A DNA stretch of 58,507 bases, taken from Alicyclobacillus tolerans (lineage in GTDB: Bacteria; Bacillota; Bacilli; Alicyclobacillales; Alicyclobacillaceae). The stretch is taken from positions 1-58,507 of the forward strand of contig NZ_JXBW01000020.1 of NCBI RefSeq assembly GCF_001447355.1, written 5' to 3'. The notes beneath the pieces were generated by a model. The model saw nothing but the letters and a program-made list of their open reading frames with translations. It was not told where the DNA came from and did not search any database. Positions 1-58,507 of this stretch are shown here, piece by piece; positions within the stretch are counted from its first letter, which is position 1, and the number at the start of each line of letters is the position of its first letter. A program made the position numbers and the translations under genes.

Positions 1-2
1 TT

Positions 3-176
3 ACACCAATTATACGGACTCAACTCGCGCCGATAGGCAGAATCTATTTATCAAGTGTGTTGATGAGTATCATCATAGCTGTATATTTCATAGCAGCCAT
101 CGCCGTGTTCATCGTCAGAGATCAAACGCGCCAGCACAAGATACCATCTGTTCGTGATGTGCACGAAACACTATAA
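3..176 (+). CDS. C-terminal fragment of a membrane protein (cut by window edge)
   Basis: An open frame runs in from the left edge and stops at TAA 174-176, giving the last 57 residues of a protein. It contains one strongly hydrophobic segment (SVLMSIIIAVYFIAAIAVFI, about residues 19-38) followed by a short charged tail ending DVHETL, which suggests a last transmembrane helix with a cytoplasmic C-terminus. Only this fragment is visible, so the family cannot be named. Its position ahead of a glycosyltransferase and sulfotransferase run would fit a polysaccharide or other transporter, but that is context only. Confidence 0.5.
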   Translation, partial: TPIIRTQLAPIGRIYLSSVLMSIIIAVYFIAAIAVFIVRDQTRQHKIPSVRDVHETL

Positions 177-312
177 AATGATTGCGCTTAGCCTTTCCTC
201 AAAAAAATCTCAATGAAGTCTCAATGCTTTATCTGTATACTAAACATGTACCTTGTCCCCCAAAGTACCAAACGTTGTACCGGGGGACTCAGTTGCGTTC
301 AAGGAGGCACGC

Positions 313-678
313 ATGCGCCTGTGGCATGAAGCTTTGATTGCTGTTTTGCCGCGCCAGCAACTTTTGGGTCAGCATCGAGAGTGTTGTGCTTTGCGCGGAC
401 TTGGCTGGAATCGTCCGCATGCGACTGTCAACTATGTGTTTCGTCATCCTTATGAATACCTCGTCCAGTACCACGCTCTCGTGATGGACGAAATGCAGGT
501 ACGCGGCTATCGCGTCGCACCAGAATGGCGCGTGCCGGGCTACCGCGGGCGACGCCTTGAGCCCATCGCAATTGACCCGCGTCAATACTCGCCAACAAGG
601 CCGATTTACCCTGAGCACGATGCTAGATATTTGCAGGAGTGCCGTGAAAACCTGCGCCGGAAGGGTATCCACCTTTGA
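313..678 (+). CDS. TIGR02328 / pyrimidine dimer DNA glycosylase (endonuclease V)-like protein
   Basis: A protein of 121 residues beginning MRLWHEALI, followed by LPRQQLLGQHRECCALRG, HATVNYVF and a C-terminal YPEHDARYL segment. These match what I know of the short TIGR02328/Pyr_excise family related to T4 endonuclease V. The role would be cleavage at UV-type pyrimidine dimers or a related base-excision activity, although most TIGR02328 members are uncharacterised. The start at ATG 313 is chosen because AAGGAGG lies at 301-307 with a 5-nt gap and the family's MRLWH N-terminus begins there. A longer frame exists from TTG 253. The gene stands alone between the partial membrane gene and the glycan locus. 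Confidence 0.75.
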   Translation: MRLWHEALIAVLPRQQLLGQHRECCALRGLGWNRPHATVNYVFRHPYEYLVQYHALVMDEMQVRGYRVAPEWRVPGYRGRRLEPIAIDPRQYSPTRPIYPEHDARYLQECRENLRRKGIHL

Positions 679-842
679 CTGCATGCGTTTGACTGCATGG
701 GCTGTGGCACCCTCGTCATCCCGAAAGGTGTGCCCCTATGTGTTTCGTTGTTGATGCCTTTCCCTTTGTGTAGACTAGGGACGTTCACAGCGAGGCAATC
801 ACGGCAGATATCAATGCAGCCTATTGAATAGGGGGAAGACCC

Positions 843-2054
843 GTGACCAGGGCGAAACCGACCGTTTTGGTCTTTTCCTACTTTGCGCCGCCGCAGTTGA
901 ATGCGGAGGCGATTTTGGTGTGGAAGACGTTGCGCGAGTTGGCCAGCCACTTTCGGCTACGGCTTGTTACAAGCGATGAAAGCGCGGGATCGGATGCGCA
1001 TTTGCAGTTGCCAGATGCAGTGGATGTGATTCGTTCGCGGACATGGAAGCCCACGGCCTATAAACCACGGCGGGTTTTGGAGAAGCTGATGGGGCTTGTG
1101 GTTGATGAAAACTATTTGTGGGCGAAAGCCACTCGTCTAGGTGCAAACGAAAGTCAGTGCGATGTGATTTATAGCCGCTCTCAACCCGGTGCCAGTCATA
1201 TTCTGGCGTTAGGTATTAAGCGGCGTACAGGGAAACCTTGGGTTGCACAGTTTAGCGATCCGTGGGCAAATAACCCATATCACGTCCATCATACGAGCAG
1301 GCGCAAACTATTCAATCAGCGGATGGAACAAGCTGTTGTCGAGGAAGCCGATGTGCTGATTTTCCCAACCGCGGAAATTCAGGAGATGTACGAACGGTCG
1401 TACCCGGCATTGCCGATCGCGCAGAAATCGGTGATTTTGCCGCATCACTTCACACCGGAACTCTATCCCAACGCTGTTGCCCGAGCACCAGAGCTCGTGG
1501 ACAAGTTGGTCTTCTCCTATTTAGGGGATTTTTACGGAGCGAGATCTCCCGAACCGTTCCTGGTAGGCTTGCACAAAGCTGTGGCGGCCGAGCCTGCGAT
1601 GGCAGCGCGCACAGTGGTGCAGTTTTTCGGCAACGTGGAGGCCAAATTTGCCGATCTCGTCGCACAGTCACCGGTTCCTGTGCATCGTGGTCGCGTATCG
1701 TATCTAGAAAGTTTGAACATGATGCGGCAGGCAGACGTCCTTCTATTGATTGACGCTCCATCCGCGAATGGGAGAAATCCATTTTTGGCGTCCAAGTTGA
1801 TCGATTATCTGGGAGCGGGGAGGAGAATCCTGGGTATTACGGACGAACAAGGAACGGCGGCAGATATTTTGCGTCAACACGGCCATTTCGTTGTCAGCCC
1901 GCGCGATGTCGATGGTGTTGAAAAGGGCATTCGCCGTTGTTTTTTCGAGTTTCAATCTGGCGTGGCAGACCAGATTGCTATTCCGGAAGAGTTTACGACG
2001 CAGCACGTGGTTGGCCGACTGGCCGAATTGATGGAACGCTTGCTGCACAAATGA
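843..2054 (+). CDS. Glycosyltransferase, GT4-like
   Basis: A protein of 403 residues starting at GTG 843, preceded by GGGGGAAGA. The N-terminal half has the pattern of a GT-B donor/acceptor domain (VLVFSYFAPP near the start, then DVIYSRSQPGASH and GKPWVAQFSDPW). The C-terminal half has a sugar-nucleotide-binding layout with VFSYLGDFYG, a central RGRVSYLESL block, and a late NPFLASKLIDYLGAGRRILG block where GT4 enzymes carry the E/D-x7-E donor region. No membrane segments are seen, so it is probably cytosolic and transfers a sugar onto a lipid-linked or growing glycan. It is followed 18 bp later by cysC and then a sulfotransferase, so the product may be sulfated. Donor and linkage cannot be read from sequence. 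Confidence 0.8.
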   Translation: MTRAKPTVLVFSYFAPPQLNAEAILVWKTLRELASHFRLRLVTSDESAGSDAHLQLPDAVDVIRSRTWKPTAYKPRRVLEKLMGLVVDENYLWAKATRLGANESQCDVIYSRSQPGASHILALGIKRRTGKPWVAQFSDPWANNPYHVHHTSRRKLFNQRMEQAVVEEADVLIFPTAEIQEMYERSYPALPIAQKSVILPHHFTPELYPNAVARAPELVDKLVFSYLGDFYGARSPEPFLVGLHKAVAAEPAMAARTVVQFFGNVEAKFADLVAQSPVPVHRGRVSYLESLNMMRQADVLLLIDAPSANGRNPFLASKLIDYLGAGRRILGITDEQGTAADILRQHGHFVVSPRDVDGVEKGIRRCFFEFQSGVADQIAIPEEFTTQHVVGRLAELMERLLHK

Positions 2055-2072
2055 CAAAAGTGAGGTTACGAC

Positions 2073-2714
2073 ATGAATTCAATCGTTTGGCAGCCGACGC
2101 CTGTGACAAAAGAAGATCGACGCCGCTTAAACGGCCACTCGAGTTGCGCCATTTGGCTTACAGGATTATCAGGCGCCGGCAAGTCGACCATTGCCTGCGA
2201 ACTTGAACTCACGTTGCACCGCCGCGGCCTGCGCACATACTTGTTGGATGGCGACAATCTGCGCCACGGCATCAATGCGGACCTCGGTTTTAGTGAGGCG
2301 GATCGCAGTGAGAACATCCGCCGGGTGTCCGAGATCGCGAAATTGTTCGTCGATGCGGGCATGATTGTCATCGCGGGACTCATCTCGCCGACGCGGGAAG
2401 ATCGCGAAAAGGCGCGCGGCCGATTCGGAGAACGCGAGTTTTACGAAGTCTATGTCGAATGTCCGATTGAAGTGTGTAAGCAGCGCGATCCCAAGGGCTT
2501 GTACAAGAAGGCACTGGCAGGCGAGATTCGCAATTTTACCGGTATTGACGCGGTCTATGAACCGCCCGAGAACCCAGATATCGTGTTACATACGGATCGG
2601 ATGACCGTGTCCGATTGTGTTGCAGAGATCATTCGTCATTTGGAAGAACAAGGTGTAATACCGCAGGCAACTGGCAATGGGCAGGCCGCGACAACTGTTC
2701 GTGAGCGGAGGTGA
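2073..2714 (+). CDS. cysC: Adenylylsulfate (APS) kinase
   Basis: A protein of 213 residues. CysC phosphorylates adenosine 5'-phosphosulfate with ATP to give PAPS, the activated sulfate donor. Visible features are the P-loop GLSGAGKST at about residues 32-40, the DGDNLRHG motif, the SENIRRVSEIAKLF helix that contacts APS, and the late EIRNFTGIDAVYEPPE loop typical of the family. The stop overlaps the GTG of the next gene (sulfotransferase) by 3 bases, so the two are translationally coupled. This suggests PAPS is made here to feed the sulfotransferase rather than for cysteine synthesis. No ATP sulfurylase is seen nearby. Confidence 0.95.
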   Translation: MNSIVWQPTPVTKEDRRRLNGHSSCAIWLTGLSGAGKSTIACELELTLHRRGLRTYLLDGDNLRHGINADLGFSEADRSENIRRVSEIAKLFVDAGMIVIAGLISPTREDREKARGRFGEREFYEVYVECPIEVCKQRDPKGLYKKALAGEIRNFTGIDAVYEPPENPDIVLHTDRMTVSDCVAEIIRHLEEQGVIPQATGNGQAATTVRERR

Positions 2715-3640
2715 AGAGGTTGGGAAGGCCGAATTTCTTTATTGTCGGGGCCGCAAAGTCAGGGACCAGTTCGTTGGACCGCTATTTGAGCCAACACCCT
2801 GAGGTGTTCATCCCGCCCAAAAAAGAAGCACATTACTTCTCGATCCCGGACTTTCCGCCTACGTTCCGCGGACCCGGCGATGAAGGCATGAACTTATATA
2901 CGATTCGCGATCGCGCCGAATACGATCTTTTGTTTGATGGAGTGCGTGACGAGAAGGCAGTTGGCGAGTCATCCGTATTCTATTTGTATTATCCCGGGAC
3001 GGCTAAACGCATTTACGAGGCATACGAAGACGCGCGCATCATCATCATGCTGCGCAACCCGGTCGATCGCGCCTTTTCCGCATATATGCATCTGGTACGC
3101 GACGAAAGAGAGCGGCTGCCGTTTCGCGAATCCTTGGCGAAAGAGGACGAACGCATCGCGGGGGACTTCGAACCGTTATGGTATTATCGAGCCGTAGGCC
3201 TGTATGCTGAGCAGGTACAGCGTTATCTCGACGTATTTGGACCGGAGCGTGTGAAGGTTATTATCTTTGAGGAATTTTCGCGCAATCCGGTGGCCGCTGT
3301 CCGCGATGTCTGCACCTTTCTTGAAATTTCACCCGATTTCACACCGGATACTTCCATTCGCCACAACGAATCGGGAGTGCCCAAGTCGCGGGCGATTTAC
3401 AATTTTATTTCGAAGCCACACGGGATTAAAGAGATTGTCAAACCGTTTTTACCTGCGAGTTTCCGCGAACGGATCGGCAACCAAATGAAGTCGATGGTGT
3501 TGGAACGGGTACAGATGGATCCGGACATTCGCGCCGAGTTGCAACGTTATTTTGCTTCGGACATCGCGGCTTTGGAAGACGTTATGCAGCGCGACTTGTC
3601 GATTTGGCGCAAGCACAAGCAGCAGGCGAGTGGTCAGTAA
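2711..3640 (+). CDS. PAPS-dependent sulfotransferase
   Basis: A protein of 309 residues that should transfer the sulfuryl group of PAPS to a carbohydrate or other acceptor hydroxyl. The N-terminal FIVGAAKSGTSSLDRYL carries the 5'-phosphosulfate loop (KSGTSS). The 3'-phosphate-binding region is RNPVDRAFSAYMH at about residues 116-128, as in heparan-type Sulfotransfer_1/3 enzymes. There is no signal peptide or clear membrane segment, so sulfation is probably cytosolic, before export of the glycan. It starts at GTG 2711 with GGAG just upstream and overlaps cysC. The acceptor is probably the glycan made with the upstream glycosyltransferase, which is inference. Confidence 0.9.
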   Translation: MKRLGRPNFFIVGAAKSGTSSLDRYLSQHPEVFIPPKKEAHYFSIPDFPPTFRGPGDEGMNLYTIRDRAEYDLLFDGVRDEKAVGESSVFYLYYPGTAKRIYEAYEDARIIIMLRNPVDRAFSAYMHLVRDERERLPFRESLAKEDERIAGDFEPLWYYRAVGLYAEQVQRYLDVFGPERVKVIIFEEFSRNPVAAVRDVCTFLEISPDFTPDTSIRHNESGVPKSRAIYNFISKPHGIKEIVKPFLPASFRERIGNQMKSMVLERVQMDPDIRAELQRYFASDIAALEDVMQRDLSIWRKHKQQASGQ

Positions 3641-3660
3641 AGATTTTAGGGGGAGAAGCG

Positions 3661-4146
3661 ATGGACGTGCTTGAAGCAATTCGCACACGGCGTCATATCA
3701 AGTTTTTTAAGCCAGAACCCATTGACGAAGCGCTATGGATGAGCTGGCTGGAGGAAGCGAAGCTTGCTCCGAACCATAAGATGACAGAGCCTTGGCAGGT
3801 GCTCGTTGTCGGGCCGGAAACGCGAGCACAGTTGAAGCATGGGCAAAACTTCGGCGATGCGCCGCTTGTTTTGGCCATTTTGGCGAAGCGCGGTCAAACG
3901 CAGGTCGAGCGCGATGAAAATCTGATGGCTGTCTCGTGTTTCATACAGAATTTTAGCCTGTTGGCGCAAAGTCATGGTGCGGGCATTCGCTGGACATCCA
4001 TTGGTTGGACGGATGCGGCGCGCGAGACCCTTGGTGTCGGGGAGGACTACGAGGTCGCAAACATCATTGGAGTGGGCTATCCCCGAGAAGTGCCAGAGGC
4101 GAAGCCACGCGAGGCCATTGCCAATCGGATCAAGCGTCTTCCATGA
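3661..4146 (+). CDS. Nitroreductase-family flavoprotein
   Basis: A protein of 161 residues with the nitroreductase fold signature: MDVLEAIRTRRHIKFF (FMN-binding RxxR start), APNHKMTEPWQVLVV and a late GVGYPRE. The length is short compared with the usual 180-220 residues. The family reduces nitro compounds, quinones or flavins using NAD(P)H and bound FMN; the true substrate cannot be read. The start at ATG 3661 is chosen because AGGGGGAGAAG precedes it directly; an upstream in-frame start at 3604 would overlap the sulfotransferase. It lies 20 bp after the sulfotransferase and 15 bp before aroA, so it is probably co-transcribed. Confidence 0.8.
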   Translation: MDVLEAIRTRRHIKFFKPEPIDEALWMSWLEEAKLAPNHKMTEPWQVLVVGPETRAQLKHGQNFGDAPLVLAILAKRGQTQVERDENLMAVSCFIQNFSLLAQSHGAGIRWTSIGWTDAARETLGVGEDYEVANIIGVGYPREVPEAKPREAIANRIKRLP

Positions 4147-4161
4147 GATTGGGGTGAGCGA

Positions 4162-5508
4162 ATGTCATCGCAGGAGGCAGATTTGCACGCGAGATCGCCA
4201 TGGGCTTTGCACGGTGTTCATGTCGCTGCCATAACACCTCCCAGACAGCCGGTTGTGGCAGATATCGTGGTCCCGGGCAGCAAGAGTGTGACCAATCGGG
4301 CATTGATTATCGCGGCGCTCGCAGAGGGTGTATCGCAGCTGTCAGGTGTGCTGCGAAGTGACGATGCGTATTGGTGCATTGAGGCGTTACGGCAGTTGGG
4401 CGTACGTGTTGATGTAGGACCAGAGGTGGTGCTCGTCGAAGGCACAGGCGGCTCGTGGCCAAACGTTGACACTGAGGTGTACACGGGTGCGGGAGGTACT
4501 GCTGCACGCTTTTTGACAAGTGCTCTAGCGGCTGGACATGGCTCGTGGGTCATTCGTGGCAGTCGCCGTATGAATGAGCGCCCGATGGGCGAATTGTTCC
4601 AGGCGCTTATATCGCTTGGCGCCTCCATCACGCCCTTGTCAGAGCGCCCGCATACACTTCCCATCCGCCTGACAGCCAACGGACTCGCAGGGGGCACCGT
4701 TCGCATGTCCGGGGCAACATCATCGCAGTTCATCAGCGGGATGCTTATTGCGGCGCCGTATGCACAATCTCCGTTAACTGTGGAGATTGTCGATCACATT
4801 GTGCAACACGCGTATGTTCATATCACGCTCGATATGATGCGCGAATTCGGCGCACGCGTGCATGAGGCGCCAGGACTGACTGCCATAGAGGTCGAGGCAT
4901 CACACTATATTGGCAGGGAATATGCGATTGAAGCAGATGCGTCGACGGCATGTTACTTTTGGGCGGCCGCCGCGCTCACCGGTGGACAGGTACGCGTGCA
5001 AAACTTAAAGTATGACACGCGCCAACCGGACGTACATTTCGTCGATGTTCTAGCACAGATGGGATGCGCTGTAGATACATCGGGTCAGGGAATCGCCGTA
5101 CAGGGGCCTGAGCGCCTGCGTGGCGGTATGACCATCAGCATGAAGGAAATGTCGGATCAAACCTTGACGCTTGCATTCATTGCTCCGTTTGCCGACGGTC
5201 CTATCTCGATCACGGACGTCGAGCACATTCGTCATCATGAGTCGGATCGGTTACATGTCATCGTCCAGACGCTGCGCAGCATTGGCATTGCGGTCGATGA
5301 GCGGGCAGACGGAGTGACGATTTACCCAGGTACCCCGCACGGCGCTCGCCTTTCTTCGTTTGATGATCATCGCGTGGCGATGGCGGCTTCCCTGATTGGC
5401 TTACTCGTGCCCGGTATTGAAATCGAAGATCCTGGTTGCGTCTCAAAGACGTGTCCGACGTTTTTTGATAAGTTGCGGGAAATTGGCGTCCATGTCACCT
5501 TGAGCTGA
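4162..5508 (+). CDS. aroA: 3-phosphoshikimate 1-carboxyvinyltransferase (EPSP synthase)
   Basis: A protein of 448 residues for the sixth step of the shikimate pathway, joining PEP to shikimate-3-phosphate. Characteristic motifs are PGSKSVTNRALI near residue 36, the YTGAGGTAARF segment (PEP/glyphosate-site glycine loop), SSQFISGMLIAAPYA, and a late DDHRVAMAASLIGL with conserved Asp, His and Arg. The N-terminus is about 20 residues longer than in many homologues, so the first 20-odd residues may not all be real; ATG 4162 has GGGGTGAGCGA upstream. The 3' end overlaps the convergent rnz gene by 14 bp. Confidence 0.95.
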   Translation: MSSQEADLHARSPWALHGVHVAAITPPRQPVVADIVVPGSKSVTNRALIIAALAEGVSQLSGVLRSDDAYWCIEALRQLGVRVDVGPEVVLVEGTGGSWPNVDTEVYTGAGGTAARFLTSALAAGHGSWVIRGSRRMNERPMGELFQALISLGASITPLSERPHTLPIRLTANGLAGGTVRMSGATSSQFISGMLIAAPYAQSPLTVEIVDHIVQHAYVHITLDMMREFGARVHEAPGLTAIEVEASHYIGREYAIEADASTACYFWAAAALTGGQVRVQNLKYDTRQPDVHFVDVLAQMGCAVDTSGQGIAVQGPERLRGGMTISMKEMSDQTLTLAFIAPFADGPISITDVEHIRHHESDRLHVIVQTLRSIGIAVDERADGVTIYPGTPHGARLSSFDDHRVAMAASLIGLLVPGIEIEDPGCVSKTCPTFFDKLREIGVHVTLS

Positions 5509-6433
5509 CGCGCTCCACGGGAACGCTCAGATGGTCGTGTGCGAGTACGGTGTTGGGAAAGATGCGCCTGGCATCGGCGAGCAGTTGTTCTTCACCCCTG
5601 CTATCGTAACGCGAGCTGACATGTGTCAGCACGAGCTTGCGCGCACCCGCTGTGCGCGCAATTTCGGCGGCTTCAGCCGCGGTCGAATGCTGATGGCGAG
5701 CTGCGAGATCGGCGTCGGCAGCGGTATACGTGGCTTCATGGACGATGATGTCGGCGCTTTGCGCTAGTGTCACCGCTTCGTCACAAGGGCGCGTGTCGCC
5801 CAAGATGGCGACGATACGCCCTGGTTCGGGCGGATCGATGTAGTTTTTGGCAACGATGGTACGACCATTTGGCAGGGTGACGTCCTGTCCGGATTTAATC
5901 TCTTTGTATAGCGGGCCTGGCGGCAGGCCTGCTGCTTCCAACAAATCCTTTCGTAGAGCCCCTGGAAACGGCCTTTCTTGAATGCGGTAGCCATACGACG
6001 GGATGCCGTGGCGCAGAGGCCGCCAGGTTACCTCGTAGTCTCCATCCACGACCACAGTTTGCAACTCATTGCCCAGTTCAGTTACGTCCCAAGCATAGGA
6101 AAGATGCGCACCGCTCGTGGCTATAGCGGTTTCGAGGAAGGTACGCAGGCCATGCGGTCCGAGGATAGATAGCGGACCGCTGCCCGCTTGAAAGGAACGG
6201 CTGCCGAGCATGCCCGGCAAGCCATAGATGTGGTCGCCATGCAAATGGGTGATGAAGATGCGATTGATTTTCGAGGGTCCAAACGGTGCCGTCAACATTT
6301 GTCGTTGCGTACCTTCGCCGCAGTCAAACAGCCAAACTCTGCTTGTCCCACGCGAAAGGCGCAGCGCGATGGAAGTCACGTTGCGCCTTGTCGACGGAAG
6401 GCCGGCACCTGTGCCGAGAAAATAGAGTTCCAT
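5495..6433 (-). CDS. rnz: Ribonuclease Z (tRNA 3'-endonuclease)
   Basis: A metallo-beta-lactamase-fold nuclease of 312 residues that trims the 3' trailer of tRNA precursors lacking an encoded CCA. It begins MELYFLGTGAGLPS, has the zinc motif THLHGDHIYGLPG (HxHxDH) at about residues 63-75, then GDTRPC, a HEATY motif and a late LTHVSSRY histidine motif. Length and motif spacing fit the short bacterial RNase Z. The start is ATG 6433 preceded by AAAGGAGCG. It is convergent with aroA, with a 14-bp 3' overlap and no terminator visible between them. Confidence 0.93.
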   Translation of the reverse strand: MELYFLGTGAGLPSTRRNVTSIALRLSRGTSRVWLFDCGEGTQRQMLTAPFGPSKINRIFITHLHGDHIYGLPGMLGSRSFQAGSGPLSILGPHGLRTFLETAIATSGAHLSYAWDVTELGNELQTVVVDGDYEVTWRPLRHGIPSYGYRIQERPFPGALRKDLLEAAGLPPGPLYKEIKSGQDVTLPNGRTIVAKNYIDPPEPGRIVAILGDTRPCDEAVTLAQSADIIVHEATYTAADADLAARHQHSTAAEAAEIARTAGARKLVLTHVSSRYDSRGEEQLLADARRIFPNTVLAHDHLSVPVERVSSR

Positions 6434-6463
6434 GCGACCGCTCCTTTGCGCGTCAGCGCCATC

Positions 6464-7675
6464 TTAATGCGAACTCGCATTGACATGGCGCAGCACGTTT
6501 CTGCCCAGGAACAGTATACCCAACGCCACTAGCACGCCGATACAACCCACATAAAACGGCATGGCAGGGCCAACGGCATCACTGAGTTTGCCGGCCAACC
6601 AGGGTGCCACAGCGCCACCGACAAAACGCACGAAGCTGTACGCAGCGGACGCAGTCGGGCGTTCCACAGGCGCCGCCTGCATGACGGCTGTCGTAATCAA
6701 GGTGTTGTTTACACCAAGGAATGCACCTGCGACGATGATGCAAATCACTAATGTGATTTGTGAGTGGATACCTAGCCCCATGACCAGCAAATCCGCTGCA
6801 AACAATGCGAGAATCCCATACATGGTGCGCAAGACGCCAAATTTCTCAGCCAGTTTGGGCGCAATGAACACAGATGTGATGGCAAGTAACACGCCCCAGC
6901 CAAAGAACGTATAGCCAATGCCATGCGCGCTCATATGAAGTGGGTACGGCGCATATCCGAGCAACGTGAAAAAGCCAAAATTATAAAAGAGTGCGGTGAG
7001 CCCAAGTGTGAGCAGACTGAGATGTTTCAACGCCTGAAAGGGAGCTAAAATAGACGCTCGATGCGCGGGCTTAGGTACGCCGCGAAGGAATAGAAGAACC
7101 GCAATAAATCCAATCGCCATCAAGGTTGCGACGCCGTAGAATGGATAGCGCCAGCTATGCGAACCAAGTGTGCCGCCAAGCAAGGGTCCTACCGACATGC
7201 CCAACCCCAGTGCGGCTTCGTATAAAATGACAGCACTAGCCGCTGAGCCGCGTGCAGAGGATACGATCACGCTGAGCGCTGTCGCGATAAACATCGCGTT
7301 GCCGACACCCCAGCCACCGCGGAAACCGACAATTTGTCCGACACTTGCGGATCGCCCGGCAAAAAAGGAAAAGCCAGTGATGAACAAGAGGCCAATGAGC
7401 AGCGTGTACTTAGGGCCGATGCGCGTGCTGATGAAGCCGGTGAACACCATCATGCAACCGGTGACAAGCATGTAGCTGGTAAACAACAACTCGGTTTGGG
7501 CTTTGCTTGCATGCAGTTGTGCACTGATTGCCGGTAAAATCGGATCTACCAGGCCCAGCCCCATAAATGCGACGATGCAGGCGAAGGCTACGGCCCAAAC
7601 CGGAGCTGGCTGGCGCAGAATACTTGTTTCGGCTTCGGCAAATTCATCCGGAGCCTGAGATTGTGCAGACATCAT
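6464..7675 (-). CDS. MFS drug-efflux-type transporter (12 TM)
   Basis: A protein of 403 residues with about twelve hydrophobic segments and the MFS loop signature GFISTRIGPKYTLLIG between TM2 and TM3, plus a second-half homologous loop. It should be a proton-coupled exporter in the cytoplasmic membrane; the substrate is unknown. The ATG at 7675 is favoured because AAGGGGG lies 5 nt before it (7681-7687), rather than the longer frame from 7723. It is divergent from a MarR gene whose likely operator sits over its promoter region, so it is probably repressed by that regulator. Confidence 0.85.
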   Translation of the reverse strand: MMSAQSQAPDEFAEAETSILRQPAPVWAVAFACIVAFMGLGLVDPILPAISAQLHASKAQTELLFTSYMLVTGCMMVFTGFISTRIGPKYTLLIGLLFITGFSFFAGRSASVGQIVGFRGGWGVGNAMFIATALSVIVSSARGSAASAVILYEAALGLGMSVGPLLGGTLGSHSWRYPFYGVATLMAIGFIAVLLFLRGVPKPAHRASILAPFQALKHLSLLTLGLTALFYNFGFFTLLGYAPYPLHMSAHGIGYTFFGWGVLLAITSVFIAPKLAEKFGVLRTMYGILALFAADLLVMGLGIHSQITLVICIIVAGAFLGVNNTLITTAVMQAAPVERPTASAAYSFVRFVGGAVAPWLAGKLSDAVGPAMPFYVGCIGVLVALGILFLGRNVLRHVNASSH

Positions 7676-7739
7676 ACATTCCCCCTTATGGATTGCTGGG
7701 TCGTGCTTGAGCGCATAGCTCACTTGAATACCACAACTA

Positions 7740-7752
7740 TTGTATTATACAA
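7740..7752. promoter_or_regulatory. 13-bp palindrome, candidate MarR operator
   Basis: TTGTAT-T-ATACAA is a perfect inverted repeat about the central T 7746. It lies in the 140-bp gap between the MFS gene and marR. On the minus strand it contains TATAAT (7744-7749), which could be the -10 box of the MFS promoter, so binding would block transcription. MarR family operators are typically short AT-rich palindromes of this form. There is no experimental support. Confidence 0.5.
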
Positions 7753-7815
7753 CTGTCTTAAGATGATTGCATGGTCATGAATCGATATTCGGACGTTCGT
7801 TTGGAGGCGTAGCGC

Positions 7816-8262
7816 ATGGACGTATTGCAGGAACTCGAGCGGGAAGTGGCCGTCTTCGCGAGGCGAGTCGAAGGGGCCAGACAGAGTTGGCAGCGCCATC
7901 AAGACCTTGATCGGTCCGCATACCTGATTCTATTGGCATTGGCCAACAATGGGCCAATGGCCGTTGGGCAACTTGCGAACGTATTCCAACTTGATATCTC
8001 TACCATTAGCAGGCAAATTGCGCCCATCGTCGGCGCCGGCTTTGTTGCCAAGGAGCGTGGCGAGATCGACAAACGCCAGGTCAGGCTTACGATCACGCCA
8101 GAAGGTAGCGCGGTCCTCGAAGCCACGCGTGAATCGCGTCGCCAACTGTATGCCGAATTGTTGGCAGATTGGTCCGATGCCGACAAGGAGCAATTTCTTG
8201 CATTGCTCCAGCGATTTAACGACCGTTTGCGACAACGTCAGCAAAAGCAGGCGAATCGCTAG
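7816..8262 (+). CDS. MarR-family transcriptional regulator
   Basis: A protein of 148 residues with the winged-helix layout of MarR: an N-terminal helical dimerisation part, then SAYLILLALANNGPMAVGQLANVFQLDISTISRQIAPIVGAGFVAKE (helix-turn-helix), the wing DKRQVRLTITPEG at about residues 90-102, and a C-terminal helix returning to the dimer interface. It starts at ATG 7816 with TTGGAGG eight bases before. Divergent pairing with an MFS exporter and a palindrome between them suggests a ligand-released repressor of that exporter. Confidence 0.9.
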   Translation: MDVLQELEREVAVFARRVEGARQSWQRHQDLDRSAYLILLALANNGPMAVGQLANVFQLDISTISRQIAPIVGAGFVAKERGEIDKRQVRLTITPEGSAVLEATRESRRQLYAELLADWSDADKEQFLALLQRFNDRLRQRQQKQANR

Positions 8263-8328
8263 TCGGCATAAATGTGGGGGGGCGGCGGTTGCGAACATGT
8301 TTTGGACGGCAATCCTGTAAACATGAAA

Positions 8329-8354
8329 CGACGGCCTATAGATACGAGCCGTCG
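8329..8354 (+). other. Short hairpin in the leader of the antiporter gene
   Basis: CGACGGC (8329-8335) and GCCGTCG (8348-8354) form a perfect 7-bp stem around a 12-nt loop, 12 nt before the AGGAGGAT ribosome site (8367-8374) of the antiporter gene. No T-run follows, so it is not a normal terminator. It could protect the leader or modulate translation. The sequence does not resemble the c-di-AMP ydaO riboswitch that often controls potassium transport. Confidence 0.35.
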
Positions 8355-8379
8355 CAGGGTTCTTGCAGGAGGATCCCAC

Positions 8380-9855
8380 ATGAATACCGCTACGTTAATG
8401 GTTGCCGTCATTTTGCTTGCTGGTGTGCTGCTTGCTCGTGCCAATAGGCGACTTGGCTTTCCGGCTCTGATCAGTTTCGTTGCGGTTGGGGCAGCCATGG
8501 CGGCGTTGATGCCGAGTTTGCTCGAGAATGTGACGCCAACCGTCGCCAAGAACCTAAGTTATGTGGCTATGGCCATGATTCTGTTTGAAGGCGGCCTTCA
8601 TACGTCCATGCGTCGCGTGCGCCGGGCACTAGCCCCGGCTCTATCCTTGGCAACGATTGGCGTGATCGTGGCTGCAGCCTTGATGACGCTTTGTGTTCAC
8701 CTTATCTTAAAACTGCCGTGGTTGCCCTGTGCCATGCTCGGCGTGGCCGCTAGTTCCACCGATGCGGCGTCGGTATTCAGTGTCTTGGGGAACACATCGC
8801 TGCGCGGCCGGTTGGCAGACGTGCTGGAAGTCGAATCCGGCACAAACGATCCCATGACATTTTTCCTGATGACCGTGCTTATTCAGTGGTCTCAGACAGG
8901 CATCCCACATCATGGCAGCGGCTTGTTAGCCGTGATCGATCTCTTCTTGCTGCAGATGGGTATGGGCATTATGGTTGGCGTCATGGTTGGATGGGCTGGG
9001 CGCTTCCTGCTGACTCGTGTCGATCTCGATGCTGCCGGCTTGTATCCCACCTTATCGCTTGCCATTGCATTACTTTCGTTTGCACTAGCCCAAAGCTTTC
9101 ATGGTAGCGGGTTTCTCGCGGTGTATACAACAGGTGTCGTGATCGCCAGTGGTCGTTTGGAGCAACGGTTTACCGTTGTTCGCTTTCACGAAGGACTAGC
9201 CTGGACCATGCACGTTCTCATGTTTGTCGTCCTCGGTTTCTTCCTTGTGCCTCGCGATTTCGTGAGTATCTCTGTACAGGGCGTTTTGCTTGCTTTTGCC
9301 GCCATTAGCCTGGCACGGCCTGTAGCTGTCTGGTTAGCTACTTTTGGCATGGGATTTTCCGCAGAGGAAAAGTGGTTCTTGGCGTGGGCGGGATTGCGCG
9401 GGGCGGCCCCTATTGTCTTGATTCTATCGGCGGTGGAGGCTCAGGTTACAGGTTACATTGTGCTGATTGAAATCGTGTTTTTCATCGTGATCGCATCGAC
9501 ATTGATTCAAGGGCTTACGGTGCAGTGGCTGGCTGAGAAATTTGAACTCGTCGCCGAAACGCCGTCAGAAAGCATTTTCGATCTCATGTCGCTCACGCGC
9601 GAGACCGCGGTTGTCGTGCCTGTAGAAATTGGCGTGGAATCCCAGTATGTGAATGTACGCCTGCAGGACATCCCGTTTCCGGATCACACATTGTGTTACG
9701 GCGTTGTGCGTGGCGCAAAGGCGATTGTGCCGCGTGGGCACACCCGCCTGCGCGTGGGAGATCATTTGCTGATACTGGCGGAAGCTTGTCAAATCGGGGA
9801 AATCAATCGACTGTTTGCGAGCGAACCCGTGGGCGACGCGGCCATGCTGCCCTAA
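8380..9855 (+). CDS. NhaP2/CvrA-type cation (K+ or Na+)/H+ antiporter
   Basis: A protein of 491 residues of the CPA1 family: about twelve or thirteen membrane segments in residues 1-385, including the FEGGLHTSMRRVRRAL and VLEVESGTNDPMTFF motifs. The ESGxNDP segment carries the ion-binding Asp pair. The C-terminal 100 residues (from about PVEIGVESQYVN to the end, with LRVGDHLLILAE) form an RCK_C/TrkA_C-like regulatory domain, which is the arrangement of NhaP2. The start at ATG 8380 is chosen for AGGAGGAT at 8367-8374; the frame is open 36 codons further upstream. It would exchange cytoplasmic K+ or Na+ for protons. Confidence 0.88.
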   Translation: MNTATLMVAVILLAGVLLARANRRLGFPALISFVAVGAAMAALMPSLLENVTPTVAKNLSYVAMAMILFEGGLHTSMRRVRRALAPALSLATIGVIVAAALMTLCVHLILKLPWLPCAMLGVAASSTDAASVFSVLGNTSLRGRLADVLEVESGTNDPMTFFLMTVLIQWSQTGIPHHGSGLLAVIDLFLLQMGMGIMVGVMVGWAGRFLLTRVDLDAAGLYPTLSLAIALLSFALAQSFHGSGFLAVYTTGVVIASGRLEQRFTVVRFHEGLAWTMHVLMFVVLGFFLVPRDFVSISVQGVLLAFAAISLARPVAVWLATFGMGFSAEEKWFLAWAGLRGAAPIVLILSAVEAQVTGYIVLIEIVFFIVIASTLIQGLTVQWLAEKFELVAETPSESIFDLMSLTRETAVVVPVEIGVESQYVNVRLQDIPFPDHTLCYGVVRGAKAIVPRGHTRLRVGDHLLILAEACQIGEINRLFASEPVGDAAMLP

Positions 9856-10292
9856 TCCTGTTTGTCTATCCGCCAGTCAACCCATGAGGAGCGTTGCCAT
9901 GCCTCGATTTCCAGATAATGGATACCGAGCTTATCCGCAAGTTCTTGGGTTGTGACGTCGCGTGGGAACTTCCTGCGGTGCAAGCTTCCAAATCGCCGCT
10001 TGTTATATACGACCCAAGTACCAAACACCAACAGGGATGCGCAACCGACAATGCCTGCATCGCGTACGAAGATGAGAAAAGATGTGTATGAAAGGGCAGT
10101 GAACAAATAAAGCTTGGCATAACTTGCACCAAGGATCCAGAGGCAGAGTGACAGCACAAGCTGCAATAGCACACTGCAAACCCATAGCCACCCGGAGACC
10201 GTAAGCAACGTTTCCGCGAAGCGTCGAGATTTGGAGCGGTGCGGGCCGGAATAGATGACCATCTCGTTCCACTTCGATCTGACGTCGTTCAT
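9852..10292 (-). CDS. PgaD-like small membrane protein
   Basis: A protein of 146 residues with two hydrophobic segments (about residues 30-55 and 66-92) followed by a basic, helical cytoplasmic tail including VTTQELADKLG. Its size, two-helix layout and position directly after a PgaC-type synthase match PgaD, the partner subunit of poly-beta-1,6-N-acetylglucosamine synthase. Overall similarity is weak, so the name rests mainly on context. It starts at ATG 10292, overlapping the pgaC stop by 4 bases (ATGA), which indicates translational coupling. Its 3' end overlaps the last 4 bases of the convergent antiporter gene. Confidence 0.55.
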   Translation of the reverse strand: MNDVRSKWNEMVIYSGPHRSKSRRFAETLLTVSGWLWVCSVLLQLVLSLCLWILGASYAKLYLFTALSYTSFLIFVRDAGIVGCASLLVFGTWVVYNKRRFGSLHRRKFPRDVTTQELADKLGIHYLEIEAWQRSSWVDWRIDKQD

Positions 10293-11530
10293 GAGGACAT
10301 CCCCCTGTCCGGACTGTGCCAAGTTGCATATGTCGTTCGTCGCCGCAACATGCGCAATACGGCTCGCGGCGTCGCGATAACGACGACAAAGGCCCCAATT
10401 GCCCAATAAAGTGCAGGGTACCAGATAGCGTAGAAGTAGTAATACATAAAGCGCGGGGGTTCATATCGTCTTTCCAGGAAAAGCGCGACGACCGATTGAC
10501 ATAATGACATCAGGCCAAGCCAAGTGCCACCGGTTCGGATCATATTCCATGGAACGCTTCCATGTAGACCTTCCACGATGAGTAGCATCAACGAAACAAG
10601 CCACAAGTACGACCACACGATACTGACGGTTTCCTCGAGATAGATGGGGATAAGTCTTCTTTGCTTCCATCTTTTCCACACCGAGATGTTGCGGATCAGG
10701 ACTTCCACACCGCCTTGCGACCAACGCATTCGCTGTCGCCATAAGCCGCGCAGTTTCTCCGGTACCCACATCCAGCACAGGGCGCGAGGCTCATAGCGAA
10801 TGTCCCAGGCATGACGTTGTAGCTTCCAAGATATCGCGATGTCATCAGTGATCATGTCTTCATCCCAGAAGCCGCATTCCAGGATGGCTCGTTTGCGAAA
10901 TGCCGCAAGCACGCCGGAAACGGTCATGAGCTTGCCCAGTACACGTTGGGCGCGCTTAATGAGGCCGATGATACTACCGTATTCCACCACTTGGATCTTG
11001 CCTAACAAGGTTGCTCGATTGCGGACCCGCGGGCTACCGGTCACCGCGCCAACGCGCTCGCCACCTGTATTCACGAAATGAGCGACCATATAATGCACGG
11101 CATCAGGGTGGATTACAGCATCGGCATCAAGGGTGACAAGGATTTCCCCACGGGATGCAAAGACACCAGCATTTAAAGCGTGTGCCTTGCCGCGGCGTAC
11201 CGGGAGATTGACGATGCGAATCCGCTCGTCGCTATCCATGGCGGCACGTACGACGTCAAGCGTATTGTCTGTGCTCGCGTCATTAAGTACAAGCACTTCG
11301 TAATTCGGGTACGCTATTTCGCGAAGTGCGACTAATGTTTCTGCGAGCACAGCCCTTTCGTTGTAGCAAGGCACGAGTATCGAGACCATGGGTGTCCTTC
11401 GCAGTTCTGGCAATGCGTCAGCGGTACGATGCTCACGCCGCCAAAAAAAGAGGAGAGCACCCATCATCCAAACCACACTCATGACGAACGGGTAGAAAAA
11501 AATAAATACAAACAACAAGTTCGGAGCCAC
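10289..11530 (-). CDS. PgaC/IcaA-type N-acetylglucosaminyltransferase (GT2)
   Basis: A processive GT2 membrane synthase of 413 residues. It has an N-terminal membrane segment, then VSILVPCYNE, VLNDASTDNT, a DADAVIHPDAV (DxD) motif, the acceptor-site TDDIAISWKL and the QRMRWSQGG motif (QxxRW) of processive synthases, then three or four C-terminal membrane segments. This is the layout of PgaC/IcaA, which polymerises UDP-GlcNAc into PNAG. The stated start is GTG 11530, but AGGGG abuts it too closely; TTG 11518 may be the true start. No deacetylase (PgaB/IcaB) is adjacent, so the polymer could differ. A PilZ domain is absent. Confidence 0.8.
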   Translation of the reverse strand: MAPNLLFVFIFFYPFVMSVVWMMGALLFFWRREHRTADALPELRRTPMVSILVPCYNERAVLAETLVALREIAYPNYEVLVLNDASTDNTLDVVRAAMDSDERIRIVNLPVRRGKAHALNAGVFASRGEILVTLDADAVIHPDAVHYMVAHFVNTGGERVGAVTGSPRVRNRATLLGKIQVVEYGSIIGLIKRAQRVLGKLMTVSGVLAAFRKRAILECGFWDEDMITDDIAISWKLQRHAWDIRYEPRALCWMWVPEKLRGLWRQRMRWSQGGVEVLIRNISVWKRWKQRRLIPIYLEETVSIVWSYLWLVSLMLLIVEGLHGSVPWNMIRTGGTWLGLMSLCQSVVALFLERRYEPPRFMYYYFYAIWYPALYWAIGAFVVVIATPRAVLRMLRRRTTYATWHSPDRGMSS

Positions 11531-12006
11531 CCCTATCTAGATGTGCAGCGGTTGTACTTTTGGCAATTTGGACATTGGCTTCGCGTGTAAGCTATGCACT
11601 TCATTGCGCACGTGAAAAGGACAACAGCCAAGAGGTGTTGGATTTGGTTTGCATTCAAAATACAGCGGATGGAGGACAAGTGCATTCGCAATAGTTCCCG
11701 CGTACACCGTTTCTTGGTTTGGGATGGACCATAAAAGGCTACCCCTAGTGTCTGAGCACTTTCTAGGCAGCCAGCTTGGTATGTGGTTACGCCAATCGGC
11801 AATATTGACCTTTAAAGAAACAGAGAGGTTTGGCTTTATCTTCACTGATAAATTGTTTAAGAATCATGTCGATCACGGTGCTTATTCCCAATACCCGCTG
11901 CTCTCATAATGGACTGCAGAAGTTCGGTGAACAGACCCGTGGAGGCGGCAAACCGGATGTCATCGAGTTCGTCGCAGCAGTTGAAGAAGAGAGCCACCAG
12001 CGTTCC
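11531..12006. other. 476-bp gap with no recognisable gene
   Basis: This stretch, upstream of the PgaC-like gene and downstream of the lipoprotein gene, is AT-richer than its flanks. Only short open frames of at most about 100 codons occur. None has a good ribosome site or a recognisable motif. It presumably contains the promoter of the pgaCD-like pair, but I could not identify convincing -35/-10 boxes. A decayed gene is possible. Confidence 0.4.
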
Positions 12007-12681
12007 TTAGGGCTTGCCCATCCGAGCCGCTGTCGTCAACATGGCAAACACCGAAAATGGATTCGGAATTTGTACAATGAATGCTTTACCGTATCCCGTA
12101 TATGGCGTCTGCTCGCTTTTTGCATAGGGATTCACTCCCGTGGTGTCGATGAAACGCCCAGTCAACTTATCGGATGAAACGCCTATCCAACTAAAACCTT
12201 TTGTTCCACGGCCGAATATCCCTGTAACATCCCATTGTCCCATTGTATAGTTTTTAATTGCACTGATATTACCAGATGTAATCACATCAATTTGTTGGCT
12301 TGTGTCATGTGGATTTACCCAAGCATATCCAACGGAATCTCCCTGACCGACTTTTTGCTTAACCCATCCAGATGGAACCTTGAAGCTTATAGATGGGGGT
12401 GATTGTCCATTTGTGAGCGGAACGGTGACTGAAACCATCGAATTGACAGTATTTGTGGAGTTGGTTGTTGCGGTATTAATTGACGGTGCTGATGTATTTG
12501 CGGTTGCGTTGTTTTCTCCAGCGGTTCTGTTTGCGACCGTGTTATTGGATGGTGCTACGCCTTTTGTGCTGTTTGTTGCATTCCATCCTGGACTAACGTC
12601 TCCGTTTGTACTACAGCCTGCTACAGTTCCCATGATGGTCATTGCCACACCCGCTGTTGCCCATTTCTTGTATTGTTTCAT
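12007..12681 (-). CDS. Hypothetical lipoprotein
   Basis: A protein of 224 residues with a type II signal peptide: basic start MKQYKKW, hydrophobic stretch, lipobox VAGC with Cys23. A low-complexity Asn/Thr/Ser-rich linker (about residues 30-85) follows, probably crossing the wall. A compact C-terminal domain of about 130 residues then begins VTVPLTNGQSPPSISFKVP and contains GWVKQKVGQGDSVGYAW. I recognise no family. AGGAGAG precedes ATG 12681. The gene is lower in GC than its neighbours. It should be anchored on the outer face of the membrane. Confidence 0.75.
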   Translation of the reverse strand: MKQYKKWATAGVAMTIMGTVAGCSTNGDVSPGWNATNSTKGVAPSNNTVANRTAGENNATANTSAPSINTATTNSTNTVNSMVSVTVPLTNGQSPPSISFKVPSGWVKQKVGQGDSVGYAWVNPHDTSQQIDVITSGNISAIKNYTMGQWDVTGIFGRGTKGFSWIGVSSDKLTGRFIDTTGVNPYAKSEQTPYTGYGKAFIVQIPNPFSVFAMLTTAARMGKP

Positions 12682-12762
12682 TTCTAAGCTCTCCTCAAAG
12701 CTTAGTCTCGGCCGGCCGCACGTGGCCGAATCGAGGTGATTTAGTGTTTGATTTTCTTGTTT

Positions 12763-12900
12763 CTAAGGATGTTGTTCGCCACAGGCCTGTTCATCCTGCT
12801 TAAATCCAGGCAGATCCTCCGCCATTTCCAGTAGTGCCTCGTCATTGTCCTCTTCGTCAAAGTGGAGCCGTACGTCTTCATGTTGCCTGCGGATATGCAC
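12763..12900 (-). CDS. Small acidic protein, 45 aa (candidate)
   Basis: A short frame from GTG 12898-12900 to TAG 12763-12765 encodes an acidic peptide with segments such as FDEEDNDEALLEMAEDLPGF. AAGGGAGG at 12910-12917 lies 9 nt before the GTG; an in-frame ATG two codons upstream (12904-12906) is only 3 nt from it. A longer overlapping frame in another phase has an unnatural composition (many Trp, Arg and Cys) and is probably a shadow. No homologue is recalled. The gene lies between the lipoprotein gene and the divergent ABC operon. Confidence 0.45.
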   Translation of the reverse strand: MHIRRQHEDVRLHFDEEDNDEALLEMAEDLPGFKQDEQACGEQHP

Positions 12901-13078
12901 AACCATCTGCCTCCCTTATTCATCTCTAAGTGTTTAGCATTATACATCTTCCACCAGGTCACCGTCACGATATGACAGATGTCATTGCAAATGAATGACA
13001 AACTCCACTGCAGACGGAAGTCGCACAATCTGTACAATAGAGTTAACTTTGGTTCACTTGAGTGGAGGAGATTGATGC

Positions 13079-14011
13079 GTGGCAACAGCCATTTCGTTTG
13101 AACACGTGATCAAGCGATACCGCGACATTTACGCGGTGAATGATGTAACGTGCGAGATCGAAGCCGGTTCTATTGTCGCCTTGCTGGGGCCAAACGGCGC
13201 TGGCAAAACGACGGCGATCTCGATGATGCTGGGTTTGACAAAACCCACCTCGGGGCAGGTGCGGGCATTTGGGGAGGATCCGATGCGTCGAGCCGCTCGC
13301 CGACATTACGGCGTCATGTTGCAGCAGGTTGGCTTACCACAGAAAGTGCGAGTTGGCGAACTTATTGACTGGTTTCGTAGCTTTTATGACGAACCGATTG
13401 CTAAAGACATTCTTCTAGACATGGCGGATTTGCGCGATCTCGCTCGCAAGGAAGCCGTCAAACTGAGTGGTGGCCAACAGCGACGATTACAGTTCGCCAT
13501 GGCCATGGCGGGCAATCCGCGCATCTTGTTTCTTGACGAGCCCACAACTGGTATGGACATCGCATCGCGGCGCGGATTTTGGGATTATCTTCGCAACTTC
13601 GCGAAGGAACGGGATCGGACGATCATTCTTACGACTCACCACTTGGATGAGGCAGAAACGATAGCGGATCGCGTTTTGGTCATGCAAAAGGGACGCGTGA
13701 TTGCCGACGGGTCTGTCGACGCACTCAAACGTCAAGCGGGCAATCGGTATGTAAGCTTTTGGGCAGGCGGGTCCGTGAGCGAAGACACCATCGCAGCCTT
13801 GCCGAACGTGAACGAGGTGCGCTGGAGCGGGCGGCACGTGCGCATTACAACCGACTCGCCAGACGATGTATTGCGTGCAGTGATTCGTGCTGATTTGGAC
13901 GTATCTGGGTTCGAGGTGTCGCAAGGACAGCTCGAGGATGCGTTTGTATCCCTGACGGCCAGGGATGGCGGGGAGGATGAAACGGTAGCTGACAGGAGGC
14001 GAGGGCGGTGA
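13079..14011 (+). CDS. ABC-2 transporter ATP-binding protein (YvfR/DrrA-like)
   Basis: An ABC ATPase of 310 residues: Walker A GPNGAGKTT at about residues 39-47, Q-loop LQQVG, signature LSGGQQRR, Walker B ILFLDEPTTGMD and switch His in LTTHHLDEAE. The C-terminal 90 residues form the accessory domain typical of DrrA-type exporters. It starts at GTG 13079 with GGAGGAG (13064-13070) eight bases upstream; an ATG at 13075 is out of frame. It is followed with a 4-base overlap by a permease, then a kinase and a regulator. That order matches Bacillus yvfRSTU, in which the two-component pair sits with the transporter genes. Confidence 0.92.
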   Translation: MATAISFEHVIKRYRDIYAVNDVTCEIEAGSIVALLGPNGAGKTTAISMMLGLTKPTSGQVRAFGEDPMRRAARRHYGVMLQQVGLPQKVRVGELIDWFRSFYDEPIAKDILLDMADLRDLARKEAVKLSGGQQRRLQFAMAMAGNPRILFLDEPTTGMDIASRRGFWDYLRNFAKERDRTIILTTHHLDEAETIADRVLVMQKGRVIADGSVDALKRQAGNRYVSFWAGGSVSEDTIAALPNVNEVRWSGRHVRITTDSPDDVLRAVIRADLDVSGFEVSQGQLEDAFVSLTARDGGEDETVADRRRGR

Positions 14012-14757
14012 AGGCATGGCTGCTTCAGTGTAAGTTTGAGGTTTTGCGCAATTTGCGCAATCGAAGATTTTTCTTCGTCAGTATTCTGCTCCCGGTAGGC
14101 TTTTACTTTCTCTATGTGCATCTGATTGGCAAGTCGATCGTGATCGATGGGGTGGCGTGGCCCAAATATTATATGGTCTCCATGGCGACCTTTGGCGTCG
14201 TCGGCACAGGGCTAAACGGCCTGTCGTCACGCGTTGCCTACGAACGAACACAAGGTTGGGTCAAGTTGATGCAAACGACCCCACAACGCGCCAGTAACTA
14301 CATCACGACGAAGATCGCGGCCAATCTCCTGCTCAATATCTTGGAAGCCGCCATTCTGTTTGTGGCCGGAGCCGCATTTGAGCATGTGACCATGAGTCTT
14401 GCTGCATGGATATTGGTGGCGATCACGACGATTCTAGGCGGGTTGGTCTTTATTGCGCTTGGCATTCTGGTCGGCCACTTGGCAGGGACTGATGCGTCAC
14501 AAATCGTGGCATCCATTCTATACTTCCTCATGTCGATCACCGGTGGACTCTGGATGCCAGTTTCGACGATGCCACCTGTCATGCGGCATATCGCCAATTT
14601 CATGCCGACGTATCACCTTGCGCATATTGCGTGGAGTGTGATGGGGAACCAAGGTGTTTCGATCACGGACGTTTCGGTGTTATTTCTATATCTCGTTGTC
14701 TTTACGGGATTGGCTGTGTATCTTGCCAATCGCCGCAGTGACGTGCGGGTGGCATAG
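14008..14757 (+). CDS. ABC-2 type permease (YvfS-like)
   Basis: A protein of 249 residues with six hydrophobic segments, starting at GTG 14008 within the end of the ATPase gene and with GGAGGCGAGGGCG upstream. It contains the amphipathic N-terminal KFEVLRNLRNRRFFF, the central YERTQGWVKLMQTTP cytoplasmic loop that contacts the ATPase, and an ABC-2 core ending before TM6. Together with the ATPase it should form an exporter; the substrate, perhaps a lipid or membrane-active compound, is not known. The gene order with the kinase and regulator indicates signalling-controlled expression. Confidence 0.88.
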   Translation: MKAWLLQCKFEVLRNLRNRRFFFVSILLPVGFYFLYVHLIGKSIVIDGVAWPKYYMVSMATFGVVGTGLNGLSSRVAYERTQGWVKLMQTTPQRASNYITTKIAANLLLNILEAAILFVAGAAFEHVTMSLAAWILVAITTILGGLVFIALGILVGHLAGTDASQIVASILYFLMSITGGLWMPVSTMPPVMRHIANFMPTYHLAHIAWSVMGNQGVSITDVSVLFLYLVVFTGLAVYLANRRSDVRVA

Positions 14758-14801
14758 ACGATTTGGCCGTAGGGCAAAAGGGTCAGGGAAAGGAGCATAT
14801 C

Positions 14802-16052
14802 GTGTTGCGACAAGGCCGGATAACATTGCAACTTGCGGGCGGGGGAATTACTCGCGTTTTGAGGAACGGCAACAACCTCATGCTGCTTTTTTTTCTCGCA
14901 CAACTCCTGTATCCGGCGTCGTATCTCATCGGTTTGCCCGTTCTTAGGCTCGGCCTTGGTCTGTTTCTCATGCTCATCTTTGGCATCGCCTATGCCTGCA
15001 CGTTCCGCGCCGAGGGAAGGCCTCGAGTTCGCCTTATTGGCTGTTTTATCATGGTTGCACTGCTATGGACCATGATGGCGGCTTTTAGCCTCAATTTTAT
15101 ATATCTCGCTTATTACCCGGTTGCCGCACTAGCCACATTTCCGTTGCGGAAAAGTCTATTGCTCTACGTTGCTTGCCTGACGGGTACAATCGCGCTTATT
15201 GCGCTCGACATGTCGCTGGGCCAACATCTTCCCGCTCATTTCGCCTATGCCCTTGCGGGTCTTGTGTTTAGCACGTCGACGATGATCTTTATGCTCCGTT
15301 GGCATCATCAAGTGCGTGCGATGAACGAGCAGTTGGCCGTCGCACACGAGGAAATTGCGAGGCTTTCAAAACAAGCTGAACGAGCCAGAATTAGCCGCGA
15401 TTTGCACGACGTCATGGGGCATCAATTGTCTCTCATTTCGCTTAAGGCGCAGGTCGCGGCACGAGTGCTTCGCAAAACGGGAGATGTGGATCATGTTCTT
15501 ATGGAAATCGAACTGATTGAACGATCCGCACGCGAGTCGCTGGGCAAAGTACGAGATTACGTAGCGAACATGCGCCAGCCCGACTTCTTCGAAGAGTGGC
15601 AGAGTGCGCGCACGCTTCTGGATGCGGCAGGCATCGCGGTTACGATGGAAGGTGCTCATGGCATCAAGGCCGACGCAGAGGTATGGCAGGCGTTCGCGAT
15701 GTGCTTGCGAGAGGCGGTGACCAACGTCGTGCGCCACAGCCAGGCTTCACGATGTGCCATTCTCCTGTGGCAAACTGGCGGCGACGTCTGGATGGCGATC
15801 GCGGACGATGGCCGCGGACTCGTCCAATATAGGGATTTGCGACAAGACGAACCCGGCACGGGTTGCAACGGGATCGCAGGTATCAAGGCAAGAGTGGAAA
15901 GGCTTGCGGGTACGTGTCATGTCTTCAGCCAAACCGCTGGGCCTATTCATGCATTTCCGTCGACGTGGCCGGGCTTTCAGGTCGGGTGCTGCGTCGTTGT
16001 CAGCGCCCCAACTTCAGAGCAGACGCCACACGAAAGGAAGGTGATGTTGTGA
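14802..16052 (+). CDS. DesK/NarL-partner sensor histidine kinase (YvfT-like)
   Basis: A protein of 416 residues with about five or six N-terminal membrane segments and little extracellular sequence, suggesting membrane-state sensing. Then come a coiled linker, the HisKA_3 motif ISRDLHDVMGHQLSL with the phospho-accepting His, and a HATPase domain with N-box LREAVTNVVRHS, G1 DDGRG and G2 NGIAGIKARVERLAG. GTG 14802 is chosen because AGGAG (14791-14795) precedes it by 6 nt; the frame is open from TTG 14763. The stop overlaps the GTG of the response regulator. Its cognate regulator is disrupted, so the kinase may now signal to nothing. Confidence 0.88.
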   Translation: MLRQGRITLQLAGGGITRVLRNGNNLMLLFFLAQLLYPASYLIGLPVLRLGLGLFLMLIFGIAYACTFRAEGRPRVRLIGCFIMVALLWTMMAAFSLNFIYLAYYPVAALATFPLRKSLLLYVACLTGTIALIALDMSLGQHLPAHFAYALAGLVFSTSTMIFMLRWHHQVRAMNEQLAVAHEEIARLSKQAERARISRDLHDVMGHQLSLISLKAQVAARVLRKTGDVDHVLMEIELIERSARESLGKVRDYVANMRQPDFFEEWQSARTLLDAAGIAVTMEGAHGIKADAEVWQAFAMCLREAVTNVVRHSQASRCAILLWQTGGDVWMAIADDGRGLVQYRDLRQDEPGTGCNGIAGIKARVERLAGTCHVFSQTAGPIHAFPSTWPGFQVGCCVVVSAPTSEQTPHERKVML

Positions 16053-16683
16053 TTCGTATTTTGCTCGCCGAGGATCAAATGTTGGTTTGTGATGCCCTGG
16101 CCACACTGCTCGACTTTGAAGACGATATGACCGTGGTCGCACGTGCATCCGACGGTGTCGCCGCCGTTTGCGAGGCAAAACGTGCACAACCGGACATTGC
16201 CTTATTGGATGGAGAAATGCCTCATCAGAGTGGGTTGGGTGCCGAGAAATGCCTCATCAGAGTGGGTTGGATGCCGCCGAGGAAATCTTGCAGTCTGTGC
16301 CTGGTTGCAAGGTCATTTTGCTCACGACATTCGCTCGCCCTGGCTATATGCAGCGGGCGATTCAGGCTGGCGCACATGGTTATTTGTTAAAGGACGGGGA
16401 GGTGGAGCAACTGGCGGCAGCTATCCGCGCCGTCATGCGCGGAGAGCGAATTTTCCACCCCGCATTGATGATGGCCGCCATTGCTTCCGAAAACCCGTTG
16501 TCCATGCGTGAGCGCGACGTGCTGCGGGGCGTCAAGAATGGATTGACAACGAAGGAACTTGCACGCGACTTATCTCTATCTGAGGGCACTGTGCGCAACT
16601 ATTTGTCTGAGGCCATTTCCAAAATGAACTGCACATCGCGGCAAGATGCCGTTCGTCGAGCAGAGAGCATGGGCTGGTTGTGA
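16049..16683 (+). pseudogene. NarL/LuxR-type response regulator, frameshifted by a 32-bp tandem duplication
   Basis: Starting at GTG 16049 the frame reads an intact receiver start (ILLAEDQM, then PDIALLDGEMPHQSG with the phosphorylatable Asp). It leaves frame at a 32-bp tandem repeat (16212-16243 and 16244-16275) and stops at 16388-16390. The other phase resumes with the repeated MPHQSGLDAAEE and continues through the rest of the receiver (LLTTFARPGYM, KDGE) and a LuxR HTH (LSMRERDVL...TTKELARDLSLSEGTVRNYL) to 16683. Removing one repeat copy restores 200 codons, the normal family length. The gene is therefore off in this sequence but could revert by one slippage or recombination event. Confidence 0.9.
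16212..16275 (+). repeat. Tandem duplication, 2 x 32 bp, inside a response-regulator gene
   Basis: Copy 1 is 16212-16243 and copy 2 is 16244-16275. They are identical except for G16239 against A16271. The unit length is not a multiple of three, so one copy reads through and two copies shift the frame. It lies in the codons just after the phosphorylatable Asp of the receiver. Confidence 0.95.
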
Positions 16684-16691
16684 TGCTCGGT

Positions 16692-18152
16692 TTAGGACGT
16701 CTCCCCTGGCCTTGGGCCGCGTACCAGCGATGCGATGACGCCAAGCAAAGTCGCTAGCAGCAAGGCTCCCAAAGACATGCGAAAGCCACCCGTAAGTAAC
16801 GGAAGATCATGTACAGGTAGGTATGATCCGTTTCCCTGGTAAATGGCACTTTGCAGTGTCGGAGGCAATTTGGCCGCGACAAGTGTGAGTGACAAGGCTG
16901 TACTCATGACCTGCCCCATGTTTTGCAGCATGGAACGCAGCCCATTGGCACTTCCCCGATACGCTGGATCGACCGTTGACATAATGGATGATGTGTTGGG
17001 TGTCATGAACAGTGCACTCCCGGCGCCAACGAAAAACATGCCTACTCCCTGCCAGAAATATGGACTTGTAGCTGTAGAATAGGGTATCAGCAACAGCACA
17101 CCAATGCCTGATATGCCTAACCCAACACTGGAGAGCAAGCGCGCGTCAAAAAGGCCAGCGAGCCAACCCGCCACCGGCGAGAGAAGGATCATGCCGATGG
17201 TTACTGGCAACACGGCGATACCTGCGAGAAATGGATTGCTTTGGTGTACGGTCTGCTCGAACAGCCCAAATAACAGCACGACGGCCGAGCGGGCGAAGGC
17301 ATTCATAAAGGTTGCAGCATACGCGGCCGCATACCTGCGTTGTCCGAACAGCCGCAACTGTATAACGGGAGATGAATGGTGCCACTCGTACGCGAGGAAA
17401 ATTGGGGTCAACAAGATAAAAGCCGCAAAACTCACGAGTACAGGTGTACTCGACCAACCAAGCGTTGCCCCTTCCGAGAGTCCGAAAATCAGTCCACTTA
17501 AGGCCACAAATAGCAACACATTGCCCCACCAATCGAGGCGTTCCCCTGTCCCCGACGTGGGCAGTGAACGCAGAGTGATGGTGGCCCAGATTACACCGAG
17601 AATGCCTATTGGGACATTGAACCAAAAGACCCACTGCCACCCGAGCGTCGCCGCAAAGAAGCCGCCGACGACGGGCCCGAGCAATTGAGCGACAGATGCA
17701 ACGAGAACATTGATACCCAGTCCTTTCGCCAAGGAACCTTCGGGAAACGCATCTGTAATGAGTGGTGTCGTGTTGGTAATGACAATGGCACCGCCTGCTG
17801 CCTGAATGGCCCGAAGTATCAAGAGTGTCCAAATGTTAGGGGACAGGCCAATTAACAAGCTCACTATGGTAAATAGAGACAGGCCGATGATGTAGAGCTT
17901 ACGCCTACCGAAGAGGTCCGCAATACGACCGAAGATCAGAATAAAGACGGTGTTAAACAACATGTACGAAAGTAAAATCCAATTTGCCGTTGTCGCTGTT
18001 TCCCGAAAATGTTTCACAATGACAGGCAGAGCCACATTCAGCGAACCGACATTTAACAGGGTTAACAGTACGCCCAGACTCGTCACGGAGAGTACCATCC
18101 AGCCGTAGTTCTCCGATTTCTGTTGCGTTGCGGTCACGGCCACGTAGAACAC
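16692..18152 (-). CDS. DHA2-family (EmrB/QacA-type, 14 TM) MFS transporter
   Basis: A protein of 486 residues with about fourteen membrane helices, the length of DHA2 drug:H+ antiporters. It has LNVGSLNVALPVI in TM1 (variant of the D1 signature, lacking the usual Asp), the loop motif GRIADLFGRRKLYIIG after TM2, and GPVVGGFFAATLGWQWVFWFNVPIG in the TM5 antiporter motif C region. It should export toxic organic compounds. The given GTG start at 18152 overlaps AGGGG; a GTG three codons downstream (18143) has better spacing. Its 3' end faces the broken response regulator across 8 bp. Confidence 0.87.
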   Translation of the reverse strand: MFYVAVTATQQKSENYGWMVLSVTSLGVLLTLLNVGSLNVALPVIVKHFRETATTANWILLSYMLFNTVFILIFGRIADLFGRRKLYIIGLSLFTIVSLLIGLSPNIWTLLILRAIQAAGGAIVITNTTPLITDAFPEGSLAKGLGINVLVASVAQLLGPVVGGFFAATLGWQWVFWFNVPIGILGVIWATITLRSLPTSGTGERLDWWGNVLLFVALSGLIFGLSEGATLGWSSTPVLVSFAAFILLTPIFLAYEWHHSSPVIQLRLFGQRRYAAAYAATFMNAFARSAVVLLFGLFEQTVHQSNPFLAGIAVLPVTIGMILLSPVAGWLAGLFDARLLSSVGLGISGIGVLLLIPYSTATSPYFWQGVGMFFVGAGSALFMTPNTSSIMSTVDPAYRGSANGLRSMLQNMGQVMSTALSLTLVAAKLPPTLQSAIYQGNGSYLPVHDLPLLTGGFRMSLGALLLATLLGVIASLVRGPRPGETS

Positions 18153-18270
18153 CCCTAGGCTTTGTATTTCGTCATTAGAAATATAGCATAGGCGAAGCGT
18201 TTTAGAGATTTGACTTTACAGAAAGGAACAATAGAAATGTCTTCAAATTTAGATAAAAGAGGTGATCTCC

Positions 18271-18999
18271 GTGCGAGTTGCGTTTTTCTCAGATGTGCAT
18301 GGCAACGAATTGGCTTTAGATGCTGTCTTACACGACATCCGAGAGATGGGGTGCGACAAGGTGTATATGCTAGGGGATATTTGTTTCCGTGGATATGCAC
18401 CGAAAGCTTGTCTGGACAAAGTGATGGATGTTGCGGACGTTGTGGTCCGCGGCAACGCGGACGAGTGGATAGTGCGCGGTGTACGAGAGGGCGAGGTACC
18501 CCCTGAACGGTTGGATGTGATGAACGGGGAGCGGGCGTTTGCTTTGCATCAGCTTACGGCCGAGGATGTGCGGCAACTCAACGATTTGCCCACAACGTGC
18601 GAAAGCCTTGACCCCAACCTCGATTCCACTTGGCTCGCGTTTCATGCAACACTTGACGATACGTTTGCCATCGTCCCGGAAGGGGCCTCGGACAGCGTGA
18701 TCGAGCAGTCTATCATCGGGGGTTATCCGCACAAGCTGTTTTTCTATGGCCATATTCACATTCCGTATGTTCGTCGAATGGGCGACAGAACCATCGTCAA
18801 CATCGGCAGTGTCGGCATGCCTTTTGACGGCATCGCACAAGCCTCTTATGCCATTGTCGACAACAGCCGTTTCGATACGCAAATCCATCTGCGCCGCATC
18901 CCGTACGATGTAGAGGCCGCCTGCAAACGGTACGATGAAGTGGGCTATCCACTGGCGACCGCGATGGCGAACGTGCTACGTACGGCCCGTCCGCTTTAA
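18271..18999 (+). CDS. Calcineurin-like metallophosphoesterase
   Basis: A protein of 242 residues with the metallophosphoesterase motifs in order: FFSDVHGNELAL (D-x-H), MLGDICFRGYAP (GDxxxxG), VVVRGNADEW (GN-[HD] variant), FYGHIHIPY (GHxH) and NIGSVGMPFDG. These bind a two-metal centre. The closest class is the small YfcE/MJ0936-type and diadenosine-tetraphosphatase-like phosphodiesterases; the substrate is unknown. The start is GTG 18271 with AGAGGTGATC before it; an in-frame GTG at 18262 overlaps that site. The 3' end overlaps the convergent UDG-like gene by 4 bp. Confidence 0.85.
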   Translation: MRVAFFSDVHGNELALDAVLHDIREMGCDKVYMLGDICFRGYAPKACLDKVMDVADVVVRGNADEWIVRGVREGEVPPERLDVMNGERAFALHQLTAEDVRQLNDLPTTCESLDPNLDSTWLAFHATLDDTFAIVPEGASDSVIEQSIIGGYPHKLFFYGHIHIPYVRRMGDRTIVNIGSVGMPFDGIAQASYAIVDNSRFDTQIHLRRIPYDVEAACKRYDEVGYPLATAMANVLRTARPL

Positions 19000-19685
19000 C
19001 CTTGCGTGAGCAGAGCGGCCGCCTGTTCGATCGCGCTGATTACAGCAACCACTTGCGCTTGGTAGGCGGTCCGGTCCCAACTGTTATAGGACGGATGAGG
19101 CACGTCTTCGATGATATGCCATGCGGGATCGGACAAGCCCGTTAAGCGAAGGAATTTCTGGGCAAAGCGACCGCATGGAATCAATGTGATGGCCTCTCCC
19201 GCGTAGGTTTGCAGCTTCGTGCGCAGGGTGTCGACCAGCCAGTTTTGGATGTCTTGTTGGCGTGGATTAGGGAATGACGACCGCTGGTTTTGTGTGCGTA
19301 CGACGTTCATGTCCTCGAGCCAGTCGGAAAACTGCCGTCGTGTGTCCGGATCGTACGCCTGTGTCTGCAGCGGGATGTTGCAGACGTTGATAAGGCCGAT
19401 CCGGCTAAGCCGCGGACGACCTGCATGGGTCTCGGCGTTCTTCTTGACCATGCGACCAAGTGGTATACGGGCGTATTCGGGGCCGAAAATATGCTTGCTC
19501 ATCGTCGCCCCGGAAGCGCCCGCGACAGGTGCCCCAAACTTGAGTTCCTGAATATGGGGGGACTCAAGGATGAAGAGGCACGTAGACGTTTCTAACACGA
19601 TGTCAGGGACTTGATACTTGGGAGACAAGAGTGCGACGACATCTGCGAACGATACGATAGAATTGGCCAACGATTTGGACGCCAT
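18996..19685 (-). CDS. Uracil-DNA glycosylase-superfamily-like protein
   Basis: A protein of 229 residues with LFILESPHIQELKFGAPVAGASG near residue 35, IGLINVCNIPL in the middle, IPCGRFAQKFL and a C-terminal VPHPSYNSW. The last resembles the HPS motif, and ESPH...G-x-P-x-x-G-x-SG resembles the first motif, of diverged uracil-DNA glycosylase-like proteins. The classical GxDPYH motif is absent, so DNA glycosylase activity is only a suggestion. ATG 19685 is favoured because AAGGCGGG lies 8 nt before it. It is convergent with the metallophosphoesterase. Confidence 0.55.
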   Translation of the reverse strand: MASKSLANSIVSFADVVALLSPKYQVPDIVLETSTCLFILESPHIQELKFGAPVAGASGATMSKHIFGPEYARIPLGRMVKKNAETHAGRPRLSRIGLINVCNIPLQTQAYDPDTRRQFSDWLEDMNVVRTQNQRSSFPNPRQQDIQNWLVDTLRTKLQTYAGEAITLIPCGRFAQKFLRLTGLSDPAWHIIEDVPHPSYNSWDRTAYQAQVVAVISAIEQAAALLTQG

Positions 19686-20116
19686 CTGCAAACCCGCCTT
19701 ACGAAAGGAATGGATGATATAGAATTACGTGATTCACACTGGTCGAATTGATTGTAACATGGTTTAAATTGGCTGCCTACAAGCAATACTAGTGGCGAAG
19801 TGGACCATGCTCATTGGCGTGCAACGAACCATGGGTTTCATGACGATGCTAAACTGACACTGGTGGCAGGCCGTTGACCGGGTGACCAATGAACCTTTTT
19901 CAAAATCGTCATATTGTGTGCGTGGGCAAGGGCGCGAAATCTGTCGGGACTTTGGTATTATCGAATGTGGCACGCTGGACCAAGCCGCTGAGGCCAAGCA
20001 GACAACGATTACGCGTAGTACCCAGGCTTAATTCTTGGTTTCGTTGTCGATCGGCGTCTGCTTGCAGGGGGCACCGTTCTACATATCTCAGAGACAGAAA
20101 GGAGACGTAAGCGACG
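19686..20116. other. Leader and promoter region of the qox operon, no gene seen
   Basis: About 430 bp between the UDG-like gene and qoxA, holding no frame with a ribosome site or recognisable product. It should contain the divergent promoters. An imperfect inverted repeat pairs AAGCAGACAACGA (19996-20008) with TCGTTGTC (20041-20048) and GTCTGCTT (20056-20063), which could fold the qoxA leader. No -35/-10 pair is clear enough to name. Confidence 0.4.
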
Positions 20117-20959
20117 ATGAAGCCATCTGGGCGTCGAGTTCGCAGCCTGTTTTTCATTGTTGGGCTATCCATGCTCGCTCTGGCAGGTTGTGACGACCCG
20201 AAGTACATGCCCGTGCTCAGTCCGCAGGGGCCGGTTGCAAGAAGTGAGTACTACCTGATTCTCTACTCCTTCATTGTGATGTTGCTTGTCGTCCTGGGCG
20301 TGTTTGTGATCTACTTCTACGTGATCACGAAATACCGCGCTCGCCCTGAAAACAAAGATTACGTTCCACCTGAAATCGAAGGCAACACGAAATGGGAGAC
20401 CATTTGGACCGTCATCCCTATCATCATCGTCATTGCTCTTGCCATTCCGACGGTGGCCGTCACGTACAAGCTCGTCAAGCCGCCAAAGGTTGAAGCTGCA
20501 ACGACGGCTGCTGTGGGTAAATCGCTGACCATTGATGTCATCTCGGAACAGTGGAAATGGGTGTTTAAGTATCCGGAGCAAAACATTGAAACGGTCAACT
20601 ACGTCAACATTCCTGCTGGTGTTCCGGTCAATTTCGAATTGACGGCAAGTGGCCCTATCAATGCGTTCTGGGTACCGGCGCTCGGTGGTATGGAATACGC
20701 GATGCCGGGGATGAACCTCAAATTGTGGCTGGAGGCGGACCATCCTGGGACCTACCAAGGCCGCAGTGGCCAATATTCAGGCCGTGGTTTCGCTCACATG
20801 ACGTTTAATGTAAACGCGCAGTCGCCTGCGGACTTCGCCAAATGGGTGCAGACGACACAGCGTACGGCACCTAAGTTGACGCAACAGGCACAAGACCAGA
20901 TCCAAAAACCTGGTCTACTGAACAAGCCGTTGACGTTCTCGTCGACGGAGCCACAGTGA
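20117..20959 (+). CDS. qoxA: Menaquinol oxidase aa3 subunit II
   Basis: A protein of 280 residues with a lipoprotein signal (LALAGC, Cys25), two membrane helices (about residues 45-70 and 95-117) and an extracytoplasmic cupredoxin domain. In cytochrome c oxidases that domain carries Cys-x3-Cys ligands for CuA. Here the equivalent stretch reads SGQYSGRGFAHM with both cysteines replaced by serine, as in quinol oxidases. Together with the long subunit I this makes it QoxA and not CtaC. It starts at ATG 20117 preceded by AAAGGAGACG. It is the first gene of qoxABCD-ctaA. Confidence 0.93.
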   Translation: MKPSGRRVRSLFFIVGLSMLALAGCDDPKYMPVLSPQGPVARSEYYLILYSFIVMLLVVLGVFVIYFYVITKYRARPENKDYVPPEIEGNTKWETIWTVIPIIIVIALAIPTVAVTYKLVKPPKVEAATTAAVGKSLTIDVISEQWKWVFKYPEQNIETVNYVNIPAGVPVNFELTASGPINAFWVPALGGMEYAMPGMNLKLWLEADHPGTYQGRSGQYSGRGFAHMTFNVNAQSPADFAKWVQTTQRTAPKLTQQAQDQIQKPGLLNKPLTFSSTEPQ

Positions 20960-21008
20960 TGAAGTCGGTCTGTTAGATTCGGATCAAGCACTAAGGGAGG
21001 ATGCGAGC

Positions 21009-22973
21009 GTGAACGGTGTAGTAAATTGGGCCGTACATTTTTTCATGCTCGATGAGGGTCCGCTGATTTGGCTGTCCGACTTTTTGATCGGATGCGCCAC
21101 AATCGGTATTATCGTCGCCCTTACCTACTTCAAGTTATGGAAGTGGCTTTGGGACAATTGGTTGACGACGGTGGACCATAAAAAAATCGGGATTATGTAT
21201 CTGATTGCCGCCGTACTGATGCTATTCCGCGGCGGTACTGACGGTCTGTTGATGCGCGCGCAACTGTCATGGCCGAATTTGCATTTTTTGACTGCGGATC
21301 ACTATGATCAGATTTTCACGACGCACGGTACTATCATGATTCTGTTCATGGCGATGCCTGCAATTATCGGGTTCTTTAACGTTGCGGTACCTTTGCAAAT
21401 TGGTTGCCGGGACGTCGCGTTCCCGTATCTAAACGCCATTTCGTTCTGGCTGTTCTTTTCAGCAGCGCTGTTGTTTAACTTGTCATTCGTCGTCGGCGGT
21501 TCGCCGGACGGTGGTTGGACCAGTTATCCGCCGTACGTCGAAAACTTCTTTGATCCGGGACCGGGTGAAAACTACTTCCTCGTAGCCCTGCAGATCACGG
21601 GTATTGGTACCATCGCGACTGGCGTAAACTTCTTAATCACCATCCTGCGCATGCGCGCTCCTGGCATGACCATGATGCGCCTGCCGATGTTTACATGGTC
21701 GGTGTTCATCACGTCTATTATCATTGTCTTCGCTTTCCCGGTGTTGACGGTCGCCCTCGCACTGTTGCTAATTGACCGCGACTTTGGGTCACACTTCTTT
21801 ACGGTGACAGGCGGCGGCATGCCGATGCAGTACATTAACCTATTCTGGATCTGGGGACATCCAGAGGTGTACATCGTCATTCTGCCAGCGTTCGGTATCT
21901 TGTCGGAAGTTGTCAGCACGTTCTCTCATAAGAGGCTGTTCGGCTATTCGGCGATGGTCGTCTCCATGATTGCAATCGCCATCTTGAGCTTTGTTGTTTG
22001 GGTGCACCACTTCTTTACAATGGGTGCAGGGCCAGGCGTCAATTCGTTTTTCGGCGTTTCGACCATGGCCATTGCTATTCCAACAGGTGTGAAGGTGTTT
22101 AACTGGCTCTTTACGATGCACAAAGGGCGCGTTGAATTTACTTCAGCGATGCTGTGGGCCGTCGGTTTTATTCCGAACTTCTTGATCGGTGGCTTGACGG
22201 GTGTCATGCTCGCAGTACCGCCTGCTGACTATCAGTATCACAACTCGTACTTCCTGATTGCGCATTTCCACTACACGCTCATCGGTGGTACGGTTTTCGG
22301 TGTCTTTGCAGGTATCTATTATTGGTGGCCAAAGATGTTCGGCGTTCTGCTCGACGAAAAGCTCGGTCGTTGGCATTTCTGGACGTTCATGATTGGTTTC
22401 AACATTTGTTTCTTCCCACAGTTCTTCCTCGGGTTCATGGGCATGCAACGCCGCATGTACACGTATCCCGCAGGCTATGGCTGGGGTATCATCAACTTGA
22501 TTTCGACTGTCGGTGCAGTACTCATGGGCGTTGGCTTCCTCATCTTCGTGTGGAACGTGCTTTGGAGTGCGCGCTTCGGTCAGCGCGATACGACTGGCGA
22601 TCCATGGGATGGCCGCTCGCTTGAGTGGGCGACGACTTCGCCGGCGCCGGAGTACAACTTCGCCATCATTCCGACCATCAAGGGTCGCGACGCTTGGTGG
22701 TTGATGAAAAAGACTGGCGAATCCATCAATGGACCCAAGGGCGTTCCGTTCCGTCCTATCCATATGCCGAACAACTCTGGGCGTCCGATTATCATGAGCT
22801 TGTTCTTCTTCATTGCTGGTGGCGGGTTCATTTTCCAGTGGTGGGTTCTCGCAATCATTGGATTGCTCGGCGTCTTGGTCACCATGGCCCAGCGCTCCTT
22901 TGAATACCATGACCACCACTACATCCCGGTCGAAGAAATTGAGAGGACCGAGGCTGCGGCAGGGAGGTTGTGA
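21009..22973 (+). CDS. qoxB: Menaquinol oxidase aa3 subunit I
   Basis: The catalytic heme-copper subunit, 654 residues with about fifteen membrane helices. Metal ligands are visible: HGTIMILF (low-spin heme His), WIWGHPEVYI (CuB His and cross-linked Tyr), VWVHHFF (two CuB His) and IAHFHYTLIGG (heme a3 and a His pair). It reduces O2 to water using menaquinol while pumping protons. It starts at GTG 21009 after AAGGGAGG; a nearer ATG at 21001 is out of frame. The length and N- and C-terminal extra helices match Bacillus QoxB. Confidence 0.96.
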   Translation: MNGVVNWAVHFFMLDEGPLIWLSDFLIGCATIGIIVALTYFKLWKWLWDNWLTTVDHKKIGIMYLIAAVLMLFRGGTDGLLMRAQLSWPNLHFLTADHYDQIFTTHGTIMILFMAMPAIIGFFNVAVPLQIGCRDVAFPYLNAISFWLFFSAALLFNLSFVVGGSPDGGWTSYPPYVENFFDPGPGENYFLVALQITGIGTIATGVNFLITILRMRAPGMTMMRLPMFTWSVFITSIIIVFAFPVLTVALALLLIDRDFGSHFFTVTGGGMPMQYINLFWIWGHPEVYIVILPAFGILSEVVSTFSHKRLFGYSAMVVSMIAIAILSFVVWVHHFFTMGAGPGVNSFFGVSTMAIAIPTGVKVFNWLFTMHKGRVEFTSAMLWAVGFIPNFLIGGLTGVMLAVPPADYQYHNSYFLIAHFHYTLIGGTVFGVFAGIYYWWPKMFGVLLDEKLGRWHFWTFMIGFNICFFPQFFLGFMGMQRRMYTYPAGYGWGIINLISTVGAVLMGVGFLIFVWNVLWSARFGQRDTTGDPWDGRSLEWATTSPAPEYNFAIIPTIKGRDAWWLMKKTGESINGPKGVPFRPIHMPNNSGRPIIMSLFFFIAGGGFIFQWWVLAIIGLLGVLVTMAQRSFEYHDHHYIPVEEIERTEAAAGRL

Positions 22974-22975
22974 AG

Positions 22976-23611
22976 ATGTCGAATGCACATACGGCCGTCC
23001 ACGGGGATCATCACCCCGTGGATCCGTCCATCCCGGTCGAGTATCACGAGGAAGAAAACAGTCTGCGCATTGCGGGATTCTGGGTCTTCCTCGGTTCCGA
23101 CTTGGTTTTGTTCTCGTGTCTGTTCGCGACCTATGTGGTCATGCACGGCCGTGTTGCCGGCGGTCCCACGTCGCAGCAACTATTTGATGTTACGGGCTTT
23201 ACCATTGAAACGATTGCGCTGCTGTTCTCGTCCTTTACCTGCGGCCTTGCTACCTATGAGATGCGCCGCGGCAATCGCAACGCGATGGTCACTTGGCTTT
23301 TTATCACGGTTGCCCTTGGCCTCGTGTTCTTAGGCTTTGAAATTGACGAGTTTGTGCACAACGTCTCGATCGGTGCAACCATGCAGCGCAGCGGCTTCCT
23401 GTCCGCATTCTTCACGTTGGTCGGTACGCACGGATGCCACGTGACGATGGGTACGTTGTGGATGCTTAGCGTCATCATTCAATTGATCCGCTACGGCATC
23501 ACGCCAATCACGGCGCGCAAAGCGTTTATCGTCAGTATTTATTGGCACTTCCTCGACGCTGTCTGGATTTTCATCTTCACCGTCGTATATTTGACCGGGA
23601 AGGTGGTATAA
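22976..23611 (+). CDS. qoxC: Menaquinol oxidase aa3 subunit III
   Basis: A protein of 211 residues with five membrane helices and the subunit III segments GFWVFLGSDLVLFS near residue 34 and a late YWHFLDAVWIFIFTVVY. It stabilises the oxidase complex. ATG 22976 is preferred: AGGGAGG at 22961-22967 is 8 nt before it, whereas the GTG at 22970 is only 2 nt away. It overlaps nothing but follows the qoxB stop by 2 bases, so is translationally coupled. Confidence 0.93.
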   Translation: MSNAHTAVHGDHHPVDPSIPVEYHEEENSLRIAGFWVFLGSDLVLFSCLFATYVVMHGRVAGGPTSQQLFDVTGFTIETIALLFSSFTCGLATYEMRRGNRNAMVTWLFITVALGLVFLGFEIDEFVHNVSIGATMQRSGFLSAFFTLVGTHGCHVTMGTLWMLSVIIQLIRYGITPITARKAFIVSIYWHFLDAVWIFIFTVVYLTGKVV

Positions 23612-23613
23612 GC

Positions 23614-23934
23614 GTGGAAACCAAAGAACACAAGTTTCACCAAGAGACCGGTTTTCCTTGGAAGCACGTTATCGGCTTGCTTTTGTCACTCGTTTTGACC
23701 GCCATTGCCTTCTGGCTCGCTTTAGCGACACATCAGCCGCCGGCGGTCGTCATTACCATTATCGTCGTGTTGGGTTTCGGTCAGTTGCTGGTTCAGCTGT
23801 ACATGTTTATGCACTTTACAGAAAGTGACGATCGCGCTTGGCAGGTGCCGACCATCTACTTCGCGCTATTTATCGCGTTTACCGTCGTCGGTGGATCCAT
23901 TTGGATTATGTCATTCCGTTCCATCGTTTCGTAG
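23614..23934 (+). CDS. qoxD: Menaquinol oxidase aa3 subunit IV
   Basis: A protein of 106 residues with three membrane helices and the family pattern HVIGLLLSLVLT, GFGQLLVQLYMFMHFTE and a last helix. It starts at GTG 23614, two bases after the qoxC stop, with AAGGTGG as ribosome site inside the end of qoxC. Small subunit IV is needed for correct assembly and CuB formation in related oxidases. The next gene is ctaA, 40 bp downstream. Confidence 0.9.
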   Translation: METKEHKFHQETGFPWKHVIGLLLSLVLTAIAFWLALATHQPPAVVITIIVVLGFGQLLVQLYMFMHFTESDDRAWQVPTIYFALFIAFTVVGGSIWIMSFRSIVS

Positions 23935-23974
23935 GTGAAGGGCTTGCGCTTCTAAGCTGAGAGGAGGTGAGGAG

Positions 23975-24970
23975 ATGGTGAAAAGCCGCGGTTTTGGCGT
24001 GTTCGTCTTCGTCGTGTGCATTCTTGCGTCCATTCAGAACTTCGTCGTGAATTCGATCGGATTCCTGGATGCGTACACGGGATCGGCATTTGGCTGCGGG
24101 CACCAGTGGTTTGAGTGCAATGGCCGCTGGATTCCCGTCATTCAATCGCTTCAGACATTCATTGAGTTTTCGCACCGTGTCGGTGTCCCGATTCTCACCA
24201 TATTGCTGTTGGTGGCGGCGGTCAGCTCCATCATGCGGTATCGGCGGTGGCGGGAAATTTCGCTATTTGTCGGCTTAAGCATCTTTTTCGTCCTCCTCGA
24301 AGCGGTCTTAGGAGGGCTCGCCGTCGTCTACAATGAGCCTGCATCGGTTATTGCGACACACTTCGGCGTCTCCTTGCTCGCGTTTGCAAGTACCGTCTTG
24401 TTGACCATTTACGTCCGTCGTGCTGAGCGCGTGTATGGTACGTACCTTGCCAGTGGCGAGCGTAAACCGTTGCGTGATGCGGCGCCATCGCGTGGCTTCC
24501 AGTGGTTCGCATGGCTCGGTTTGCCGCTCATCTATTTGGCGATGTACGTCGGTGCGTATATTTCCAGCAGTGGTGCGGGCGACGCGTTCCGTGGGTTCCC
24601 ATTTCCCGATGAGTCGGGGATCAATAATTTCCACCATGCTCGCCTGCTTGATTGGACGCACCGCTCCATTGCGATGATCTTGGTCATCTGGATGGTCGCG
24701 CTTGTCGCGCGCACATATCGGACACGGCGCGATCGGCCCGATTTATATCGCGGTGCTTGGTTCGCCATGATTTTTGTCGTCTTGCAGGCGTTTAGTGGTG
24801 TTTACCTTGTGCTCTCACACGTGAGCATCCAGGCGTTCATGTTGCATGTATCGATTGTCACAGGGCTATTCGTATCACTTTGTTACGTTGCTATCCAAAG
24901 CCTCCCTCCGTTTGTGCCTGTTCACAAAGGAGAAGCTTATCCAGTAGGAGAGCGAAGCCCGGCACATTAA
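23975..24970 (+). CDS. ctaA: Heme A synthase
   Basis: A protein of 331 residues with eight membrane helices in two repeats of four. Conserved His pairs of the family are visible in IEFSHRVGV and VIATHFGVS in the first half, and in LLDWTHRSIAM and FMLHVSIVTG in the second. A cysteine pair lies in the first outer loop (FGCGHQWFEC). It oxidises heme O to heme A, the cofactor of the oxidase encoded just upstream. ATG 23975 follows AGGAGGTGA. The heme O synthase gene (ctaB) is not in this window. Confidence 0.93.
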   Translation: MVKSRGFGVFVFVVCILASIQNFVVNSIGFLDAYTGSAFGCGHQWFECNGRWIPVIQSLQTFIEFSHRVGVPILTILLLVAAVSSIMRYRRWREISLFVGLSIFFVLLEAVLGGLAVVYNEPASVIATHFGVSLLAFASTVLLTIYVRRAERVYGTYLASGERKPLRDAAPSRGFQWFAWLGLPLIYLAMYVGAYISSSGAGDAFRGFPFPDESGINNFHHARLLDWTHRSIAMILVIWMVALVARTYRTRRDRPDLYRGAWFAMIFVVLQAFSGVYLVLSHVSIQAFMLHVSIVTGLFVSLCYVAIQSLPPFVPVHKGEAYPVGERSPAH

Positions 24971-24981
24971 AAGGTAGACGC

Positions 24982-25029
24982 AAAAAGGGCCGTTCGGTGC
25001 GCAATCGCGCATCGGATGGCTCTTTTTGT
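24982..25029 (+). terminator. Rho-independent terminator of the qox-ctaA operon
   Basis: AAAAAGGGCC (24982-24991) pairs with GGCTCTTTTT (25018-25027), with an inner GCGC/GCGC helix, followed by T-rich sequence. It lies 12 bp after the ctaA stop. Confidence 0.85.
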
Positions 25030-25189
25030 GTGGGAAGAGGGATCGCGCCTTATGGGAAATTGCATGATGGAGTGTTTCTCCTCTAGTCAACCGAGGGTTC
25101 GACATTCTATGATAGAAGAATAGGCTAAATCGACCTGCGTCGACAGCGCGTCGGCGTCATGCACGAAGATATGGAGGTGTCTGGCCGCA

Positions 25190-26563
25190 ATGCCAGCAAA
25201 TCGTCGCGCCGCGCGTGTCGCCGTGATCGGATGTCTGATTCCTTTTTTGACAAGCTTGTGTATTCCCAGTTGGGCTCACGCCGCAACCCAAAGTGAGCCG
25301 GTGCACACAGATTCGCTCATACCTGCCCAGGTTGTTCTCAATCAACGTCCGGGTAGTGTCCCATACATAGATAGCGTTGACAATGCAAAATGGCCTTCGA
25401 TTGTCTCGCAAAGTGCAGTCGTCATGGACATGGATACCGGCACGGTGGTGTATGGTAAAAATCCGCTTGCACTTCATTACCCGGCAAGTATTACAAAGAT
25501 CATGACGGCGTTGTTGGCGCTCAAGTTGGGCCATCTCACTGATGTTTTGACGGCGAGTCAGAATGCCGTCAATCAACCGCCGGACAAGCTGTACCTTGAA
25601 GTCGGGGAACAGGAGCAACTCGGGCCGCTGCTCACCGCGATGATGCTTGATTCTGCAAACGATGTGGCGGTGGAAATTGCCGAACACTTCGGCGGATCGG
25701 TCGCACATTTTGCGCAAATGATGAACGCCGAAGCCAAGTCGCTTGGCGCAAATCATACACATTTCGTCAACCCAAACGGCTTGCCCAATCCGGACCATAC
25801 GACGACCGCTTATGACATGGCCGTCATCACTCGGGCCGCGATGCAGGAACCGGCGTTCCGCAAAATTGTCGATACCAAATACGACAATTGGCAAGGCGAG
25901 GCCTGGCACTCGCGGCTCGTCAACCTCAATCGAATGCTTTTCACGTATCCAGGGGCAATTGGTGTAAAAACGGGATTTACCAGCGTGGCGCACGAGACAT
26001 TGGTCGTTGCAGCTCGCCGCGGGACCACCACATTTCTTGCCGTGCTGATGGATTGTCCGACAGATGCGCAAATTCGTGCGGACGCTACGGCGCTTTTGAA
26101 TTACGCATTTGCGCATTACGAAACCCAGGCGGTTTTACCCGCTGACAAGGTTGTAGGTTCTGTCATGGGGAAAGACGGTGCAGATCCGGTTGTCACGTCT
26201 CTGCCCGTTCTTAGCACTGTTCCTCTCGGCGCACCCATGCAAGTGGCAAGCAAACCAGGGTATGAGGCACCGCAGATGCCCACGTTGGCGGGTCGGCGAG
26301 TCGGGGAACTACGTTTGCTTTCGTCGTCAGGCCAGCAAATTGGCGAAGTGCCCTTGGTCTTAGAAAAGCCGTATCAACCTGTGCCGCAACCCGTCGTCTG
26401 GCCGCGCAACGTCGGTATCGCGGCAGGCATCCTTGTGGTGTTGTCGGTTCTTCTCTACTGGCGCCGGAAAGTCGTCCGCCGCCGTCGAGCGCGAGCCGCA
26501 TTGATGGCAAAGGCGCAACCTTGGAGATTGGGATGGGAGTTGGCGAAGCGCGAACGGCGCTAG
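25190..26563 (+). CDS. D-alanyl-D-alanine carboxypeptidase (DacF/PBP5-like)
   Basis: A protein of 457 residues. It has a signal peptide ending near AHAATQ, then the serine-peptidase S11 motifs: SITK (catalytic Ser with Lys), SAN, and KTGFT. A PBP5-like C-terminal beta domain follows. It ends with one membrane helix and an Arg/Lys-rich cytoplasmic tail rather than the usual amphipathic helix, so it is anchored as a bitopic protein. It trims the terminal D-Ala of peptidoglycan pentapeptides. ATG 25190 has GGAGGTGTCTGG upstream. In spore formers DacF acts on cortex or cell wall; which applies here cannot be told. Confidence 0.9.
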   Translation: MPANRRAARVAVIGCLIPFLTSLCIPSWAHAATQSEPVHTDSLIPAQVVLNQRPGSVPYIDSVDNAKWPSIVSQSAVVMDMDTGTVVYGKNPLALHYPASITKIMTALLALKLGHLTDVLTASQNAVNQPPDKLYLEVGEQEQLGPLLTAMMLDSANDVAVEIAEHFGGSVAHFAQMMNAEAKSLGANHTHFVNPNGLPNPDHTTTAYDMAVITRAAMQEPAFRKIVDTKYDNWQGEAWHSRLVNLNRMLFTYPGAIGVKTGFTSVAHETLVVAARRGTTTFLAVLMDCPTDAQIRADATALLNYAFAHYETQAVLPADKVVGSVMGKDGADPVVTSLPVLSTVPLGAPMQVASKPGYEAPQMPTLAGRRVGELRLLSSSGQQIGEVPLVLEKPYQPVPQPVVWPRNVGIAAGILVVLSVLLYWRRKVVRRRRARAALMAKAQPWRLGWELAKRERR

Positions 26564-26590
26564 CTAACTCGCGTCTCAACAGGAAGGCGG

Positions 26591-27232
26591 TCAGCCGGGA
26601 GCGGGTCCTACGCGGGCAAGGGCAATCCCGTCGTATATCGGCAGAAGCGCGGACGTCAGTCGGGGATGACGAAACAAGCCCTGATTAAATGTCCGCATGG
26701 CAGCCGGTGTTGGGTTCTGATCATTTGGATCAAGTACCCGATCACGTGCCAACACATTGTCACACACAATCCATGCACCCACCCGGCACAATGGCAGCAC
26801 AGTCTCGAGATATCTGCCATAGCGCGGTTTGTCCGCGTCGATAAAGACGAGATCAAACGGGTCTCCGCCTTCCTTCATTAACAACGCCAATTGCTCCAAC
26901 GCATCCCCCAAACGAATTTCCACCATTTCTGCCAATCCAGCATCTCGGAAGTTTCGAGCCGCGAGCTCGGCATGGCTCTCGCGTTGCTCAATCGTCACAA
27001 GGCGTCCTTCAGGAGCGAGGCCACGAGCAATACAAATTCCGCTGTAACCGGCATACGTTCCGATTTCAAGCGCCCGGTGACAGCCTTTGCTCAAGACGGT
27101 GAGCAATTGTCCGAGCATTGGGCGCACGGACATCTGTGGCAGGCCGTGCGCATCCAGCACGTGTAACACCTGCGTCAGATTAGGGTCATTTGGCAGAAGC
27201 TGTTCTGCATAACTCGTCCGATCCATCCACAT
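26591..27232 (-). CDS. SAM-dependent O-methyltransferase (YrrM/COMT-like)
   Basis: A protein of 213 residues of the Methyltransf_3 family: ALEIGTYAGYSGICIARGL (SAM-binding motif I), VTIEQ, LVFIDADKPRYGRYLE (metal-binding DAxK region) and IVCDNVLARD. Such enzymes methylate catechol-type hydroxyls or the modified wobble uridine (TrmR). ATG 27232 is chosen because GGAAGGG lies 5 nt before it, rather than the upstream start at 27298. The gene is monocistronic and divergent from the phosphodiester glycosidase gene. Confidence 0.85.
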   Translation of the reverse strand: MWMDRTSYAEQLLPNDPNLTQVLHVLDAHGLPQMSVRPMLGQLLTVLSKGCHRALEIGTYAGYSGICIARGLAPEGRLVTIEQRESHAELAARNFRDAGLAEMVEIRLGDALEQLALLMKEGGDPFDLVFIDADKPRYGRYLETVLPLCRVGAWIVCDNVLARDRVLDPNDQNPTPAAMRTFNQGLFRHPRLTSALLPIYDGIALARVGPAPG

Positions 27233-27486
27233 GTCTACCCTTCCTGCATCATATAGGATGAGTGTAACCCATCGGGGAACGCGTATCATGACGGACACTC
27301 ATGACAATTTGTGAACAACACGTCTGAGACGTTCGTCTATGAGTTGTGTCCCACGGATTTGCGATTACAATGTATAGAGGGGAAATATGTCGATGCCCCT
27401 TCATGTTTGTGTGTGAATATTCGTGTCGAACACGAAATGTACGCGTTGACCGGACAACCCTTAAACAAGTAGGTGTGAGAACAACT

Positions 27487-28542
27487 ATGGACAATCCAAA
27501 TCAACACCGTACTCGCCGGGAGAAGCGGAAGCAGGAGCAACCGCCGCAAAAGCGGCGTGGGCTACGCGTATTGATATATATCGCCTTCACCGCCGTCTTT
27601 ACGTACGTGTCTACGGTACTGTGGATCTTCGTTGGGCCGTTTTCCAACTTGCGCAACTACTTAATTCAAAGTATTGACGAGACTCGGCATGCCTATCTGT
27701 TGCGACCGCTGTCTTTGTTTACTGTCTCGGAAGCTACCATTAAAAAGTATGCGCTTCCGAATAACTTAAGCGGTCCGACAATTCCCATTGCCGATTTACA
27801 ACACCGCGACTTCAGCAAAATCAAGGACGGTACAATCAAGGAGATTACTCTGCAAGAACCGACGTTCAAGGCTTTTATTCTGCTCGTCAATGACCCAAAG
27901 CGGATCCGCGTCGTCGCGACGAAATATCTCCATGTTCGCGGCGAGACGGTGCAAGAAATGGTGAGTGACACAGGAGCGGTAGCCGGCATTAATGCGGGCG
28001 GATTTGTCGATACCAACTGGCAAGGGACAGGTGCGTACCCAGAGGGGATCACCATTACCGACGGTAAGCTCGTTTCGATGACCGGATCGGCAAGTGAGCC
28101 ACAGCCCGTGATCGCGTTCACGAAAGAGGGCCAGATGATTGCCGGATCGTACTCGCTACGTCAGTTGCAGAGCCTGGGTATCGCTCAATGCGTCGGCTTT
28201 GGTCCCGTTTTAGTTGAAAACGGAAAGGAAACGCCGGTTGCAGGTCAATATGACAGGAACCCGCGAACCGCCATTGGCCAAACCAAGGATGGCACCGTCA
28301 TTTTAATTGTGACGGACGGCCGCTATGCAACCGGACCGAATGATGCAGGCGCGAGCTACCAAGACATCGCCGACTTGATGCTGAAGTATCACGCGGATAT
28401 CGCGGCCAATCTCGATGGTGGGTCTTCGTCGACCATGGTTTACCAGGGGAAGGTTCTCAACCGACCTGTGGACATCCTCGGCGAGCGGAGCGTCGCGACT
28501 TCCATTGTCGTGATGCCGGAAGGCGGTGGCAGCCATGGCTAA
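27487..28542 (+). CDS. Phosphodiester glycosidase (NAGPA domain) membrane-anchored protein
   Basis: A protein of 351 residues: a basic cytoplasmic N-terminus, one membrane helix (about residues 27-50), then an extracellular DUF2233/NAGPA domain. Family segments are GAVAGINAGGFVD, TGAYPEGITITDG, NPRTAIGQTKDG and the late NLDGGSSSTMVYQG. The domain removes GlcNAc in phosphodiester linkage (mammalian uncovering enzyme) or acts on wall polymers in Bacillus. ATG 27487 fits the charged start of the anchor; the frame stays open another 47 codons upstream with unnatural composition. The next gene starts inside its 3' end. Confidence 0.85.
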   Translation: MDNPNQHRTRREKRKQEQPPQKRRGLRVLIYIAFTAVFTYVSTVLWIFVGPFSNLRNYLIQSIDETRHAYLLRPLSLFTVSEATIKKYALPNNLSGPTIPIADLQHRDFSKIKDGTIKEITLQEPTFKAFILLVNDPKRIRVVATKYLHVRGETVQEMVSDTGAVAGINAGGFVDTNWQGTGAYPEGITITDGKLVSMTGSASEPQPVIAFTKEGQMIAGSYSLRQLQSLGIAQCVGFGPVLVENGKETPVAGQYDRNPRTAIGQTKDGTVILIVTDGRYATGPNDAGASYQDIADLMLKYHADIAANLDGGSSSTMVYQGKVLNRPVDILGERSVATSIVVMPEGGGSHG

Positions 28543-29437
28543 AAAGATGGGCCGGAGAATGCTTTTGATCGCGTTGGTGATCACGGTTGTTCAAGTGCTT
28601 GTCTTTTATCACTACAATAAATTGTTCAGCAGCAACAATTTGTCGACGCCTGACCGCATTTCGTCGTCGCCGTCCATGCAACGGTCGATTGCTCGGGAGA
28701 TTGCGACGCTTAAACAGAAATACAAATTTGTTACGCCGTCGGCGGACGATCAGTACGTCGCTTACCTTGGTGCCAACAATGTCCTGCATGTGATGGACTT
28801 GCAGACCAAGCAGGACGTCTGCGAGGCCAACAATCCATATTCAGTGGAGTATGTCGAGTGGATTCAAGATGAACGCGTATTTGTTGGAGAACAGGTCATG
28901 CCGGGCGATCTCGAGCTCAAGACCGTCGACGTTCCGTCCGGCATGCAAACCATCGTCACGCGTTTTCAGGGCCTCGAACCAGACGCGGCGTTTGCCAAGA
29001 TTACGTTTAGTACGTTGACCAACGACATTTACATCTTGATCAACACCAGTTCGACCAGTGCGCTCTATCACATCGGCACGATGAGCCACGTGACGCAAGT
29101 GCCGATTGGCGGACGATTCATCAAGAATATCGCGCTGACGGCTACCGGGGACAATCTGTACTTCGAGGACTATATGGGCGGGTCTTTCAACGTTTTATAC
29201 TTCGATAGCCAGGACGTCGCACATCTCGTCAAATTAAATGCGGCGCTCGTCGATGTCGTGGGAAACACGCTTTACTATGGCGACATCAACAGCGAAGGGT
29301 TGGTAACGGCCGTGTATCGCTACAGCAATCAAAGCGGCCAATCGGCGTTGGTGAAGACGCTCGCCACGCCGACTTTGGCAGCGAACATCGACATCACGGA
29401 TGCAGGCGGGGTGACCGTCGATTCGTCTTCGACCTGA
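28535..29437 (+). CDS. Membrane-anchored protein with propeller-like repeats, unknown function
   Basis: A protein of 300 residues. An N-terminal membrane helix (MLLIALVITVVQVLVFYH) is followed by an extracellular domain with repeated beta-strand patterns such as VTPSADDQYVAYLG, EYVEWIQDERVFVGE, LYFEDYMGGSF and NTLYYGDINSEG, spaced about 40-45 residues apart, reminiscent of WD40/TolB-type propellers. It starts at ATG 28535 inside the 3' end of the glycosidase gene, preceded by GGAAGGCGGTGG, so the two proteins are co-produced and may work together at the cell surface. I do not recognise a family. Confidence 0.75.
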   Translation: MAKKMGRRMLLIALVITVVQVLVFYHYNKLFSSNNLSTPDRISSSPSMQRSIAREIATLKQKYKFVTPSADDQYVAYLGANNVLHVMDLQTKQDVCEANNPYSVEYVEWIQDERVFVGEQVMPGDLELKTVDVPSGMQTIVTRFQGLEPDAAFAKITFSTLTNDIYILINTSSTSALYHIGTMSHVTQVPIGGRFIKNIALTATGDNLYFEDYMGGSFNVLYFDSQDVAHLVKLNAALVDVVGNTLYYGDINSEGLVTAVYRYSNQSGQSALVKTLATPTLAANIDITDAGGVTVDSSST

Positions 29438-29479
29438 CAGCTGGAAGTCGCAAAGTCCGAACCCATTTGACCGCAAACG

Positions 29480-29507
29480 GAACACCGGCTCAAAGCGGCC
29501 GGTGTTC
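29480..29507 (+). terminator. Intergenic hairpin terminator between convergent genes
   Basis: GAACACCGGC (29480-29489) and GCCGGTGTTC (29498-29507) form a perfect 10-bp stem with an 8-nt loop, followed by TTTGTATTG. It closes transcription from the 28535 gene. It also overlaps the last codons of the convergent aldo/keto reductase gene, so it may act in both directions. Confidence 0.7.
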
Positions 29508-30398
29508 TTTGTATTGTGCGGCGGGGAACGCCTGTTTCAATTCGCGAAGTGCATCATCAGTCAACCTGGACAGCCTACCAGCCTCCACATTTTCGGACAA
29601 CTGATCTGGCGAACTTGCGCCAGGGATGGCGCATGCGACGACTTCCGGATGTAAAGAAAAGGCCAAGGCGGCTTGCCCCGGTGTTCGCTCCGGCGCAGCC
29701 CTGTGCAACAGGGCAATCGCACGCGTCAAATCCGCCGCAGACCACTCGAGGTATGTGTCTCCATCGTTCACCTCTTTACGTCCCGTCAACCATCCCCTGG
29801 CAACCGGTCCACGCGCGATGACGCTGACGTCGTTTGCCCGGATTTCAGCAAACCATTCCTCTGGCCGCCTATCCAGAAGGCTGTACTGCATCATGATGGA
29901 GTCAATGTTTGCACCCTGCAGGTAACGTTGAATGACATTCGGCCGGATGGACGATATGCCGTATGCCCGAATCCAACCTTTTTCCTTAAGACGTTCGAGG
30001 ACATCGACGATCTCGTCAAACGGATCATCCATTGTGCCACCGTGCAGTTGGTACAAATCAATATAGTCGGTGCGCAGGCGGCGCAAGCTGGCCGCGATCG
30101 CCTGCTCGATGTATGCAGGCGAAGGGTCCCACCGCCAACCAGGTTTCCCTGGCTCAAAGCGATTTCCCACTTTCGTTGCGATCACGACCTCGCTGCGAAT
30201 CCCGGCAAATGCGTGACCGACCAATTCTTCGTTGCGGCCTTGACCATACAAATCCGCAGTGTCAAAAAACGTAATACCCGCCTCGAATGCCTGACGCAAC
30301 ATGGGCAGGGAGACGGATGGATCAGGGGGTAAGGACATACAGCCAAAGCCGACGGCGCTAATCTGAATGCCACTTTTTCCGAGTTCGCGCGTTTCCAA
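29490..30398 (-). CDS. Aldo/keto reductase
   Basis: A NADPH-dependent oxidoreductase of 302 residues with a TIM-barrel fold. The catalytic tetrad is visible: Asp and Tyr in FFDTADLYG, Lys in IATKVG, and His in YQLHGG. The cofactor region includes GISSIRPNVIQRY and a C-terminal CAIPGASSPDQLSENV. It begins METRELGKSGIQISAVGFGCM, typical of YqkF/YhdN-like members. It precedes a Fe-dependent ADH and an SDR enzyme in the same direction, suggesting a small set for aldehyde or ketone handling. Confidence 0.9.
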   Translation of the reverse strand: METRELGKSGIQISAVGFGCMSLPPDPSVSLPMLRQAFEAGITFFDTADLYGQGRNEELVGHAFAGIRSEVVIATKVGNRFEPGKPGWRWDPSPAYIEQAIAASLRRLRTDYIDLYQLHGGTMDDPFDEIVDVLERLKEKGWIRAYGISSIRPNVIQRYLQGANIDSIMMQYSLLDRRPEEWFAEIRANDVSVIARGPVARGWLTGRKEVNDGDTYLEWSAADLTRAIALLHRAAPERTPGQAALAFSLHPEVVACAIPGASSPDQLSENVEAGRLSRLTDDALRELKQAFPAAQYKEHRPL

Positions 30399-30421
30399 GA
30401 CAGTCCACCTTCCGGCTAGGT

Positions 30422-31582
30422 TTACATTCGATACGCTTCTTCGAGAATTGACCGGTAGTCATCCGCGCTGAGCGTGCGTGGATTACTCGAGGTAGAGCCG
30501 TTCAAGAGGGCAAGGTTCACCAGCCGCTCATCGTCTGCACGGCGGACTTCGGGAAGTTGCGAAAGAGTTGGAATGGATAGATCTCGCAACCATTCGGCAA
30601 GCGCGTCCAGAAGTGCCGCCACCGCGTCATCGTCGCTCTGTTTTGCATCCGCAACACCCATATGACGCGCGACCTCGGCGTAGAGCCATCCGCATGTGGC
30701 TGCGTTGTAGCGGAGCACGGGCAACAGAAAAACGGCGTTAGCGAGGCCGTGGGGCGTATCATACAGACTGCCGAGCGCTTCTGCGAGGCAGTGCACCGCC
30801 GCCACGTCGCTGCTACCAAAGCACATTCCTGCCAGCAAGCTGCCAAGCAGCATGTCGCTGCGGGCGGCGAGATCGTCAGGATGGTGGTACGCTTTCGGCA
30901 GCGCTCGGTAAATCCGCGGCATAGCGGATGCGCCGAACGCCTGCGATAGAGGCTGCGTCAAGGTACACGTGTAGCCCTCAATCGCGTGCACCAGGGCGTC
31001 AACGCCAGTGGCCGCCGTGACGGCTGGAGGTAAGGAACGGGTGAGCAGTGGATCGAGCACGGCAAGTGCAGGGCGCAAGCGTTCGTGCTTTAAGGTCAAC
31101 TTGCGATGGCTCTTGCTTTCGGTGATGACTGCCGAGCGTGTGACTTCTGAGCCGGTCCCTGCGGTCGTGGGCACACATGCGATGGGCGCTGTCGCTCCAT
31201 AACTGCGGCGTCCATCCGCGTAATCCAGGGGGATGCCGCCTTGGCGCCCGAGAAGTGCGATGGCTTTTGCGGTGTCCATCGCACTACCGCCACCGACAGC
31301 GACAACCGCATCGGCGCGATATCGCTGGAAGGTCTGTGCGCCACGCAGGCAATCTTCGTCGCGCGGGTTGGCTTTGACTTCCGTGAAGAGTTGCGGCAGA
31401 AAACCGGATCCTTGGAGATTTTTGACGATGGTTTGCGGAATGCCCGTCGCCATCAGGCCCTCATCGGTCAACAGCAACAAACGGCGCCCAAAGCCGAGAC
31501 GCAATAAGTGATGTGCCAACTGCTGGCTGACGCCTTCGCCAAATTGAATATCGGTGGCAATCGAGTAAGAAAACGATGTCAT
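30422..31582 (-). CDS. Iron-dependent alcohol dehydrogenase
   Basis: A protein of 386 residues of the Fe-ADH family. GGGSAMDTAKAIALL is the NAD(P)-binding motif at about residues 97-111, and metal-ligand residues lie in ATGVDALVHAIEGYT and AEALGSLYDTPHGLANAVFLL (His-containing signature). It would reduce or oxidise small alcohols with NAD(H). Its start overlaps the stop of the SDR gene upstream by 4 bases (ATGA), so the SDR and ADH genes are coupled. Confidence 0.9.
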   Translation of the reverse strand: MTSFSYSIATDIQFGEGVSQQLAHHLLRLGFGRRLLLLTDEGLMATGIPQTIVKNLQGSGFLPQLFTEVKANPRDEDCLRGAQTFQRYRADAVVAVGGGSAMDTAKAIALLGRQGGIPLDYADGRRSYGATAPIACVPTTAGTGSEVTRSAVITESKSHRKLTLKHERLRPALAVLDPLLTRSLPPAVTAATGVDALVHAIEGYTCTLTQPLSQAFGASAMPRIYRALPKAYHHPDDLAARSDMLLGSLLAGMCFGSSDVAAVHCLAEALGSLYDTPHGLANAVFLLPVLRYNAATCGWLYAEVARHMGVADAKQSDDDAVAALLDALAEWLRDLSIPTLSQLPEVRRADDERLVNLALLNGSTSSNPRTLSADDYRSILEEAYRM

Positions 31583-32364
31583 GCGTTCACCTCGTCGTCG
31601 GGTTCATAAATCATCTTAATAGTCATGCCGCCGTCGATCACGAGATTTTGCCCGGTCATGAACGACGATGCGGAAGATGCGAGAAACAGGCAAGCTTGTG
31701 CGATATCGTCAGGAACGCCGACGCGCCCAACTGGATGTTGCTCGCGATCAACCGGACGGTGCACCGGGTGTATGCGGCGACTTTGTTTCTGCCAGTCCCC
31801 AACTTCAATCCAGCCTGGCGAGATGGCGTTGACACGGACCTCGGGGCCCAGACTGACGGCAAGCGCGTGCGTCAGGGCGAGAATGCCTCCCTTTGACGCC
31901 GAGTACGGTTCCGTGTTTGCTTCTGACATCAGCGCGCGTGTTGATGCAATGTTGACAATACAGCCCCGCGACTGACGCAGCCAGGGAGCCGTATGCTTCG
32001 CCATAAGAAAAGGTCCACGCAGATTGACGCCGAGAATTTCGTCCCAGACGGCAACAGGCAGTTCCTCCACCGGAACGTTGGGTGCCCCAAGCCCCGCATT
32101 GTTTACGACGACGTCGATCCGGCCGTAGCGCTGAGTCACATGTTGCACCAATGCAGAGACGGATTCCTCCACAGCGACATTTGTTTGTACAAACCATGCG
32201 TCACCCGGGCATTGACGCTTGGCCAATTCCATTTCCACCTCACGGCCCGCCTCTTCGTCAATTTCGGCGATCACGACGTGATCGCCTGCGTTGCTGAACG
32301 CTTCGACGAGGCCGCGGCCAATACCTTGACCGCCACCGGTGACAATGACGACACGTTCGCCCAT
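31579..32364 (-). CDS. Short-chain dehydrogenase/reductase
   Basis: A protein of 261 residues: TGGGQGIGRG (cofactor motif), NNAG, catalytic Ser in NIASTR, YSASK (Tyr and Lys), and PGWIEVGDW. The C-terminal GQNLVIDGGMTIKM is typical of glucose-1-dehydrogenase-like classical SDRs. ATG 32364 is chosen for GGAGGTG 6 nt before it; the frame continues 5 codons upstream. The first gene of an SDR, Fe-ADH and (after 23 bp) aldo/keto reductase run; the substrate is not known. Confidence 0.9.
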   Translation of the reverse strand: MGERVVIVTGGGQGIGRGLVEAFSNAGDHVVIAEIDEEAGREVEMELAKRQCPGDAWFVQTNVAVEESVSALVQHVTQRYGRIDVVVNNAGLGAPNVPVEELPVAVWDEILGVNLRGPFLMAKHTAPWLRQSRGCIVNIASTRALMSEANTEPYSASKGGILALTHALAVSLGPEVRVNAISPGWIEVGDWQKQSRRIHPVHRPVDREQHPVGRVGVPDDIAQACLFLASSASSFMTGQNLVIDGGMTIKMIYEPDDEVNA

Positions 32365-32426
32365 GCGATACACCTCCACGTGAACAGGAGATGTCTCCTG
32401 TATATGTACCTTCTACCATAACGCAA

Positions 32427-32460
32427 ATAAGGCCTGTCCCCAAGTGAGGGCAGGCCTTAT
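32427..32460 (-). terminator. Terminator of the ctaM-like gene
   Basis: ATAAGGCCTGTCCC (32427-32440) pairs with GGGCAGGCCTTAT (32448-32460), a 10-bp perfect stem with 3 more pairs after one unpaired T and a 7-nt loop. On the minus strand it is followed by a moderately T-rich tail. It lies just after the DUF420 gene. Confidence 0.8.
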
Positions 32461-32487
32461 GTTGAAACCGTCGCGAAGCTCATGATA

Positions 32488-32946
32488 TCAGTGTCCGAGG
32501 TACGAGTGTAACAAACTCGCCGCCTGTCCTGGTGTGTATAGTACATACAGGAGGATGAAGACGACGAGCCCTGTCGCCGCCGTCACGAACCAAGTGACGA
32601 CGGTCCACGGGCCAATTTTACGGTGCCTTGAAAACCGACCGCGCAGAGCGAAGACGAGCGTCACGATACCAAGCACCGCTGCGACAGTTGCGAGGATGGA
32701 GTGTGCCTGCAAAAACGTGTAGTAAAAAACGCGCTGGGACTTTGGTCCGCCGAACTCGTTGTCGCCAATGATGAAGGTCTTTAGAGCATAGATGATGAAA
32801 AACAACGCGGCAAATACGACCCCGGTCAGCATCCAGCGGCGATGTATCCGCACCCGATGCTTTCGGATCTGCACCCAGCCGATAGCAAAGCACAGTGCGC
32901 TCAGTAGAATACAAGCTTCATTCAGATAGGAAACAAATATGGCCAA
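32488..32946 (-). CDS. ctaM: DUF420 membrane protein, CtaM-like cytochrome aa3 assembly factor
   Basis: A protein of 152 residues with four membrane helices and conserved His residues in RIHRRWMLTG and YTFLQAHSILATV, the pattern of DUF420 (Bacillus YozB, Staphylococcus CtaM). CtaM is required for maturation of heme-A-type oxidases in staphylococci. The qoxABCD-ctaA operon is about 8 kb away in the same window, so it likely supports that oxidase. Preceded by GGTGGTGCGG. Confidence 0.8.
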   Translation of the reverse strand: MAIFVSYLNEACILLSALCFAIGWVQIRKHRVRIHRRWMLTGVVFAALFFIIYALKTFIIGDNEFGGPKSQRVFYYTFLQAHSILATVAAVLGIVTLVFALRGRFSRHRKIGPWTVVTWFVTAATGLVVFILLYVLYTPGQAASLLHSYLGH

Positions 32947-33103
32947 TCACCGCACCACCTTTCAAAGCCTTCGCAAATTGTAGCAGATGAATCTCGCAAA
33001 TACATTCAACTTATTGCGTGTAGCCGACAATGTCAGTCTTTGTTCGCAATTGGCACAAACAAACCTGGATCAAGAAGAAAATATAGAATTCCCATGCAAG
33101 AAC

Positions 33104-33131
33104 TTCACAAAACGGTCACGGTATATTTACC
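33104..33131 (+). promoter_or_regulatory. Candidate PhoP box upstream of pstS
   Basis: Three hexamers, TTCACA (33104-33109), GTCACG (33115-33120) and TTTACC (33126-33131), are spaced by 5 nt, an 11-bp period as in Bacillus PhoP direct repeats (TTHACA). They lie about 65-90 bp before the pstS start. The match to consensus is partial (middle copy weak). Confidence 0.35.
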
Positions 33132-33194
33132 AACTTTGTCTACTCTGTCTACGTCAAGCGTTACTGCAAAACACATTTCAGGAGGGTCATACAG

Positions 33195-34274
33195 ATGCGC
33201 ACGACGAAACAGATGTGGACCGTTGGCATGGTAACGGCAGGTATCCTTTTGAGTGGCACTGCGGCTCCTGTCTTCGCAAATCAATCGTTGACGGAGACAG
33301 GGTCTTCTCTCATGTATCCACTCTTCCAACAAGAATGGATTCCTGCATACAAGGCCGTCGCGCCAAACGTATCGATAAGCGCCGCCGCAACCGGTAGTGG
33401 TACTGGCATTTCGGATGCCATCGCGGGCACGGTGAACATCGGTGCTTCCGATGCATACCTTGCTCCTTCAGAGGTCGCCTCTGCCCCGGGCGTTGAGAAC
33501 ATTCCAATGGCAATTTCCGCCCAAACCATTATGTACAATTTGCCTGGCTTGAAGCCATCTCAGCACTTGAAACTGTCGGGCAACGTGCTTGCTTTGATTT
33601 ATGAGGGGAAAATTATGAAGTGGAATGACGCGCGTATTGCGGCATTGAATCGGGGGCTTCCGTTGCCCAATAAGCCCATTGTGACCGTGCGTCGCTCAGA
33701 CGGGAGTGGCGATACATTTCTCTTTACAACCTTGCTAAGCGATACAAATCATTGGTGGTCGGCAAACGTGGGGTATGGCACGAGTGTGTCATGGCCAGCG
33801 GTGCAAGGGCAGATCGGCGCGAAAGGCAACAGCGGGATCGTCGACGCCTTGGCCAAAACGCCGTACTCCCTCTCCTATGTGGGCATTAGTTATCTGAAAC
33901 AGGCGTTGGCAACGAGCCCGACCATGGGTGAAGCGGCTATGCAAAACCGCGCAGGCAAGTTTGTGTTGCCGACACCTGCAACGATTCAGGCGGCAGCAAA
34001 GGTTGGAGCCCAACACGTTCCGCAGGACGAGGCGATCTCGCTCATCTACGAGCCGGGAAGCGATTCGTATCCGCTCATTAATTTCGAGTATGTCATCGTC
34101 AACCGCAAGCAGCCGGACACCGATACGGCGACCATGCTAAAGGATTTCTTGCAGTGGGCGATCAGCCCTCGTGGCGGCCAGCAGGCGAAGTACATGACGC
34201 CTGTCAACTTTTTGCCGTTACCACCCAGTATCAGCGCGTTGAGCAAAGCGCAAATCGACCAGATTCATGGCTGA
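33195..34274 (+). CDS. pstS: Phosphate ABC transporter substrate-binding protein (PstS family)
   Basis: A protein of 359 residues with a signal peptide (hydrophobic TVGMVTAGILLSGTAAPVFA, cleavage near FAN) and no lipobox, unlike most Gram-positive PstS. The phosphate-site motifs are present: ETGSSLMYPLFQ, GSGTGISDAIAGTVNIGASDA, RSDGSGDTFLFT and KGNSGIVDAL. It would capture phosphate outside the cell, but no pstCAB transporter genes are adjacent and a strong terminator follows at once, so it is monocistronic. It may be a secreted or wall-retained phosphate binder. AGGAGGGTC precedes ATG 33195. Confidence 0.88.
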   Translation: MRTTKQMWTVGMVTAGILLSGTAAPVFANQSLTETGSSLMYPLFQQEWIPAYKAVAPNVSISAAATGSGTGISDAIAGTVNIGASDAYLAPSEVASAPGVENIPMAISAQTIMYNLPGLKPSQHLKLSGNVLALIYEGKIMKWNDARIAALNRGLPLPNKPIVTVRRSDGSGDTFLFTTLLSDTNHWWSANVGYGTSVSWPAVQGQIGAKGNSGIVDALAKTPYSLSYVGISYLKQALATSPTMGEAAMQNRAGKFVLPTPATIQAAAKVGAQHVPQDEAISLIYEPGSDSYPLINFEYVIVNRKQPDTDTATMLKDFLQWAISPRGGQQAKYMTPVNFLPLPPSISALSKAQIDQIHG

Positions 34275-34298
34275 TTTCTGTCATTTCGTCAGTCTTTC

Positions 34299-34329
34299 AG
34301 GCCCATGCGAGTTGGCATGGGCCTTTTTT
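34299..34329 (+). terminator. Terminator of pstS
   Basis: AGGCCCATGC (34299-34308) and GCATGGGCCT (34315-34324) form a perfect 10-bp stem with loop GAGTTG, followed by TTTTTT. Confidence 0.92.
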
Positions 34330-34419
34330 GTGTGGGACAACGGGTATGAGCGTCCAGACAAAAGGTGACAACAGACGTTTCATATTTCATAATGATGCTC
34401 ATGCAGTAAGGCCAGAGGA

Positions 34420-34737
34420 ATGAGAGTGAATATGTATATCGTGCATTCAACCATTGTCGTGCCTTTGGAGAAGGTGGACGAAGTCATTGCTATCTATCGC
34501 CACCGCACGAGACGCGTCGACAAGTGGCCAGGTTTTCTTTCATTTCAATTGTTGCAAAACGAACATCGCCCCGAAGAGCTGACCGTGCAATTGACCTGGC
34601 AAGACAAAGAGTCGTATTTGGCGTGGGCGCGAAGCGACGATTTTCGCCGCGTGCACGAACTCGAGAAGCGTTATCCGGACGCCGAATTAAAATCCGTGCG
34701 ACCGACAGTCCGGAAGTATCAGGTGGTGGCGGAGTGA
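34420..34737 (+). CDS. ABM-fold monooxygenase (heme-degrading HmoA/IsdG-like candidate)
   Basis: A protein of 105 residues with the ferredoxin-like ABM fold: YIVHSTIVVPLEKVDEVIAIY, WPGFLSFQLLQN, then LTWQDKESYLAWARSDDFRRVHE. W60, W69 and H79 fall in the Wx8WxxSxxF-xx-H pattern shared with IsdG-type heme oxygenases; the Asn of the IsdG triad is not obvious. The family either oxidises polyketides or cleaves heme to bilin-like products. ATG 34420 has CAGAGGA before it; ATG 34432 is an alternative. The next frame begins inside its stop codon, which couples it to the helical protein and the sensor kinase. Confidence 0.7.
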   Translation: MRVNMYIVHSTIVVPLEKVDEVIAIYRHRTRRVDKWPGFLSFQLLQNEHRPEELTVQLTWQDKESYLAWARSDDFRRVHELEKRYPDAELKSVRPTVRKYQVVAE

Positions 34738-35114
34738 TTGAGCAAATTTGTGCAGCGTGGATCGATGACGTGGTGGCAAATTTGTATCGGGAGCATCCCG
34801 AGTGGTACGAGCGATACGGTGAAGTGGGCAGGATCAAGTGTCGCGAGGATAACGTTCATCACGTGCGCCATCTCGAGACTGCGTTTCAGCTTGAGAACAT
34901 GGACATATTCACGGATTATGCAGTTTGGCTGAACGGGATATTAGAAGCGCATGGAATGTCCGTGGAGCATTTGATGGACAACCTGTGCAAGATGGTGGAA
35001 ACCGTTTCTGAAAGGACAGAGTTGACGGCGGAAAGGCGGGCGTTTTTTGCGAAAGCTTTAACGGCCGCCGTGGAAAGATTGCGGTCGCAATGCCGTTCTG
35101 CAGACAAGGGGTGA
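34734..35114 (+). CDS. All-helical protein resembling a domain found with cobalamin-binding modules
   Basis: A protein of 126 residues starting at GTG 34734 within the stop of the preceding gene. It is predicted to be wholly helical. A distinctive block RYGEVGRIKCREDNVHHVRHLE (about residues 27-48) contains Arg, Cys36 and His42/43, then FTDYAVWLNGILEAHGM. From memory, similar ERYGxxGRxxCxEDNxxH blocks occur in bacterial proteins that also carry a B12-binding domain; here it stands alone. It is 5 nt upstream of the CheB-CheR kinase. Function unknown; a sensory ligand- or chromophore-binding role is plausible given the B12 protein nearby. Confidence 0.6.
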   Translation: MIEQICAAWIDDVVANLYREHPEWYERYGEVGRIKCREDNVHHVRHLETAFQLENMDIFTDYAVWLNGILEAHGMSVEHLMDNLCKMVETVSERTELTAERRAFFAKALTAAVERLRSQCRSADKG

Positions 35115-35119
35115 GACGC

Positions 35120-38100
35120 ATGACTTCATCCGAACTGCGACCGTCCTACATCGTAGGGATTGGTGCATCTGCCGGCGGGCTGGAAGCGCTCACGGCTTTG
35201 TTTGAACATCTTGCACCGGATACAGGGATGGCATTCGTCGTCATTCAACACTTATCACCTAACTATCGAAGCTTTATGGCGGAGTTGCTTGGCACGCACA
35301 CGTCGATGCGCATTGTGCAAGCCGAACACGATATGCCCATCGAACCCAACGTCGTCTACTTAAATCCACCGCGTAAGAATCTTTTTATTGAAAATGGGCG
35401 TCTCGTTGTGCACGACCACACAGCGATCAAGGGAGAATTGCATCTTCCTATCGACGGCTGTTTTCATTCGCTTGGGCAGGATATTCGGGAGCGGGCAGTG
35501 GGTGTGGTGCTCTCCGGCACTGGTAGCGACGGTTCGCGCGGTATTGTCACCATCAAGCGCAACGGCGGCAAGGTCTTTGTTCAGGACGAATCGGCGAAAT
35601 TTGACGGTATGCCGCGCAGTGCGTTGGCCTCAGGCGTCGTCGATGCGGTACTACCGCCAGACCAGTTGGCCGCTCAATTAAATAGTCTCGCACGCGGTGA
35701 ACTGATGGTCGGGACCACGCGATCGCATGAGCATGTATCCGGCGAGGATCATGACGATGAGATGGATTCACAAAAATATCAGCGGTTACTGGATTTGCTT
35801 TTTCAAAATACAGGCATCGACTACCAGGTGTACAAGCGCGATGGCGTCATTAGGCGTTTAAAACGAAGGATGGGTATCGAGAACATCCCGGACGTTGAGC
35901 AGTATCTCGAGCTATTGCAGACGCACCCGGAGTCGGTGCAGGATTTGCACAAAGACTTGCTCATTGGTGTGACGAGTTTTTTTCGCGATCCGAAGGCGTT
36001 TCAAATTATATATGAGCAAGTGTTACCCCAGATCTTTGCAAACCGGGCACGCGAGCGGGAAGTGCGTGTTTGGGTGGCTGGTTGCTCGACGGGTGAAGAG
36101 GCCTATTCCATCGCCATCTTGATGCAAGAATATATGGCGGCAACCGGAACGAAGTATAACGTGAAAATCTTTGCGACCGATTTAGATAGGGATGCAATCG
36201 CCTTTGCGGGGGACGGCGTGTATCCCGTCGAGATCGAAAAGGTCGTGAATCGGACGCGACTACAAGCGTTTTTCACGCGCGTCGATGCAGGTTACCAGGT
36301 CAAGCCCGAGATTCGCAAAATGATTATCTTTGCGCCGCATAACATCACGAAAGACCCGCCGTTCATCAATACCGATTTGATTACGTGTCGCAACATGTTG
36401 ATCTATTTACAATCGGACGTGCAGCATCGGATATTGTCACTGTTTCATTTCGCGCTGCATTCTCATGGATTTTTGTTTCTGGGGCCCAGTGAAAGCATTG
36501 GCCGGTTGGCCAATCTGTTTGTGCCCGTGAATACGAAGTGGAACATCTTTCAGCACGCAGATGCGAGCGGTGCGCTGGCATTGTATCAGCAGGCGCCATC
36601 CTTGCCGACGGGTATCAAAGTGGCGTCAGCACACGTCGATTTAGCTCCGCGCGCGGAAGCCGTAAAGCAGCAAACACGGGTGGGCGGGTCATCGCACACG
36701 GACGAACTGTACCGCATTTTTGTCGAGGAGCACATGCCTGCTTGTGTCGTGATCGACGACAAACAGGACGTCGTGTCGTTACACGGAAATGTCAACAAGT
36801 ATCTAGCTCTTGCCAGTGGTAGACCCAGTAACAACGTTCACAAGATGTTCGACTCATCGATTTCGGTGGCTATCGTGACGGCTATCAGTAAGATCCGAAA
36901 GGGCAGCCTGGAAGTCGTTTACGATGACGTGCATATGAAAGATGGCAACGATGTGCGCGTCACTTTGGTGGTTCGCCCGCTTTCCCACAACGTGGACCGT
37001 TTTCGCAACCATGTCTTGGTTCTCTTTAAAGAGGTGGAACGTAGGCCGCAATCGGTGTCCACGTATGGCGATATGGTGACAAGCGTCAACCAGCACGTGA
37101 TTGAACTGGAACGGGAACTGCAGATGTATCAAGAAAAGTTGCAAGTCACGGTCGAGGAGTTAGAGACATCGAACGAAGAACTGCAGGCAACCAATGAGGA
37201 AATTGTTGCTGCCAACGAAGAGTTACAGAGTACGAACGAAGAATTACATTCCGTCAACGAAGAGCTACTGACGATCAACGCGGAATACCAGCTCAACATT
37301 CAGCAGTTGACGGAATTGAACAATGACATGGACAACTTCCTCGCAAGTACGCAAATTGGAACGTTGTTTCTGGATCGCGAGATGAAGGTCAGGCGGTTTA
37401 CGCCAGCAATTACAAAAGAAATCAACTTGCTTGAAGTCGATATTGGGCGGCCCATCTCGCATATCTCGCATCATCTCAAGTACGATGAAATGATTCAGGA
37501 TGCGGAAAAGGTATTGGCCACCAGTATACCGATTGAACGCGAGATCGAAAGCAAGACAGGGCATTGGTACAGTGTCCGGATTTTGCCGTACCGCACGGCT
37601 GAGCAACCCATTAAGGGCACAGTGCTGACATTCGTCGATATCACAAGCATGAAGAAGATGAACGAAGAGCTGCGCAAGTTGTCCTATGCCATTGAGCAAA
37701 GTCCGAGCATCGTCGTCATTACCGACCCATCCGGCGCGATCGAATACGTGAATCCTAAGTTCTGTGAGTGCACGGGCTTTACACACGACGAGATGGTTGG
37801 CAAGGATATCGCGTCACTGCATGTATGGGGCAGTGGTGAGACAAGTTATGCGTCCGTCTGGAACTCGGTGGTCGGCGGGAGTCGCTGGGCAGGCGAGTTG
37901 CCAACCCTGCGCAAGGACGGTACGACATATTGGGAGTCGCTGTCGCTCGTTCCCATTTTGAGCGATCAGGGTGACACGATTCATTACTTGAAGGTTGCGG
38001 AGGATATTACGGAAATCAAGGAAACGGAAGAACTTCTCCGCAAGTCGGAAATGTTGTCCGCTGTCGGAGAGTTGGCGGCGGGCATTGCGCATGAAATTCG

Positions 38101-38719
38101 CAACCCACTGACGGCGTTAAAGGGCTTTACGAAGTTGATTCGCACGGGTTCGCACAGCGAGTCATATTTGGAAATTATGCATCAGGAATTAGAGCGGATC
38201 GAGTCGATTATTAACGAGTTGCTTGTGCTGTCCAAACCGCAGGCGTTACATTTCAAACCGGCCAACTTGGTCGACGTGATTCGAGATGTCGTGATGCTGT
38301 TAGAGACTCAGGCCTTGCTTAATCAGGTGGAGATTGTGTTTGAAACGGCGACGGAAGAGTTGACGATTGAGTGCGTCGAAAACCAGCTGAAGCAGGTGTT
38401 TATCAACCTCGTGAAAAATGCCATTGAGGCGATGCCAAATGGCGGCGTCGTATCCGTGAACTTGGCGTTGACTGCTGACGAAGACGTGCTGTTGACCGTG
38501 CAGGATCAAGGGGTAGGCATTCCTGAGGAGAAGCTGGCGCGACTCGGCGAGCCGTTCTACACGACAAAAGACAAAGGGACAGGCCTTGGCCTTATGGTGA
38601 GCTTCAAAATTGTGGAACAGCACGGCGGAACGATCCGCTATCGCAGTGCCCCGGGACAGGGTACGACGGCAGAAATCCGCTTGCCATTGCACAAATCGCC
38701 GACTGCGGACGCCCGGTAA
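35120..38719 (+). CDS. CheB-CheR-PAS-histidine kinase fusion
   Basis: A protein of 1199 residues. Domains in order: CheB methylesterase (about residues 8-190; catalytic Ser17 in GASAGG, His44 in VIQHL, Asp137 in GTGSDG), CheR methyltransferase (about 225-470; SAM motif [14 protein letters not shown]), a linker, a repetitive Glu/Asn-rich coiled coil (about 656-735, NEELQ repeats), PAS (about 745-855), PAS (about 860-970), HisKA with His991 in AHEIRNPLT, and HATPase ([25 protein letters not shown]). No receiver domain is present. ATG 35120 follows AAGGGGTGAG. It is cytosolic, and its cognate response regulator is not in this cluster. Confidence 0.92.
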
Positions 38720-38753
38720 ACGGGCGCTCGCGATCGGCGATTTTCATGCCCCA

Positions 38754-39314
38754 TCACAATGCCACTTGTGCGTGTTCTTGAATTAATGTGCGCAGGCTAT
38801 CCAGTTCCTTCAGAATCAGTTCGGCATAGATGCCTTTGCCGATTTCAATCAGGTCGCTATGCAAGATTCCCATCAGTTCTTCGATAGTATGGATAGATTG
38901 GTTAATGTGGCTCCAGATCTCTTCTTGTGATTCCTGGGTAGTTTGAATAGACTCCCCGCTGACACGATGCTGTTCCAGTCGCGCCACCGAGTGTAAGACC
39001 TCTTCCAAATCGGATTGCCGCGGTACGCAGGCGACAAAGCCAATCGTATCTCCATCCTCTGTCGTGCGCCAACGGTGATACACATCGAACAGGCCAATGC
39101 CTTGCGGCATGCAGAAGTTTAACTCGACTTTAATTCCCGACATCGATGGGCACAAAAAGCGGGATAACTTTGTGCGACTGCCGTGATCGATCACGTCAAG
39201 GATATTTGCTACTTTTTTGCCGAAGGTCGCTTTTGCCGTGTCGGACATTTGGATCACGTCATAGTTTTCGAAGACGATGAATCCAGGCACAGGTAGATGT
39301 TCCAAGGCGTGCAT
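38754..39314 (-). CDS. PAS-like regulatory protein
   Basis: A protein of 186 residues. The first half (LPVPGFIVFENYDVIQMSD, then FCMPQGIGLFDVYHRW and DTIGFVACVPRQSDLEEVL) resembles a PAS fold. The second half is a helical, probably coiled-coil region (SQEEIWSHINQSIHTIEELMGI...GKGIYAELILKELDSL). There is no output domain, so it probably works by protein contact. It starts 15 bp after the B12-binding gene, in the same direction, so they form an operon and likely one signalling pathway. AGGAG lies 12 nt upstream of ATG. Confidence 0.65.
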   Translation of the reverse strand: MHALEHLPVPGFIVFENYDVIQMSDTAKATFGKKVANILDVIDHGSRTKLSRFLCPSMSGIKVELNFCMPQGIGLFDVYHRWRTTEDGDTIGFVACVPRQSDLEEVLHSVARLEQHRVSGESIQTTQESQEEIWSHINQSIHTIEELMGILHSDLIEIGKGIYAELILKELDSLRTLIQEHAQVAL

Positions 39315-39329
39315 TGCGTGTTCAGACTC

Positions 39330-39977
39330 CTATTGTGCGTGGGCTTTGGACTGGGCGCGCAGCGCCAGCCACTCTTGCAAGTGTAAGATGTCGTTGATGA
39401 TCAATGCGCTGTCGCCAACATACGGGCGCAAATCATACATCTGTGTCAATCTGCCGCCAATTAAGAGCGTCGGATGATGGGCGAGGGAGCCCAGTTCTTG
39501 CACATACGTCTTCAGCTTCGGTAGATGATAGACTATCGAGACAGACATGCCAATGATGTCTGGGTGCCAACGCAAGGCTGCCAGCAAGGCGTATTCAAGA
39601 GGAAGGTCTTTGCCATACAGGCGCGTTTCAAATCCGCATTCCTCAAAACACGACGCTACCATTTTGATGCCGAGATCGTGTTGCTCACCTTCAATACAAA
39701 ATAACATAGCCTTACCTTGTGTCGGGGGGACCACTCTGCTCGGTTGGCACCGCTTGAGTAGTGCATCGCAGACAGACGACGCCAGGTGCTCATCAGCCAC
39801 AGAAATCAAATTTGCCTCCCAAAGTTCGCCGATGTGCCGCATCGCCTTGCACAGCAAAACGTCGTAGATATAGGCAAGGTTTGCACCGCCCTGCACGTAC
39901 GTTTGAATGACTCCCCATGCGGCTGCCTCGTCGCCTTCTAGCAGAGGCTTTACCAATTTGAGTGCGTCAAATACCAT
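39330..39977 (-). CDS. Cobalamin-binding sensor protein with CarH-like W-x9-EH motif
   Basis: A protein of 215 residues. A four-helix cap (about residues 5-80) contains W53, then nine residues, then E63-H64: the W-x9-EH signature of adenosylcobalamin photoreceptors of the CarH/LitR type. A Rossmann-type B12-binding domain follows with EGEQHDLG (axial His100), exactly 41 residues to S145-V-S147, and 26 residues to GG174-175, matching the DxHxxG-x41-SxL-x26-28-GG rule apart from Glu for Asp. There is no MerR DNA-binding domain, so output must be through partners. AAGGAGACCGCC precedes ATG 39977. Confidence 0.88.
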   Translation of the reverse strand: MVFDALKLVKPLLEGDEAAAWGVIQTYVQGGANLAYIYDVLLCKAMRHIGELWEANLISVADEHLASSVCDALLKRCQPSRVVPPTQGKAMLFCIEGEQHDLGIKMVASCFEECGFETRLYGKDLPLEYALLAALRWHPDIIGMSVSIVYHLPKLKTYVQELGSLAHHPTLLIGGRLTQMYDLRPYVGDSALIINDILHLQEWLALRAQSKAHAQ

Positions 39978-40158
39978 GGCGGTCTCCTTATCTATCCGAG
40001 TGTTCTATGCGTTGGCATGCAAGTTCCATAAAGCGGGCGAAGATGTGGAAGGATTATAGCGTCAATAGTTCAAGCATAGTCACCCGGTCCAATAGAAGCA
40101 ACAGGAAGTTTCCGCGCCTCCTGCTACTGTTTTTAGCCTACTTTCAGCTTTTGTTCAG

Positions 40159-40182
40159 ATGTCTTTCAACGAACAAAGACAT
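40159..40182 (+). promoter_or_regulatory. Perfect 8-bp inverted repeat upstream of gtrA operon
   Basis: ATGTCTTT (40159-40166) and AAAGACAT (40175-40182), separated by 8 nt, lie 50 bp before the gtrA-like start and 180 bp from the divergent B12 gene. The arrangement suits an operator for a dimeric regulator; no T-run follows, so it is not a terminator. Confidence 0.4.
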
Positions 40183-40232
40183 ACTGAGTAGGGTTACTCG
40201 TCTCAGGCAGCGGAAAGGGGACGAATCGACGC

Positions 40233-40691
40233 ATGGTGGGCATCCATTTTGCGGGAAGCAAGGTACAGAAGATTGCCCGCCAGGTTCTAGCTTTTAGCTT
40301 GGGTGGCGTGCTGAATACCGCGGTCGATTCAGGAGTTTTTTGGATACTGGAACATGGGATGCACTGGGCACCCTGGTGGGCACAAGTGATTTCGTATCTG
40401 TGTGGATTTTGCAATAGTTTTCTTTGGAATCGTCGGTTTACATTCGAGCGGAAAGGCATGGATTTGTGCCAGGTTGGCCGCTTTGCACTGGTAAATGCCA
40501 TCTCCCTTGTCGTCTCCATATGCGCGCTGCTCTGGCTGCGGCACAGTGCCATGCCGATGATGGCTGATAAACTTTGCGTGACGGCGATCACGATGTTGAT
40601 CAATTTTGCAGGAGGAAAGTGGTGGGTATGGCGTGACAACGACGCAAACACTATACAATCCGGCCCAGATTCGGCTCCTTGTCGTCGATGA
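40233..40691 (+). CDS. GtrA-like membrane protein
   Basis: A protein of 152 residues with four membrane helices and the GtrA pattern: FSLGGVLNTAVDSGVFWIL in TM1, YLCGFCNSFLWNRRFTFE between TM2 and TM3, and a C-terminal INFAGGKWWVWR. GtrA proteins are proposed flippases or adaptors in glycan modification or export. AAGGGGACGAATCGACGC precedes ATG 40233. Its 3' end overlaps the start of the response regulator, so it is part of a three-gene operon with a two-component system. Confidence 0.85.
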   Translation: MVGIHFAGSKVQKIARQVLAFSLGGVLNTAVDSGVFWILEHGMHWAPWWAQVISYLCGFCNSFLWNRRFTFERKGMDLCQVGRFALVNAISLVVSICALLWLRHSAMPMMADKLCVTAITMLINFAGGKWWVWRDNDANTIQSGPDSAPCRR

Positions 40692-41337
40692 TGAGATAAG
40701 CATCGTTAAGTTTCTTGAACTGGGTCTCAAACGCGAAGGGTATGATGTGCGTATCGCCCAAGATGGTATTCATGCGATCAATCTCGCTCGTCAACAGTTG
40801 CCCCATGTCGTGATTCTCGATGTGATGATGCCAGGACCGGACGGCTTTGAAGTGTGTGGCATGCTGAAGCGGTTGGGCGATGTCGCCGTCATTCTGCTCA
40901 CGGCGCGCGACGCGATCGATGACCGCGTCAAAGGTTTAATGGGTGGTGCCGACGATTATTTGGTAAAACCGTTCAGTTTTCAGGAACTGCTCGCTCGCAT
41001 TCACGCTCGCGTACGCAATCAGTTTCCACAACTTCTGTTGCGCCGCCAGATTGGTCCCTTTGTCATCGACGACGCTCGCAAGGAAATCTGGTATCGCGAC
41101 GAATTGTTGCGGCTATCGACGACAGAGTATGAACTTCTGCACTATCTGGTACGCAACAACGGTATTGTTTTAAGCAAAGCGCAAATTTTGGACGCAGTGT
41201 GGGGCTACGACTTTGGCGGCCAGGATAATATTGTCGAAGTTTACATCAGTGTGCTTAGGGATAAGCTCTGCGATACGGAAAGAACGCTGATTCGTACGCT
41301 GCGGGGGCAGGGATACCGGGTGGATATTGAACGATGA
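40633..41337 (+). CDS. OmpR-family response regulator
   Basis: A protein of 234 residues: receiver domain with the acidic pair VVDDE, phosphorylatable Asp63 in VILDVMMPG, TAR and KPF motifs; then a winged-helix Trans_reg_C domain with LSTTEYELLHYLVRN and VYISVLRDKL...IRTLRGQGYRVD. GTG 40633, with GGTGGG 6 nt before it, is a likely start inside the end of gtrA; TTG 40606 is the longest alternative. The stop overlaps the kinase gene by 4 bases. Confidence 0.9.
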   Translation: MTTTQTLYNPAQIRLLVVDDEISIVKFLELGLKREGYDVRIAQDGIHAINLARQQLPHVVILDVMMPGPDGFEVCGMLKRLGDVAVILLTARDAIDDRVKGLMGGADDYLVKPFSFQELLARIHARVRNQFPQLLLRRQIGPFVIDDARKEIWYRDELLRLSTTEYELLHYLVRNNGIVLSKAQILDAVWGYDFGGQDNIVEVYISVLRDKLCDTERTLIRTLRGQGYRVDIER

Positions 41338-42860
41338 TGTTGTGGAGACATGCCAAAACACGGCTGCATGAGCTTGGAGTACGAGTGCGCGAAAAGCCAC
41401 TGAGTTTGCAACTTGTCATGGCCTCACTGCTGCTGTTAAGCGGCGTCATGGCGATCATCGGCGGCGTGCAGGCCGTGTTCATGCGTCAATTCTTGTACCA
41501 GCAGACAGCGCGATCACTACATCAGGACATCATGTCGACGCCAGGACAAGTGTGGATGTGGTTGGCCACACAAGCGGCGTCCTCCACCGCCGGTCCAGCC
41601 ATACACATGCAGCCCATGCCGTTTCTTGAACCTGGTGGCACCATCGCGTATGTCGATATGACAGGAAACGTTCACCCTATTCTTGCGTCCGCTCGCGTAC
41701 CCGTGTTGCCGCGCCAAGATTATGAGGCCATGTTGACATTTGGCGTAGGGTTGGCCTCGTACCGCCTTGTTGCGACAAACGTAGGTCAGGAGCTAGTTGT
41801 CACATCGATCATTGGTAGACCGGATAACCCTACCGGCCTTGTGCAAATTTCAGTGCCGACCGCGACGCTCAACACCATGGTCTGGCGGCAGTTGCGCCTG
41901 TATGGCGTGATTGCATTTGCTGCGCTGGCAGTTGGATCGATACTCTACATTCCCTTGGTTAGGCGTACGCTCGTTCCCTTGCGCCGAGTGGTCGATCACG
42001 CTCATCGCTTTAACATTGGCAACCTTGAAGAGCGCGTTCCACTTGCCAAAGGCATGCAAGCAGAAGTCAAGTCACTCGCTACGTCATTCAACGCAATGCT
42101 CGATAGAATTGCGACGGCGTTTCAAGCGGAACGTGAAGCTAAAGAGCAGATGCGACAATTTGTGGCCGACGCATCGCATGAATTGCGTACACCATTGACC
42201 GCCATCGGCGGGTACATTGAAGTTTTGCTGCGCGGAGGAGAGTTTACGACAACTGAATTACAGGATGCTTTGCGGCAGATGCACGGCGAAACACGGCGAT
42301 TATCTTCATTGGTTCAGCAATTGTTGGAACTAGCCCAGGTAGATCAAACCGAAGGTGATGCATATCGCCAATTGCCATTCGGCGACGTTGACATTGCTCG
42401 CTTGGTTGTTGACATGAAGCCTATCTTAGAGATGATTGTGCAAGGCCGGGATCTGCGGCTTGAGGTGCCCGTAAGCGCAGTAATGGTCCGTGGAAATGCG
42501 GCGGCGTTGAGACAAGTAATCATGAATCTCGTGCAAAACGCAGCCCAACATACATCGCCTGCGAACGGTCGTATTGCGCTCGTTGTGAAGAATGTGCCGG
42601 GCAAGGCGCAATTGTGTGTCGCAGACAATGGTGTTGGCGTAGCAAAGGAACATCAAGTTCGCCTGTTTGAACGGTTCTATCGGGTGGACTCCGCCAGATC
42701 GCGCGCGAACGGTGGTGCCGGTCTTGGATTGGCGATTTGCAAGTCACTGGTGGAAGTTCATCACGGCGAAATTTGGTGTGAAAGCGAGCCGGGTCAAGGG
42801 GCAACTTTTGTGGTCGAGTTGCCACTGAAACCTGCCGTGAGTGAGGATGGACGCGGTTGA
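41334..42860 (+). CDS. Membrane sensor histidine kinase
   Basis: A protein of 508 residues: N-terminal helix, an extracellular domain of about 140 residues, second helix (about 190-210), HAMP domain (RRTLVPLRRVVDHAHRF), HisKA with His282 in DASHELRTPLTA, and HATPase with N-box NLVQNAAQH, DNGVGV and GAGLGLAICKS. It should phosphorylate the coupled OmpR regulator. The ligand of the outer domain is not known. The context (gtrA upstream; polysaccharide synthase downstream) suggests control of surface glycan genes. Confidence 0.92.
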   Translation: MMLWRHAKTRLHELGVRVREKPLSLQLVMASLLLLSGVMAIIGGVQAVFMRQFLYQQTARSLHQDIMSTPGQVWMWLATQAASSTAGPAIHMQPMPFLEPGGTIAYVDMTGNVHPILASARVPVLPRQDYEAMLTFGVGLASYRLVATNVGQELVVTSIIGRPDNPTGLVQISVPTATLNTMVWRQLRLYGVIAFAALAVGSILYIPLVRRTLVPLRRVVDHAHRFNIGNLEERVPLAKGMQAEVKSLATSFNAMLDRIATAFQAEREAKEQMRQFVADASHELRTPLTAIGGYIEVLLRGGEFTTTELQDALRQMHGETRRLSSLVQQLLELAQVDQTEGDAYRQLPFGDVDIARLVVDMKPILEMIVQGRDLRLEVPVSAVMVRGNAAALRQVIMNLVQNAAQHTSPANGRIALVVKNVPGKAQLCVADNGVGVAKEHQVRLFERFYRVDSARSRANGGAGLGLAICKSLVEVHHGEIWCESEPGQGATFVVELPLKPAVSEDGRG

Positions 42861-42975
42861 GGGGGCAGGAAGATGCAGTTCATAGGCTCAATTCTCTTCT
42901 ATTATCTTGCTGAGAATCGATTGTTGATTATATAATCGTGCACAATGGATTTCGTTATCATGAGGAGGACTCCCG

Positions 42976-43749
42976 TTGCCCAAAGCGAAATTGGCCATGA
43001 CCATCTCTCTGGCTGTTCTCTGCATCCCAATCACATGGACATTATCCGGAATGCTGCCGCAAGCCATCTGGGAGTGTTTGGTCGCTGTCGTGGTCGCCTC
43101 GGCGTTTGTCTATCTATTTATGGGCAATGTAGCTTCGTTCGTGTGGTTGGCGGCACAGATATTTATCACAGGTTCCGGTGTTACAGTTTATGCATGGCGA
43201 AGAGGTCTCGCGATGGGAGGGGAGTGGCGATGGATTGCCTTACACCTTCTCTATGTCATGTTGAGTGTGTCTGTATGGCTTTGTGTTTCCTTCCTGAAAG
43301 GAATGGCTGAGCAACTACTCCATTTACATTCCAAAGTAAATTCCTTGGAAAAGACGGTATCACAAGATGGTCTATTGACCGCGCACGAGTTTGTGTATCA
43401 GGTGGACGCGGCGCTGAGGAACATGGCACGCCGAGAGGAGACTGGCTACCTGCTTATCCTTTGCGTACGTGCCAAGCATAGCAAAAATGCCCTTTTTCAC
43501 TCGTTGGCGAGTGCGGCAGTGCAATCCGTGCGTGAACGATTCGATCTTGTCGGTGTCATTGACAATTGTATTTATATGTTGTTGCAACGAACAGAAGGAG
43601 AAGGTGTTGACACGGTATTGGAGCGCATAGCGGCGCGGATGGGATCGTATATCATCCCTTCGTTTAGAGATTGGGTCGACGTGGAACGCATACCGCTGCC
43701 AGTGGGAGCGACCGTCGAATCCATAGGACTGCAGGAGTACTTGGCATGA
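42976..43749 (+). CDS. Membrane protein with a degenerate GGDEF-like domain (YdaK-like)
   Basis: A protein of 257 residues: three or four membrane helices (residues about 5-105), a short coiled linker (HSKVNSLEKTVSQ), then a domain beginning DGLLTAHEFVYQVDAAL, where GGDEF proteins carry DxLTGLxNR, and containing LVGVIDNCIYMLL where GGDEF should stand. The signature residues are lost, so it cannot be an active cyclase. This layout matches Bacillus YdaK, a c-di-GMP receptor controlling the YdaLMN polysaccharide machinery. TTG 42976 follows GAGGAGG by 7 nt. It overlaps the GT2 start (ATGA). Confidence 0.6.
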   Translation: MPKAKLAMTISLAVLCIPITWTLSGMLPQAIWECLVAVVVASAFVYLFMGNVASFVWLAAQIFITGSGVTVYAWRRGLAMGGEWRWIALHLLYVMLSVSVWLCVSFLKGMAEQLLHLHSKVNSLEKTVSQDGLLTAHEFVYQVDAALRNMARREETGYLLILCVRAKHSKNALFHSLASAAVQSVRERFDLVGVIDNCIYMLLQRTEGEGVDTVLERIAARMGSYIIPSFRDWVDVERIPLPVGATVESIGLQEYLA

Positions 43750-44960
43750 GCGCGCTCCTTCTTTGCATTTCGGGGCTCTTTTGGTTGCTCTTGATGTATT
43801 ATGCGGGTCTTGATGTGCTTGGCGTCGCCTTTCGTACTCGGCAGTCGCCACACCCAACACTGAACAGTTACCCAGCCGTATCGATATTGATTCCCGCGCA
43901 CAACGAGGGCAAGGTCATCGCACGAACGCTTGAGGCGATGGTGCGCTTAGAATACCCGGGGGAATTGGAAATTCTGGTCTTGAACGACGGTTCTACGGAT
44001 AATAGTGGGGAGATTATCGATGAATTTGCCCGTACGTATCGATGCGTTCAGCACGTGTCAGTACCTGAAGGCTACCCAAAAGGTAAGGCGCGTGTGCTAA
44101 ACCATGGCCTGACGCTCGCGAAGGGCGATTGGATAGCTGTATACGATGCGGATAATCAGCCTGAACCCGACGCTTTACGGCTCTTAGTCGAGGCCAGCTT
44201 GTCGACCGTTGGAGCTGTCGGCGCTGTCGGCTATGTGAAGACCATTAACGCAGAAAAAAATTGGCTAACGCGAATGATTGCCATTGAGTTTTCCGTGTTC
44301 CAGCTTCTCATGCAGTCAGGACGCTGGTCGGCAATGAAAATAGGCTCACTTACGGGAACGAATATGATTGTTTCAAAGGAGGCGTTACGTAGCGCAGGGG
44401 CCTGGGATCCCTATGCATTGGCGGAGGATGCGGATTTGACCATGAAGTTGACTGCAGCTGGCGGACTTTTGCCCGTAGTGCCGCAATCTCGTACTTGGGA
44501 GCAGGAGCCTGAAACGTTTCGTGTCTGGTTTCGACAGCGAACACGATGGATGCAAGGGAACATATACTTGATTGAAAAGATGGTTCGTCTTCCTGAGTGG
44601 CGAAGGGGCCGAGTCGTTGCTCACACGTTGCAACAACTGTCTGTGTATATCGTGTTTGTCTTCTTCTTGCTCGTTTCAGATCTTTGGTTTGTATTAGGCG
44701 AATTAGGTCTTGTGCATACACATTCGGATATTCCTTTGCTCGTGATGTGGTTTGAGTCACTCCTTTTTTACATTGTTCAATTAATTAGCGCAGAGGCACT
44801 TGATGGATTGCTGAGTTTGCCTAACGTACTGATGGCAACGCTGATGTATTTTACGTATGCTCAGATATGGATTGTATTATTGGTGCGCGCTGCCTGGAAA
44901 CATATTCGGCAACGGCGTAGCCAGGCAATGCCAGTCTGGGACAAAACGATCCGCTTTTAA
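43746..44960 (+). CDS. GT2 polysaccharide synthase (YdaM/BcsA-like)
   Basis: A protein of 404 residues: N-terminal helix, VSILIPAHNE, VLNDGSTDN, AVYDADNQPEPDA (DxD), LAEDADLTMKLTAAGG and QRTRWMQG (QxxRW), then four C-terminal helices. This is a processive inverting membrane glycosyltransferase. ATG 43746 overlaps the stop of the degenerate GGDEF gene, which couples synthesis to the putative c-di-GMP receptor. The polymer is not known. A second synthase of this class (PgaC-like) lies at 10289-11530. Confidence 0.88.
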   Translation: MSALLLCISGLFWLLLMYYAGLDVLGVAFRTRQSPHPTLNSYPAVSILIPAHNEGKVIARTLEAMVRLEYPGELEILVLNDGSTDNSGEIIDEFARTYRCVQHVSVPEGYPKGKARVLNHGLTLAKGDWIAVYDADNQPEPDALRLLVEASLSTVGAVGAVGYVKTINAEKNWLTRMIAIEFSVFQLLMQSGRWSAMKIGSLTGTNMIVSKEALRSAGAWDPYALAEDADLTMKLTAAGGLLPVVPQSRTWEQEPETFRVWFRQRTRWMQGNIYLIEKMVRLPEWRRGRVVAHTLQQLSVYIVFVFFLLVSDLWFVLGELGLVHTHSDIPLLVMWFESLLFYIVQLISAEALDGLLSLPNVLMATLMYFTYAQIWIVLLVRAAWKHIRQRRSQAMPVWDKTIRF

Positions 44961-44978
44961 GGTGAAAACAGGCATGTA

Positions 44979-45839
44979 TCAGGCCGGCGAGCGATGAAGT
45001 TCTCTCGTTTTCTGGTTACCCGGCTCCCTCATCAGTTCGTGTACTGTCACTGCAACCTCCGCGCCTATCAGTAGGATGATACAGACAATGTAAATCCAGA
45101 ATGTAAGCAACATGACGAACGTAAAGGCTCCGTACAGAATGGAATAGGAACCTAAATGGTGGGTATAAATCACATAGCCAAAGCGGCTCAGGTAGATAAA
45201 AACAGTCGCAATCAGCGCGCCCACGACCAAGGGTACATTGCTCAGTCTACGGGAAGGTAGGATCCGGTAACAACAGTAACACGTGATGAACAGGACAATG
45301 GGAAACACGATCTGCCCAAGATGATGTAATCCATGTGTTGCTGATGCGTTCGTCAGGTGCGTGATGGTGACCAGGAAGATTGGCGATATCCACGTTATGA
45401 GTGATGAAGCGACGGTGAGCACAAGCAAAATCCCCATCATGACAAAACCAACGACGTACTGAATCCAAAAGGAGCGGCGTGTCTTCACTTCGTAAATTGT
45501 ATCAAGCACCTGTTGAAGGGTTACGAATCCACCAATGGCACCCCATAATAATCCGATGATCCCAATGACCCGAATGTCTGCGCGATACATGGTGAGATGG
45601 TGAATGGTTGTCGCTGCAAATGTTGCCCCCGTGGGTATGGGCGGTATGTACGACTGCAAAACACCTTCGATGAACCGGGCAACTGTGGTATTTGGGACAA
45701 ACAGCGAAGCAATGAATATCAGCAAGGCACACACCGGCATGAGTGAAGAGAACCCGAAGAAAGCGATGATGGCAGCCAATGAGCCGATATTGTGTTTGAT
45801 CACGGCGCGAATAAGCCTTGTAAAAAATGTTTTTATCAT
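44979..45839 (-). CDS. YihY/virulence factor BrkB family membrane protein
   Basis: A protein of 286 residues with six membrane helices and the BrkB/YihY pattern: LAAIIAFFGFSSLMPVCALL in TM1, GIIGLLWGAIGGFVTLQQVLDTIYEV, and YGAFTFVMLLTFWIYIVCIILLIGAEV in the last pair. Function is unsettled; a transport role is proposed. ATG 45839 is a conservative choice: the frame is open upstream to 46037 but runs into the tRNA-Pro gene and its terminator, so that extension is not real. The ribosome site is weak. Confidence 0.82.
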   Translation of the reverse strand: MIKTFFTRLIRAVIKHNIGSLAAIIAFFGFSSLMPVCALLIFIASLFVPNTTVARFIEGVLQSYIPPIPTGATFAATTIHHLTMYRADIRVIGIIGLLWGAIGGFVTLQQVLDTIYEVKTRRSFWIQYVVGFVMMGILLVLTVASSLITWISPIFLVTITHLTNASATHGLHHLGQIVFPIVLFITCYCCYRILPSRRLSNVPLVVGALIATVFIYLSRFGYVIYTHHLGSYSILYGAFTFVMLLTFWIYIVCIILLIGAEVAVTVHELMREPGNQKTRELHRSPA

Positions 45840-45922
45840 ATGTACAGTGTTACCCAATTGCGTTTGAAAATTGTATGTAAGGCTCTTGATGCAAATCCGC
45901 AGAACCTGCTTTATGAACAGCA

Positions 45923-45953
45923 AAATCCACTTACCTGTTCGGTAAGTGGATTT
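45923..45953 (-). terminator. Terminator of tRNA-Pro
   Basis: AAATCCACTTACC (45923-45935) and GGTAAGTGGATTT (45941-45953) form a perfect 13-bp stem with a TGTTC loop, and the minus-strand side ends in TTTT. It lies about 50 bp downstream of the tRNA gene. Confidence 0.85.
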
Positions 45954-46001
45954 CGATCCGCGACACGGAGCTAGCACGAAGGCTTTCACAGCACTTTCAT
46001 A

Positions 46002-46077
46002 TGGTCGGAATGACAGGACTCGAACCTGCGACCTCACGGTCCCGAACCGTGCGCTCTACCACCTGAGCTACATTCCG
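46002..46077 (-). tRNA. tRNA-Pro (anticodon CGG)
   Basis: Read on the minus strand: acceptor CGGAATG/CATTCCG, D arm GCTC...GAGC, anticodon stem CACGG/CCGTG with loop TTCGGGA (anticodon CGG), variable AGGTC, T arm with TTCGAGT, discriminator A and an encoded CCA at 46002-46004. All four stems are complementary apart from one G.T pair in the T stem. It decodes CCG. Confidence 0.97.
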
Positions 46078-46290
46078 TCGCATCCACACTTTTTCACGTC
46101 CCTCAAAAGCGGACAAGTAGTAATATAGCAGATGGCCATTGTGGAGTCAACACATTTATTCCATGCAGATTTATCCAACGGCGTGTTCGAAAACTTACGG
46201 AATGAGGCGAACAAATGATCGCCTTGGGTGGACGGAACTGTTATACTCGTGTGTAGTATAGCGCAGCGGCGCGCGAAAGGTGATGCGTAC

Positions 46291-48567
46291 GTGGCACGGA
46301 CGGAGCTGGATACAAACTCGATTGTGCACGGTTTAAACGATGAACAAAAACGGGCGGTGCAAACCACAGACGGCCCGCTGTTGATTCTGGCGGGTGCTGG
46401 CAGCGGTAAAACAAGCGTATTGACGCGGCGGATTGCCTATTTAATCGCCGAACGACGAGTGCCGCCTTGGGCTATTCTCGCCATTACGTTTACGAACAAG
46501 GCTGCTCGCGAGATGCGCGAGAGGATCGAGCAGTTGGTGGGGGCAGTAGCGAGCGACATTTGGACGTCGACATTCCATGCGTTGTGTGCTCGGATTTTGC
46601 GCAGAGACATACAACATCTCGGCTACTCGACTGCCTTTACAGTGCTTGATGCAGCGGATCAGCTTTCCGTGGTCCGCCGCGTGATGCACGACATGAATAT
46701 CGATGTGAAAAAGTATGATCCACGGGCGGTGCTCCACCAAATCAGCCAACATAAAAATGAATTGCGATCCGCCACGCGGGTTGTGGACCAAGCCGGATCG
46801 CCCTATGAAAAGCTGGTCGGTCAGATTTATCAAGAGTATGAACGCAGACTCAGAGAGAACCAGTCGCTCGATTTCGATGATCTCTTGCTGAAAACCGTAG
46901 AGCTTTTTCGATCTGTCCCGGACGTGCTGAACTACTACCAAAACCGCTTTACACACATCCACGTCGACGAGTACCAAGATACAAACCATGCACAGTATGT
47001 GCTGGTCAAGATGCTTGCAGAGAAACGCAAGAATCTGTGTGTAGTGGGCGATTCGGATCAATCCATTTACGGATGGAGAGGTGCGGACATCCGCAATATT
47101 CTCGATTTCGAGCGGGACTACCCGAATGCGACGGTCATTCGCCTTGAACAAAATTATCGTTCTACGGGACGGATTCTGCGCATTGCCAACCAGGTGATTC
47201 AAAACAACCAGTTGCGGCGCTCGAAGAACTTGTGGACAAGCGCGGGTGAAGGCGAAAAAGCGCGCCTGTATCACGCCGCGGACGAACGGGCTGAGGCTCA
47301 ATACGTCGCAGATCAGATCGAACGACTTGTGCAGAACGGACGCACTTATGCGGACTTCAGCGTCTTGTATCGGACAAATGCTCAATCGCGCGTGATCGAA
47401 GAAGTGTTTCTGCAGAGGGGCATTCCGTATCGGATTTATGGCGGCGTGCGGTTCTACGAACGCAAGGAAATCAAGGATGTCCTTGCGTTTCTTCGGTTGG
47501 TCGCCAATCCAGACGACGACGTTTCGTTTTTGCGCGTGGTCAACGTGCCCAAGCGGGGAATCGGCGATACATCTTTAGAACGGCTCGAAACCTATGCACG
47601 TGAACACGGCACATCGCTCTTTCGGGCGGCAGAGCGCGCTGGCCAAGCGGGTATCGCGCGCAAGGCGGCGACGGCGTTGGCTCAATTTGTCGATCTCGTC
47701 CTCCTTTTGCAACAGCAGCGTGCATTTCTGCCGCTGACCGACTTGGCAGAGCAGTTGCTTGAAAGATCGGGTTATCGCGATGCCTTGGCTGCGGAAAAGA
47801 CGTTGGAAGCACAAAGCCGACTGGAGAACCTGGACGAGTTCCTGTCGCTGACGCGCGAGTTCGATGAGAATGGTGTCAGGGACGGAGAAACCGGTGCACT
47901 TGAGCAGTTTCTAACGGAAGTCGCGCTCGTTTCGGATACGGATTTGGCAGGTGGTAAGCCGGACCTGAGTGAATCCGCAAACGAAGTGATCATGATGACC
48001 CTGCATGCCGCGAAGGGCTTAGAGTTTCCGGTGGTTTTTCTCGTCGGCATGGAGGAAGGTGTATTTCCGCACAAAAGAGCGCTTGATTCCCCGGAGGAGA
48101 TGGAGGAAGAGCGACGTTTGTGCTATGTTGGCGTCACGCGGGCGAAGGAGCAATTGTTCCTTACGACCTGCAGCAATCGCATGATTTTTGGCGAGCGCCG
48201 CTTTTTCACGGCGTCCCGCTTTTTACGTGAAATGCCTTCGACGGATATCGATCACGACGGGTTGTCCACGTACCGCGCCGCGGAGCCTGCGTCTGGAAAG
48301 GACGACGCATCGCGGAGATTCAATCGAGACGGCGAACCACCGCGTCTTGGCTCCCGTGTCGTGGTTCCGCAGTCCTTTGGTGCCGATCTGACGGTGCCAT
48401 ACAACCCCGGCGATGTGGTGGAACATCGCAAATGGGGGCGGGGCGTCATTATATCCAAACAGGGCGAAGGCGAGCAGCTCGAGTTAATGGTGCGGTTTGC
48501 CGATCCGATTGGCGAACGTAAACTGTTTGCGAAGTTTGCACCCATCCAGAAAATCAGTGAATCGTAA
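46291..48567 (+). CDS. pcrA: ATP-dependent DNA helicase PcrA
   Basis: A UvrD/Rep-family 3'-5' helicase of 758 residues. Motif I GAGSGKTS, Ia ITFTNKAAREM, II VDEYQDTN, III VGDSDQSIYGWRGAD, IV RLEQNYRS, V MTLHAAKGLEFPVVFLVGMEEG, VI YVGVTRAKEQL. The C-terminal part has the PcrA-type Tudor-like end (PGDVVEHRKWGRGVIISK). It is essential in rolling-circle replication and repair in Bacillus. The start at GTG 46291 is chosen for AAAGGTGAT just upstream and family length; the frame opens at 46228. ligA follows by 69 bp, the usual Bacillales order. Confidence 0.96.
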   Translation: MARTELDTNSIVHGLNDEQKRAVQTTDGPLLILAGAGSGKTSVLTRRIAYLIAERRVPPWAILAITFTNKAAREMRERIEQLVGAVASDIWTSTFHALCARILRRDIQHLGYSTAFTVLDAADQLSVVRRVMHDMNIDVKKYDPRAVLHQISQHKNELRSATRVVDQAGSPYEKLVGQIYQEYERRLRENQSLDFDDLLLKTVELFRSVPDVLNYYQNRFTHIHVDEYQDTNHAQYVLVKMLAEKRKNLCVVGDSDQSIYGWRGADIRNILDFERDYPNATVIRLEQNYRSTGRILRIANQVIQNNQLRRSKNLWTSAGEGEKARLYHAADERAEAQYVADQIERLVQNGRTYADFSVLYRTNAQSRVIEEVFLQRGIPYRIYGGVRFYERKEIKDVLAFLRLVANPDDDVSFLRVVNVPKRGIGDTSLERLETYAREHGTSLFRAAERAGQAGIARKAATALAQFVDLVLLLQQQRAFLPLTDLAEQLLERSGYRDALAAEKTLEAQSRLENLDEFLSLTREFDENGVRDGETGALEQFLTEVALVSDTDLAGGKPDLSESANEVIMMTLHAAKGLEFPVVFLVGMEEGVFPHKRALDSPEEMEEERRLCYVGVTRAKEQLFLTTCSNRMIFGERRFFTASRFLREMPSTDIDHDGLSTYRAAEPASGKDDASRRFNRDGEPPRLGSRVVVPQSFGADLTVPYNPGDVVEHRKWGRGVIISKQGEGEQLELMVRFADPIGERKLFAKFAPIQKISES

Positions 48568-50676
<2,109 letters not shown>

Positions 50677-50686
50677 CCATGCAAAG

Positions 50687-50706
50687 GGGCTGGGAATACC
50701 CAGCCC
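50687..50706 (+). terminator. Hairpin after ligA
   Basis: GGGCTGGG (50687-50694) and CCCAGCCC (50699-50706) form a perfect 8-bp stem with AATA loop, 10 bp after the ligA stop. No T-run follows, so termination may be partial. Confidence 0.5.
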
Positions 50707-50723
50707 TGGCTGCCAGATTGCGT

Positions 50724-50870
50724 TTACTGCCGCGACTTCAAAAATTCGGGTACCGTCAGCTTTTCTTCCGTTTGAGCATGAAAAAATGCGATCCGATTGG
50801 AGTAGCGACCGGCGATGAACGCGATCGGAAGAGCGATGAGAAGACCGATGATGACGTCATGGGTAGGCAA
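50724..50870 (-). CDS. Small single-pass membrane protein, 48 aa
   Basis: An open frame from TTG 50868-50870 to TAA 50724-50726 encodes one hydrophobic helix (VIIGLLIALPIAFIAG, about residues 6-21) and a polar tail with HAQTEEKLTVPEFLKSRQ. AAGGGGG (50881-50887) lies 10 nt upstream. The clean helix-plus-amphipathic-tail pattern is unlikely by chance. No homologue is recalled. It is convergent with ligA and divergent from tagO. Function unknown. Confidence 0.6.
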   Translation of the reverse strand: MPTHDVIIGLLIALPIAFIAGRYSNRIAFFHAQTEEKLTVPEFLKSRQ

Positions 50871-50985
50871 TGTCGTGCAGCCCCCTTGCGTAGAATGGTG
50901 TTAGCCTGTTCGCTTCATGTCTATGTCCCACATCAAATGCCCATGACTGACCATCGCGAAATTCAAGCGGACAGCTATCGAACTT

Positions 50986-50994
50986 TGGTACAAT
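50986..50994 (+). promoter_or_regulatory. Extended -10 promoter candidate for the tagO-like gene
   Basis: TGG-TACAAT at 50986-50994 is an extended -10 element (TGn immediately before the hexamer) 31 bp before the tagO start; a -35 box is not obvious. Confidence 0.35.
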
Positions 50995-51024
50995 CGGGTC
51001 GGTAAGGAGATTTGCCTCGTCAGG

Positions 51025-52005
51025 ATGGGAGGTCGCATCGCCGGCATGGTTCCTGGATGGTATCTGTTCGTCTGCTGCGCAGTTGCTGCGCTTATCTCCA
51101 ACTTTTCAATCCCGTTTATCCGTGCGTTTGCCCTGCGTACCGGGTTTGTGGATCGCCCAAACCAGCGCAAGATTCACCGTGAACCGATTCCGCTCCTTGG
51201 CGGACTCGCCATATACATATCATTTGTCGCCGCCGCAGGTGTCCTTGGGCATCGGCACTCGACCTATTGGGGCATTACTGCTGGCGGCTTCATCATCTTT
51301 GGCATTGGTGTTCTGGATGATTATTACAAGACGCGCGGGCGCGATTTTAAGGCTTGGCCGAAATTCCTTATGCAAATTGCCGCAGCCATCGTCCTGGTGC
51401 TCTTTCACGTGCGCATCAGTGGGGTCAACCTCCCATTCGCACATGTGTATTACGCTTTCCCGGGCTGGTTGTCGGCTGTTGCCACCGTGTTCTGGGTCGT
51501 CGCCGTTACCAACATGATGAATTTTCTCGACGGCGTTGCCGGCTTGGCCGCTGGCATTGCAGCCATTTCGGCTTTGACGCTTGTCTTTATCGCCCTGATG
51601 AAGGGCCAGGATATGATGGCCATGCTCGCCATTTCTCTGGTCGGTTCCGCTCTCGGCTTCCTCAAGTACAACTTCCATCCGGCCCGCATATTCATGGGGG
51701 ATGCCGGAGCGACATTCCTCGGTTACGCCTTGTCAGCCATCGCAGTCGATGGCGCTTTTAAAAGTGCGACCATTGTCTCCTTGGCTGTGCCGATGCTCGC
51801 CTTAGGCGTTCCAATCCTCGACACGTTATGGGTCGTCTCGCGTCGATTTAAAGAACGCCGTCCCATTTACATCGCCGACAAAGGACATACGTTTCACTTA
51901 TTGATGAAATCGGGACTGAATCAGGTGCAGACAGTCGCCATCCTGTACCTCGTCGGCGTCTGCTTTTCACTCGCCTCCATTCTGGTTGAAATTGTTTCGC
52001 ACTAG
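51025..52005 (+). CDS. tagO: Undecaprenyl-phosphate N-acetylglucosaminyl-1-phosphate transferase (TagO/WecA)
   Basis: A protein of 326 residues with about eleven membrane helices, of the MraY/WecA family. Motifs: VDRPNQRKIHREPIPLLGG, GVLDDYYKTRGRDFKAWPKF (DDxxD-type Asp), NMMNFLDGVAGLAAG, FMGDAGATFLGY and HTFHLL. It transfers GlcNAc-1-phosphate to undecaprenyl phosphate, the first step of teichoic acid or polysaccharide linkage. ATG 51025 has AAGGAG 15 nt upstream, which is long; ATG 51046 is an alternative. It could initiate the surface glycans encoded elsewhere in the window. Confidence 0.9.
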   Translation: MGGRIAGMVPGWYLFVCCAVAALISNFSIPFIRAFALRTGFVDRPNQRKIHREPIPLLGGLAIYISFVAAAGVLGHRHSTYWGITAGGFIIFGIGVLDDYYKTRGRDFKAWPKFLMQIAAAIVLVLFHVRISGVNLPFAHVYYAFPGWLSAVATVFWVVAVTNMMNFLDGVAGLAAGIAAISALTLVFIALMKGQDMMAMLAISLVGSALGFLKYNFHPARIFMGDAGATFLGYALSAIAVDGAFKSATIVSLAVPMLALGVPILDTLWVVSRRFKERRPIYIADKGHTFHLLMKSGLNQVQTVAILYLVGVCFSLASILVEIVSH

Positions 52006-52035
52006 GCCGCGCACAGGCGAAGCTTTGCGCGGCTA

Positions 52036-52044
52036 TGCTATAAT
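52036..52044 (+). promoter_or_regulatory. Extended -10 promoter of gatCAB
   Basis: TGC-TATAAT at 52036-52044 is a full-consensus extended -10 element, 108 bp before gatC and directly ahead of a small candidate frame. Confidence 0.6.
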
Positions 52045-52061
52045 CCCGAAAGGAACTGCGC

Positions 52062-52127
52062 GTGGACAAGCCAGTTAAACGGGGGCGCAGCAGCAATCTG
52101 TTTGCGGCCCGTGAAGCTTGGGCTTGA
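52062..52127 (+). CDS. Candidate 21-aa leader peptide upstream of gatC
   Basis: GTG 52062 to TGA 52125-52127 encodes VDKPVKRGRSSNLFAAREAW followed by Ala, preceded by AAAGGA (52049-52054) seven bases away. It starts 18 bp after the extended -10 box. Too short for confident prediction; it may be a chance frame or a leader peptide. Confidence 0.25.
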   Translation: MDKPVKRGRSSNLFAAREAWA

Positions 52128-52151
52128 CGGCGAATTGAAGGAGGATACCCG

Positions 52152-52454
52152 TTGAAAATCACTGCAGAAACGGTCAGCCATGTCGCCCGGCTGGCGCGGC
52201 TCGCGATGCCTCCCGAGGATCTGAGGCAATTGGCGCCGCAGTTGAGCGACATTCTCGAATACGCGGAACAGTTACAACAGGTTCAGCTCGACGGCGTGGA
52301 GCCGACGAGCCATCCTTTCCAAGAGGTTAACGTCCTACGCGACGATGTCGTGCGCCCGAGCCTCCCGCGCGATCTCGCTCTCGCCAACGCACCGGAGGCA
52401 GAGGCTGGGCAGGTTCGCGTACCGGCAGTGTTGGAAGGAGGCGGCGGTGCATGA
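52152..52454 (+). CDS. gatC: Aspartyl/glutamyl-tRNA amidotransferase subunit C
   Basis: A protein of 100 residues starting at TTG 52152 with GAAGGAGGATACCCG before it. It has the GatC pattern VSHVARLARLAM, LSDILEYAEQL, PTSHPF and LRDDVVRPSL. GatC wraps around GatA and GatB in the amidotransferase that turns Glu-tRNA-Gln into Gln-tRNA-Gln (and Asp-tRNA-Asn). Its stop overlaps gatA by 4 bases. Confidence 0.94.
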   Translation: MKITAETVSHVARLARLAMPPEDLRQLAPQLSDILEYAEQLQQVQLDGVEPTSHPFQEVNVLRDDVVRPSLPRDLALANAPEAEAGQVRVPAVLEGGGGA

Positions 52455-53908
52455 GCGGGAAGACCGTCAAGGAGATTCTTACATCCATTCGCCAGGGCGA
52501 GACGAAGTCGCGCGATTGGGTGCAACAGTCGCTTTCGGCGATTGAGCAAATCGATGGCGAGCTAAAATCGTTTTTGCTTGTCGATCCCGAAGCCGCGTTG
52601 CAGACTGCGGATCGAATCGACAGCGGACAGGCGTCCGAGGGTGCGCTTTTGCGTGGCGTTCCGTATGCATTGAAGGACAACATTGTGACGAAAGGCGTTC
52701 GTACCACGGCAGCCTCACGCATACTTGAAAATTACATACCACCCTACAGTGCGACGAGCGCGCAAAAACTCGAAGCCGCAGGCGGCGTGATGGTTGGCAA
52801 GACCAATATGGACGAGTTTGCTATGGGTTCTTCGACGGAGACATCCGCGTTCCAGAAGACGGCCAACCCGTATGGCCAGGAATACGTTCCTGGCGGCTCC
52901 AGCGGTGGGTCCGCAGCTGCCGTCGCGGCAGGACTTGTCCCATTCGCGCTCGGTTCGGACACCGGCGGTTCGATTCGTCAACCGGCCGCATTTTGCGGAT
53001 GTTTCGGTCTCAAGCCGACCTATGGGCGCGTCTCGCGTTACGGCTTGATCGCCTTTGCGTCATCACTAGATCAAATTGGTCCCTTCACGCGCACAGCAGA
53101 GGACGCGGCGATTGTCTTGAACGCCATCTGTGGACATGACCCGATGGATTCCACTTCGGCGCGCGGGCAAGGCGAGATCGACTTCGCAGAAGGCATCGAT
53201 GCAGGGGTTAAGGGGATGCGTATCGGCATTGTCCGCAACCTGCCGGAGGAGGGGCTGGATCCGGCCATCAAGGCTGCGGTCGAGCAAGCCATTCGCACCC
53301 TGGAACAGGCCGGTGCGCAAGTGGTCGAAGTCGAACTCCCGCATATGGAGTACGCCGTGGCCACGTACTATCTCATCGCGCCCGCCGAGGCGTCGTCCAA
53401 CCTCGCGCGGTTTGACGGCGTGCGCTACGGGCGGCGTGCCGAAGCGAGCGGCGTAATCGACATGTTTGAGCGCTCTCGCAGTGAAGGTTTCGGTATGGAG
53501 GTAAAGCGGCGCATTATCATCGGCACATACGCGCTGTCCTCCGGTTACTATGACGCGTACTACAAGCGGGCGCAGCAGATGCGTACCCTGATTCGCCAAG
53601 ATTACGATCGCGCATTTGCCCATTGCGACGTCATCCTCATGCCGACGACGCCGACCACTGCGTTCAAGTTCGGGGAGAAGGCGGACAACCCGTTGCAAAT
53701 GTACTTAAACGACATCTATACGATCCCGGCAAACCTCGCAGGGCTGCCAGGAGCCAGCGTGCCGTGTGGTTTTGCAGGCGGACTTCCGATTGGCTTGCAA
53801 ATCCTTGCCAAGCCGTTTGACGAAAAGTCGATTTTGCGCGTCGCGCACGCCTATGAGCAATTGCGATCCTTTGCGTGGCAACGGCCGGTGTTGGGGGTGG
53901 CGGAATGA
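52451..53908 (+). CDS. gatA: Glu-tRNA(Gln)/Asp-tRNA(Asn) amidotransferase subunit A
   Basis: An amidase-family subunit of 485 residues that hydrolyses glutamine to supply ammonia to GatB. The Ser-cisSer-Lys triad is visible: Lys in PYALKDNI, cis-Ser in [14 protein letters not shown] and the nucleophile Ser in [12 protein letters not shown]. It overlaps gatC at the start and gatB at the end (ATGA), giving a tightly coupled gatCAB operon. Confidence 0.97.
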
Positions 53909-55338
53909 ACTACGAAACGGTCATTGGCCTCGAAGTGCACGTTGAATTAAAGACGGCTTCGAAGATTTTCTGTGGTTGTAAAAATGACAGCAAGTCGGAG
54001 CCGAACACAAACGTCTGTCCCGTTTGCATGGGCCATCCTGGCGCCCTTCCCGTGCTGAACAAAAACGCGCTTGAGCTCGGCCTGCGGGCAGCGCTTGCGC
54101 TCAATTGCCAGATCAATCAACATTCGAAATTCGACCGCAAAAACTATTTTTATCCGGATTCGCCCAAAGGGTATCAAATCTCGCAGTTTGACAAGCCGAT
54201 CGGCGAGCACGGATACATCGAGATCGAAGTGGGGGGCGAGCGAAAACGCATTGGTATCACGCGTTTGCACCTCGAGGAAGATGCCGGTAAGTCGACGCAT
54301 GCCGCCGATGGATCTCACACATTGGTCGACTTCAACCGCACCGGCGTGCCACTCATCGAGATCGTGTCAGAACCGGACATTCGATCCCCGGAAGAAGCGC
54401 GGTTATACCTAGAGGCTTTGAAGAGCATCATGGAATATTGTGATGTGTCTGATTGCCGGATGGAAGAGGGATCGCTGCGCTGTGATGCCAACATTTCCTT
54501 GCGTCCGGTCGGTTCGACGACGTTTGGTAACAAGGCCGAGCTTAAGAACATGAACTCATTCCGCAATGTTCAACGCGGCCTGGAGTACGAGGTGGAACGC
54601 CAACGCGAATTGTACGAAGCTGGTGAGCCAGTCGTTCAGGAAACGCGTCGCTTTGACGAGGCCACGCAGACGACCATTTCCATGCGGTCAAAGGAGGAAG
54701 CGCACGACTATCGCTACTTCCCTGAGCCTGATTTGGTCGATCTCGATATTGATGACGCCTGGCTGGCGCAGATTCGGACTTCCATCCCTGAGCTACCGGC
54801 AGCGAAGCGCCGTCGCTACGAGGAGGAACTTGGCCTGCCGGCATACGACGCTGGCGTTCTCACGGCAGATCCGAAGACAGCCGCGTACTACGAACAGGTG
54901 CTTGCAGCTGGTGCAGATGCCAAGGCGGCAAGCAACTGGGTCATGAGCGACATCTTGGGCGCCCTGAACAGCGAAGGGAAGACGTTTGCCGAATGCCCCA
55001 TCACGCCTGAGAATCTCGCGGGTCTTATCGGCGAGATCGGGAGCGGGAAGATCTCATCGAAGCAGGGGCGTGAAGTATTCAAGGCGATGTGGGAAACGGG
55101 TAAGAGTGCCGTTGCCATCATTAAGGAGCAGGGGATGGAGCAGATTAGCGATGTCGCCGTGCTGGGGCCGATTCTCGATGAGGTGATTGCCCATAATGAG
55201 AAGTCGGTCGCCGACTACAAGGGTGGCAAGGATCGCGCATTGGCGGCGTTGGTGGGCCAAGTGATGAAAGCGACGAAAGGCAAAGCCAATCCTGCGCTCG
55301 TCAACCAATTGCTGATTGAAAAGATCAATGCCTTGTGA
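53905..55338 (+). CDS. gatB: Glu-tRNA(Gln)/Asp-tRNA(Asn) amidotransferase subunit B
   Basis: A protein of 477 residues with the GatB kinase-like domain ([16 protein letters not shown], zinc site [38 protein letters not shown]), the [20 protein letters not shown] and [10 protein letters not shown] motifs, and a C-terminal YqeY-like tail domain that binds the tRNA elbow. It phosphorylates and amidates the misacylated glutamate. ATG 53905 follows GGGGGTGGCGGA. Confidence 0.97.
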
Positions 55339-55368
55339 TAGGCAAGTGGATATCAAGGGAGGGCGCGG

Positions 55369-56736
55369 ATGGCGGACGTTGATCAACAAAAGGCCATTTC
55401 GGTCGGTGAAGAATTTGACGTGACGGCTATACGCCTTAACGACAACGGCGATGGTGTCGCCATCTGCAACGGGATGACGGTGTTCATCCCGTTTCTCCTT
55501 GTCGGCGAGGATGCAAGAATTCGCATTACATCCGTAGAGAAGCGATTCGCTCGCGGGCAAGTAGTGGAGCGACGCACGGCATCGGCGGATCGGCAGGATG
55601 CACCGTGTCCAGTGTTCGGTAAATGCGGAGGATGCCAAGTCCAACACATGCGCTACGAGGCACAGATGATATGGAAGGAGGGACGCATCCGCCGCATCGC
55701 GGAGCGGCTCGGCTTGGATGTCGATGCTGTCGTCCACCCTATCATCGGATCGCATACGCCGTTTCGATACCGCAACCAGGTGCAGATGCCGGTGCGCTAT
55801 AACGCAGATGAGAAGCGGGTTGAGATGGGTTTTTTTGCGGCTGAAACGCACGCAATGGCAGTGACCGACTCGTGTCACCTCATTTCGGAGACGATGCAAA
55901 GCACTCTTGTACGGGCATGCCGCTTCCTGACAAGCATCGGACCAGCGGCTGCAGACGTGCACCACATTGTCTTGCGCGAGTCTGCGACGAACGCCGAGCA
56001 GATGATTGTATTCTGCACCTCTAATGGCGCCGATGAATTCGCGCGCACGCTCGCTCGTTTTCATGCGCCGTCCGTCAAAACGGTGGCCATGACAGTCCAA
56101 CCGCGTCCGACGGGGCCCATTTGGGGTCGCACCGTCAACGTGCAGAAAGGCGACGGCTATCTCATGGAACGTATGGGTGGTCGGCGTTTCCGTGTGTCAC
56201 CCCGGTCATTCCTACAGGTACAGACGGGGATGGCGGATCGCATGTATCAAGTGGTGTTGCAACAGGCGCAGGTGTCACCGGAAGATGTCGTGATCGACGC
56301 GTATTGCGGAATTGGCACGCTAACCTTGCTGCTTGCGCCGCACGCCCGCCGCGTCATTGGCGTCGAGGAAATCGCGCAGGCGATTGAGGATGCCCGGGAA
56401 AATGCCGAACTGAATCGCATCGAAAGTGCGGAGTTTTACGGAGCACGGGTCGAAGAGTGGCTGCCAAAGTGGATAGAATCTGGCGGTCAAGCGGACGTGA
56501 TCGTATTCGATCCGCCGCGCAAGGGTATTGATCGTGCCGCCTTGGATGCTGCGGTTGCAGCGCAGATTCCGCGCATGGTGTACGTTTCTTGCAATCCGGC
56601 GACGTTGCAGCGCGATCTCGCCATTTTGTTGGACGCTGGTTATCAAGTGAAAGAGATGCAGCCGTTTGATATGTTTCCGCAAACGGAGCATGTGGAGTGC
56701 GTAGTGGCTACATATCGTGTGGGGGTAGGTAAATAA
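55369..56736 (+). CDS. 23S rRNA m5U methyltransferase, RlmD/TrmA family
   Basis: A protein of 455 residues. TRAM domain at the N-terminus, an iron-sulfur cluster motif with CPVFGKCGGCQ (Cys-x5-Cys-x2-Cys) and a later Cys in DSCHL, SAM motif VIDAYCGIGTLTLLLAP, FDPPRKGID, and the catalytic Cys in YVSCNPATLQRDL. This is the Bacillus RlmCD-type class; which uridines are methylated cannot be read. AGGGAGGGCGCGG precedes ATG 55369. It is the last housekeeping gene before the AT-rich segment. Confidence 0.93.
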   Translation: MADVDQQKAISVGEEFDVTAIRLNDNGDGVAICNGMTVFIPFLLVGEDARIRITSVEKRFARGQVVERRTASADRQDAPCPVFGKCGGCQVQHMRYEAQMIWKEGRIRRIAERLGLDVDAVVHPIIGSHTPFRYRNQVQMPVRYNADEKRVEMGFFAAETHAMAVTDSCHLISETMQSTLVRACRFLTSIGPAAADVHHIVLRESATNAEQMIVFCTSNGADEFARTLARFHAPSVKTVAMTVQPRPTGPIWGRTVNVQKGDGYLMERMGGRRFRVSPRSFLQVQTGMADRMYQVVLQQAQVSPEDVVIDAYCGIGTLTLLLAPHARRVIGVEEIAQAIEDARENAELNRIESAEFYGARVEEWLPKWIESGGQADVIVFDPPRKGIDRAALDAAVAAQIPRMVYVSCNPATLQRDLAILLDAGYQVKEMQPFDMFPQTEHVECVVATYRVGVGK

Positions 56737-57758
56737 AATTCTGTCGCAAACTCGAATAATCATCTGATCCAGCCCAAATAAACAACTGCTTCAAGCGGGA
56801 AAACGGCATGGGACAAAACGGAGAAAGCCTTATCCCACAAGCACTTTTCCCGTCCTTTATGCCCGAACTTTATTATCCCAAGAATAAAGTTTTGACAGGA
56901 AAAAGAAGTGTAAAGGCGAGAAAAAAGGGAACTGCTTGCGAGACTCTATTATCACTGATCACAATTGAGGACGGTCGAATGCGGGATGGAGGCGGGAAGA
57001 AAGCAGAGGATTTTTTGATGGGAACATAGTTAGAAATGCAAAATCGGTAATTTGCAAATTTCAAAATCAGAATTGGGAAAAGGTTACAGAAGGGTGTAGG
57101 GACAGGACTGCGGGAAGCGAGCGTGAAGAAGCCCTGCAACGGCGCGGGTTTCAGGACATATGGGATTATGCCCGATAAGCCTGAAGCGACCACCTGGCGG
57201 TCTCTAATCGCCGCCTGATTAACTGGTTTGGTGAATCACATCGCCACATACAGAATGAGTAGTATTCATTTTCGAAGCTGAAAATGGAATGATACGGAAA
57301 TTGTCAATAGGAATTGTCCCAGAGAGACGGAAGTGGACTTAGAAAGCGTTCGTTATTGAGGTCTAATTGCCCCTTATCTCCTTGACTATTCCATTATCTG
57401 GTGTAAAACGTTTTGAAAAATGCACAATACAGATTTGCAATTTTCGATTTTGAAAATGGAACAATATTACATATGAGTAATATCGTACTCATGAATTGTC
57501 CACAAATAGAGCGCGGGAGTGTGGATAACTTTCTTTAATGAATCAAGGGATACGAAACGGACAATAAAGGCGCGAAAACGCCCCTTGGAGTCCCAGGGGG
57601 CAGGCACTTGCTGTATGTGTTACAGTGAAAGTCCACGTCAGACCGATTTGCTTCTGGCTTTTCGGAGTCCTGCCAACACGCTATTTCTGTAAGGCGCTTT
57701 CAGTTCCGTTATCGGCGGCTGTCGGCAAGGGCGCAGTTTTCACCCGATGCACATCTCA
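56737..57758. other. About 1 kb AT-richer region without recognised genes
   Basis: Frames here are at most about 105 codons, lack good ribosome sites and show no motif. The region carries repeats: ATTTTCGA-AGC/TTT-TGAAAATGGAA occurs at 57268-57289 and 57440-57461, itself palindromic, with a degenerate inverted relative near 57054-57075. A 7-bp inverted repeat ATGAGTA/TACTCAT lies at 57473-57492. Base use changes sharply after 56736. Confidence 0.5.
57268..57461 (+). repeat. Pair of palindromic 22-bp repeats
   Basis: Copies at 57268-57289 and 57440-57461 agree at 19 of 22 positions, differing only in the three central loop bases (AGC against TTT). In each, ATTTTC and GAAAAT can pair as a hairpin. 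The preserved stem with a changed loop suggests structure or protein binding rather than coding. Confidence 0.55.
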
Positions 57759-58349
57759 TTAGATTTTTGGCGTTTCTGGTGATAGTTTTTTATGAATATC
57801 AAAATCTCCAGATTCTCGTTTATTAAATGCCTCGTCGATGTACTTTTCAGGGTTTTTGATGAAAGATGAATATTTGATAAGGGAGCAGTACACTTCATCA
57901 TCTGTGAAATGAGGGGAGGGTCCCTGTCGATTCTTATATACCAGCTCAGGTAAGTATTGTCGGTATTTATCTGTTGGGATTCGGAGTGTGGTCCCGCAGT
58001 TACAGTCGGGCGATGTGCAAGACCCAGATTTATAAATCTTGTCGTAAACACTGTCTCTGACAACAGCGAGTAAGCCATTGGGGTTATCCCCCCATAAGGA
58101 TGCCTGTAGCTCTGAATTGACAAAGGGTCGTTTTGCAGTGTTTTCCCCTACGATCACCATCGTCACGGTCGAATCTGATAAAAAATCTTCCCGAATGGTT
58201 CTCATAATGGTCTCTTCGGTGTTGTCAGGATCGATGTCTCCATCGTGTACGGACTTGTCGATAAAGTCTTCGCCACTGAACTTCTCAACTATCTTGTCTT
58301 TTAGGTCTTGTTCATCCTCATGGTAGTAACTGATAAATGTCTTGTGCAT
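57759..58349 (-). CDS. TIR-like (ThsB/DUF1863-type) domain protein
   Basis: A protein of 196 residues. The N-terminal 130 residues fit the TIR-like fold: TFISYYHEDEQDLKDKIVEKF (strand A/helix A), VTMVIVGENTAKRPFVNSELQASL with Glu80 where TIR enzymes carry the catalytic Glu, and a following GLLAVVRDS. The C-terminal part has a Cys cluster (C111, C116, C118). Such proteins in Thoeris systems sense phage and make a cyclic ADP-ribose-like signal. ATG 58349 follows GGGGGTAAG. The upstream gene (58355-58507, partial) ends 5 bp before it. No effector is visible inside the window. Confidence 0.7.
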   Translation of the reverse strand: MHKTFISYYHEDEQDLKDKIVEKFSGEDFIDKSVHDGDIDPDNTEETIMRTIREDFLSDSTVTMVIVGENTAKRPFVNSELQASLWGDNPNGLLAVVRDSVYDKIYKSGSCTSPDCNCGTTLRIPTDKYRQYLPELVYKNRQGPSPHFTDDEVYCSLIKYSSFIKNPEKYIDEAFNKRESGDFDIHKKLSPETPKI

Positions 58350-58354
58350 TGCTC

Positions 58355-58507
58355 TTACCCCCATTTTTCAACATTGATATCAAATACAGGTCTGACCTCA
58401 TTCATAAAGAAAGTATTAACTTCTTGGAACCCAGTGCAGATTACGTCGTATTCGTAGTAATGACGTTGTATTTCATGAATGGGTGTCATATGAAACACTA
58501 AGGGGTC
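58355..58507 (-). CDS. C-terminal fragment of an unknown protein, cotranscribed with the TIR gene
   Basis: The minus-strand frame is open from the window edge to TAA 58355-58357, giving 50 residues with segments such as HEIQRHYYEYDVICTGF and NEVRPVFDINVEKWG. The stop lies 5 bp before the TIR start and the TIR ribosome site overlaps its end, so the two genes are coupled. The family is not recognisable from this fragment. Its real start is beyond the window. Confidence 0.6.
   Translation of the reverse strand, partial: DPLVFHMTPIHEIQRHYYEYDVICTGFQEVNTFFMNEVRPVFDINVEKWG

Follow-up and report, generated by a model that had tools for sequence, protein, structure and literature searches.

The stand-alone B12-binding protein encoded on the minus strand at 39330..39977 of the window (the whole 58,507-nucleotide stretch of Alicyclobacillus tolerans contig NZ_JXBW01000020.1 analysed here) probably provides the cobalamin-binding half of a light sensor of the photocobilin type, the bilin half being a separate photoglobin. 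With the two halves encoded by separate genes, the cell may sense light using a receptor assembled from loose parts. The genes and sites concerned are as follows.

34299..34324, plus strand: terminator-like hairpin and T run, separating the monooxygenase gene from the PstS-like gene upstream of it
34365-34393: promoter-like site, after the terminator-like hairpin
34432..34737, plus strand: ABM-family HmuQ/IsdG-like haem monooxygenase, 101 AA; a start at 34420 is also possible
34734..35114, plus strand: putative photoglobin (bilin-type globin), stand-alone, 126 AA; its GTG start overlaps the preceding stop
35120..38719, plus strand: CheB-CheR-PAS-PAS-HisKA-HATPase protein, convergent with the B12-PAS pair; translation could also begin in frame at 35090
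38754..39314, minus strand: PAS partner P0002, 186 AA; PAS fold, coil and a hairpin of two helices alignable to the DHp of PAS-kinases
39330..39977, minus strand: B12-binding protein P0001, stand-alone, 215 AA; complete light-responsive signature

The B12 protein carries a complete light-responsive signature

The ORF of the B12 protein runs on the minus strand from an ATG start at 39977 down to 39330 (215 AA), and the plus-strand reading of 39330-39977 in the frame of this ORF is interrupted by stops. Pfam gave a B12-binding domain (E 5.9e-14) and a cap domain, B12-binding_2 (E 3.3e-12), which span the protein as a complete cap-plus-Rossmann B12 domain; these two are the only domains given, a MerR or other DNA-binding domain being absent. 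The first-pass annotation had described a light-responsive type of B12 protein that stands alone, without an output domain, and this description is borne out: W53, E63, H64, E98, H100, G103, S145, S147 and G174-G175 all lie in the ORF translation at the positions it gave, and the four SignatureFinder signatures (GxxW, EH, GxxH and GxxxP) are all present, as G50..W53, E63H64, G97..H100 and G122...P126. In the accessible text of PMC11796333, this signature marked four green-light-responding proteins and was missing from a negative control.

Conservation of these residues was assessed across relatives of the locus. Matches to a pattern were obtained for 145 stretches in named genomes, 129 of which encode relatives, and the best 80 of the 129 were kept, all titled or placed as Bacillota. 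In the 80-row alignment of the B12 protein (the window and 79 of the 80 loci), W53, E63, H64, E98, H100 and G103 are each conserved in 80/80 rows, P126 in 79/80, S147 in 51/80 and G97 in 45/80. Given that the loci were collected using cap peptide patterns, including LW and DEH, the invariance of Trp and EH is partly due to selection, while E98, H100, G103 and P126 lie outside the patterns. The first-pass annotation had also read the spacing of the lower motif as a match to CarH/LitR. However, E98-x-H-x-x-G-x41-S-x-S-x26-GG is the general MetH-type cobalamin motif and does not mark out CarH; judged by sequence comparison, what discriminates is the W-x9-EH of the cap, for which the match stands.

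The same annotation had framed the protein in terms of CarH; the light-responsive B12 type is retained, and photocobilins take the place of CarH as the nearest solved structures. A phmmer search of the PDB placed the photocobilin SasPcob (8j2w, 8j2x) at the top, followed by the corrinoid protein 1y80, AbPcob (8j2y) and CtMerR (8jbs), with CarH behind these, so that the B12 protein is closer in sequence to photocobilins than to CarH. At the position of CarH's His (H132), directly after the cap Trp, the window protein has Glu54 (E 72, Q 7 and L 1 among the 80 rows); in the available part of PMC11796333, SasPcob has Gln at this place and AbDPcob has Tyr. As no His follows the cap Trp, a bis-His light state of the CarH type is not expected, and the light state of SasPcob is likewise described as without bis-His ligation in the excerpted text of PMC10979010. 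The CarH-like reading was rejected on the absence of both the MerR domain and an equivalent of H132.

It is very improbable that the B12 protein is instead the corrinoid subunit of a methyltransferase of the MtaC/MtgC kind. Such a role would fit the presence of 1y80 among the near PDB matches and an NCBIfam score for MtaC (36.0 bits) approaching that for TransRegCarH (37.7), but both scores lie far under their cut-offs (420 and 400 bits, respectively), and in the alignment 1y80 has neither the cap Trp nor EH. Moreover, a PAS signalling gene adjoins the B12 gene at 75 of the 80 loci, and no methyltransferase was recognised by eye beside the B12 gene in the ORF list from 34000 to 46000. The methyltransferase reading was rejected on these low scores and the missing partner enzyme.

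Elsewhere in the window's genome, the sole other B12 match is a 1,085-AA frame, apparently MetH-like, in which F and EV replace the cap Trp and EH; the same search gave no CarH-like protein. A PduO-type adenosyltransferase is encoded in this genome, in which no BtuR was found. The same B12 protein occurs in A. hesperidum DSM 12489 with 98% identity, and PHROGs returned no match for either the B12 or the PAS protein.

A putative photoglobin and a haem-monooxygenase-like gene

The PAS-like gene that the first-pass annotation paired with the B12 gene does start 15 bp downstream of it on the same strand (39314-38754), and its assignment as PAS is upheld; as the only companion it is not, since the photoglobin at 34734-35114 and the haem-monooxygenase-like gene had been overlooked. 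The photoglobin gene lies 4.2 kb from the B12 gene and shares a GTGA overlap with the monooxygenase gene. Neither the photoglobin nor the PAS partner is named by Pfam, or by NCBIfam above cut-off. A search of the PDB with the single photoglobin sequence gave nothing useful, and matches were obtained only with a 48-row profile, the four best being phycocyanin alpha (E 4.5e-4) and three photocobilin chains (E 0.022-0.027), so that the sequence match to photocobilins is weak (E about 0.02). Nevertheless, D39 and W65 of the globin are invariant (64/64 rows) and align to D270 and W296 of SasPcob, which correspond to chain numbers 264 and 290 after an offset of 6 set by W61, E71 and H72. Both SasPcob residues are bilin contacts in the accessible text of PMC10979010. 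The AlphaFold model of the photoglobin is all-helical (pLDDT 95.5), and in a Foldseek search with it 46 of the best 50 of 336 matches (E up to 10) have titles naming phycobiliproteins, smURFP or SasPcob, no match with E < 0.001 being among the matches listed. The Asp lies in a Cys-Arg-Glu-Asp motif in the window. A covalently bound bilin is possible on this sequence, and is not general as the Cys (Cys36) is kept in only 44/64 globin rows.

For the monooxygenase, the best NCBIfam model is the haem-degrading HmuQ, with a score (44.7 bits) under the cut-off of 130; most relatives of the enzyme in the PDB are haem monooxygenases. IsdG enzymes use an Asn-Trp-His catalytic triad, of which the Trp and His positions are conserved here and an invariant Ser occupies that of Asn, leaving the triad incomplete. 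From this sequence kinship, a linear tetrapyrrole would be a plausible product. The monooxygenase gene is present at 62 of the 63 globin-bearing loci, the exception being L031, and at 0 of the 17 globin-less loci, which therefore have neither gene. Regional counts of promoter-like (7 vs 5.6) and terminator-like sites (4 vs 6.0), such as those upstream of the monooxygenase gene, are near those in shuffled sequences.

Split and fused arrangements across Bacilli

A recurring gene order was observed in the relatives' loci, namely an ABM monooxygenase of ~101 AA, a globin of ~120 AA, the B12 protein and the PAS protein. In most Bacilli loci all four genes run in one direction, whereas the window has two sets on opposite strands. 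Within about 6 kb, globin is absent at 17 of the 80 loci, including four of the ten PAS-only loci (L022, L059, L060 and L088).

In a class survey of 299 genomes (profile cut-offs of E 1e-8 for globin and E 1e-30 for the B12 protein), globin was found in 42 genomes, the B12 protein in 40 and both in 36. At the cut-offs used, 4/40 B12 genomes have no globin and 6/42 globin genomes have no B12 protein, and in at least one of these six (G222, locus L107) the B12 half is present below cut-off on the reading frame. Thirteen of the 42 globin genomes carry globin and B12 domain in a single frame and 22 more have them within 6 kb, the gap being 18-52 bp in 15 of these 22 non-fused pairs. The remaining seven comprise four whose globin frames are 361-367 AA long (G222 among them), one with globin and B12 protein on separate contigs (G157) and two with globin fragments only (G148 and G226). 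As both domains form one polypeptide in other genomes of the class, the window's photocobilin would be one that is split in two. The main ground for treating the globin and B12 genes of the window as two parts of a single sensor is the 362-AA globin-B12 protein at L106 (G130), which conserves the Trp and EH and aligns with both the window B12 protein (30%, 1e-26) and the window globin (30%, 3e-13). Within the window's order (59 genomes), globin is confined to six of the 15 genus members, and all six also encode the B12 protein. A seventh genome of the order with the B12 protein, G027, encodes it twice and lacks a globin anywhere in its genome.

The window's two opposite strand sets and the 17 loci where the B12 protein has no nearby globin would also fit a different reading, in which the genes for the haem monooxygenase, the photoglobin and the CheB-CheR-kinase belong to one bilin-sensing operon and the B12-PAS pair to another system, their linkage being only historical. 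We consider this improbable in view of the one-direction arrangement in most Bacilli loci, the 13 fused pairs and the short gaps of the non-fused ones. In addition, among the PAS-only loci of the window's tree group, the CheB-CheR gene is convergent with the B12-PAS pair in Alicyclobacillus and divergent from it in Paenibacillus and Neobacillus, indicating that the two kept their linkage through a change of orientation.

Several loci depart from these patterns. Three genomes of one genus (G108, G227 and G244) have three copies of the B12 protein each, one copy being beside a globin. A Tumebacillus locus (L076:6001-7703) looks decayed, with a B12 frame that stops early, intact-looking monooxygenase and globin genes and only a fragment of CheB. 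At L039, L043, L050 and L053, which form one tree group (support 94, not starred), monooxygenase, globin and B12 protein are present and the PAS partner is unrecognised.

The PAS partner and exchangeable outputs

The predicted structure of the PAS partner consists of a PAS domain, a coil and two helices (pLDDT 81), and its fold matches are PAS domains, with haem PAS domains of FixL among them. The protein does not qualify as a histidine kinase, as Pfam gives no HATPase and the alignment no phosphoacceptor His; a Ser is aligned to the phosphoacceptor His of the L009 kinase. At the same position, G027 encodes a PAS-HisKA-HATPase protein (L009), with the phosphoacceptor His kept, or a degenerate version of it (L008). 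When the profile of 13 PAS-only partners was compared with that of six PAS-kinases, 185 columns reaching through the DHp helices were aligned (E 1.7e-35), much of the score coming from the PAS part. By profile similarity the PAS partner is related to PAS-histidine kinases but has no ATPase part. Used alone, the PAS-only profile reached a PDB kinase at no better than E 2.5, and no direct similarity was seen between the PAS partner and the neighbouring CheB-CheR-kinase.

PAS domains frequently bind haem or flavin. Together with the FixL matches and the haem-degrading-type gene adjoining the globin, this would suit a tetrapyrrole or redox sensor built from the same parts, in which the globin senses bilin from haem breakdown, the B12 protein senses the supply of cobalamin or the state of cobalt, and the PAS protein and kinase report. 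Such a sensor appears unlikely, given that the light-responsive signature of the B12 protein is complete and that the fused globin-B12 kin share the architecture of proven photoreceptors.

Of the 80 loci, 58 have a PAS-STAS partner, seven a PAS-kinase, ten a PAS-only protein and five no partner, and output modules are exchanged between lineages. All ten PAS-only loci have a CheR-type neighbour, as against 0 of the 65 PAS-STAS or PAS-kinase loci; nine of these neighbours are CheB-CheR-kinases, and the tenth (L088:7274-8311) is a CheR protein without CheB or kinase part. In a quick tree, all but one of the 11 PAS-only rows, the window's among them, fall in one starred group (SH-aLRT 95), and the combination of PAS-only partner and CheR is made up of one starred group plus L088. 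The association is therefore to be counted as one or two evolutionary events, not ten, and a tree-aware test found a single independent pair on starred branches and no significance; a Fisher p value, which takes no account of kinship, is given no weight. Searching genomes for the B12 gene beside PAS and CheB-CheR-kinase genes, as the first-pass annotation had suggested, recovered this arrangement in all six globin-bearing genus members. All CheB, CheR and kinase catalytic-type motifs searched for are present in the window's CheB-CheR-kinase, and five MCP-domain matches occur in its genome.

Further kinases were noted at or near these loci. The PAS-kinases at L044, L046, L052, L055, L061, L068 and L083 have lost the phosphoacceptor His (to Asn, Gly, Glu, Gly, Asn, Arg and Lys, respectively) and kept the ATPase motifs, and may be ATPases or pseudokinases. 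A hybrid histidine kinase directly follows the globin-B12 fusion at L106:3703-6507 and L107:3359-6128 as a further output type. Just past the B12 gene, the window encodes a response regulator and a sensor kinase (40606-42860), neighbours kept in some genus members.

We tentatively put forward a wider scheme, which is less likely than not to hold: a two-pigment photoreceptor acting in trans, with its own pigment enzyme, would feed through one family of PAS adaptors into exchangeable outputs, namely STAS (stressosome-like), kinase or, via a kinase-derived stub, CheB-CheR-kinase.

Proposed mechanism of light sensing

In the split light sensor proposed here, the chromophores, light response, protein contacts and direction of output would be as follows. 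The haem-monooxygenase-like enzyme would supply a linear tetrapyrrole to the photoglobin, and AdoCbl would sit in the B12 protein with His100 under the cobalt and Trp53 and Glu63-His64 surrounding the adenosyl group. Photoglobin and B12 protein would associate like their fused kin, bringing bilin and cobalamin next to each other, and either green light via AdoCbl or red light via the bilin could then cleave the Co-C bond. By analogy with SasPcob, cleavage would shift the helix carrying E63-H64. This shift may alter the hold of the B12 protein on the PAS partner, with the B12 protein acting on the PAS-adjacent helix as in the AerR-CrtJ model. The PAS partner, having no output domain of its own, would hand the state by contact to the CheB-CheR-PAS-kinase.

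Significance and comparison with known systems

Photocobilins characterised so far are single polypeptides that bind AdoCbl and biliverdin and change oligomer state in light, and the split form in Bacilli provides a naturally occurring means of testing which contacts transmit the light signal. With its likely bilin enzyme and swappable outputs, it is also a possible green/red switch for Gram-positive hosts. If the wider scheme holds, the CheB-CheR-kinase output would bring methylation-type signalling of Bacillota under the control of green and red light. PAS-STAS is the commonest partner in the 80 loci; activation of SigB of B. subtilis by blue and red light has been reported (excerpted text of PMC3019169).

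Already in print, as far as the available parts of PMC10979010 and PMC10151467 go, are photocobilins, photoglobins and the clusters of globin, B12 and haem-oxygenase genes in Myxococcales. Our literature search found no paper on the split form in Bacillota or its outputs, though the founding photoglobin paper may already list such neighbourhoods. In that paper (Schneider et al. 2022), photoglobin is reportedly often associated with B12-binding domains and signalling genes.

CarH and LitR have the cap W-x9-EH and the lower His in common with the window B12 protein; CarH differs in its MerR domain and in the His (H132) beside the cap Trp, where the window protein has no MerR domain and Glu54. 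AerR/PpaA is a stand-alone B12 protein that, in the accessible text of PMC9144470, is proposed to act by contact on a helix between PAS domains of CrtJ/PpsR. AerR itself (7te2) is a weak sequence match to the B12 protein in the PDB (E 0.023), and the target of AerR/PpaA is a PAS-HTH protein, whereas the window's PAS partner has no DNA-binding domain.

The photoglobin (BBAG-2) clusters resemble the window in keeping globin, B12 and haem-oxygenase genes separate, and BBAG-2 binds biliverdin (excerpted text of PMC10151467). The same text places these clusters in Myxococcales and relatives, makes no mention of Bacillota, Firmicutes, Bacillus or Paenibacillus and gives output genes that differ from the window's. 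The window's oxygenase is of the ABM/IsdG kind. The photocobilins SasPcob and AbDPcob share the Trp, EH and ExH of the B12 domain and the Asp and Trp contacts of the bilin globin, and have Gln or Tyr after the cap Trp where the window has Glu, none of them having His (available part of PMC10979010). In that source they are single polypeptides, whereas the window divides the same two domains between genes on opposite strands, 4.2 kb apart, and accompanies them with genes for a monooxygenase, a PAS protein and a CheB-CheR-kinase.
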